Positions 1-34,187 of a stretch of 34,187 nucleotides of DNA are shown one piece after another. The stretch's first letter is position 1; every line of letters starts with the position of its first letter. The DNA comes from a candidate division WWE3 bacterium RIFOXYB1_FULL_43_24 (lineage in GTDB: Bacteria; Patescibacteriota; WWE3; UBA101185; UBA10185). The position numbers and the translations under genes were made by a program. The DNA lies in assembly GCA_001773135.1 (NCBI GenBank), contig MEVX01000015.1:64179-98365 (forward strand). The letters are read 5' to 3'. The notes under the pieces are model-generated. The model saw only the letters and a list, made by a program, of their open reading frames with translations. It made no database searches and was not told where the DNA came from.

Positions 1-66
1 CCTTCCCTAAAGAAAACCCGCCCTTTTTATGTTAAATTTATCCTAGAAATTATTACACCAAACACT

Positions 67-1068
67 ATGAAGAAAAGAATACTGACAGGCGACAACACAA
101 CAGGACGTCTTCATTTGGGTCACTATGTGGGCTCTCTGGAGAATAGGGTTAAACTTCAAAATGATTTCGAAACATTTATTATTCTCGCCGATGTGCACTC
201 ACTGGCGTACCCTAAATATATAGGTGAGCCGGATTTAATTGCCGATTCAATACTTCAGGTGGCTATGGACAATCTTTCGGTCGGTCTCGATCCTGCAAAA
301 GTCACGATTTTTGCCGAATCTACAGTTCCCGAGATCTATGAGCTTGCTTTGTTACTTTCCATGTTGACGCCCTATTCCAGAATTCTTAGAAACCCGACTA
401 TAAAGGATGAAATAAGAGAAAAGGAGTTGGGGGAAAGTTATTCGCTGGGTTTTATAAACTTTCCCGTAATGATGGCTGCGGACATTTTGTCGGTCAGGGC
501 GGATCTTGTTCCTGTGGGAGAAGACCAGAACCCTCATCTCGAATTTACCCGCGAGTTAGCCCACAAATTTAACAAAGTGTACGGAGATGTGTTCAAAGAA
601 CCCGAAGGAATGATAGGGAGGGTTGCCCGTCTTGTTGGTCTCGATGGCGGTGTGAAGATGACAAAAAGTTTGGATAACGCAATATTTTTAAGTGACAACG
701 CCGAAACTATACGTAAAAAGGTAATGAAAATGTACACAGACCCAAACCGTTTACACCCCTCCGATCCCGGTAAGGTGGATGGAAACCCCGTGTTTATTTA
801 CCACGATGCTTTCAACGACAATAAAGAGGAAGTGGCAGATTTGAAAAAGAGGTACGTAATGGGCAAAGTCGGGGATGTTGAAGTAAAGGAAAGATTGATA
901 GTGGCTTTGGAAAAATTACTGGAACCTATCCGTGAGAGAAGATCCAAGTACGAGAGTGATACGGACGCTGTCCGTGGCATTCTTATAGAGGGTGCAAAGA
1001 AGACCAGGAAGGAAGCGTCCGAGACACTGGACCTTGTCAGAGAAAAGATGAAGCTACCCAGGTTTTAA
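67..1068 (+). CDS. trpS: tryptophanyl-tRNA synthetase
   Basis: Cytoplasmic class Ic aminoacyl-tRNA synthetase that charges tRNA-Trp with tryptophan using ATP. The 333-residue length is normal for bacterial TrpRS. The HIGH signature reads HLGH at residues 16-19 inside GRLHLGHYVGS, and the KMSKS loop is KMTKS at residues 197-201. The GEDQNPHLEFTRELA stretch of the tryptophan/adenylate pocket is also present. No Shine-Dalgarno site precedes the ATG; a TATTAC hexamer ends 10 nt before it, so the mRNA may be leaderless. The gene is followed 18 nt later by ftsH on the same strand. Identification is secure; only the promoter reading is inferred. Confidence 0.97.
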   Translation: MKKRILTGDNTTGRLHLGHYVGSLENRVKLQNDFETFIILADVHSLAYPKYIGEPDLIADSILQVAMDNLSVGLDPAKVTIFAESTVPEIYELALLLSMLTPYSRILRNPTIKDEIREKELGESYSLGFINFPVMMAADILSVRADLVPVGEDQNPHLEFTRELAHKFNKVYGDVFKEPEGMIGRVARLVGLDGGVKMTKSLDNAIFLSDNAETIRKKVMKMYTDPNRLHPSDPGKVDGNPVFIYHDAFNDNKEEVADLKKRYVMGKVGDVEVKERLIVALEKLLEPIRERRSKYESDTDAVRGILIEGAKKTRKEASETLDLVREKMKLPRF

Positions 1069-1070
1069 TG

Positions 1071-1076
1071 TATAAT
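1071..1076 (+). promoter_or_regulatory. candidate -10 box for a leaderless ftsH mRNA
   Basis: A perfect TATAAT lies in the 18-nt gap after the trpS stop, preceded directly by TG, and ends 10 nt before the ftsH ATG. No Shine-Dalgarno sequence is present. Transcription would start at or a few nucleotides before the ATG. No good -35 hexamer is seen at 17 nt, so strength is uncertain. Confidence 0.5.
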
Positions 1077-1086
1077 TCACACGCTT

Positions 1087-2958
1087 ATGGCGAACAAGAA
1101 TAGCTCGAATAAAAACGGTAAAAAAGCCAAGAATAAACAAGTTTCTATACCATTTATGGGTAACGTAAACCCCAGGGGTCCTTGGGCGAATGTTTTTTTC
1201 TATATTTTCCTGATTTTTCTTTTTTTAATGATATTCGGGGAGTCAGGAAGTTTTTCAGCGAAGCCTGAACAGGTGGGAGTTAACGAACTTATAAAACTTA
1301 TCAAAGACGAAAAAGTCCAGGATGTGGTTGTGGCGGGAGATAAATTGGAAGTTCAGCTCAAAGACGGTACCAAATTGTTGGTCGAGAAGGAAAGTTCTAT
1401 CAGTTTTGACCAAATTCTTTATAACAATGGGGTAGACAGGTCAAAAATCGCGGGTGATGTAAAAATAGAGCACCGTGTCACATTTGAGCAGATAATTACC
1501 CCCCTACTTATGTTCGGATTTCCTTTGCTAATTCTATTTTTCATTTTCAAACAGATGCGCGGTGCAAACAGCGATATCACGTCTTTTGGAAAGAGCAGAG
1601 CCCGGTTGTTTAAAAAAGGAGATACTCAGATAACCTTTAACGACGTGGCGGGTAACGAGGAAGCGAAAACTGAGATGATGGAGATAGTTGATTTCCTGAA
1701 GAACCCTGAAAAGTATAGAAAGCTTGGGGCAAGAATACCGAAAGGTATTTTATTGGTAGGACCGTCCGGTGTCGGAAAAACACTACTGGCAAAGGCAATC
1801 GCGGGAGAAGCTAACGTTCCCTTTTACTCAGTTGCGGGGAGTGAGTTTATGGAAATGCTGGTAGGAGTAGGCTCTTCGAGAGTGAGGGATCTTTTTGATG
1901 TAGCCAGAAATAACCAACCAAGCCTTATTTTTATAGACGAAATAGACGCCATAGGCAGGCAAAGAGGTATGGGCATCGGGGGCGGGCACGACGAAAGAGA
2001 GCAAACTTTAAATCAAATACTTATCGAAATGGACGGATTCGACACACGCACAGACGTTATCGTTTTGGCCGCGACAAACAGGCCGGACATGCTCGACCCG
2101 GCACTGATAAGACCGGGAAGATTTGATAGGAGAATAACAGTGATTCTGCCCGATCTTAAAGATCGTGAGGCCATCATAAAAATCCATATGAGAGACAAAC
2201 CGGTTGCTGAAAATGTGAAAATAGAACAGATAGCAAGAAAAACGGTGGGTTTTAGCGGTGCCGATATTGAAAATATGATGAACGAGTCTGCTATCCTTGC
2301 AGCCCGTGCGGGTAAAACACAAATTGAACAGGCGGATATAGAGGAAGCGGCACTAAAAGTAACGATAGGATCTGAAAGAAAAACTTTGCAAACCGAGGAA
2401 GAAAGGAAAATGACTGCCTATCACGAAGCAGGACACGCACTAGTTTCGGCTTTTGTAGAAGATATGGATCCAGTCAACAGAGTGTCCATAATAGCGCGCG
2501 GCGCTTCTTTAGGGCATACAAGTTTCCCGCCCGAAAGAGACCGCTATAATGAAACTAAGACTAGGCTCTCTTCGATAATATCGACTATGCTTGGAGGGCG
2601 TGCCGCTGAAGAGGTTGTTTTCAGAGAGCTTACGGTAGGAGCATCAGACGACATCGGTAAAGCTACGGGTATAGCAAGAAAGATGGTGGCCGAGTGGGGA
2701 ATGAGTTCTCTCGGGCCGGTTTCTTATGATCTGGGCGGGGGTCAATTTTGGTTGGCACGGGGTATAGAAGAAGGAAGCAAGGTCAGTGAGGAAATGGCAG
2801 CAAAAATCGATGTGGAGGTCGAGAAATTAGTTCACTCTGCTTATACACACGCCAAAGAAATAATAGTAGCTCACAGAGTAGAGCTGGATAAGGTAGCAGC
2901 GAAACTTCTTGAAAAAGAAACTTTGGATGGGGAAGAGTTTAGATCGTTACTGGTTTAA
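1087..2958 (+). CDS. ftsH: ATP-dependent zinc metalloprotease FtsH
   Basis: Membrane-anchored hexameric AAA+ protease that degrades misassembled membrane proteins and regulatory proteins. In order: a basic, Asn/Lys-rich N-terminus, TM1 at about residues 35-51, an extracytoplasmic FtsH_ext domain, TM2 at about 137-155, then the AAA module with Walker A GPSGVGKT (from residue 225; the usual form is GPPGTGKT), Walker B LIFIDEID (280-287), and the second region of homology [19 protein letters not shown]. The M41 peptidase domain has the HEAGH zinc site at 446-450. The 623-residue length is typical. It ends two nucleotides before the tatD start, so the two are probably cotranscribed. Confidence 0.98.
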
Positions 2959-2960
2959 AG

Positions 2961-3743
2961 ATGTTAGTAGATTCCCATTGCCATTTAAAAGATTCCCGTT
3001 ACGGTAAATCTCCTTTAGAGGTTGCAGAAGATGGTAAGAAAGAAGGCGTTTCCCTTTTTATAAATATTGCTACCTCCTTGGAGGGTAGTTCTGAATCGTC
3101 CAAAATTTGCAGTAGTATACCGTATGTATACGGAACAGTAGGAATATACCCGCACAGCGATATGGGAGTGGGCACCGATATTTTACAAGTCGGTTTGGAG
3201 AAAATAATTGAAGGCAATTCAAAGATCGTTGGCGTTGGTGAATGCGGAATTGACATCTCAGACCATACTCCTGCCAGAGAACTGGGAGATCAGATAAACC
3301 TTTTTGAAATGCAGGTAGAATTGGCGGTTAAAAAAGGACTTCCCGTAATTATTCACAACAGAAATGGGGACGATAAGGTCCTAGAGATTATTTCACGTTA
3401 CAAAAATTCGGAATTAAAAGCTGTTGCGCACTGTTTTTCCTCGGGTTGGGACGTAGCCCAAAAATTTTTGGACTTGGGCGTTTACCTATCTTTTTCAGGG
3501 ATGATAACTTATCCTTCCCGCAATGATTTAAGGGAAGTTGTTTCAAAAGTTCCTGACGATATGTTTTTGCTGGAAACCGACTCACCATGGCTCCCGCCGC
3601 AAGGCCACCGGGGAGAGTTAAATTACCCCAAATATGTTAAAATTGTTGCTGAAAAAGTCTCACAGGTAAAGGAAAAACCCTACTTGACCGTAGCCTCCCT
3701 TTCAACTGCAAACGCCTGCAGACTGTTTAACATTAATCTATGA
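2961..3743 (+). CDS. tatD: TatD-family metal-dependent DNase
   Basis: TIM-barrel metallohydrolase of the amidohydrolase superfamily; family members are 3'-5' exonucleases or AP endonucleases acting on DNA. The metal ligands of the family are all visible: the N-terminal DSHCH (His6, His8), GECGID with Glu94, HNR and HCFSSG in the middle, and TDSPWLPP near the C-terminus. At 260 residues it matches the usual TatD/YcfH length. It starts 2 nt after the ftsH stop and overlaps the next gene by ATGA, so it is in the middle of a translationally coupled run. Whether this paralogue repairs DNA or acts on RNA or D-amino-acyl-tRNA cannot be told from sequence. Confidence 0.93.
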   Translation: MLVDSHCHLKDSRYGKSPLEVAEDGKKEGVSLFINIATSLEGSSESSKICSSIPYVYGTVGIYPHSDMGVGTDILQVGLEKIIEGNSKIVGVGECGIDISDHTPARELGDQINLFEMQVELAVKKGLPVIIHNRNGDDKVLEIISRYKNSELKAVAHCFSSGWDVAQKFLDLGVYLSFSGMITYPSRNDLREVVSKVPDDMFLLETDSPWLPPQGHRGELNYPKYVKIVAEKVSQVKEKPYLTVASLSTANACRLFNINL

Positions 3744-5284
3744 TAGCTTCTTTTGTGGACAAACACGATAAACTCGTACATAGGGTGCTGGAAATGTCTT
3801 TAGGCGTGATGACGTGGACACTTCTTACGTCTCCCATGTGGCTCGGAATCATCTATCCCCCGGCAATTGTTTACACACTTACCCTTTTTACGGTCTACTG
3901 GAGCTATCTCGCGGCCAAACACTCTTTCGGTCTTTTTCTGGGGTACAGAAAATACAAAGAAGAATTAAAAGTAGATTGGGCGGAAGAATTCCATAAACTG
4001 GATTTTTCGGTGTTGCCGGATCCTGCAACTTTGCCTGAGAGCAAAGAATCACTAAGACATCTAATATTGATACCCGCGGTAAACGAACCTGTCGGCGTGT
4101 TGAAGGAGAGTATAGAAAGTATTTTTAGCCAAACTTTCGATACCAAAAAAATTACGCTTGTCTATACGATTGAGGAAAAATATTCTGAGGAAACCTCAAA
4201 GGCAATAAGAGAAATAGTCGGTGACCGTATTTCCCAACTTGAAAGACTTTTAATTTTTGTTCATCCCAGAGGTATCATGGGGGAGGCCATAGGTGCGGCG
4301 GCAGCAAACCGAACGTGGGGAGCCAAACACGCGGTGGAGGTATTAAGAAATGAAAGTGCGAACATCAGGAATTATATTTTTAGCACGATTGATGCGGACC
4401 ACGTCCTTCATCCTCAATATATCTCAAGGCTAGCTCACCTGTATCTTTCAACTGAAAGACGGGACAATCATTATTATTCCACGGCTGTCCACCTTTTTAA
4501 CAACAATCTATGGCGCGTTCCGGTAATGATGCGTATAGAAGCTAATGCTGTTACTATGGGTAGCTTGTCCGACTGGAGTGCTTCTAAGGGAGCGCTCAAA
4601 GACAGTTTTTCTTCGTATTCAGCATCTCTTCAAACTTTAATAGACGCGGATTATTGGGATGTCGCGCTGGGGGTGGATGACACGATATTCTACTGGCGTG
4701 CATTTTTTATCCGTAACGGCGATTTTGACGGCATCCCTCACTACATTCCTTATTCAGCGGATGCAGTAGAAGGTCGTAACTATATCGATTCTCATGTCAG
4801 ACTTTACAGACAGTTGTTACGATGGGGATGGGGCGCTATAGATTTTCCTTTGTCTATGAAGGAGTTTATGAAAAACAAGAAAATCCCCGTTTCTAAGAAA
4901 ATAGGGTGGATTTTTAAACATATTGAGAGAAGAGTTATTTTAATAAACATTGTATTTTTAATTACATTTGGTTTTGGGTTGGTTACGCTAGTCAACCCTT
5001 ACGTTAAGCAGTCTAATTTTGCCTACAGCTTACCGGATATTATGAGTTTGATACTGACCATAACTTTGGTGTTTCTAATCCCGGCAACGATTTTGAGAAT
5101 GGGACTTGTTACGGCAATGCCCAAGAAATGGCCCATATGGAGAAAATTTTTTGTCCTCTTAGAAGGTCCTCTCATAATGCTTAACCTTTTGACTTTTTCA
5201 TTTTTCCCGTGGGTGCAAGCTCAGACTAAAATGCTGCTTGGTCACAAAATGAAAGACCTTTACCATACTCCCAAGGTGAGGTAG
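3740..5284 (+). CDS. membrane GT2-family processive-type glycosyltransferase
   Basis: Predicted inner-membrane glycosyltransferase of family GT2 (cellulose/hyaluronan-synthase-like fold) that would transfer sugar from a nucleotide donor and perhaps extrude the chain. Two N-terminal hydrophobic segments (about residues 20-60) come before the GT-A domain, which starts around LILIPAVNEP (about residue 108). The metal-binding DAD sits at 218-220 (TIDADH), an acidic VDD lies further on, and RQLLRWGWG (357-365) corresponds to the Q/RxxRW acceptor motif. Two or three further membrane helices follow. The ATG overlaps the tatD stop as ATGA. The substrate is unknown; the neighbouring WecA-like gene suggests surface polysaccharide synthesis. 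Confidence 0.85.
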   Translation: MIASFVDKHDKLVHRVLEMSLGVMTWTLLTSPMWLGIIYPPAIVYTLTLFTVYWSYLAAKHSFGLFLGYRKYKEELKVDWAEEFHKLDFSVLPDPATLPESKESLRHLILIPAVNEPVGVLKESIESIFSQTFDTKKITLVYTIEEKYSEETSKAIREIVGDRISQLERLLIFVHPRGIMGEAIGAAAANRTWGAKHAVEVLRNESANIRNYIFSTIDADHVLHPQYISRLAHLYLSTERRDNHYYSTAVHLFNNNLWRVPVMMRIEANAVTMGSLSDWSASKGALKDSFSSYSASLQTLIDADYWDVALGVDDTIFYWRAFFIRNGDFDGIPHYIPYSADAVEGRNYIDSHVRLYRQLLRWGWGAIDFPLSMKEFMKNKKIPVSKKIGWIFKHIERRVILINIVFLITFGFGLVTLVNPYVKQSNFAYSLPDIMSLILTITLVFLIPATILRMGLVTAMPKKWPIWRKFFVLLEGPLIMLNLLTFSFFPWVQAQTKMLLGHKMKDLYHTPKVR

Positions 5285-5294
5285 AAATTAAACA

Positions 5295-6800
5295 ATGAAT
5301 ATAACCGCAAGGATTAAGAAATCATTAGATACTTTTTTTGCAGGTAAAAGAAGGAGTGTTGCTCCGTTTGTTTTATTGAATATTTTCTTGGTATTTCTGC
5401 AGTTTTTGTATATATTTTTGAGGTTTAAATACATAAATGCAGAGATTCCTTTTTGGTTTGCCAAAAATTGGGGAGACCCCCAGCTCGTTCCAAAGTTTTA
5501 CATATATTATTTACCGGCAACTGCGCTTGTACTTACTGTAGTAGCAGGGCTAATGAGATATCTTAACCGTTTGTACTTGAGATATTTTGATGAAATTGTT
5601 TCGTATCTTGTAACTACAGTTAATATATTCATTTCCTACTCCATCTACTATATTATTCAGTCGGCATCTTTACCTTTTCCGCCTTTTATACCGGCAAAAT
5701 TTTTATCACTGGTCCCTCCCTTTATCGTGGCTTTTCTTGTTGTGTATGCTGTGTTACCGTATTTTATTGATATTGCCCACAGAAAGCGTCTCGTTACGGA
5801 TCCTGGAGTTCACACGCACCCCGCCATGTTACTAAGAGAGCCGTCCGCCCGAGGAGGGGGTTTCGTATACGCTGTAATATTTTTGCTTGTTAGTGTCATT
5901 TTTTTAGGGCTTGGTAAACAATTTCATGGTATCTATCTTTCGGTTCTCATGCTTGCTGTTCTTGGGTTAACCGATGATTTCCAGAACACACACCCGACAT
6001 CGGAATTCAGGGTATTGGAAAATCCATTTTTGCGTTTGCTGCTTTTGTTTTTTTGCGTTTTACCTATCATATTATCGGGATTGGTTGTTAGTACCGTGAG
6101 CATTCCTTTTGATGGCTTAGTGGAACTGGGGCAGCTAAGTATTGTGGTAGGTGCAGTATCTATACCGGTTGTCTCCGCCGTTTTAACTATGGTTTGGGTG
6201 GTGTGGATGATGAACGCTCTTTCTTGGTCCAACGGGATTGACGGACAGTTTGCGGGTGTAATCGGCATCTCTTCTATATTCGTCGCAATACTGGCTTTGA
6301 GATTTGAAGAGCTCGAGCCGATGCATAAAAGCGTAGCCATTATGGCAGCGATAAGTGCCGGAGCAGCTTTTGGATTCACAAAATATACGTGGTACCCGTC
6401 AAAAATTATGTGGGGATTTGGTGCGATGGCCGCCGGTCTCGTAATAGCAGCACTTTCTATTGCAGTTCAAACCAAAGTCCTAGTTTCCGTACTTTTCATC
6501 CTCATCCCTTTTTTGGATGCATTGGTGACATTCTTCAGAAGAATAATTCAAGGAAAAAACCCTCTTTCAGGAGATAGGGGACACTTACACCACTTGTTGT
6601 TGGACAGAGGGTGGGGTATTCAGAAGATAGCACGGTTCTATTGGTTTGCGGCATTTGTATTTGGGCTGATAGGACTTTTGTCGCCGGAGAGATATATAGT
6701 TAAATTGTCTCTTACTGTAATAGGCGCGGTAGGATTTCTTATCGCGTTGTTGAACCTAAAATCACTAGGACGGAGAAAACAGAAACAAGAATCTGTGTAA
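5295..6800 (+). CDS. WecA/MraY-like polyprenyl-phosphate sugar-1-phosphate transferase
   Basis: Polytopic GT4-family enzyme that would attach a HexNAc-1-phosphate to undecaprenyl phosphate, the first step of a lipid-linked glycan. The diagnostic motifs are present: LTDDFQN with the catalytic Asp pair at 227-228, SNGIDG (Asn313, Asp316) for metal binding, and the uridine-binding HLHH at 430-433 followed by LLLDRGWG. The protein has 501 residues, longer than typical WecA or MraY (about 350), because of an extra N-terminal block with several hydrophobic segments before residue 170. It follows the GT2 gene by 10 nt. The 3' end overlaps an antisense gene by 62 bp. It resembles the WecA/TagO side more than MraY, but the exact substrate is unknown. 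Confidence 0.88.
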   Translation: MNITARIKKSLDTFFAGKRRSVAPFVLLNIFLVFLQFLYIFLRFKYINAEIPFWFAKNWGDPQLVPKFYIYYLPATALVLTVVAGLMRYLNRLYLRYFDEIVSYLVTTVNIFISYSIYYIIQSASLPFPPFIPAKFLSLVPPFIVAFLVVYAVLPYFIDIAHRKRLVTDPGVHTHPAMLLREPSARGGGFVYAVIFLLVSVIFLGLGKQFHGIYLSVLMLAVLGLTDDFQNTHPTSEFRVLENPFLRLLLLFFCVLPIILSGLVVSTVSIPFDGLVELGQLSIVVGAVSIPVVSAVLTMVWVVWMMNALSWSNGIDGQFAGVIGISSIFVAILALRFEELEPMHKSVAIMAAISAGAAFGFTKYTWYPSKIMWGFGAMAAGLVIAALSIAVQTKVLVSVLFILIPFLDALVTFFRRIIQGKNPLSGDRGHLHHLLLDRGWGIQKIARFYWFAAFVFGLIGLLSPERYIVKLSLTVIGAVGFLIALLNLKSLGRRKQKQESV

Positions 6801-7215
6801 ATATTCCCCACGGAAGGGGAGCCTGAAACTGTAGTTTTGCTTGAACGCGGTTGTTTATTTTCAATAATCCGTTGGCATTTTTTAAATAAAGCGTAAGTCC
6901 GCTAAGAAGGTCCGGGATCACGCCTCCTATACCACAAATTAACATTCTAAGTGCAAGCGCGGCGTCGTCTGCTACCCACAAAGCATAGAGTACCGAAGCT
7001 GTTCCTGCTGCCACTGCCAAAGATAATTCTCCGGCGACGGCCAAAGGTCGCCATCCGGAAACTCTCTGCTCTTCGTTAGTGTTCGAAAAAAAATCCCAGT
7101 GAGGCACTAAATCCCCAAGGTAGTGCATTCCGACAGAGACCGGAAACGCTATTAATGGATTTTTTACTACCGATGCAACGGCAATCCCTACGAGTGTATG
7201 CGGTGTTAGAAGTAT
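6739..7215 (-). CDS. small integral membrane protein (YdjM/DUF457-like), start codon abnormal
   Basis: The reading frame encodes a hydrophobic protein with histidine/aspartate motifs LLTPHT at the N-terminus and HYLGDLVPHWDF about 30 residues later, the pattern of small YdjM/DUF457-type membrane hydrolase-like proteins. The first ATG in frame is at 7128, but homology-like sequence clearly runs upstream of it through a first membrane helix (TPHTLVGIAVASVVK). In that upstream stretch, bounded by a TGA at 7252-7254, there is no ATG, GTG or TTG. The natural start by analogy (MLLTPHT) falls on an ATA at 7213-7215. It may use a rare start, or be a recently broken gene. The 3' end overlaps the GT4 gene by 62 bp. 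Function is unknown. Confidence 0.6.
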   Translation of the reverse strand: MLLTPHTLVGIAVASVVKNPLIAFPVSVGMHYLGDLVPHWDFFSNTNEEQRVSGWRPLAVAGELSLAVAAGTASVLYALWVADDAALALRMLICGIGGVIPDLLSGLTLYLKNANGLLKINNRVQAKLQFQAPLPWGIFTQILVSVFSVLVILGSTTR

Positions 7216-7415
7216 AGCAAGATAGAATTCTAATTTAACTTCGGGTAAAATTCAACCCTAGGTATTTTTTCACTTTGTTTTCATTTCCATAGTGTAAATA
7301 TTAACTATTTACTTAAATGAACACATTAGTGTAATCAAATGACTAACACTTTTTTCATAAACCTGAGTAGGAGGAACTACCCACACCATCATTGAGCATA
7401 AAGGAAGAATATCCT

Positions 7416-7444
7416 AATATACGTGGGTATATTTCAACTATAAA
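7416..7444 (+). promoter_or_regulatory. inverted repeat and -10 box upstream of the response regulator
   Basis: A perfect 7-bp dyad, AATATAC-GTGG-GTATATT, spans 7416-7433. Directly downstream is TATAAA (7439-7444), which ends 11 nt before the regulator ATG and is a plausible -10 box. The dyad sits where the -35/-20 region would be, so it is a reasonable operator, possibly for autoregulation. There is no Shine-Dalgarno site at the ATG. The rest of 7216-7455 holds no supportable gene; short TAGTGTAA direct repeats occur at 7290 and 7327. Confidence 0.45.
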
Positions 7445-7455
7445 CGGCCATTCAA

Positions 7456-8124
7456 ATGAGATTTTTACTAGTTAATCACAACAGTTTTAGGGGAAGGCTT
7501 GTGTACCAAGAAATACGTAAGCGGGGAGTGTGCGACGTAGTTGCTGACTCCGGTCAGTGTCTGTTTATGGCGGAGTGTAACAAATACGATGGGCTGGTTT
7601 TGACAGATAATATCTTAGGACAAAATGCCATTGAATTGTGCAGAGAGCTCCGTCTTCGCGGCGTCGACGTACCGATAGCCTACATAACACCTTTTCCAAC
7701 ATCTGAGGAAAAAGTCTTATTTCTCAATTCCGGCGCAGACATATATTTATCATCCCTGGCCGTTGAAGATGAGTTTCATGCCGAGTTTATGGCTTCTTTA
7801 AGACGTATGCTTGCGGCAAAAATTGACTCTATGGTGGAATTTAAAGGTTTTTGTTTGAACTTGCGTAGCCGCCAGTTATTTTTCGGTGAACAAGCAGTAT
7901 ATCTTAGAAAGAAAGAATTCGAGTTGTTAGAATACTTTGCTTTCAATATTGGAAGAGTTCTGACAGGAGAGTTACTTTTAGAGCATGTTTGGGATTCCGG
8001 TTTAGATACAGTCTCAAATACCCTGGTGGTACATATAAGAAACCTGAGGATAAAATTTAGAAAGTATACTCCCGAAGAAGTCATCGAGAGTAGGAGGGGG
8101 CGCGGATATATTTTGCTTGCTTGA
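7456..8124 (+). CDS. OmpR/PhoB-type response regulator with degenerate receiver
   Basis: A 222-residue two-domain transcription factor. Residues 1 to about 120 have the receiver (CheY-like) layout: the phospho-acceptor position is Asp51 in LVLTDN. The usual acidic pair after beta-1 is replaced by NHN (residues 7-9), and the conserved Lys after beta-5 is replaced (GADIYLSS instead of GADDYLTKP). The C-terminal winged helix is well conserved, from RKKEFELLEYF through VWDSG and VVHIRNLRIKF to the RGRGYILL wing. It would bind DNA as a dimer. No histidine kinase is in the window, and the missing acidic and lysine residues suggest phosphorylation-independent control. The stop overlaps a possible TTG start of the following gene. 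Confidence 0.88.
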   Translation: MRFLLVNHNSFRGRLVYQEIRKRGVCDVVADSGQCLFMAECNKYDGLVLTDNILGQNAIELCRELRLRGVDVPIAYITPFPTSEEKVLFLNSGADIYLSSLAVEDEFHAEFMASLRRMLAAKIDSMVEFKGFCLNLRSRQLFFGEQAVYLRKKEFELLEYFAFNIGRVLTGELLLEHVWDSGLDTVSNTLVVHIRNLRIKFRKYTPEEVIESRRGRGYILLA

Positions 8125-8156
8125 GAAAAAAAGAAAAAAGCCCTATTATTCCACTA

Positions 8157-9101
8157 ATGGTCTACACATTTTACCAACTAATTAGAACAGCACGTCCGAG
8201 GCAGTGGTTAAAGAATTTGAGCTTATTCGCAGCCCCGATTTTCGCCGCAAGATTATTTGATCCCGATACGTTTTTTCTTACATCCCGGGCGTTTATTGCA
8301 TTCTGTCTTATTTCATCGGGCAGCTATTTCGTAAACGATATTATTGACGCAAAAAAAGACAGACTTCACCCCATTAAGAAGAACCGTCCGATAGCCTCGG
8401 GGAGGCTTTCTCCCGTGCTTGCGTCCATTGTCGCAGGTGCTTTTATTGTAGCTGCTCTTATCATCGGATTTAACTCGGTTGGCACATATTTCGGGTTGAC
8501 ACTGATAGCGTACATAATTTTACAGGCGTCATATTCGCTTTATTTCAGAAATGTAATCATTATGGATTCTTTGGTGGTGGCTACCGGATTTGTACTCAGG
8601 GTCTTTGCGGGGGGTTTAGCCTCCAACACTTCTATTTCGAGCTGGTTGGCTTTGACTACGATCGGAATCTCTTTACTTCTGGCATTTGGAAAGAGAAGGT
8701 CAGAAAAAACAATTCTTTCAAAATACTCTCCGCTACAAGGCGAGATGGAAACAAGAAAAACCCTCAGACATTATCCGGATAACCTTCTGGATAGTATGAT
8801 TTCCATGTCAGCTACCTATACAATAATAACTTATTCTCTATTTGCTTTTCAGATTTCTCCAAGCGGCACAAACGATGCTTTACTAAAAATTCTTCCGTCA
8901 ATATTAAAATCGCCAAAGTGGATGATGCTGACGATACCTCTTGTTATCTACGGTATCGCCAGATACTTGTATGTTATTTACGAAAAAGGAGAGGCAGAAT
9001 CCCCTGAGAGAGTATTGCTTTCAGATAAACCGCTTCTGTTCACCGTTACTTTTTGGGGGATACTGACACTGTTGATAATATTTTTAATTCCCGATTTCTA
9101 G
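8157..9101 (+). CDS. UbiA-family prenyltransferase, decaprenyl-phosphate phosphoribosyltransferase-like
   Basis: Polytopic UbiA-superfamily enzyme. The opening RPRQWLKN, the first aspartate motif NDIIDAKKDRLHP followed by KKNRPIASGRLSP, and the second region YSLYFRNVIIMDSLVVATG with RVFAGGLA are the pattern of the Rv3806c (DprE-pathway phosphoribosyltransferase) subgroup, which joins phosphoribose to polyprenyl phosphate. About eight membrane helices are expected. I chose ATG 8157 (314 residues); a TTG at 8121 inside the end of the regulator would add 12 lysine-rich residues. Substrate assignment within the family is an inference. It lies between the regulator and a Wzy-like gene, consistent with envelope glycan chemistry. 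Its 3' end overlaps an antisense gene by 18 bp. Confidence 0.82.
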   Translation: MVYTFYQLIRTARPRQWLKNLSLFAAPIFAARLFDPDTFFLTSRAFIAFCLISSGSYFVNDIIDAKKDRLHPIKKNRPIASGRLSPVLASIVAGAFIVAALIIGFNSVGTYFGLTLIAYIILQASYSLYFRNVIIMDSLVVATGFVLRVFAGGLASNTSISSWLALTTIGISLLLAFGKRRSEKTILSKYSPLQGEMETRKTLRHYPDNLLDSMISMSATYTIITYSLFAFQISPSGTNDALLKILPSILKSPKWMMLTIPLVIYGIARYLYVIYEKGEAESPERVLLSDKPLLFTVTFWGILTLLIIFLIPDF

Positions 9102-9365
9102 TTCGTTAGTCGCGGAGGATTCCGCCGCCTGATTTGCCATCTCGATTTCGACTTTTCTTATTATATCCTCCAGCTCTGCAGGTATGTCGTTGTATAGTTC
9201 TTTTTCCTTGTTAATACTCTCATCCTGAGCTGACAACACTTCTGCATTTTCCTCTATTTTTGTGTTAAAACTTGACATAGTAACCGCAAATACCGGTATG
9301 AGAAGTAGTAAAGAGAGAACTGAAAAAAGCCCGGCGTTAATAAATAATTTATTTATGAACTTCAT
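9084..9365 (-). CDS. hypothetical single-pass membrane protein
   Basis: Not recognised. The 93-residue product has a basic N-terminus, one hydrophobic segment at about residues 8-30 (a membrane anchor or signal peptide without an obvious lipobox), and a strongly acidic, Glu/Asn/Ser-rich tail of about 60 residues likely to be helical and outside the membrane. It starts 2 nt after the stop of the upstream minus-strand membrane protein, so the pair forms a two-gene unit sandwiched between convergent and divergent plus-strand glycan genes. The two may form one membrane complex, but nothing in the sequence proves it. Confidence 0.6.
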   Translation of the reverse strand: MKFINKLFINAGLFSVLSLLLLIPVFAVTMSSFNTKIEENAEVLSAQDESINKEKELYNDIPAELEDIIRKVEIEMANQAAESSATNELEIGN

Positions 9366-9367
9366 AA

Positions 9368-9925
9368 TTAGTTTGTATTTACCTCCAAAAATGTGACGTT
9401 AGGATCCAAACCGTCATCCTTAGATGTTTTAACTTCGTTTTCAATATCGGTTATAAGTAGAATCGAGGAAATTACTGCAATTGCTAGAGTAATGTAGAAA
9501 ACAAAAGAATATATGAAAGAATATAACGCTAACGCACCGGTGAGTATTGTCATTAAATAGGCATACGAAATCCAAATTGCCCCCTTGGTGTAAAGATCCA
9601 GAGAACTTTGAACCATCCCGTGCATTCTTAGTGAGAAGAGCGTAGCGGTCAGTTTTGGAGTGATGTGGGTGTCATGAAATACGTGAGCTTTAAGAAGAAA
9701 GAAAGCGAGACTTATCGCGAGTACCGCAGTTATTATCAACATCGAATAGGAATTTATCTGAACGTACTGTTCCTTTCCTTCGAAGATAAAGCCTTTTCTT
9801 GTCAATTCGAAGGGTATTTCAAAATACATGGCAAGCAAAGCCATTGATACTATTCTCGTTGAAACTAGCACCACTGCGGGAACTATGGCTTGGTCGATAA
9901 GTTTAATAAGCAGTTTAGAGAACAT
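9368..9925 (-). CDS. hypothetical polytopic membrane protein
   Basis: Not recognised. The product has about 185 residues and four predicted membrane helices, with a short motif FHDTHITP between helices 2 and 3 and a charged C-terminal tail. I chose the ATG at 9923-9925 (MFSKLLIKL); the open frame runs on to an ATG at 10015, but that would overlap the divergent Wzy-like gene, and the added residues look like antisense translation. No Shine-Dalgarno site is visible. It is divergent from the Wzy-like gene with a 55-bp shared upstream region and is followed by the 93-residue gene. A role in the envelope is only suggested by location. Confidence 0.65.
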   Translation of the reverse strand: MFSKLLIKLIDQAIVPAVVLVSTRIVSMALLAMYFEIPFELTRKGFIFEGKEQYVQINSYSMLIITAVLAISLAFFLLKAHVFHDTHITPKLTATLFSLRMHGMVQSSLDLYTKGAIWISYAYLMTILTGALALYSFIYSFVFYITLAIAVISSILLITDIENEVKTSKDDGLDPNVTFLEVNTN

Positions 9926-9965
9926 ATTTTTTTCGCCGGCCGGAGAAAGATTTGGACAGGCTTGA

Positions 9966-9971
9966 TATGAT
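9966..9971 (+). promoter_or_regulatory. candidate -10 box for the Wzy-like gene
   Basis: TATGAT ends 9 nt before the ATG at 9981 in the short divergent intergenic region, and no Shine-Dalgarno site is present. The upstream TTGGACA-like sequence (9952-9958) is too close to serve as a standard -35. This fits the recurring leaderless arrangement in the window. Confidence 0.4.
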
Positions 9972-9980
9972 ATTACTACT

Positions 9981-11267
9981 ATGCATTTTGTCCCGTCAAT
10001 AAAAGAGTTCCTCACCCGGCCTTATTTGTTCATCTATTCGTTCCTGATTTTTGTTCTGCCTTTTGTTTTTTCCCGTGAAACTAACGAGTTATACGAGTTT
10101 CCCAAAATCACATTTTTCTATACGGTCTGCACTATTGCAGCAGCCTTATTTCTATCAGACCTGATTTTAAAACCACGGAAAACATCCCGGGTTCCTACGG
10201 CTATTGTTTTGTTTCTTGTTTCAGCAGGTATTTCCACACTACTATCTTTTCATATCAACACGTCGTTGTTCGGTTACTACTCGAGATTTGCCGATTCTTT
10301 TATCTTTTATATAGCTCTCGCTATTTTTTACTATATAGCGGTAAATGTGTTTTCTGCGGGTGACTTCAAAAAACTTTTAAAAGTCGCACAAATTGGTTCT
10401 GTATTCCTTTTTATATTCGCGCTTAGCCAATATTTTGAACCGTTCAATTTTTTATGGGGAGGGCGGTTGCAGGATAGGGTGTTTTCGACCTTAGGGCAAC
10501 CCAATTGGTATGCGCAATACATTCTCATTCTGTTAGGAATCAGTCTCTATGAATTCCTTTTCCGTAACGGGAAGATTTATTTTATATTTTATGTTGTTCA
10601 GTTCTTTTCTCTTTGGTTAACCTTTTCGATGTCAGGTTTGGCAGGATTTTTAGTTCTAGTTATTTTCTACATAGTTAGGTTTTTGTTAAAAGAAAAAGTT
10701 GAGGACAGGCCCGGACTGTACTTAAGATTAGTTGCGGTAACAGCCATCACATTAATCATCCCTTTAGCATTTCCCGGAATATTTAGAGAGAGACTTAACG
10801 ACGTGCTGATAGATGCTGAAAAAGTTGTTGGCAGTTTTACAATAGTCCACGCACAAACCGGAACGCAGGAAAATCTTGTTTCCGACCCCGGATATATAAG
10901 ATCAGGTTTATGGAGTGGTACGTTAGCAATGATTGTTTCGAGCCCCAAGGTATTTCTATTTGGTACAGGACCGGAGACGTTCCCTTATTACTTTCAAAAG
11001 TTCAGACCAGCAAGTTTAAATTATTCTTCCGAGTGGAATTATGTTTTTAATAAGCCGCATAATTATTATTTAGAAACATGGGCGGAGCAGGGGTTAATCG
11101 GTGTTTTTTCGTCCTTATACTTATTGTATTTTTTGTTTAGCCGGACTGACACAAGATACAAGGGAGGTGTTCTGGCATTTGCTGTTACGAATATTTTCGG
11201 GTGGCCGACAGTCGCTCCGGCAGTTCTGCTGTGGTTAATATTAGCTACGGTTAAAAAGAAACTATGA
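9981..11267 (+). CDS. O-antigen ligase/Wzy-like polymerase
   Basis: Polytopic membrane protein of the Wzy_C/O-antigen ligase superfamily (428 residues, about ten membrane helices). These enzymes transfer or polymerise lipid-linked glycans on the outer face of the membrane. Typical landmarks are GQPNWYAQYILI in a mid-protein helix, a large extracytoplasmic loop, and the signature loop GTGPETFPYYFQKF...HNYYLETWAEQGLIG, in which the HNYYLE histidine is the conserved catalytic-loop element. The gene is divergent from two unknown membrane genes and overlaps the TPR gene by ATGA. Ligase, polymerase or glycoprotein-specific oligosaccharyltransferase cannot be separated from sequence alone. Confidence 0.85.
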   Translation: MHFVPSIKEFLTRPYLFIYSFLIFVLPFVFSRETNELYEFPKITFFYTVCTIAAALFLSDLILKPRKTSRVPTAIVLFLVSAGISTLLSFHINTSLFGYYSRFADSFIFYIALAIFYYIAVNVFSAGDFKKLLKVAQIGSVFLFIFALSQYFEPFNFLWGGRLQDRVFSTLGQPNWYAQYILILLGISLYEFLFRNGKIYFIFYVVQFFSLWLTFSMSGLAGFLVLVIFYIVRFLLKEKVEDRPGLYLRLVAVTAITLIIPLAFPGIFRERLNDVLIDAEKVVGSFTIVHAQTGTQENLVSDPGYIRSGLWSGTLAMIVSSPKVFLFGTGPETFPYYFQKFRPASLNYSSEWNYVFNKPHNYYLETWAEQGLIGVFSSLYLLYFLFSRTDTRYKGGVLAFAVTNIFGWPTVAPAVLLWLILATVKKKL

Positions 11268-11863
11268 AGTTTATAAAAATATTATTGGTGCTAATAGTTT
11301 GGTCCCTGGCTGTACGTGTAGTTTGTTCTGTTAATAGCATTTATTCGGCGGACAAATTTTCTGTGCAGGCAACGGAATTTTTGAAAGAGAGAGAACCCGA
11401 AAGAGCGCTTATTCTGATTAACAAATCCATAGAGATTAATCCCTTGGAACCTTCTTACTATAGAACCCGAGCTTTAGTGTACTTAACAGCTGGGATATTA
11501 GAAGAAAATGGGGAGAATCTGTCTGATTATAAATCTCACGCTTACGTAGATTTACAAAAGTCACTTGAAGTTAATAGAGACAGCCTCGTGACAGAAAGAA
11601 ATGTTGTCCCGGTTTATTATTTTCTGGCCAACGGTAATCCCTTTAGCGTTCCCGGTGCAGAAAACCACGACGCCAAGTTTATTGGGGAGACGGAGGAATT
11701 TTATCAAATGCTTAAGTCCCGTTACTCGCAGGACGCCGGAGTTATTTCTTTAGTTGCGGAGTATGAAAGAAAGCTAGGTTTAACCGAAGAGTATGAAAAA
11801 AGTAAGGAAATGATCAGAGTATTGCGTCCCGATCTGTTGGATTGGTATAGCTCATTCAACTAG
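11264..11863 (+). CDS. membrane-anchored TPR protein
   Basis: A 199-residue protein with an N-terminal hydrophobic anchor (about residues 4-24) followed by helical repeats; the segment FLKEREPERALILINKSIE plus INPLEPSYYRTRALVYL fits a tetratricopeptide pair. It is translationally coupled (ATGA) to the Wzy-like gene. Wzy/ligase proteins often carry or partner with TPR domains, so this is likely the separated scaffold partner of the glycan polymerase. It would face the outside if the anchor is a signal-anchor. The last 12 bp overlap the convergent PEGA gene. No catalytic motif is seen. Confidence 0.7.
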   Translation: MKFIKILLVLIVWSLAVRVVCSVNSIYSADKFSVQATEFLKEREPERALILINKSIEINPLEPSYYRTRALVYLTAGILEENGENLSDYKSHAYVDLQKSLEVNRDSLVTERNVVPVYYFLANGNPFSVPGAENHDAKFIGETEEFYQMLKSRYSQDAGVISLVAEYERKLGLTEEYEKSKEMIRVLRPDLLDWYSSFN

Positions 11864-13030
11864 CTCTACGTAATCTGCCGATACCCACCCCTCCGAAGTA
11901 TCAGAGATTTTTATTTTTATCCAGCCGGTTTGTTCCTCGAGTACTCGGTATGTTCCTCCGGTGTCTACGCGTGTTATCTCTGTTCCGTTCAAACTCGGTT
12001 CGTTTCTCACTCTCAGCCAGCCTGTGGGCGTAGTTTTAATCTTCGCTTGCTTACCGAGTGTTACGGTTCCCAGGAGAGTTTCGAGAGTTTGTTTGGCCTC
12101 CTTAGAAAGTCCCTGTCCATCAACTGTCCTTCCCAAATAACCGATTTTGCTCTCTGCTTTTACAGACGCCAACTCTTCTTTTGTGGTGATAACTATCCCT
12201 TCGGCATTGAAGAGATCCCCCTTATAAGAAAGGAATAGTTCGAAGAAAGGCTCTTTGTTCTCTCCGGTTCCCTCAATATTCAAACCCCGTGTTTTATTCC
12301 AGTAAACGACCGCTTTAGCCCATTCTTGGGGGTTTGTAGTGACGACATTGTTGTCCGATGACAAGTCATATAGATTTTTCGATCCTTCAAAGGAAGAGAT
12401 TTTTTGAGGGACGGGAACGGGAAAGAGCTTAAAAGTTGCATTTAACGTGTAGCCTTTGTTTACGGTGATTCTTGATGTTTGAACAGCGAAACCCGCAATG
12501 GCTATTTTTAACTCGTAATCACCGTCGCTTATGTTGTTAGAAAGAAAAGGTGTTGTTCCTACCTCGGAGTTATCGATATAGACCTTAGCTCCCGACGGCT
12601 CGCTTATCACCCTAAGAACATTGCTTGACGTGTCTTTTTCAAACCAAAACTCTTTACCTGAGCTAAATGTATCTGAAATCCCAAGATCTCTCTCAATCCC
12701 GACGTAATGTATATTACCCTGTTCGCTCGGGAGAAAGTTCAGGGAAGTTTGATACTGCCTTTCCCCGTTCTTTATTGTAATTTTGTTAACCCCGGAAGCT
12801 ATGTTGTCGGAAGTATACGGAGTTTTACTTACAAATTTATCGTTTATGTAAACTTCAGCAGATTCTCCGGAAACCTCAACTTTTATCCCGGATTTTGATC
12901 TAAGTTTATCGGCATTTGTGATGATATAGCCACCGAAATAGACTATAAGTCCCACACCTACAATACCGATTATATAGAGAGCTGCGTTGGGTAGTGATTT
13001 TTCCTTGTTGGCAATAGTAGATATTGACAT
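11852..13030 (-). CDS. anchored PEGA-PEGA-SH3 surface protein
   Basis: A 392-residue predicted extracytoplasmic protein. A membrane anchor (ALYIIGIVGVGLIVYFGGYI) occupies about residues 16-35. Next come two PEGA-type beta domains (AEVYINDKFVSKTPY and, more canonically, EPSGAKVYIDNSEVGTTPF), a mixed region, and a C-terminal bacterial SH3 domain with TGWLRVRNEPSLNGTEI and GWVSADYVELVE. PEGA and SH3b domains commonly bind surface polymers such as peptidoglycan or S-layer, so a cell-wall-binding role is likely. I chose the second ATG (13030) because a GATAAT box at 13045-13050 would leave the first ATG (13042) upstream of the transcription start. It is divergent from tRNA-Cys. Confidence 0.8.
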   Translation of the reverse strand: MSISTIANKEKSLPNAALYIIGIVGVGLIVYFGGYIITNADKLRSKSGIKVEVSGESAEVYINDKFVSKTPYTSDNIASGVNKITIKNGERQYQTSLNFLPSEQGNIHYVGIERDLGISDTFSSGKEFWFEKDTSSNVLRVISEPSGAKVYIDNSEVGTTPFLSNNISDGDYELKIAIAGFAVQTSRITVNKGYTLNATFKLFPVPVPQKISSFEGSKNLYDLSSDNNVVTTNPQEWAKAVVYWNKTRGLNIEGTGENKEPFFELFLSYKGDLFNAEGIVITTKEELASVKAESKIGYLGRTVDGQGLSKEAKQTLETLLGTVTLGKQAKIKTTPTGWLRVRNEPSLNGTEITRVDTGGTYRVLEEQTGWIKIKISDTSEGWVSADYVELVE

Positions 13031-13044
13031 GGAACAATACATAA

Positions 13045-13050
13045 ATTATC
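13045..13050 (-). promoter_or_regulatory. candidate -10 box for the PEGA-SH3 gene
   Basis: On the minus strand TGATAAT precedes the ATG at 13030 by 14 nt, with a start point expected about 8 nt before that ATG. It lies back to back with the tRNA-Cys promoter region. No convincing -35 is visible. Confidence 0.35.
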
Positions 13051-13060
13051 ACGGCAATGG

Positions 13061-13066
13061 TAAAAT
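13061..13066 (+). promoter_or_regulatory. candidate -10 box for tRNA-Cys
   Basis: TAAAAT lies 8 nt upstream of the first tRNA base, a standard distance for transcription of a nearly mature 5' end. The -35 region is poor. Confidence 0.35.
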
Positions 13067-13074
13067 GGCAACAT

Positions 13075-13148
13075 GGCCTGGTAGCCAAGTGGCAAGGCAA
13101 GGGTCTGCAAAACCCCCACCGCGGGTTCGATTCCCGCCCAGGCCTCCA
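13075..13148 (+). tRNA. tRNA-Cys (GCA anticodon)
   Basis: A complete 74-nt cloverleaf with encoded CCA. The acceptor stem is GGCCTGG paired with CCAGGCC, the D stem GCC/GGC, the anticodon loop CTGCAAA with anticodon GCA, and the T arm GCGGG-TTCGATT-CCCGC. The discriminator base is U73, the cysteine identity element. The outermost base pair of the anticodon stem looks like an A-C mismatch. The gene lies upstream of alaS, which begins 60 nt later. Confidence 0.96.
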
Positions 13149-13192
13149 GGAATTTCGGCAGGTCTCGGGGATCTGACAGGAAGTATCGTCAC

Positions 13193-13198
13193 GATAAT
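13193..13198 (+). promoter_or_regulatory. candidate -10 box for a leaderless alaS mRNA
   Basis: GATAAT ends 10 nt before the alaS ATG at 13209, with no Shine-Dalgarno site in between. A CTGACA-like hexamer at 13173-13178 is only 14 bp away, shorter than a standard spacer. alaS could also be read through from tRNA-Cys. Confidence 0.4.
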
Positions 13199-13208
13199 CA
13201 GTGTACTT

Positions 13209-15047
13209 ATGACGTCGAAAGAAATATTACAAAAATACATAAACTTTTATACGGACCGTGGGCACAAACAAATCCCCAACGTTTCACTTATTCCGGAAGG
13301 AGACTCTACATTACTTTTCGTAAACTCCGGCATGTTTCCTTTAGTCCCTTATCTTTCCGGAGAACAACACCCCTTAGGTAAAAGATTGGTAAATGTACAA
13401 CGTTCATTACGTTTTGAGGATATAGAAGAAGTTGGAACGACAATAAGACATACGATAGCTTTTCATATGATAGGGAACTGGTCGCTCGGTGATTATTTCA
13501 AAGAAGAACAGTTGCCGTGGGCATACGAATTTTTCATTGAGGTTTTAGGACTGGCTCCGGAAAAACTTTTCGCAACTGTTTTTGAGGGGGACGCCGATGC
13601 TTCGAGAGATGACGAATCCATAGCTATTCTGAAAGAAGTTTTCAAAAAATACGGCATTGAGGCAAAGGAAGGTGAAAGAATCTTTTTATGCGGTAAAAAG
13701 GACAATTGGTGGCAGCGCGGAGATGCCGTAGGTGAACTCGGAGGCCCCGACAGCGAAGTTTTTTATTATCTCGGAGAAGGCACGGGAGTAGGAAAATCAC
13801 CGGCTGATAATCCTGATGATTTTTTAGAAATCGGAAATTCCGTGTTCATGCAATACAAAAAGACCGAAAAAGGCTGGGAACCCCTTTCACAAAAGAACGT
13901 AGATTTCGGAGGAGGTCTGGAAAGACTTGCCGTAGTTTCTCAAAACAAACGCGATATTTTCGAAACAGACAATTTCTGGCCAATCGTGGAAAAAGTAGAG
14001 GAATTATCGGGAAAACCATATTCTTCCGACGACAGAACCAAAAGAGCGATGAGGATTATTTCCGACCACATGAGAGCTTCGTGCCTACTTGGGATGGACG
14101 GTGTTCAACCCGAGAACAAAGATCAGGGGTATGTTTTGAGAAGGCTGTTAAGAAGGACGGTTAGATCGGGAAAAATTTTGGGGATTGAAAAAGAACTTAC
14201 CTTTTCTTTGGTGGATCCCGTCGTAACTGCTGTCGGATGGCTTTACCCCCAACTATCAGAGAAGAAAGAACAGCTTAAAAAAATATTTACGGAAGAGGAA
14301 GAGAAGTTCAGGAAGACTTTAACAAAAGGTAATGCAATTTTGGAAAAAGCATTACTTAAAATCGGACAGGACGAACTAAAAAAGAAAACACTACGGGAGT
14401 GGGCACAGATGTCTTTCGACCTGTTCCAGTCCGTGGGGTACCCCGAAGAAATTTTCGTGGATGATCTCGAGGACAAGGGAATACTTCTGGATCACAAGGA
14501 TTTTCACAAAGAGTTTTTGGCCGTATTTGACCTTCACCAGCAAAAGTCACGTGCGGGAGCAGAAAATAAATTCAAAGGCGGTTTGGCTGACCATAGCGAA
14601 GCAGTTATTAAATACCACACAACAACCCATTTGCTACAGGCAGCGCTCAGAAAGGTGCTGGGGGACCACGTGGGGCAATTAGGGAGCAACCTGACGGCCG
14701 AGAGATTGAGGTTTGATTTTTCTCATCACGGGAAAAAAATGACCGAGGAGGAAGTGGCTGAGGTCCAATCCATTGTGAACTCGAGGATAAAAGAAGCATT
14801 GCCGGTGGGTTTTATCGTGATGCCAAAGGAAGAGGCCGAAAAGTCGGGCGCCCTTTACATGAAAAATGAGACCTATCCTGAAGAAGTAAAAGTGTATTAT
14901 GTGGGGAACGACTTTTCTAACGCGGTTAGCAAAGAGCTTTGCGGAGGCCCGCACGTGGCTAACACCGGGGAACTGGGGGAATTCGAGATATACAAGCAGG
15001 AAAGCATAGGAGAAGGCAAACTTCGTATCTACGGCCGTTTGAAGTAA
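13209..15047 (+). CDS. alaS: alanyl-tRNA synthetase, minimal form
   Basis: Class II synthetase that charges tRNA-Ala and clears mischarged Ser/Gly. The catalytic core is normal (LLFVNSGMFPLVPYLSG, RSLRFEDIEEVG, FHMIGNWSLGDYF, GGGLERLAVV) and the tRNA-recognition helices follow (RRLLRRTVRSG). The editing site has both zinc-type elements, HTTTH and CGGPH. At 612 residues it is far shorter than the usual 850-900. The beta-barrel part before the HTTTH motif (normally bearing a FYAExGGQ sequence) is absent, and the protein stops just after the editing domain with no C-Ala/oligomerisation domain. The frame is open from 12987 but runs through tRNA-Cys, so I take the ATG at 13209 (MTSKEILQKYI). Confidence 0.95.
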   Translation: MTSKEILQKYINFYTDRGHKQIPNVSLIPEGDSTLLFVNSGMFPLVPYLSGEQHPLGKRLVNVQRSLRFEDIEEVGTTIRHTIAFHMIGNWSLGDYFKEEQLPWAYEFFIEVLGLAPEKLFATVFEGDADASRDDESIAILKEVFKKYGIEAKEGERIFLCGKKDNWWQRGDAVGELGGPDSEVFYYLGEGTGVGKSPADNPDDFLEIGNSVFMQYKKTEKGWEPLSQKNVDFGGGLERLAVVSQNKRDIFETDNFWPIVEKVEELSGKPYSSDDRTKRAMRIISDHMRASCLLGMDGVQPENKDQGYVLRRLLRRTVRSGKILGIEKELTFSLVDPVVTAVGWLYPQLSEKKEQLKKIFTEEEEKFRKTLTKGNAILEKALLKIGQDELKKKTLREWAQMSFDLFQSVGYPEEIFVDDLEDKGILLDHKDFHKEFLAVFDLHQQKSRAGAENKFKGGLADHSEAVIKYHTTTHLLQAALRKVLGDHVGQLGSNLTAERLRFDFSHHGKKMTEEEVAEVQSIVNSRIKEALPVGFIVMPKEEAEKSGALYMKNETYPEEVKVYYVGNDFSNAVSKELCGGPHVANTGELGEFEIYKQESIGEGKLRIYGRLK

Positions 15048-15051
15048 AGAG

Positions 15052-15081
15052 TTGACACTCTCCAAGCCCAAGTGCTATAAA
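15052..15081 (+). promoter_or_regulatory. groESL promoter overlapped by a CIRCE-like element
   Basis: TTGACA (15052-15057) and TATAAA (15076-15081) are separated by 18 bp, a strong sigma-70-type promoter. The same bases form a CIRCE-like dyad: TTGACACTC, exactly 9 nt, then AAGTGCTAT (15052-15078). Each half matches 7 of 9 positions of the HrcA operator TTAGCACTC-N9-GAGTGCTAA. This suggests HrcA-type heat-shock repression; no hrcA gene is in the window. Confidence 0.7.
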
Positions 15082-15132
15082 TTGATACGTCACAAATCTA
15101 AGTAGTAATTTTTTATTGTAACGGAGGACTGT

Positions 15133-15435
15133 ATGGCTTCAGTAGCTAAAATTAAACCACTTTTTGATTATTTATTGGTAGAGCCCACACAAAAGGACAC
15201 TACGCTTCCGTCAGGTATTGTTATTCCTGACACCGCAAAAGAGAAACCCCTGGAAGGTAGAGTTGTAGCTGTAGGTTCGGGTAAAAGAGACGATTCAGGT
15301 AATAGGATTCCCATGGAAATAAAAGCGGGAGATACAGTTATGTTTAAAAAATGGGGCGGAACGGATATTAAATTAGACGGAAAAGACATGCTTCTCATTA
15401 AACAGGAAGATATTTTGGCTATAGTTGAGGGTTAA
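15133..15435 (+). CDS. groES: co-chaperonin GroES
   Basis: The heptameric 10-kDa lid of the GroEL folding chamber. The 100-residue protein has the conserved N-terminal IKPLFDYLLVEP strand, the mobile loop region KDTTLPSGIVIPDTAKEKP that contacts GroEL, GRVVAVGSG, and the C-terminal LLIKQEDILAIVEG. A strong Shine-Dalgarno site (GGAGG at 15123-15127) lies just ahead of the ATG, in contrast to most genes here. It begins the groES-groEL operon behind a CIRCE-like promoter. Confidence 0.98.
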   Translation: MASVAKIKPLFDYLLVEPTQKDTTLPSGIVIPDTAKEKPLEGRVVAVGSGKRDDSGNRIPMEIKAGDTVMFKKWGGTDIKLDGKDMLLIKQEDILAIVEG

Positions 15436-15447
15436 AGGAGGAAATAT

Positions 15448-17088
15448 ATGGCAATAAAAAACATAATTTATGGTGACGCGGCTAGAATGAAACTTAAGGC
15501 TGGTGTCGACAAGTTGGCAAAGGCTGTTGCAACAACGCTCGGACCTAAAGGGGGCAACGTGGCTTTGGATAAAGGCTGGGGAACGCCCGCAGTCGTGCAT
15601 GACGGCGTTACAGTAGCAAAAGAGATCGAGCTGGAAGACAAGTTCGAAAATATGGGAGCCCAGATTGTAAAAGAAGCTGCTTCTAAGACTAATGACGTAG
15701 CCGGAGACGGAACTACAACAGCAACGGTGCTGGCCCAGGCAATAGTTGAAGCAGGGTTGAGAAACATCTCGGCCGGAGCAAACGCGATGATGGTAAAAAG
15801 AGGCCTGGAAAAGTCGGTTGATGCGGTAGTTGAAGAGATTAAAAGCATGTCCAAGAAGATTTCCAGTAAAGAAGAAAGGATTCAGGTTGCCACCATTTCC
15901 GCACAAAGTGAAGAAATCGGAAAAATAATAGCCGATGCGATGGAAAAAGTCGGAGAACAGGGCGTTATTACCGTCGACGAGTCGAAAGGTTTTGACATTG
16001 AGCTCGAATACAAAGAGGGAATGCAGTTCGACAAAGGTTATTCCTCACCCTATTTTGTTACCAATCCGGAAAAAATGGAATCAGTAGTTGAGGAGCCGTA
16101 CGTATTGGTCACAGATTCCAAGATCTCAAGTATGCAGGATCTTCTGCCGATGCTTGAAAGTTTTGTCAAGGTCTCAAAAAATTTGGTAATAATTGCTGAA
16201 GAAGTTGAGGGGGAAGCATTGGCAACTTTAGTGGTAAACAAGTTGCGCGGTGTTTTAAATGTACTGGCAGTCAAAGCTCCGGGATTTGGTGATAGAAGAA
16301 AAGCTATGATGGAGGATATCGCTATACTCACCGGTGCAAGTTTTTTAAGCCAGGAAACAGGTAGAAAGCTTGATTCTGTAACGATAGATGATCTGGGAAG
16401 AGCAGACAGAGTAATCGCAGACAAAGATAATACCACTATTGTCGGCGGAAAAGGCGACTCAAAAGAACTTCAGGAAAGGCTCAAGCAAATTAGGACACAA
16501 ATAGAACAAGGTACCTCCGATTACGATAAAGACAAGATGAAAGAAAGACTTGCAAAGTTGGGTGGTGGTGTTGCAGTGATAAAAGTCGGAGCAGCCACTG
16601 AGGCTGAATTAAAAGAGTTGAAGCTAAGGGTCGAAGACGCTGTCAATGCTACAAAAGCAGCCGTTGAAGAAGGTATAGTACCTGGGGGCGGAATCACTTT
16701 CCTTAACGTCAGAAAAGCAATCGATAATTTGGAACTTCAGGGAGATGAAAACACCGGATCCAAAATTCTTTACGAGAGTTTGGAAAAACCGGCGCGTTTG
16801 TTAATTAGAAACACAGGTGCCGACGACGGAAAGATATTGGCCGAAATTGAAAGAAGAATGGTTGAAGAGAAGAACACAAATATCGGCTACAACGTTGTAA
16901 AAATGTCATTTGTTGATATGGTGCTGGACGGCATTATAGATCCTGCCAAAGTTGCCCGAAGCGCTCTACAAAATGCCGTATCTGCCGCTACAATGATACT
17001 CACGACCGAATGTTTGGTTGCCGAAGCTCCAAAGAAAGACGAACCAAAGCTCGGTAACCCGGGAATGGGTATGGAAGATATGATGTAA
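15448..17088 (+). CDS. groL: chaperonin GroEL
   Basis: 60-kDa chaperonin forming the double-ring ATP-dependent folding chamber with GroES. The 546-residue length is standard. Hallmarks include [17 protein letters not shown], the ATPase motif [30 protein letters not shown] in the apical domain, [14 protein letters not shown], and a short C-terminal Gly/Met tail ending GMGMEDMM. It starts 12 nt after groES behind the Shine-Dalgarno sequence AAGGAGG, and is followed by a strong terminator. Confidence 0.99.
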
Positions 17089-17121
17089 GTTTCTTGTTAA
17101 CTTGAAAGAGAAAATTAAATT

Positions 17122-17151
17122 GAGGGCGCCGAAAGGCGCCCTCTCGTTTTT
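17122..17151 (+). terminator. rho-independent terminator of groESL
   Basis: A perfect 9-bp GC-rich stem (GAGGGCGCC with GGCGCCCTC) closed by a GAAA tetraloop is followed by TCG and a run of T. It ends 7 bp before the stop of the convergent minus-strand nucleotidyltransferase; the minus-strand side has no clean T run, so it mainly serves groEL. Confidence 0.92.
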
Positions 17152-17157
17152 AATAGG

Positions 17158-18030
17158 CTACTTAGACACTTTTAGTCTCTTCAGCGCGGATTTATAAGCT
17201 TCTATAATTCTGGGTGAGTTATCGTTTTTCCTAAAGTGGATTATGTGAGATTTCAATATTTCTGTAGTAACCTTTTTTTTCATGTAGATCATTTGAGATC
17301 GTTTCGCGATTTTTTCCAGAGCATTAAGAAGAATTCCGCTGCTCCTGCGTCTGGTCTTTGACGGGTAGTTAATTTTGAAATTCGGGAAATAATCCGAGAC
17401 CCAACTATTCTCTTTCATGAATTGTAAATAGGTGTCAGTTTTGTCTACCACCGGTTGCATCATAGCAATATCTGAGGCGACATAAATATTTCTCCTATCC
17501 TTATCCCAAGCCATTTTTGTCTCGTCCATGAACAGATTTGTGCAAAAGCTTCCCGGCTGTCCGTCATACTCGGGGTGTTTTTGTAATATTTTAAGGATTG
17601 TTGCGACAAAACCTCTTGTCAACCAAACCCGGTTTTTACCTGTAACAATAAGTATGTCGACGTCAGAATCTTTTTCGGGGTTGTAAGCAGCCAAAGATCC
17701 TGTAACTGCAATCATTTTTATCCAGGGTATTCCGCCGAGGAACTTAATAAGATTAGTATTTTCCTTCAAAATTCTGTTCGCATGTTTGTATTTCCAAAGC
17801 CAGTTGGTATATTTTTCGCCACAAATTTCATACTTGCCATATCTTTTCCGGGCCCAACCTTCTTTTACTAAGCTGTTTAGAGCTTCTCTAAGTTTCTTTC
17901 CATCTGCAGGTTTTGTAGAGATCAGAAAGTTTGAGAGCTGATAAAAACTTATTGGGTATTGGAATATCGAACGGTAGGCAAGGGTGCGTTTTATTGCTTT
18001 TGCCGTTTCTTTTTTGCTGCTTTTTCTCAT
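17158..18030 (-). CDS. winged-helix nucleotidyltransferase-fold protein
   Basis: About 290 residues. The N-terminal roughly 90 residues look like a winged-helix domain (ISFYQLSNFLISTKP, LNSLVKEGWARKRYGKYEI). The middle holds a Pol-beta-type nucleotidyltransferase core, VTGSLAAYNPEKDSDVDILIVT, with the GS and DxD metal-binding aspartates. The C-terminal part is basic and helical. Such proteins transfer a nucleotide to protein, antibiotic or RNA; no substrate is evident. I take ATG 18028-18030, 1 nt after the RNase HI stop; an ATG at 18063 would overlap RNase HI by 32 bp. It is the last gene of the Wzz-RNase HI unit. Confidence 0.75.
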   Translation of the reverse strand: MRKSSKKETAKAIKRTLAYRSIFQYPISFYQLSNFLISTKPADGKKLREALNSLVKEGWARKRYGKYEICGEKYTNWLWKYKHANRILKENTNLIKFLGGIPWIKMIAVTGSLAAYNPEKDSDVDILIVTGKNRVWLTRGFVATILKILQKHPEYDGQPGSFCTNLFMDETKMAWDKDRRNIYVASDIAMMQPVVDKTDTYLQFMKENSWVSDYFPNFKINYPSKTRRRSSGILLNALEKIAKRSQMIYMKKKVTTEILKSHIIHFRKNDNSPRIIEAYKSALKRLKVSK

Positions 18031-18031
18031 T

Positions 18032-18451
18032 TTAAAAGCCTTTGGGGGAGTCCTGGTAGGCATCTAGGGCTTTATTTACCAAAAGATCTGCGTCTTGATT
18101 ATTTTCCCTCAGAACGTGACTGAACTCTATTTCTTTGAATCTTGATGCCAGTTCTCTGGCTGTTAGCCAGAGTGTTTTAAGATCGATATTTTTTACTCTA
18201 TATTCTCCCTTCAGTTGTTTCACTATTAATTCGCTGTCCAGACGGCAGTCTAGGTGTGATATCTTTCTTTCTAACGCTGCTTTTAGCCCTTCTATCAGGG
18301 CTGCGTATTCTGCTTGATTGTTCGTAGCTTTTCCGATGTACGTTCCCAATTCAAATATTTTTTCTTTTTTCTCGTTTCTGATAACTACTCCTATTGCTGA
18401 AGGTCCCGGATTTCCCCGTGCCCCTCCGTCGGTATTCATCTGGTATTTCAT
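18032..18451 (-). CDS. rnhA: ribonuclease HI
   Basis: Endonuclease that cuts the RNA of RNA-DNA hybrids. The 139-residue protein is a compact RNase H fold with all four acidic catalytic residues: Asp8 (NTDGGARGNPG), Glu48 (TNNQAEY), Asp72 (LDSELIVKQL) and Asp122 (NNQDADLLVN), plus His112 in the flexible loop. The GGARGNPGP start is typical of the short, basic-protrusion-poor type seen in Gram-positives and archaea. Its ATG overlaps the stop of the Wzz-like gene (ATGA), an unusual partner, and the nucleotidyltransferase gene follows immediately. Confidence 0.95.
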   Translation of the reverse strand: MKYQMNTDGGARGNPGPSAIGVVIRNEKKEKIFELGTYIGKATNNQAEYAALIEGLKAALERKISHLDCRLDSELIVKQLKGEYRVKNIDLKTLWLTARELASRFKEIEFSHVLRENNQDADLLVNKALDAYQDSPKGF

Positions 18452-19053
18452 TTTAGATATTCCTTAAATGTTATTTTGAGAAGAACGGAAACTAAGCCGA
18501 GTAACAAACCGCCGGCCACGTAATTTATAAAGGGTCTCTGTTCTTGTTTGACAGTGGGGTTGTTCGAAAGAGACGATACTGATATGTTTTCATCCGAACC
18601 TGCGTTGACTTTTTTACTGGTGTCGAGGAATTTCGAAGAAATTACCGTAAAGGTATTTAACGATTTATTGTAATCGTAGTCGGACACTCTGATAGTAATC
18701 ACCTGCGGTCCGTTTTTCGATACTCTGTAGCTTCTTGAAAGCTTTCTAATGCTGGTGTCCGTTACGGGAATTCTTAGTTCTTCTAACACAGCCCTTTTTA
18801 AATCCTGGCTTTCTAAAAGACCTACCGCCGTATTTGTATATGATTGGGCGGTCTGTTGCGCGTAGTAGCCTTCGTAAGTGAAGAATTCGGTACTTGGACG
18901 GTCCGCTGTTCTGCCCACAAAATAGGAAGCTTCGGTGTTATACTTTCCCGGTAAAAAAGATGCAGCTAAGCCCAAGAGTCCCCCGCAAAATATAAACAGC
19001 CCTATTTCTCTACGTTTTTTATTCAAAATTTTAAGTATTTCTTTTAACTCCAT
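18448..19053 (-). CDS. Wzz-like polysaccharide chain-length determinant
   Basis: A 201-residue membrane protein with the Wzz/polysaccharide co-polymerase topology: an N-terminal cytoplasmic helix (ELKEILKILNKKRREI), TM1 at about residues 17-35, an extracytoplasmic domain of about 135 residues, and TM2 at about 176-192 preceded by the usual PFINYV segment. It is short for the family and lacks the C-terminal tyrosine-kinase domain; no separate kinase is seen. It would set the length of a Wzy-made glycan. The start lies 7 nt from the 25-bp repeat array, so the repeats sit in its promoter region. Confidence 0.78.
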   Translation of the reverse strand: MELKEILKILNKKRREIGLFIFCGGLLGLAASFLPGKYNTEASYFVGRTADRPSTEFFTYEGYYAQQTAQSYTNTAVGLLESQDLKRAVLEELRIPVTDTSIRKLSRSYRVSKNGPQVITIRVSDYDYNKSLNTFTVISSKFLDTSKKVNAGSDENISVSSLSNNPTVKQEQRPFINYVAGGLLLGLVSVLLKITFKEYLK

Positions 19054-19060
19054 AAGTGCT

Positions 19061-19160
19061 GTCTGAATTAGAGGCCCAAATTCATGTCTGAATTAGAGGC
19101 CCAAATTCATGTCTGAATTATAGCAATAAATTCACTACATGAATTGTAGCAACAATTTGC
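19061..19160. repeat. 25-bp tandem repeats, each a dyad
   Basis: Two identical 25-bp units (19061-19085, 19086-19110) are followed by a third with about 19/25 identity (19111-19135) and a fourth, more divergent one (19136-19160). Units 1-3 each keep TGAATT-N9-AATTCA, an inverted repeat, while the spacer changes; unit 4 carries its own dyad AATTGT-AGCA-ACAATT. Conservation of the arms rather than the spacer suggests protein-binding sites. The array lies between the divergent Wzz-like gene and the SDR-DUF4012 gene. Confidence 0.85.
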
Positions 19161-19180
19161 CAATTTAGATTAACAAATCA

Positions 19181-19218
19181 TTGTGCCGGTTGCCCACTTT
19201 TGGTTATACTTATAACCA
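19181..19218 (+). promoter_or_regulatory. promoter with operator-like palindrome before the SDR-DUF4012 gene
   Basis: TTGTGC (19181-19186) and TATACT (19205-19210), 18 bp apart, form a candidate promoter with a start near 19217 and a leader of about 25 nt. The -10 box lies inside a perfect palindrome, TGGTTATA-CT-TATAACCA (19201-19218). A repressor bound there would block RNA polymerase. Confidence 0.55.
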
Positions 19219-19241
19219 GAATTTGTTAAGAAACTGCCCTA

Positions 19242-22200
19242 ATGGTCAAAAGTCAGTCCATTAAAAAAAATTCGCTCGCCCCAACGATTTTAGTGAGTGG
19301 TGGCGCAGGATTTATAGGATCTCACCTTGTTGAGGCGTTGCTAGCTAACGGAGCGAAAGTTCTGGTAGTTGACAATTTTAACACCGGAAAAGAAATTCAC
19401 GTAAAACATCTATTATCTAACCCTAATTTTGCTCTTTTTAATGTGGATATAAATGAGGGTCTTCCTCCGGAAATCGAAAGCGTTGACTATGTTTTTCATA
19501 TGGCTGGTCTTGAGGACTACATGTACAGTAAAGACAACCCGACGCTGGATTCATTACTCACAAATTCTTTGGGGACGAAAACACTTTTGGATTTGGTCCG
19601 TCGTTCGGAGGCCAAGTTCGTTCTTATTTCCACAATCGACGTTTATCAGGGAAGGATGTCTCAGGACGAGCTGGCAAAATATTTCGGACTTTCCAAACCT
19701 GAGGAAAATAAATTCAGCTTAATAGAAGCCAAAAGATTTGCGGAAGCAGTAGTTTGGGAATACTTCAAAAAATATGATCTCGACGTTCGCATAGTAAGAC
19801 TCCCCGAGGTATACGGGCCGCGGATGAGTTTTGATTCAAGCGGCGTGATGGGGCTGTACATAAGAACGTTGATTGAGAATAAGGATATTGAAGTTCAAAA
19901 CGATGGTGTAGAGAAGGAATATTACCTTTACGTTTCGGATGCAGTTAGCGGCATTTTGAGATCGATGTTTAACCAGGAAACAAAAGGGAATATTTATTCG
20001 CTGGTACCGGAATCAGCAATTACGCAGCTTGAGCTGGCATATCTACTTAGAAGTGTTGCTGACGGGAATCTTCAGATCAGCTTTAAACAATCAGGGCCTT
20101 CTCTGCCTTTCCGTGGTCCCGTTCCCGAGACATTTAATTTGAAGGATTTGTCATGGAAACCGCGTATAAGTTTAAAGTCGGGTGTTATCGATACTCTAAA
20201 ATGGTTCGGATATTCGGTTAATCAGAATACTTTTAAGCCGACCAAGTATGTTGAGGAAAAGGCGATATCAAAGGGAACCCAGACAACCGCAGTAGTATCT
20301 TCTGAGCCGGCGAGTGTAAGTTCTATATATCCCCCCAATAGTTCCGATTTATACACAAAAATGTACCCGACAAAGCCTGTAAAATCTCACAAGGTTCTGA
20401 ATTTAAAATCTTTATTTAGTTCTGGCAAAAAGAAGGAGCTTGTTACAAAACAAACCCCGTCCACAAAAAAATTACCCAACTTTTTGGGTAACCCTAAATT
20501 TTTCACAGCTACTGCAATATTCATATCAGCTATACTTGTATTTTTGGTTAATCCAGCCTTAAGTCTTTACTCGAATGCCCGTTCGGGCGCATCCGCGCTA
20601 CAAAAAGTTGCTGTTGCAGGTTCTTCGTTTGATGTAAATAGCTTATCGAAAAATACTATTCTAGCCTCCAAAAAATTCGAAGCAGCAAGAAAAAACCTGT
20701 CGAATCTTAAATGGATTTTTTCATTCTCAGGAAAATCAGAAGAGTACATAAGTTACTTCCGTATGTTTTCATCCCTGCAAAATTTTTCGGATTCAATAGA
20801 ACATCTTTCCAAATCAGCTGAGCCGTTGGAGGGTATGTGGGAAGTTCTACGTCCCGATACTGAAAATGTTTTGACGCGCGAAACTGTAGATACCGCAAAG
20901 CTTGAAATAGATTCGGCTCAAAAACTTCTTTACATAGCCCAGGCTGATTTTAACGGGGTAGAACAAAAACATATTCCGGAAAAATACAGAAGTTATATTT
21001 CAGACTACGGAAAGTATATAAATACTTTGCAACAAAATTTGGATCTGACTACAAAAATAATTGGGGAAGCTGCAACTGTTCTGGGTGTTGATAAAGAGAC
21101 CACGTATATAGTTTGGTTTCAAAATTCGAATGAGATAAGACCGACGGGTGGTTTTATAGGTTCGTATGGTCTCTTAACTTTTAATAAGGGTAAGCTGAAG
21201 GATTTGAAGATAGATGATATTTATAATCCTGATGGGCAGATTTTACTAAGAGATATAAAGACAACTCCGCCTGAGATAATTTCGAAATATTTGGCTGAAG
21301 ATAGACTATATCTGAGGAATTCAAACTGGGAGCCGGATTTTCCCACAGCGGCGGGAGTTTTTAACGATCTGTTTTATAAGATAGACGGTCAGCATGTTGA
21401 CGGGTACATAGCTGTTGATCTTAAATTTGTCGAAGGAATACTGAGAGCAACCGGTCCTGTGTTCCTGGCTGCTTACAACGAGGAGATTAATGCAGAAAAT
21501 CTTTATGAAAGGACACAGTATCACAGCGACTTTAACTATGTCAGCGGTTCCGATCAAAAAAGATCTTTCTTAACTATTCTCGGGAGCAAGCTTTTAGAGA
21601 AAATGTTTTCTCTGCCAAAAGATAAATTACCTAATTTACTTTCCGAAACGGAAAAATCTTTGAGTGAAAAACATTTGTTGATAAATCTTCCAGCCGGGGA
21701 GTTGAGCGAAGTATTAAAAGAGAAGAATTGGAACGGGCAGGTGGTATCTGTTGAAGGCGATTATCTTTATGTAGTCAATTCAAACTTAGGTGGTACAAAA
21801 GCAAATTATTTTGTAAGAAATAATACAGATTATGAAATAAGTTCCATGACGCGGGACGGGGTTTTAAGAGCTAAATTAAAATTGACTTACACTCATACGG
21901 GAGAATCTATGGCATGGCCCGGGGGTCCTTATAAAAACCATGTAAGAGTTCTTGTCCAAAAAGGAGCCAAACTTACGGGAGCGGAATTTGTTGATGCCGC
22001 GGGGAAAACTGTTGATGTTTTTAAAGAGATAGGTATAAATCACCCGAACGGTTACGATGTTTTTAGTTATGATCTTGTGGTCAATCCTAAAGAAGCTGTT
22101 TCCTTGGTCATAAAGTACGATTTACCCGAGAGCCTTAATGTATCAAAAGATAAGCTCTCTTATAACTTATATGTTCAGAAACAACCCGGAACCGATGCCG

Positions 22201-22340
22201 ATCCTTTTAGCTTTACGTTTCTTCCTCCGTTCGGTACCGAAATAATAAAAGCAAGCAAAGAATTAGATATTTTGAATAATATGATTATGAACACATCAGG
22301 TTTGAGTAGGGATATAAATTACTTTATAGAGCTTCGCTGA
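19242..22340 (+). CDS. SDR-epimerase / DUF4012 membrane fusion protein
   Basis: A 1032-residue fusion. Residues 15 to about 330 are an extended short-chain dehydrogenase (UDP-sugar epimerase/decarboxylase type): NAD-binding GGAGFIG at 20-26, ISTIDVYQG, and PEVYGPRM. The YxxxK catalytic pair is broken: Lys164 is kept but the Tyr position is Leu160 (LIEAK). After a Ser/Pro/Lys linker comes one membrane helix at about 420-442, then an extracytoplasmic part that contains DUF4012 (FQNSNEIRPTGGFIGSYG from about residue 625, and DDIYNPDG). So a probable cytoplasmic NAD-sugar sensor or scaffold is tethered to a large outer domain of unknown function. It is followed 14 nt later by prgI, suggesting a link to the secretion cassette. 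Confidence 0.82.
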   Translation: MVKSQSIKKNSLAPTILVSGGAGFIGSHLVEALLANGAKVLVVDNFNTGKEIHVKHLLSNPNFALFNVDINEGLPPEIESVDYVFHMAGLEDYMYSKDNPTLDSLLTNSLGTKTLLDLVRRSEAKFVLISTIDVYQGRMSQDELAKYFGLSKPEENKFSLIEAKRFAEAVVWEYFKKYDLDVRIVRLPEVYGPRMSFDSSGVMGLYIRTLIENKDIEVQNDGVEKEYYLYVSDAVSGILRSMFNQETKGNIYSLVPESAITQLELAYLLRSVADGNLQISFKQSGPSLPFRGPVPETFNLKDLSWKPRISLKSGVIDTLKWFGYSVNQNTFKPTKYVEEKAISKGTQTTAVVSSEPASVSSIYPPNSSDLYTKMYPTKPVKSHKVLNLKSLFSSGKKKELVTKQTPSTKKLPNFLGNPKFFTATAIFISAILVFLVNPALSLYSNARSGASALQKVAVAGSSFDVNSLSKNTILASKKFEAARKNLSNLKWIFSFSGKSEEYISYFRMFSSLQNFSDSIEHLSKSAEPLEGMWEVLRPDTENVLTRETVDTAKLEIDSAQKLLYIAQADFNGVEQKHIPEKYRSYISDYGKYINTLQQNLDLTTKIIGEAATVLGVDKETTYIVWFQNSNEIRPTGGFIGSYGLLTFNKGKLKDLKIDDIYNPDGQILLRDIKTTPPEIISKYLAEDRLYLRNSNWEPDFPTAAGVFNDLFYKIDGQHVDGYIAVDLKFVEGILRATGPVFLAAYNEEINAENLYERTQYHSDFNYVSGSDQKRSFLTILGSKLLEKMFSLPKDKLPNLLSETEKSLSEKHLLINLPAGELSEVLKEKNWNGQVVSVEGDYLYVVNSNLGGTKANYFVRNNTDYEISSMTRDGVLRAKLKLTYTHTGESMAWPGGPYKNHVRVLVQKGAKLTGAEFVDAAGKTVDVFKEIGINHPNGYDVFSYDLVVNPKEAVSLVIKYDLPESLNVSKDKLSYNLYVQKQPGTDADPFSFTFLPPFGTEIIKASKELDILNNMIMNTSGLSRDINYFIELR

Positions 22341-22346
22341 TATAAT
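22341..22346 (+). promoter_or_regulatory. candidate -10 box for a leaderless prgI mRNA
   Basis: A perfect TATAAT directly follows the stop of the SDR-DUF4012 gene and ends 8 nt before the ATG at 22355. There is no Shine-Dalgarno site. No good -35 is evident within the upstream coding sequence. Confidence 0.5.
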
Positions 22347-22354
22347 AAACACAA

Positions 22355-24031
22355 ATGGCACTAGCAGACATGCCCCAGTCAAATAAACAACACGCTGTTC
22401 CTCAGAATGTCATGAGCGTGGATTTCAAACTTATCGGCGATCTCACAATGAGGCAGTTTGCCTATGTCTTCATTGCCGGAATACTGGCTTATCTATCATA
22501 TGTTTTTTTTATCGGTATTTTTCGTTGGCCACTTGTATTTTTTATAGCCTTTATGGGAATAGGTTTTGCATTTATCCCCGTTCAGGAAAGAGGTATGGAC
22601 GAGTGGATAGTGAATTTTTTCAGAGCCATGAATATGCCGACGCAGCGTGTCTGGAAAAAAGAACCCACTATTCCGTCCGCGTTTATGTACGATGACCTTG
22701 CTACTTTAAAGCAGGAGCTTATTACACTAGCACCGACGTCCAGCAGAAGAAAGCTGGAGGAATACCTAAAATATCAAACCAGTCCGGAGGAAGTGGATCC
22801 GCTCGATATTCCGGAAAAAGAGTACGCTAAAAAAGTAAAAGATGCGTTTCCGGCCTATAAGAAAAAAAGCAGTACTGGAGCAACGGCCTTTTCCCGTTCT
22901 TCGTATGGTGCCCAACCGGTGGGAGTTCAGCCCGCAGTCGCTCCGGTTGCGGGAGCCCCCGTGTCCACAGCTGTTGGTTTAGAACCACCCAAAGAAGAAG
23001 GAATTTTGGTAGAAACCCCCCAGGTTGGTGCTGTCCCGGTTGAAAAATTGGAAAGTAAGGATCAGGGCGTGATTCAAAAGCGCAAAGATGCAGGTCTCTT
23101 TCATATCTTCAGAGCAAAAGAAGCACAAAAAGCTCGGGAGGAAGCGATAGCTAAAAAAACTTCAGGAAGTATACCGGCACCCGCACCTCAAGGTGCCTCG
23201 TCGGGCTCGGTATCTTTAAGCCCAATGACCCCCGACATGCACTCGGGGCGCAGGTTTATAAACCTGCTCCCGTCCCAAGGCGAACTAATTCTACCCATCA
23301 GGGGTGAAAGGGTTCTTCGTACTTCAGAGGAAATATCAGTAGAAGAAAGCATAAATGACAAGGCTTTAAAACTTCAATCTTTGTTGAAAAAGATTAAGGA
23401 AGAGGAAGGGATCAAGCTTTCCAAACCCCGCGTTATACCCGTTCCCGTGGTCCAAAAGAAAGAGCAGGAGGCTCAGGAGGTTCACGATGAGGCAAAGGAT
23501 GTAGTAGAGAAGCTTAAAACCCAAAGCGGTGAACTCACGGACGAAATAACAAGACTCAAAAAGAATATACAGACCACGCATACCCCCGGTACAGCTTCCG
23601 AAACCCAATCCAGATTATTGAAAGATTTGGAAACCAAGCAACAGACAGTCGAAGAAAATTATAAGGTACTTAGCCGCGGCATCCAGAGTTTAAAATCCCC
23701 ACCTTCCGGGGATACTTCAGGACCTTCGCGGTTGAACATAGACAGTTATCCTCTGGGCAGTGTTACTCCGAATACTTTACACGGAGTGGTCAAAAACGCC
23801 GAAGGTAAGGTCCTGACCGATGTTCTTTTGATAGTTAAAAATGAACGGGAAGAACCTGTACGTGCTTTGAAAACTGATAGTTTGGGAAGGTTCGAATTAT
23901 TGTCTGCTCTTGGTAATGGCAAATACTCAATAGAGGTAAAACCTTCGGATGAAATTAAATTGTCCTTTGAGAAAATTTCTGTAGAATTAAAAGGTGAGGT
24001 AGTGCCTCCATTTGTGATATCCGGTAAATAA
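22355..24031 (+). CDS. PrgI-family membrane protein with C-terminal Ig-like domain
   Basis: A 558-residue protein. The first roughly 110 residues match the PrgI/VirB3-like family of type IV secretion: MSVDFKLIGDLTMRQFAYV, two adjacent membrane helices, then FIPVQERGMDEWIVNFF. The long remainder is soluble: a low-complexity Ala/Pro/Val region, a basic KAQKAREEAIAKK stretch, a coiled coil of about 80 residues around 370-450, and a C-terminal carboxypeptidase-regulatory-like beta domain (LHGVVKNAEGKVLTDVLLIV...DSLGRFELLSALGNGKYSI). PrgI proteins are normally only 100-150 residues, so the tail is an elaboration. It is followed 1 nt later by the TraC-N-like gene. Confidence 0.8.
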   Translation: MALADMPQSNKQHAVPQNVMSVDFKLIGDLTMRQFAYVFIAGILAYLSYVFFIGIFRWPLVFFIAFMGIGFAFIPVQERGMDEWIVNFFRAMNMPTQRVWKKEPTIPSAFMYDDLATLKQELITLAPTSSRRKLEEYLKYQTSPEEVDPLDIPEKEYAKKVKDAFPAYKKKSSTGATAFSRSSYGAQPVGVQPAVAPVAGAPVSTAVGLEPPKEEGILVETPQVGAVPVEKLESKDQGVIQKRKDAGLFHIFRAKEAQKAREEAIAKKTSGSIPAPAPQGASSGSVSLSPMTPDMHSGRRFINLLPSQGELILPIRGERVLRTSEEISVEESINDKALKLQSLLKKIKEEEGIKLSKPRVIPVPVVQKKEQEAQEVHDEAKDVVEKLKTQSGELTDEITRLKKNIQTTHTPGTASETQSRLLKDLETKQQTVEENYKVLSRGIQSLKSPPSGDTSGPSRLNIDSYPLGSVTPNTLHGVVKNAEGKVLTDVLLIVKNEREEPVRALKTDSLGRFELLSALGNGKYSIEVKPSDEIKLSFEKISVELKGEVVPPFVISGK

Positions 24032-24032
24032 T

Positions 24033-24734
24033 ATGGCTGCTCAAACGACACCTACAACTCAAGATCATTTGGATATTTACGACGTAAAAGACAATCTTGT
24101 CCTTTTAAAAAATGGTGCTGTTTGCGCTGTTTTACAAACAACAGCAGTAAATTTTGATTTGTTATCTGAAATTGAACAGGACGCCATAATTGCTGCTTTT
24201 TCAATGTTGTTGAATTCTATAACTTTTCCAATTCAGGTTGTTATAAGGTCGAGAAGGCTGGATATTACTAAATATATTGAAAAAGTTTACAGAGTTGAAA
24301 CCCGTTTGAGCGATCCGTTACTCAAATTTCAGGCCCAAGCCTACAGAAAATTCGTTCAGGAAGTTATTAAAAAGAATGATGTTTTGGATAAAAGGTTTTA
24401 CGTCGTCATACCCACTAGCGTAGCCGAACTGTCCCAGCCGGGATCGGGACCTTTTGATTGGGTAATGAAGTTAACGGGACAGCACAACAAGAGAGCGTCA
24501 TTTAACGTGGATAAAGTACTCAATGATGGAAGAATTGAACTTGCGCCGAAAATAGATCACGTGATTAAGGAATTTAACAGGCTGGGAATAAAAACCAAAC
24601 AGCTGACAACCCAGGATTTGGTGGAGCTATACTTTGATATCTACAACCCCACGACTATCCATGGGCAACGTATAAGAACAGGAATAGATGATTACACGAC
24701 GGCGATAGTAAACCCCGCCATCATAGAGGAATAA
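24033..24734 (+). CDS. TraC/VirB4 N-terminal-domain-like protein
   Basis: A 233-residue soluble protein that starts like the N-terminal domain of TraC/VirB4-type conjugation ATPases (LVLLKNGAVCAVLQTTAVNFDLLSEIEQ, then LNSITFPIQVVIRSRR and RFYVVIPTS), but has no Walker motifs. The adjacent VirB4 gene carries its own N-terminal domain, so this is an extra stand-alone module rather than half of a split gene. It probably assembles with the ATPase and the PrgI protein at the membrane. The gene is packed 1 nt after prgI and 1 nt before virB4. The assignment is by sequence pattern only. Confidence 0.7.
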   Translation: MAAQTTPTTQDHLDIYDVKDNLVLLKNGAVCAVLQTTAVNFDLLSEIEQDAIIAAFSMLLNSITFPIQVVIRSRRLDITKYIEKVYRVETRLSDPLLKFQAQAYRKFVQEVIKKNDVLDKRFYVVIPTSVAELSQPGSGPFDWVMKLTGQHNKRASFNVDKVLNDGRIELAPKIDHVIKEFNRLGIKTKQLTTQDLVELYFDIYNPTTIHGQRIRTGIDDYTTAIVNPAIIEE

Positions 24735-24735
24735 T

Positions 24736-26856
24736 ATGGGATTAAATCTTTTTACAATAGGTGCAAATAAACCACAACCCAAGAAACAGCAACAGGGTAA
24801 ACAAGGAGAAAAAACTCCGGCACAGGTATTAGCCGAAGGAATGTTAAATGTTAGAGATATCATTGCACCCTCTGCAATCGAGGTAGATTTTACTTACCTA
24901 CGCATAGGTAATATGTATTTCAGAACCATATTCGTTTCAGGATACCCGAGATTTGTCGGAGCGAACTGGCTGTCTCCGATAATCAACTTCGAGCACACGT
25001 TGGATGTTTCGATGTTTTATTACCCCGTTAAGTCCAAGGTTATTTTGGACGATCTGAGAAGGAAGATTACAGAACTCGAAGCTACTACAATGACCAATGT
25101 AGAGAAGGGTAAGATAATCGACCCTGTTGTTTCGGCGGCACTTGAAGATGCAAAGACTCTTCAGGAACAGCTTGTTAAGGGCGTGGAGAAATATTTTCAA
25201 TTTTCTTTCTACATCACCATATCGGCCGAAACGCCCGAGGAACTTGAATCGATAACTTCAAAACTGGAAAGTACTTTAGGCGCCCTGCTCCTTATTTCAA
25301 AAGTTGCTTCACTCCAAATGGAAGATGCTTTCCAATCGTCAATTCCAACCGGATTAGACAAGTTGTTGATTACGAGGAATATGGATACAACCAGCCTTGC
25401 CACCACTTTCCCTTTCACTTCTTCGGATTTAACTATGGAAGAAGGAATCATGTACGGTATCAACAGGCACAACGGTTCGTTGGTAATCTTCGACCGTTTC
25501 TCACTTGAAAATGCCAACTCGGTTGTCTTTGCTAAATCAGGTTCAGGTAAATCTTATTTCGTAAAGCTGGAAGCGTTGAGATTACTTGTGTTCGGTTCTG
25601 AAGTTATGATCATCGATCCTGAAGAGGAATACAGAACACTGTGCGAAGCCGTCGGCGGAAATTACATCGATTTCTCGGCAAACTCCTCTCACAAAATAAA
25701 TCCGTTTGACCTTTCAGGAGTTGCAGTTGAAGGCGAAAATGAACTTGGTCAAAAACTAATCGGTCTAATCACGCTACTTAAACTAATGCTCGGCGGACTA
25801 ACCGCTTCGGAAGAAGCCATTCTGGACAGGGCTTTAATAGAAACTTACAGGATAAAAGGTATTACGACCGACCCCGATACTCAGTCGGGTATTGAACCCC
25901 CTGTTATGGAAGATCTCTATAAAGTCTTGATGGGAGCTTCCGAACCCGAAGCTAAGGGGATGGCCGAAAGACTTGAAAGATTTATTAAAGGGTCAATGAC
26001 GGGTATTTTCGATTCCCAGTCAAACATAAATCTTGATAGTAAAATGACAGTATTTTCTACTAAAAATCTTGAAGAGGCTCTAAGACCAATTGCCTTTTAT
26101 CTAATTCTTGATTTCGTCTGGACGAGAATAAGACGCGATCTCAAGAAAAGAATCCTGATAGTGGAGGAGGCTTGGTATTTATTACAAAACGAAGATAGCG
26201 CAAGATTTATCTACAGTATTGCGAAAAGAGCCAGAAAATATTATTTGGGACTCACGACAATTTCTCAGGATGTCGACGACTTTTTATCTTCGGAATACGG
26301 AAAAGCAATTGTTACAAACTCATCTATTCAAATTCTTTTGAAACAACACCCCGCCGGTATTGATAAAGTTGCGGAAACATTTTATTTGTCGGAAGGCGAG
26401 AAGAGATTGTTACTTGCGGCTGCAGTTGGAGAAGGTTTGTTTTTTGCCGGTGCCAACCACGTTGCAATAAAAGTTATGGCTTCTGAGGCGGAACATAAAC
26501 TTATTACTACAAATCCGGAGGAACTCCTGAAGCTGAGGGAGCAGGGTTTGATAAAGGCACCGGGTTCTAATAGTCCGAGCACGACACCGCCGGTACCTCC
26601 CATTCAGAAACCTTACGAGCAGGTTGGGCAACCCGCCGGACAAGATACTTCTACTATTACGGACACTGAGACTTCAATACAAAACCAGGGTGAAAATAAG
26701 CCCGAGGAAAACAGGGTAGAACAATCTGTACCGCCAAAAGAGCCCTCCTCGGAAGATATATTGAGATCTGTGGAGTCCTTATCAAAAGATCAGGGAACGA
26801 TAAATCTCGGAAACACCCCGCCACAGTCGGGTCCTACTCCCCCAGTCGAACTATAG
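24736..26856 (+). CDS. VirB4/TraE-type secretion ATPase
   Basis: A 706-residue ATPase that would power assembly or substrate transfer in a type IV secretion or pilus-like machine. The N-terminal half resembles the CagE/TrbE/VirB domain; the HerA/FtsK-like motor has Walker A AKSGSGKS (266-273), the IIDPEEEYRTL element, and Walker B ILIVEEAWYLL (with Glu477-Glu478), followed by RARKYYLGLTTISQD and the QI-type sensor SSIQILLKQHP. A Pro/Ser/Glu/Gln-rich tail of about 100 residues is probably disordered. No coupling protein (VirD4), relaxase or VirB6 gene is in the window, so a DNA-transfer role is not shown. The TAG stop lies within a CTATAGTC repeat. Confidence 0.9.
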   Translation: MGLNLFTIGANKPQPKKQQQGKQGEKTPAQVLAEGMLNVRDIIAPSAIEVDFTYLRIGNMYFRTIFVSGYPRFVGANWLSPIINFEHTLDVSMFYYPVKSKVILDDLRRKITELEATTMTNVEKGKIIDPVVSAALEDAKTLQEQLVKGVEKYFQFSFYITISAETPEELESITSKLESTLGALLLISKVASLQMEDAFQSSIPTGLDKLLITRNMDTTSLATTFPFTSSDLTMEEGIMYGINRHNGSLVIFDRFSLENANSVVFAKSGSGKSYFVKLEALRLLVFGSEVMIIDPEEEYRTLCEAVGGNYIDFSANSSHKINPFDLSGVAVEGENELGQKLIGLITLLKLMLGGLTASEEAILDRALIETYRIKGITTDPDTQSGIEPPVMEDLYKVLMGASEPEAKGMAERLERFIKGSMTGIFDSQSNINLDSKMTVFSTKNLEEALRPIAFYLILDFVWTRIRRDLKKRILIVEEAWYLLQNEDSARFIYSIAKRARKYYLGLTTISQDVDDFLSSEYGKAIVTNSSIQILLKQHPAGIDKVAETFYLSEGEKRLLLAAAVGEGLFFAGANHVAIKVMASEAEHKLITTNPEELLKLREQGLIKAPGSNSPSTTPPVPPIQKPYEQVGQPAGQDTSTITDTETSIQNQGENKPEENRVEQSVPPKEPSSEDILRSVESLSKDQGTINLGNTPPQSGPTPPVEL

Positions 26857-26931
26857 TCCATACCCTATAGTCTGACTATTTTGTAGTTTTGGGCTATAAC
26901 TGCCCCATCGAAAATTCAAGAACAACTGCCC
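26851..26931. repeat. short repeats and palindrome after the VirB4 gene
   Basis: CTATAGTC occurs at 26851-26858 and 26865-26872; the second copy opens a perfect palindrome ATAGTC-T-GACTAT (26867-26879). AACTGCCC occurs at 26898-26905 and 26924-26931, 26 bp apart, and again just before the SDR-DUF4012 start (19232-19239). The loop of the palindrome is too small for a hairpin, so a DNA-binding site is more likely than a terminator. Confidence 0.4.
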
Positions 26932-26980
26932 AAATTAGGTAGTAATACCTTCATTCTAATATCCAGATTTCGGAGGAAAA

Positions 26981-27328
26981 ATGAATAAGAAATGGTTTTC
27001 ACGTGCTATTCTGGCTTTCAATCTGGCCGTTCTTATTTACTCTGTATTAACGACATCTCAGCTAGTGTACAACCGGGAATATGCGACACAGAAAACTGCG
27101 TACTTTGTTATGCAGGCTATGGGTTGGGAGATAAAGGTCTGTAATTATCGTGAATACAGTCCTGATTGGAAGGTCATTTTTGGTTCCGATCCAGAACGCT
27201 ACCTGTTTGCCGAGGATATATTCAAAGCAACAGAAAAGGCCTGGGAAAATGACGGGAAATATCTGGTGGACAAGACAGACGATAACCATATCAGCATCTG
27301 TCCGATTAACTCCGGTTTGTCGTACTAA
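26981..27328 (+). CDS. hypothetical small membrane protein
   Basis: Not recognised. The 115-residue product has an N-terminal membrane segment (about residues 8-28) and a charged, aromatic-rich outer domain with two cysteines (CNYREYSPDW and ISICPIN) that could form a disulfide. A strong Shine-Dalgarno site (GGAGG, 26972-26976) sits 4-5 nt before the ATG, which supports a real, translated gene. It stands alone: 124 bp after the VirB4 gene, with repeats upstream and a large hairpin terminator downstream. Confidence 0.65.
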   Translation: MNKKWFSRAILAFNLAVLIYSVLTTSQLVYNREYATQKTAYFVMQAMGWEIKVCNYREYSPDWKVIFGSDPERYLFAEDIFKATEKAWENDGKYLVDKTDDNHISICPINSGLSY

Positions 27329-27335
27329 ACTAAAA

Positions 27336-27393
27336 CCGCCTCTGGGGAATGTGAACAAGCAATTTTCACAAATCCCCAAGGCGGCTCTTTTTT
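27336..27393 (+). terminator. long composite hairpin terminator
   Basis: Three stacked stems, CCGCC/GGCGG, GGGGA/TCCCC and GTGAA/TTCAC, separated by small bulges, close a loop and end in CTC plus six T. It terminates the small membrane-protein gene. Read on the minus strand the stem is followed by GGTTTTAGTTTA, so it may also stop the convergent dnaN operon. Confidence 0.8.
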
Positions 27394-27444
27394 AATCATA
27401 AAACTTATTACTGAAATCGAATAAAAATTGTGTGGAAACCCGTC

Positions 27445-28557
27445 TTACAACTGAATCGGCATTATTATATGCAAAAAATCTTCGGTAACGTCGGTTTTGA
27501 AAATACACGCGGTACTATTTGAACTTGCTTCCATGTTTATCTTCTCGCCTTTTACGTTATTCAAAAAATCGAGAAGATACTTTGAACTAAAAGCTATCTC
27601 CAACATTTCCCCCTCTGTTTCAGCAGGAATCTCACTCTCATGAGTTCCGGTCTCGTTGTTCAAAGAAGAAATTTTTATTAATCCTTCCGGGTCTACGCGT
27701 AACTTAATAGTGTTGTTAGTTCCCTCTTTTACAAATACCGTAGTTAATCTAACAGCTTCTAAAAATTCACCTGCGTTAAAAACTGCTTTTACGGGGGCGA
27801 CCGTGGGTATTATTTTTTTATAATCCGGGTATTGTCCGTCGATAATTCTTGTTGCTATAGTTGTGTCTTCGGAAGAGAAGAGCGCAAGATTTTCATTCTC
27901 ACTAAGTATCATTTTCAGAGGCGATGCAGATGATGCGAATACTTTACTTACTTCTGCCAGTGTTTTCGCCGGAATAAGCGCAGTAAATTGTTTCGCGTCC
28001 GATTTGTCTATGGAGATTGATTTTTCGGAAAGTCTGAAACCATCGGTGGCCGCAAAATTCATTACACCTTTGTCGTATGTAACGTACACACCTGTGAAAA
28101 TGGGCCTACTCTCGTCCATAGAGGAAGCGAACGTGACCATAGACACTGCCTGGGCGAAAATCGTTGGGTCAAGCTCTAAAGAAGTTTCGTTTTTTGAAAC
28201 ACCGGGAAGCTCAGGATAATCTTTAGCATCGGTTCCGTTTAACTTGGATTTTGTATTGTCGGATTTCAAGTGAAGAATATCGTTATCCATTTTTATTTCA
28301 ATAGTTGAGGGGTGAAGATTGGCAACCAGCTCCTTTAAAATTTTTGCAGGAACCGTGATGGCGCCCTCTTTATCAATAGAGGCGTTGACATAGGTAGTGA
28401 TTGCTGTTTCAAGATTGGTGGCGGCCAGTTTAATACGTCCGTTTTCGGTAGAAATCAATACATTAGATAGAATGGGAAGAGAACCTTTAGCAGGGACAGC
28501 CCTGGTTATTATCTGAAGGCCTTTATTTAAATTTTCCTGTAGGCAAGAGAATTTCAT
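27445..28557 (-). CDS. dnaN: DNA polymerase III sliding clamp
   Basis: The beta clamp that tethers the replicase to DNA. The 370-residue length gives the standard three clamp domains; recognisable elements are MKFSCLQENLNKGLQIITRAV, LPILSNVLI at the N-terminus, RPIFTGVYV and ATDGFRLSEK in the middle, DGQYPDYKKIIP, and the C-terminal peptide-binding-pocket end FLHIIMPIQL. It is the last gene of the rpmH operon, 24 nt after khpB. This is unusual: dnaN generally follows dnaA. A TATTAA 7 nt before the ATG may add a gene-specific start. Confidence 0.97.
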   Translation of the reverse strand: MKFSCLQENLNKGLQIITRAVPAKGSLPILSNVLISTENGRIKLAATNLETAITTYVNASIDKEGAITVPAKILKELVANLHPSTIEIKMDNDILHLKSDNTKSKLNGTDAKDYPELPGVSKNETSLELDPTIFAQAVSMVTFASSMDESRPIFTGVYVTYDKGVMNFAATDGFRLSEKSISIDKSDAKQFTALIPAKTLAEVSKVFASSASPLKMILSENENLALFSSEDTTIATRIIDGQYPDYKKIIPTVAPVKAVFNAGEFLEAVRLTTVFVKEGTNNTIKLRVDPEGLIKISSLNNETGTHESEIPAETEGEMLEIAFSSKYLLDFLNNVKGEKINMEASSNSTACIFKTDVTEDFLHIIMPIQL

Positions 28558-28581
28558 TTTATTTTTTAATAAAAACTGACC

Positions 28582-29034
28582 TCATTTTTTGGGCTTTAAT
28601 GTAACTCTTCGGTCACGTCCTTCTCCGGAGCTTTCTGAGATGACATCGTCGTATTCGGCAACAAACATGTGGATCTGTCTTCTTTCCCATGGATCCATAG
28701 GAGGAAGCTCGACGTCTTTTTGAAAAAATCGGACCCTATCGATGTAGCTTTTAGCCATGTTCTGGATCTTTTCCGCGCGCTGATCTTTGTATCCGTTTAT
28801 ATCTATCAATACCGTAACTTGTTCTCCTGTTTGTCTTAAAACAGTCAGGTGCAAAATGCTTTGTAGAGCATCCAATGATTGGCCCTGGTGCCCTATTAAA
28901 AAATTCAGGTTATTGCCCTGTATTTTTACTTCAAAAATACCGTCGTCCTTACCGTTAATTTCGTAATTAGGATTTATTTTCATAAACCCGAATATATTAT
29001 CTAAAGTGTTTTTTATTACTTCCACAATGTTCAT
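28582..29034 (-). CDS. khpB: KH-R3H RNA-binding protein KhpB/Jag
   Basis: RNA-binding protein that in Gram-positive bacteria acts with KhpA to control cell-division and elongation genes. The 150 residues comprise a KH domain with the GxxG loop (LIGHQGQSLDALQSI) and an R3H domain (WERRQIHMFV, with the Arg-x-x-x-His signature and GEGRDRRVTLKPK). The N-terminal Jag domain seen in longer homologues is missing. It overlaps yidC by ATGA, the usual yidC-jag pairing. No khpA is in the window. Confidence 0.93.
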   Translation of the reverse strand: MNIVEVIKNTLDNIFGFMKINPNYEINGKDDGIFEVKIQGNNLNFLIGHQGQSLDALQSILHLTVLRQTGEQVTVLIDINGYKDQRAEKIQNMAKSYIDRVRFFQKDVELPPMDPWERRQIHMFVAEYDDVISESSGEGRDRRVTLKPKK

Positions 29035-29819
29035 TTTTTTGCTCCTTTAGCTAACGATAATTTCTTAACCCAGGGCTCCAGGCCGCCCCACCCACTGGTG
29101 AAGTACGTCTGGGCAATTTGAAATAGGGTCGAAACAACTATGTATATCATAACACCTGAGGGCAAGGTCAGACCGAAAACAAAAAACATGAGCGGCATGA
29201 CATATAGGTTTTGTTTTTGCATGGACTGCAGCATGTCGTCGGTTTTATCCGGAGTTTTCTTAACGAGCTTATCGTTTATTTTGGAGAAAGGCATCATCAT
29301 TTTAGTTGCTAAAAACTGGAAGACTACTGCTAGTATGGTGATAATAAATAATGGATCGGGTTTTGATAGGTCGAGGTAAAGGAATTTGGTGTTTATCGTC
29401 TCATCCTGACTAAATTGAAATTGCTGAAAATATATATTTTTGTTTAAGTCGTTTATGCTTGTTCCATCGGTCATTGTTATAACTGATCTGTAAACAGCTA
29501 TCATGAAAACCAGTGTCACTATTGTGGTCAGACACCCCGACGCCGGGTTGATCCCGTGCTTTTTCATAAGTTCCATTTGCATCGCCGCCATCTTTTTCTT
29601 ATCGTGTTTATATTTTTCTTTTATTTTCTGAATTTCCGGTTGTATATCACGCTGTTTCTGGCTCATCTTAATAGAAGGAAGGGTCACAGGTATCATAATG
29701 GCCTTTATTATCAGGGTGAAAAGAATTATTGCTACACCAAGATTTCCCACAAAAGAGTAGATAATAATTAATATGTTAAATATCGGATTTAAAATTATAT
29801 TTTGCCAGATTTCCGCCAT
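29031..29819 (-). CDS. yidC: membrane protein insertase YidC/Oxa1
   Basis: Inserts proteins into the cytoplasmic membrane, alone or with SecYEG. The 262-residue protein is the short Gram-positive/Oxa1-like type without the large periplasmic domain. It begins with two hydrophobic segments, has the conserved region LFTLIIKAIMIPVTLPSIKMSQKQRDIQPEI, a helical cytoplasmic hairpin (KIKEKYKHDKKKMAAMQMEL), the ASGCLTTIV helix, and a C-terminal TM pair (LPSGVMIYIVVSTLFQIAQ). It follows yidD by 6 nt and overlaps khpB. Confidence 0.95.
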   Translation of the reverse strand: MAEIWQNIILNPIFNILIIIYSFVGNLGVAIILFTLIIKAIMIPVTLPSIKMSQKQRDIQPEIQKIKEKYKHDKKKMAAMQMELMKKHGINPASGCLTTIVTLVFMIAVYRSVITMTDGTSINDLNKNIYFQQFQFSQDETINTKFLYLDLSKPDPLFIITILAVVFQFLATKMMMPFSKINDKLVKKTPDKTDDMLQSMQKQNLYVMPLMFFVFGLTLPSGVMIYIVVSTLFQIAQTYFTSGWGGLEPWVKKLSLAKGAKK

Positions 29820-29825
29820 AATCGT

Positions 29826-30041
29826 TTATTTTACAGGATCGTAACCTCCTTTGGAAAACGGATTACATCTTACCAGCCTTTTTGCTCCCAGGATAGTACC
29901 TTTTAAGGCGCCGTACTTTTCCACGGCTTCGTAGGTGTAATCGGCACAGCTGGGTGTGAATCTGCAGGTACTTATACCAAAATTGCCGGGACTAAGCGTT
30001 TTTTTGTATATTTTTATTAAAATCAGTATCAATTTCTTCAT
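29826..30041 (-). CDS. yidD: membrane protein insertion efficiency factor YidD
   Basis: Small (71-residue) protein that assists YidC-dependent insertion. It has the diagnostic family pattern: an amphipathic N-terminus with [12 protein letters not shown], the cysteine-containing [19 protein letters not shown], and the end [13 protein letters not shown]. Its start overlaps the 3' end of rnpA by 50 bp in another frame, an overlap known in other genomes. Confidence 0.95.
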
Positions 30042-30330
30042 ATGTTTTTCCTGCCGAAGAGTGCTTGGGATATATGGAAACCCAGCGGTCCGCGGGTATC
30101 AAAGCCAGGTTTTTCCTTACAGTTTCGCGGAAAAGCCTTTTTATCCTGTTTCTGTCGGTAGCATTCTTACTGAATCTGGTAGAGACAACAAAACCTATTT
30201 TCGGTTGTCCTGTGTAGTTTTCGGGTTTTAGGATGTATAAGATGAAGTTCTCGCCCTCGATTTTTTGACCATATTTCTTGGTTATCTTGAATTCAAAGGG
30301 TGTAGAGAGACGGTTTTCTTTTCTCAACAT
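29992..30330 (-). CDS. rnpA: ribonuclease P protein component
   Basis: Protein subunit of RNase P, which matures tRNA 5' ends together with rnpB RNA (the 3' part of which lies at the window end). The 112-residue protein has the N-terminal [34 protein letters not shown] containing the RNR signature that contacts the RNA, and a short variable tail. It begins 6 nt after rpmH and overlaps yidD by 50 bp. Confidence 0.95.
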
Positions 30331-30336
30331 TTAGGA

Positions 30337-30495
30337 TTACTTGCCGTTATAAGCTACCGCAAGCCTTTTTCGACCTCTAAGTCTTCTTCTTTTCAGGACG
30401 TTGTTACCGTTTTTGGTAGAAGTTCTGTTTCTAAAGCCGTGTTTGCGGACTCTTTTAACTTTTTTTGGCTGCCATGTTCGTTTTGTTTTAGGCAT
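30337..30495 (-). CDS. rpmH: 50S ribosomal protein L34
   Basis: Very basic 52-residue ribosomal protein. The sequence starts [20 protein letters not shown], with the family core HGFRNR and the end [14 protein letters not shown]; it is slightly longer than the usual 44-47 residues. GAGGT lies about 8 nt before the ATG as a Shine-Dalgarno site. It is the first gene of the rpmH-rnpA-yidD-yidC-khpB-dnaN operon and follows a near-consensus promoter. Confidence 0.96.
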
Positions 30496-30514
30496 AATAA
30501 TTACCTCGAAAGGG

Positions 30515-30543
30515 ATTATACTTGGTCGTTGGCGTTATATCAA
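30515..30543 (-). promoter_or_regulatory. rpmH operon promoter
   Basis: On the minus strand TTGATA (30538-30543) and TATAAT (30515-30520) are separated by exactly 17 bp, a near-consensus sigma-70-type promoter. The start would fall about 10-15 nt before the rpmH ribosome-binding site, so this is a leadered transcript. It is nearly back to back with the tRNA-binding-domain promoter on the plus strand. Confidence 0.8.
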
Positions 30544-30555
30544 GAAGGTATTCTA

Positions 30556-30585
30556 TTGGATAAATAGACCGATTTTTTGTATAGT
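30556..30585 (+). promoter_or_regulatory. promoter of the tRNA-binding-domain gene (leaderless)
   Basis: TTGGAT (30556-30561), an 18-bp spacer and TATAGT (30580-30585) precede the ATG at 30592 by only 6 nt. Transcription from this promoter would begin on or beside the A of the ATG, and there is no Shine-Dalgarno site. This is the best-formed leaderless promoter in the window. Confidence 0.6.
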
Positions 30586-30591
30586 CTACCA

Positions 30592-30942
30592 ATGGACCAG
30601 ATAAAACCCGAGATAACATACGAAGACTTCTCAAAACTTGATATACGCGCGGGAACCGTCCTGTCGGCCGAAAGAGTAGAAGGGTCCGAAAAACTCATCA
30701 AACTCCAGGTAGACTTTGGCACGGAAATCGGCCAAAAACAGATCCTGACAGGGTTACTAAAATGGTACAAGCCTGAAAGCTTTGTGGGGCTACAAACAAC
30801 CTTTATCCTAAATCTTCCTCCCCGAAAAATGATGGGTCTGATGTCGGAAGGAATGATTCTTGCTCTGGGGTTGTCCGACGAAGAAAAACCGGCCCTTCTA
30901 AAACCCAAAAGAAAAGTTAAAAACGGAGAAGGCGTACGTTAA
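30592..30942 (+). CDS. stand-alone tRNA-binding (MetRS C-terminal/Trbp111-like) protein
   Basis: A 116-residue OB-fold protein of the EMAP-II/Trbp111 type, the domain that ends many methionyl-tRNA synthetases and binds the tRNA elbow. Landmarks are YEDFSKLDIRAGTVLSAERVEGSEKLIKLQVDFG (two abutting motifs), KQILTGL, and the core LPPRKMMGLMSEGMILA. It is either a MetRS beta subunit supplied in trans or a Trbp111/CsaA-like tRNA chaperone. I use ATG 30592 rather than the in-frame TTG at 30577 because the -10 box sits between them. miaB starts right after its stop, so the unit concerns tRNA function. Confidence 0.88.
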   Translation: MDQIKPEITYEDFSKLDIRAGTVLSAERVEGSEKLIKLQVDFGTEIGQKQILTGLLKWYKPESFVGLQTTFILNLPPRKMMGLMSEGMILALGLSDEEKPALLKPKRKVKNGEGVR

Positions 30943-32145
30943 GTGAAGCCCAAAACATATTACATAAAAACATTCGGATGTTACTCTAATACGGCCGATT
31001 CAGGCACAATGTCCGGAATGTTGGAAGTGCTAGGTTATGAACTTCTCCAAGTTCCCGAATTTAAGACCGAAAAAGAAACTCTGCAATTTGTTATGAAGGA
31101 CGCCGACCTTTTAATCGTAAACTCCTGTTCTGTCCGCCAGAAAAGCGAAGACAAGGTTTACGGCATAGGTAAGGTGGTAAAGGAAATAAAAGACCTCGCC
31201 GGCCACAAGCCATTTATCATCCTGGCCGGATGTATCGTGGGGAGTGTTACGGGAGAAAGACAGAGATACGATTTCGCCACACTGAAAAAGAAAACTCCCT
31301 GGGCGGATTTGTACATGAATCCTTCTCAAATACACGAACTGCCTTTACTACTTAAAAAAGAAGGATTATTAAGCGAGTGGGCGGCCGGAAATAAAGTAAT
31401 AGAAGGCGCGCAGGACACAGCCACGCACGCTTTTATTAACATTTCGCAGGGCTGTGACAACTTTTGTGCATTTTGTGTAGTTCCCTACGCGCGGGGAAGG
31501 GAAGTATCCCGCAGCAAAGAGGATATTCTCAAGGATATCGGGCGTTTGGTTAAAAAAGGTGTAACGGAAATAACTTTATGTGCCCAGAATGTAAATTCCT
31601 GGGGGTTATCGGTTAAAGAAAAGTTTCAAATTAGAACAGGGAGCAACCAGAAACTGCCTTTTGCCGCGCTATTAAGGGAAATTCATGATATCCCTGAAAT
31701 TAAGAAAATAAGTTTTTTGTCATCGAATCCCTTTGATTTTACAAACGACCTTGTTGATGCGGTGTCTTTGCCCAAAATCGACAATTATATCCACATAGCG
31801 GTACAGTCTGGAAATAACGACGTTCTTCACGGGATGAACCGCCGGCACACTATCGAGGATTTCACCGCCCTAATAAATAAATTAAATAAGGTGAAAAAAA
31901 ATATTGAAATCGGAACTGATCTGATTGTTGGTTTTCCCGGTGAAACCCGCGAACAATTTATGGACACCGTCGAACTGGTTAAAAAATCAAATTTTTCAGT
32001 AGCTTTCATAGCTATGTACTCTTCGCGTAAAGGAACCGTTTCGGAAACGACACTTGCTGACGATGTTCCTTCCATTGAAAAAAAGTATCGACACGATTTT
32101 CTTACCAAGGCATGGAAGGATTCGAAGAAGAAAGAACGTCTATGA
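30943..32145 (+). CDS. miaB: tRNA-2-methylthio-N6-dimethylallyladenosine synthase MiaB (no TRAM domain)
   Basis: Radical-SAM methylthiotransferase that converts i6A37 to ms2i6A37 in tRNAs reading UNN codons. The N-terminal domain holds the auxiliary-cluster cysteines in TFGCYSN (Cys13), NSCSVR and AGCIVG; the radical SAM cluster is CxxxCxxC at Cys171, Cys175 and Cys178 (SQGCDNFCAFCVVPYARG). FPGETREQF follows. The 400-residue protein ends at KKKERL, about 40-60 residues short of canonical MiaB; the C-terminal TRAM RNA-binding domain is missing. The start is GTG, directly after the upstream stop, and the stop overlaps miaA by ATGA. MiaB is preferred over RimO because of the miaA neighbour. Confidence 0.88.
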   Translation: MKPKTYYIKTFGCYSNTADSGTMSGMLEVLGYELLQVPEFKTEKETLQFVMKDADLLIVNSCSVRQKSEDKVYGIGKVVKEIKDLAGHKPFIILAGCIVGSVTGERQRYDFATLKKKTPWADLYMNPSQIHELPLLLKKEGLLSEWAAGNKVIEGAQDTATHAFINISQGCDNFCAFCVVPYARGREVSRSKEDILKDIGRLVKKGVTEITLCAQNVNSWGLSVKEKFQIRTGSNQKLPFAALLREIHDIPEIKKISFLSSNPFDFTNDLVDAVSLPKIDNYIHIAVQSGNNDVLHGMNRRHTIEDFTALINKLNKVKKNIEIGTDLIVGFPGETREQFMDTVELVKKSNFSVAFIAMYSSRKGTVSETTLADDVPSIEKKYRHDFLTKAWKDSKKKERL

Positions 32146-33077
32146 AAGTTTTCGTAATAGTGGGTCCAACATCAACCGGCAAAACTTCTCTATCCGTTGA
32201 ATTATGCAAAAAGCTGGGTGGGGAAATAATCTCAGCGGACTCCAGACAGATTTATAAGTACATGGATGTCGGGACAGGCAAACTTCCTCTTGGTAGTTCT
32301 GCGGGTATAAAAAAAGGCGAAGGATTTTGGGAGTTGGAAGGAATTAAGGTTTGGGGATACGACCTCGTAGCCCCTGACCAGTATTTTTCAAGCTACGATT
32401 TCGCAAAGTATGCACTGGAGAAGACCGAAGAGATTTTTTCCGGCGGCAAGAATGTATTTCTTGTAGGCGGCACCGGGTACTACGTAGACACCGTAACCGG
32501 GAAATTAGTATTAAATAACAATATTGAACCTGATTTTGAGCTTCGTTCGGAACTCGAAAAAAAGTCCCTTCCGGAGTTGCAGTCTCTCCTCACGTCGTTA
32601 AATCTAGAGGCCTTCCAAAAAATAGATAAAAATAATCCGGTGAGATTAATCCGCGCTATAGAAAAAGAAAAGGGGCAGAAAAAAAATCTGACTCCCCTAC
32701 CCCACCCCGACGCCGAATTTATTTATGTCGGACTTTCAGGCTCCCGCGAATTTTTGTATTCCAAAGCTGACAGATGGGTTGAAGAAATATGGAAAAATAA
32801 TCAAGTGATTTCTGAAACAGAAAACTTGTTGTCCATGAACTTTGGTTCTTTCCCACCTCTCCGCGGACTTGTGTATAAAACTGCGGTGTCCTTTATAAAT
32901 AAGGAAATTGCGGAAGCAGAAGCTGCGCAGAGGATAAAGTTTGATATTCACGCTTACATCAGACGTCAGCAAACGTGGTTCAAGCGTAACGCGGATATTA
33001 AATGGTTTGATGTTTCAGTCGATTCCCATAGGGAAAACGTGTATAGTTTCATTAAGGAGAAATTAAAAAATGGATAA
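32142..33077 (+). CDS. miaA: tRNA dimethylallyltransferase MiaA
   Basis: Transfers the dimethylallyl group to A37 of tRNA, the substrate step for MiaB. The P-loop GPTSTGKTSLS is at the N-terminus, followed by the family motif ISADSRQIYKYMDVGTGK, the FLVGGTGYYVDTV element, PVRLIRAIE and the C-terminal IRRQQTWFKRNADIKWFD. I chose the ATG at 32142 (311 residues), which overlaps the miaB stop as ATGA; an in-frame ATG at 32112 would add ten residues before the P-loop. It overlaps the permease gene by 8 bp. Confidence 0.96.
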   Translation: MKVFVIVGPTSTGKTSLSVELCKKLGGEIISADSRQIYKYMDVGTGKLPLGSSAGIKKGEGFWELEGIKVWGYDLVAPDQYFSSYDFAKYALEKTEEIFSGGKNVFLVGGTGYYVDTVTGKLVLNNNIEPDFELRSELEKKSLPELQSLLTSLNLEAFQKIDKNNPVRLIRAIEKEKGQKKNLTPLPHPDAEFIYVGLSGSREFLYSKADRWVEEIWKNNQVISETENLLSMNFGSFPPLRGLVYKTAVSFINKEIAEAEAAQRIKFDIHAYIRRQQTWFKRNADIKWFDVSVDSHRENVYSFIKEKLKNG

Positions 33078-34059
33078 ACAGGTCGTCATTTCTTTTAAAA
33101 CTATTTTATTAACTTTTGCGGTCATCCTTGCAGGTTACGTAATTTATAGATTGGGTTCTGTCATAGGCATCTTCGCTATCGCCACTTTGTTAGTTATCGT
33201 TATGGAGTCGGTGATAAATTATTTCATGAGGCTCACGGTTTTTAACAAACCCTTGAAACGTGGTGTCGCCGTTCTGGTTTCGTACGGGCTGTTGTTGCTG
33301 GTAATGATCGTGATAGGAACAGTAGGGTTGCCTCCTGTTATAGCGCAATTCCAGAAAATGATTGTTGGAATTTCACAGATTGCTCAGGAACTTAATCTCG
33401 GTGATGATTTTAGCCTCCAGCTTAAAGACTTTTTACCCGAGGCTGCCAACGTTTCATCCGAACTTTTGTCGGTGACTATTTCGGTTTTTTCAAACGCAAC
33501 TACGATATTCAGCATATTCGTAATCGCGATTTACATGTCCCTGGATTGGAAAAATCTTAAGAAACGTTTTTTTACACTTTTCCCGGAACGTTTGGAAGAC
33601 GAGGTCGAAGATACTTTTTTGGAAGTAGAAAGAAATGTTGGTCAGTGGTTAAAAGGCCAGCTTCTTTTAATGTTGATTGTAGGTGTGGCAAGTTTTATCG
33701 GATTACTGTTACTTGACATTAGATATCCTTTAGCTCTGGCAATGGTCGCCGGTTTATTGGAAATAGTTCCGATGATAGGGCCGGTCATCTCTGCTACAGT
33801 AGCGGCTATTATTGGTTTCTCCGATACACCTATAAAAGGTGTGGGTGTTATTGCTTTATTTATAATCATCCAACAGCTGGAAAATAATTTTCTCGTTCCG
33901 AAGATTATGCAGAAAGTATCGGGATTTAGTCCTTTGATTATTCTATTGGCATTATTAATCGGTTCGGAATTTTTCGGAGTGGTCGGGGCAATTGTTGCGG
34001 TGCCTACAACTATGATTATTTCGATAATTCTTAAGAGGGTTTTGGGTCGGTCGGATTAA
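33070..34059 (+). CDS. AI-2E/TqsA-family (UPF0118) membrane permease
   Basis: A 329-residue polytopic protein of the AI-2 exporter superfamily, with about eight membrane helices: two or three at the N-terminus, a soluble helical stretch (MIVGISQIAQELNLGDDF), and the conserved C-terminal half with LFPERLEDEVEDTFLEVERNVGQWLKGQLLL, LLEIVPMIGPVISA and QQLENNFLVPKIMQKVSGFSPL. Family members export quorum-sensing autoinducer or act as ion antiporters; substrate is unknown here. AGGAG (about 33055) provides a Shine-Dalgarno site inside the end of miaA, an exception to the leaderless pattern. It converges on rnpB. Confidence 0.9.
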   Translation: MDKQVVISFKTILLTFAVILAGYVIYRLGSVIGIFAIATLLVIVMESVINYFMRLTVFNKPLKRGVAVLVSYGLLLLVMIVIGTVGLPPVIAQFQKMIVGISQIAQELNLGDDFSLQLKDFLPEAANVSSELLSVTISVFSNATTIFSIFVIAIYMSLDWKNLKKRFFTLFPERLEDEVEDTFLEVERNVGQWLKGQLLLMLIVGVASFIGLLLLDIRYPLALAMVAGLLEIVPMIGPVISATVAAIIGFSDTPIKGVGVIALFIIIQQLENNFLVPKIMQKVSGFSPLIILLALLIGSEFFGVVGAIVAVPTTMIISIILKRVLGRSD

Positions 34060-34099
34060 GTTTTGTTAACCTCCGGCTGTGTTTAACTTCAAGTACGGG

Positions 34100-34187
34100 A
34101 AGCGAATAAGCCAGATTCTGTTCGCCCTTGCGGGTTGCGAACCATCTATCTACGCCCCATCTTCGTGCCTCGCCGAGCAGGCTGATA
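34100..34187 (-). ncRNA. rnpB: RNase P RNA (rnpB), 3' part
   Basis: Catalytic RNA of RNase P. On the minus strand the sequence ends in ACAGAATCTGGCTTAT, matching 14 of 16 bases of the universally conserved 3' P4 strand region of bacterial RNase P RNA (ACAGAACCCGGCTTAT in E. coli), preceded by a GTAGATAGATGG element equivalent to the E. coli CTAGATGAATGA. Most of the RNA lies beyond the window end, and the exact 3' end (about 34100) is an estimate. A clear downstream terminator is not seen. Confidence 0.85.

Follow-up and report, generated by a model that had tools for sequence, protein, structure and literature searches.

What role can an SDR domain that has lost its catalytic tyrosine play when it is tethered, through one membrane helix, to a large DUF4012 ectodomain? 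A gene of this kind lies in the window analysed here, a stretch of 34,187 nucleotides from a candidate division WWE3 bacterium. The question reaches beyond the single locus, as surface glycans of Patescibacteria matter for the host encounter of tiny, mostly host-dependent cells, and the majority of the genes behind these glycans lack names.

Domain layout and distribution of the fusion protein

The fusion protein consists of 1032 amino acids (positions 19,242–22,340, forward strand, as are all its parts below) and was delimited by its open reading frame, Pfam matches and orthologues. PF01370 (Epimerase) was matched at residues 16–252 (E = 3e-32) and PF13196 (DUF4012) at residues 618–758 in the same frame (E = 4e-27), the latter at 96 bits compared with a gathering score of 28. 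The SDR domain, membrane helix and DUF4012 domain are thus encoded in one reading frame, where the initial annotation had placed them. In the AlphaFold2 model, an extended-SDR (UXS/GalE-like) domain, predicted to be cytoplasmic (residues 12–330; 19,275–20,231), is followed by a disordered linker with pLDDT below 50 over residues 328–417 (residues 331–417; 20,232–20,492) and by a long membrane-spanning helix from residue 418. The hydrophobic stretch itself covers approximately residues 419–441 (20,496–20,564). The outer part of the model comprises a helical bundle (residues 446–609; 20,577–21,068), the alpha/beta DUF4012 core with the motif NxxE[IL]R[PA]TGG (residues ~613–850; 21,078–21,791) and a C-terminal beta domain, delimited by the model and Foldseek (residues 861–1032; 21,822–22,337). 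The continuous model helix over residues 418–461 and a Lys-rich flank on its N-terminal side agree with the single transmembrane helix described initially, and the arrangement with the SDR domain inside and DUF4012 outside is supported.

Three congeneric genomes carry the same fusion at 87–89% identity, and among them is the closed chromosome CP006914.1. Matches at this level in named WWE3 genomes place the organism of the window in WWE3/Katanobacteria. The fusion is likewise present in RIFOXYC1_FULL_40_10, a genome labelled 'complete, curated'. Relatives occurred in 26 of the 27 genomes of the family, closed genomes included and with one copy truncated at the edge of its contig; a search at the order level returned the same genomes as that at the family level. 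Further relatives were present in most of the remaining class and in many other Patescibacteria families. An assembly error joining two separate genes, which had been raised as a way in which the architecture could prove spurious, is ruled out by the closed genomes. The gene fusion is real and of ancient origin. Both halves come from known families; the fusion, the repeated inactivation and the phylum-wide linkage described below are unusual.

Two relatives are incomplete. L055 (5510–7201), of 563 amino acids and located in a contig interior, has the SDR domain followed by the membrane helix and stops before the DUF4012 core, and L062 is truncated at the edge of its contig.

Loss of catalytic and UDP-contacting residues in the SDR domain

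By sequence, the closest solved relatives of the SDR domain were human UDP-xylose synthase (UXS) entries (phmmer, E = 4e-42), and the best fold match of its model was human UXS1 (4gll; Foldseek, TM 0.82 on the target). In the phmmer alignment, the catalytic Tyr147/231 of UXS (numbering from the table in PMC12820599) lay opposite Leu160, the UXS lysine opposite Lys164, Thr118 opposite Thr131 and Glu120 opposite Asp133. Because residues 152–178 form one helix in the AlphaFold2 model, Leu160 and Lys164, the first and last residues of the former YxxxK motif (19,719–19,733), would stand on the expected SDR helix, in agreement with the assignment made in the initial annotation. Neither the model nor the family alignment revealed any other conserved tyrosine within this helix.

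The phosphates of the UDP-sugar are contacted by Asn176 in UXS or Asn180 in GalE of Bifidobacterium longum, and Arg232 of the latter enzyme also contacts the UDP phosphates (PMC12820599, PMC6668579). The domain shares with UDP-xylose synthase/GalE-type extended SDRs (PF01370; human UXS1, 4gll) the Rossmann fold with its GxxGxxG glycine motif (GGAGFIG, residues 20–26; 19,299–19,319), the Asp after beta-2, the Ser/Thr, Lys164 and Arg165. However, it differs from them in lacking YxxxK, with Leu160 for Tyr, and both UDP contacts, with Glu189 (19,806–19,808) for Asn and Glu226 (19,917–19,919) for Arg, the column of Arg232 being equated by alignment, and in being extended by a membrane helix with a large outer domain behind it.

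Among 73 aligned proteins, comprising 40 from the class (that of the window included) and 33 from the rest of the phylum, Tyr and Lys were both present in the catalytic columns of only seven, and the whole glycine/Tyr/Lys signature in three (L050, L052 and L171). Within the main family clade, the Tyr position holds one of the residues Leu, Val, Ala and Ile; His or Gln appears there elsewhere in the class, and outside the class Phe is seen too. Most of the homologues surveyed have lost the tyrosine, by several routes. In three proteins (L063, L066 and L067), Tyr is retained and both Lys and the glycine motif are lost. On a tree built without these columns, the Tyr column changed 10 times and the Tyr/Lys status six times, counts that are approximate because many forks are weakly supported. 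The domain might nevertheless still be enzymatically active, with a nucleotide sugar or a lipid-linked one as its substrate, by a route independent of residue 160, and the retention of Lys164, of Ser/Thr at 130/131 and of the NAD motif, as well as the strong conservation of the domain within the genus, would fit such an activity. The drift of the Tyr column among Leu, Val, Ala, Ile, His, Gln and Phe and the acidic residues in place of the UDP contacts argue against a working active site, and we consider a surviving enzyme improbable. The domain is very probably catalytically dead, as the loss of both the tyrosine and the UDP-site residues suggests, and its designation as a pseudoenzyme appears well founded.

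The column of the UDP-contacting Asn holds Glu or Asp in most of the 73 members, Asn itself being present only in L061, a highly diverged protein whose alignment at this site is uncertain; the column of the Arg holds Glu or Asp in 29 of the 40 class members. In the main clade these acidic residues predominate, and members that keep Tyr have them already. Asn is missing from the Tyr-keeping members as well, so the change in the substrate site probably preceded the loss of Tyr. The changes bear on another proposal of the initial annotation, that the domain senses nucleotide-sugar levels and signals outward. Its fold is indeed that of a UDP-sugar enzyme, yet with the phosphate contacts replaced by Glu189 and Glu226, and changed nearly throughout the family, this role is disfavoured and seems to us very unlikely.

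The NAD-binding signature has fared differently in different parts of the tree. It is intact in the main clade, in which G20, G23, G26, D44, D69 and K164 are invariant, as are all positions of GGAGFIG except residue 25, and redox control by the SDR domain is therefore possible. Outside the main clade, the glycine motif is lost in several lineages, the N-terminal Rossmann part is missing or unrecognisable in L049, L056, L059 and L060, and the SDR domain decays to a remnant in some other lineages, so that NAD binding cannot be indispensable everywhere.

Decay in the reverse direction was observed in L052 (3834–6431), in which the Tyr/Lys pair and glycine motif of the SDR domain are kept and the DUF4012 motif (R633, GG) has degenerated.

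Constraint on the SDR domain

The stepwise decay outside the main clade, in which the glycine motif goes first and then the N-terminal Rossmann part (L049, L056, L059 and L060), would be expected if the SDR half were a functionless leftover from an ancient fusion event and the DUF4012 half alone mattered. However, among four congeneric genomes, the SDR domain was the most conserved part of the fusion, at 94–98% identity compared with 90–92% for the DUF4012 core, 82–89% for the helical part and 62–78% for the fast-evolving linker. Within the main family clade, SDR domain and DUF4012 core were conserved alike, with a mean identity of 61% each. Because dS was saturated (mostly 1.3–3), dN/dS was only indicative, and the ranking alone was used. 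A passive relic is thus an improbable explanation, and, judged from these alignments, the SDR part is not junk in the genus of the window. The series from an intact signature to a nearly lost domain provides natural material for the study of a pseudoenzyme gaining a new role.

Polysaccharide and secretion genes around the fusion

The neighbourhoods were read from stretches around 39 other class loci and 33 phylum loci. In the window, the fusion is preceded on the reverse strand by genes for a Wzz-like chain-length protein (18,448–19,053), an RNase HI-like protein (18,032–18,451) and a nucleotidyltransferase-like protein with a possible winged helix (17,158–18,063), the last of which is conserved in WWE3. 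PF02706 was matched by 19 of 27 Wzz-like homologues (best E = 1e-9), the protein of the window itself being below the gathering score. In 27 of the 39 class loci, the fusion and the Wzz-like gene are immediate neighbours pointing in opposite directions, and beyond the latter come RNase H and usually the nucleotidyltransferase-like gene. Among the 33 phylum loci, Wzz lies directly upstream of the fusion on the same strand in 10 and RNase H directly upstream in 12 more. Some lineages of the phylum have RNase H, Wzz and the fusion in this order on one strand, with Wzy_C upstream of them.

Other components of Wzx/Wzy-type machinery are linked to the fusion as well. The window encodes a Wzy_C O-antigen ligase/polymerase-type membrane protein (9,981–11,267, forward strand; PF04932, E = 1e-13). 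Wzy_C O-antigen ligase-type proteins lie farther upstream in four phylum loci, three of them above the curated cut-off among the genes tested, and a Wzx-type flippase (Polysacc_synt) lies upstream of the fusion in L172. In a locus of another family (L161, 6377–11,319), genes for a WecA-type transferase, a PEGA-domain protein and a fusion that has lost both Tyr and Lys follow in this order. A free DUF4012 paralogue of 652 amino acids in the genome of the window, which differs from the fusion in having no SDR domain, is encoded directly after a Bac_transf priming transferase and glycosyltransferases. The suggestion that the fusion works beside glycan assembly fits the phylum-wide occurrence of Wzz, Wzy_C, Wzx and WecA-type genes in its vicinity. 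A link between DUF4012 and polysaccharides has already been proposed: in the EPS cluster of B. longum, the DUF4012 gene BL105A_0406 lies between a priming transferase and wzz (PMC5412050), and CPR DUF4012 (fam000574) has been connected with that case (PMC6744442), both sharing PF13196 and a glycan neighbourhood with the fusion.

In many phylum loci (L172–L181), the fusion comes shortly after homologues of a 262-amino-acid gene of the window (29,031–29,819; YidC/60KD_IMP) and its 150-amino-acid neighbour. Between this pair and the fusion lie RNase H and Wzy_C, the latter tested in some of the loci, suggesting that the run from the YidC homologue to the fusion is a long-conserved gene block.

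Downstream of the fusion in the window, genes for a PrgI-family protein with a C-terminal CarboxypepD_reg-like domain (22,355–24,031), a separate N-terminal part of VirB4/TraC of 233 amino acids (24,033–24,734) and a VirB4-like ATPase of 706 amino acids (24,736–26,856) follow on the same strand with gaps of 1–14 bp, the PrgI gene starting 14 bp after the fusion. This tight run and the recurrence of its order in 18 other loci of the family and in L052 would suit an accessory of the adjoining PrgI/VirB4 secretion-like system. The tie to secretion genes drawn in the initial annotation stands for these 19 of the 39 other class loci; it fails as a general link, as the fusion was not directly followed by prgI–virB4 at any of the 33 phylum loci. 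The remaining class loci, about half of them, also lack the adjacency, and where it is absent, Wzz or RNase H mostly stays. The prgI/virB4 link is thus lineage-restricted, and a role as a secretion accessory is quite unlikely.

Weak resemblance of the ectodomain to LytR-CpsA-Psr transferases

The ectodomain was modelled with a pLDDT of 90 (AlphaFold2). Its Foldseek matches were mostly M1 aminopeptidases, plus one oligosaccharyltransferase subunit, and these probably belong to the C-terminal beta domain. One further match was to 3pe5 (E = 9e-5, TM 0.45 on the target), which proved to be a LytR-CpsA-Psr (LCP) homologue in a sequence search with the LCP protein L108 as the query, minus one residue near its start and its C-terminal tail. 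When the DUF4012 core was compared using hhalign with a profile of 61 Patescibacteria LCP proteins, a score of 29.2 was obtained (P = 0.0036, probability 9%), compared with scores of at most 20.4 and P of at least 0.069 in 32 control comparisons with unrelated families or domains, 16 run with the DUF4012 core and 16 with the LCP profile. The matched segment lies around DGYIAVDLKFVEGILRATGPVFL. No match to PF03816 was detected on the ectodomain by Pfam at E up to 5, a PDB profile search with the ectodomain returned coiled-coil and helical-bundle matches only, all on the helical part, and a literature search pairing CPR with LytR-CpsA-Psr found nothing. The profile and fold comparisons are suggestive of a remote homology between DUF4012 and LCP, and point with modest strength to an LCP-like fold of the DUF4012 core. 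If DUF4012 is LCP-like, a testable function would follow for a large set of unnamed CPR and Gram-positive proteins.

Like the LCP transferases (PF03816; TagT, Cps2A, 3pe5), the fusion is a single-pass protein with an outer domain, and the two are connected by the modest fold match and one local profile match. The fusion differs from them in the absence of a Pfam LCP match on its ectodomain and in its extra helical and beta domains.

Proposed function of the fusion protein

Considering these results, we favour, with moderate confidence, the following scenario. The fusion would be a factor in the assembly or attachment of envelope polysaccharide that carries an NAD(H)-loaded, non-catalytic SDR module with a regulatory or dimerising role. 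The outer part, with its helical bundle, DUF4012 core and beta domain, would handle undecaprenyl-pyrophosphate-linked polysaccharide, with Wzz and a Wzy_C-type polymerase/ligase as its partners. Because the predicted ectodomain fold distantly resembles that of LCP transferases, attachment or transfer of glycan to an envelope acceptor would be its likeliest job. WWE3 genomes already hold one to three canonical LCPs, however, so a further ligase is not required. The inner SDR domain, formerly of UXS/GalE type, would no longer process nucleotide sugar and would keep the NAD-binding site and the helices by which extended SDRs dimerise. Bound to NAD(H), such a module, dimerising, regulatory or both, may organise or gate the outer part.

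NmrA is a case in which the SDR fold is used for regulation and not for catalysis. Both NmrA and MAT2B are soluble proteins, and neither is known to carry an envelope domain. For MAT2B, a role as a regulatory subunit has been described (PMC3793261). The role proposed here for the SDR module resembles that of these two non-catalytic regulators, in which the fold has been kept for regulation.

A more specific scenario would place DUF4012 within the LCP superfamily, as a divergent branch, and make the fusion a polysaccharide ligase switched from inside by its NAD(H)-loaded dead SDR domain. If true, a gate set by metabolic state would act on surface glycan attachment in many Patescibacteria. We regard this scenario as rather unlikely.

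Other features of the window

The PrgI-family protein (22,355–24,031) is unusually long, at 558 amino acids, and includes a coiled region. The split of virB4 into two adjacent genes is accompanied by an order kept in 18 further loci of the family as well as in L052 and L055. Elsewhere in the window, a tRNA-Cys gene (13,075–13,148) overlaps the 5′ end of the longest mechanically derived AlaRS reading frame (TTG start at 12,987); as the AlaRS profile match begins at residue 75, the true start of AlaRS is probably near position 13,209.
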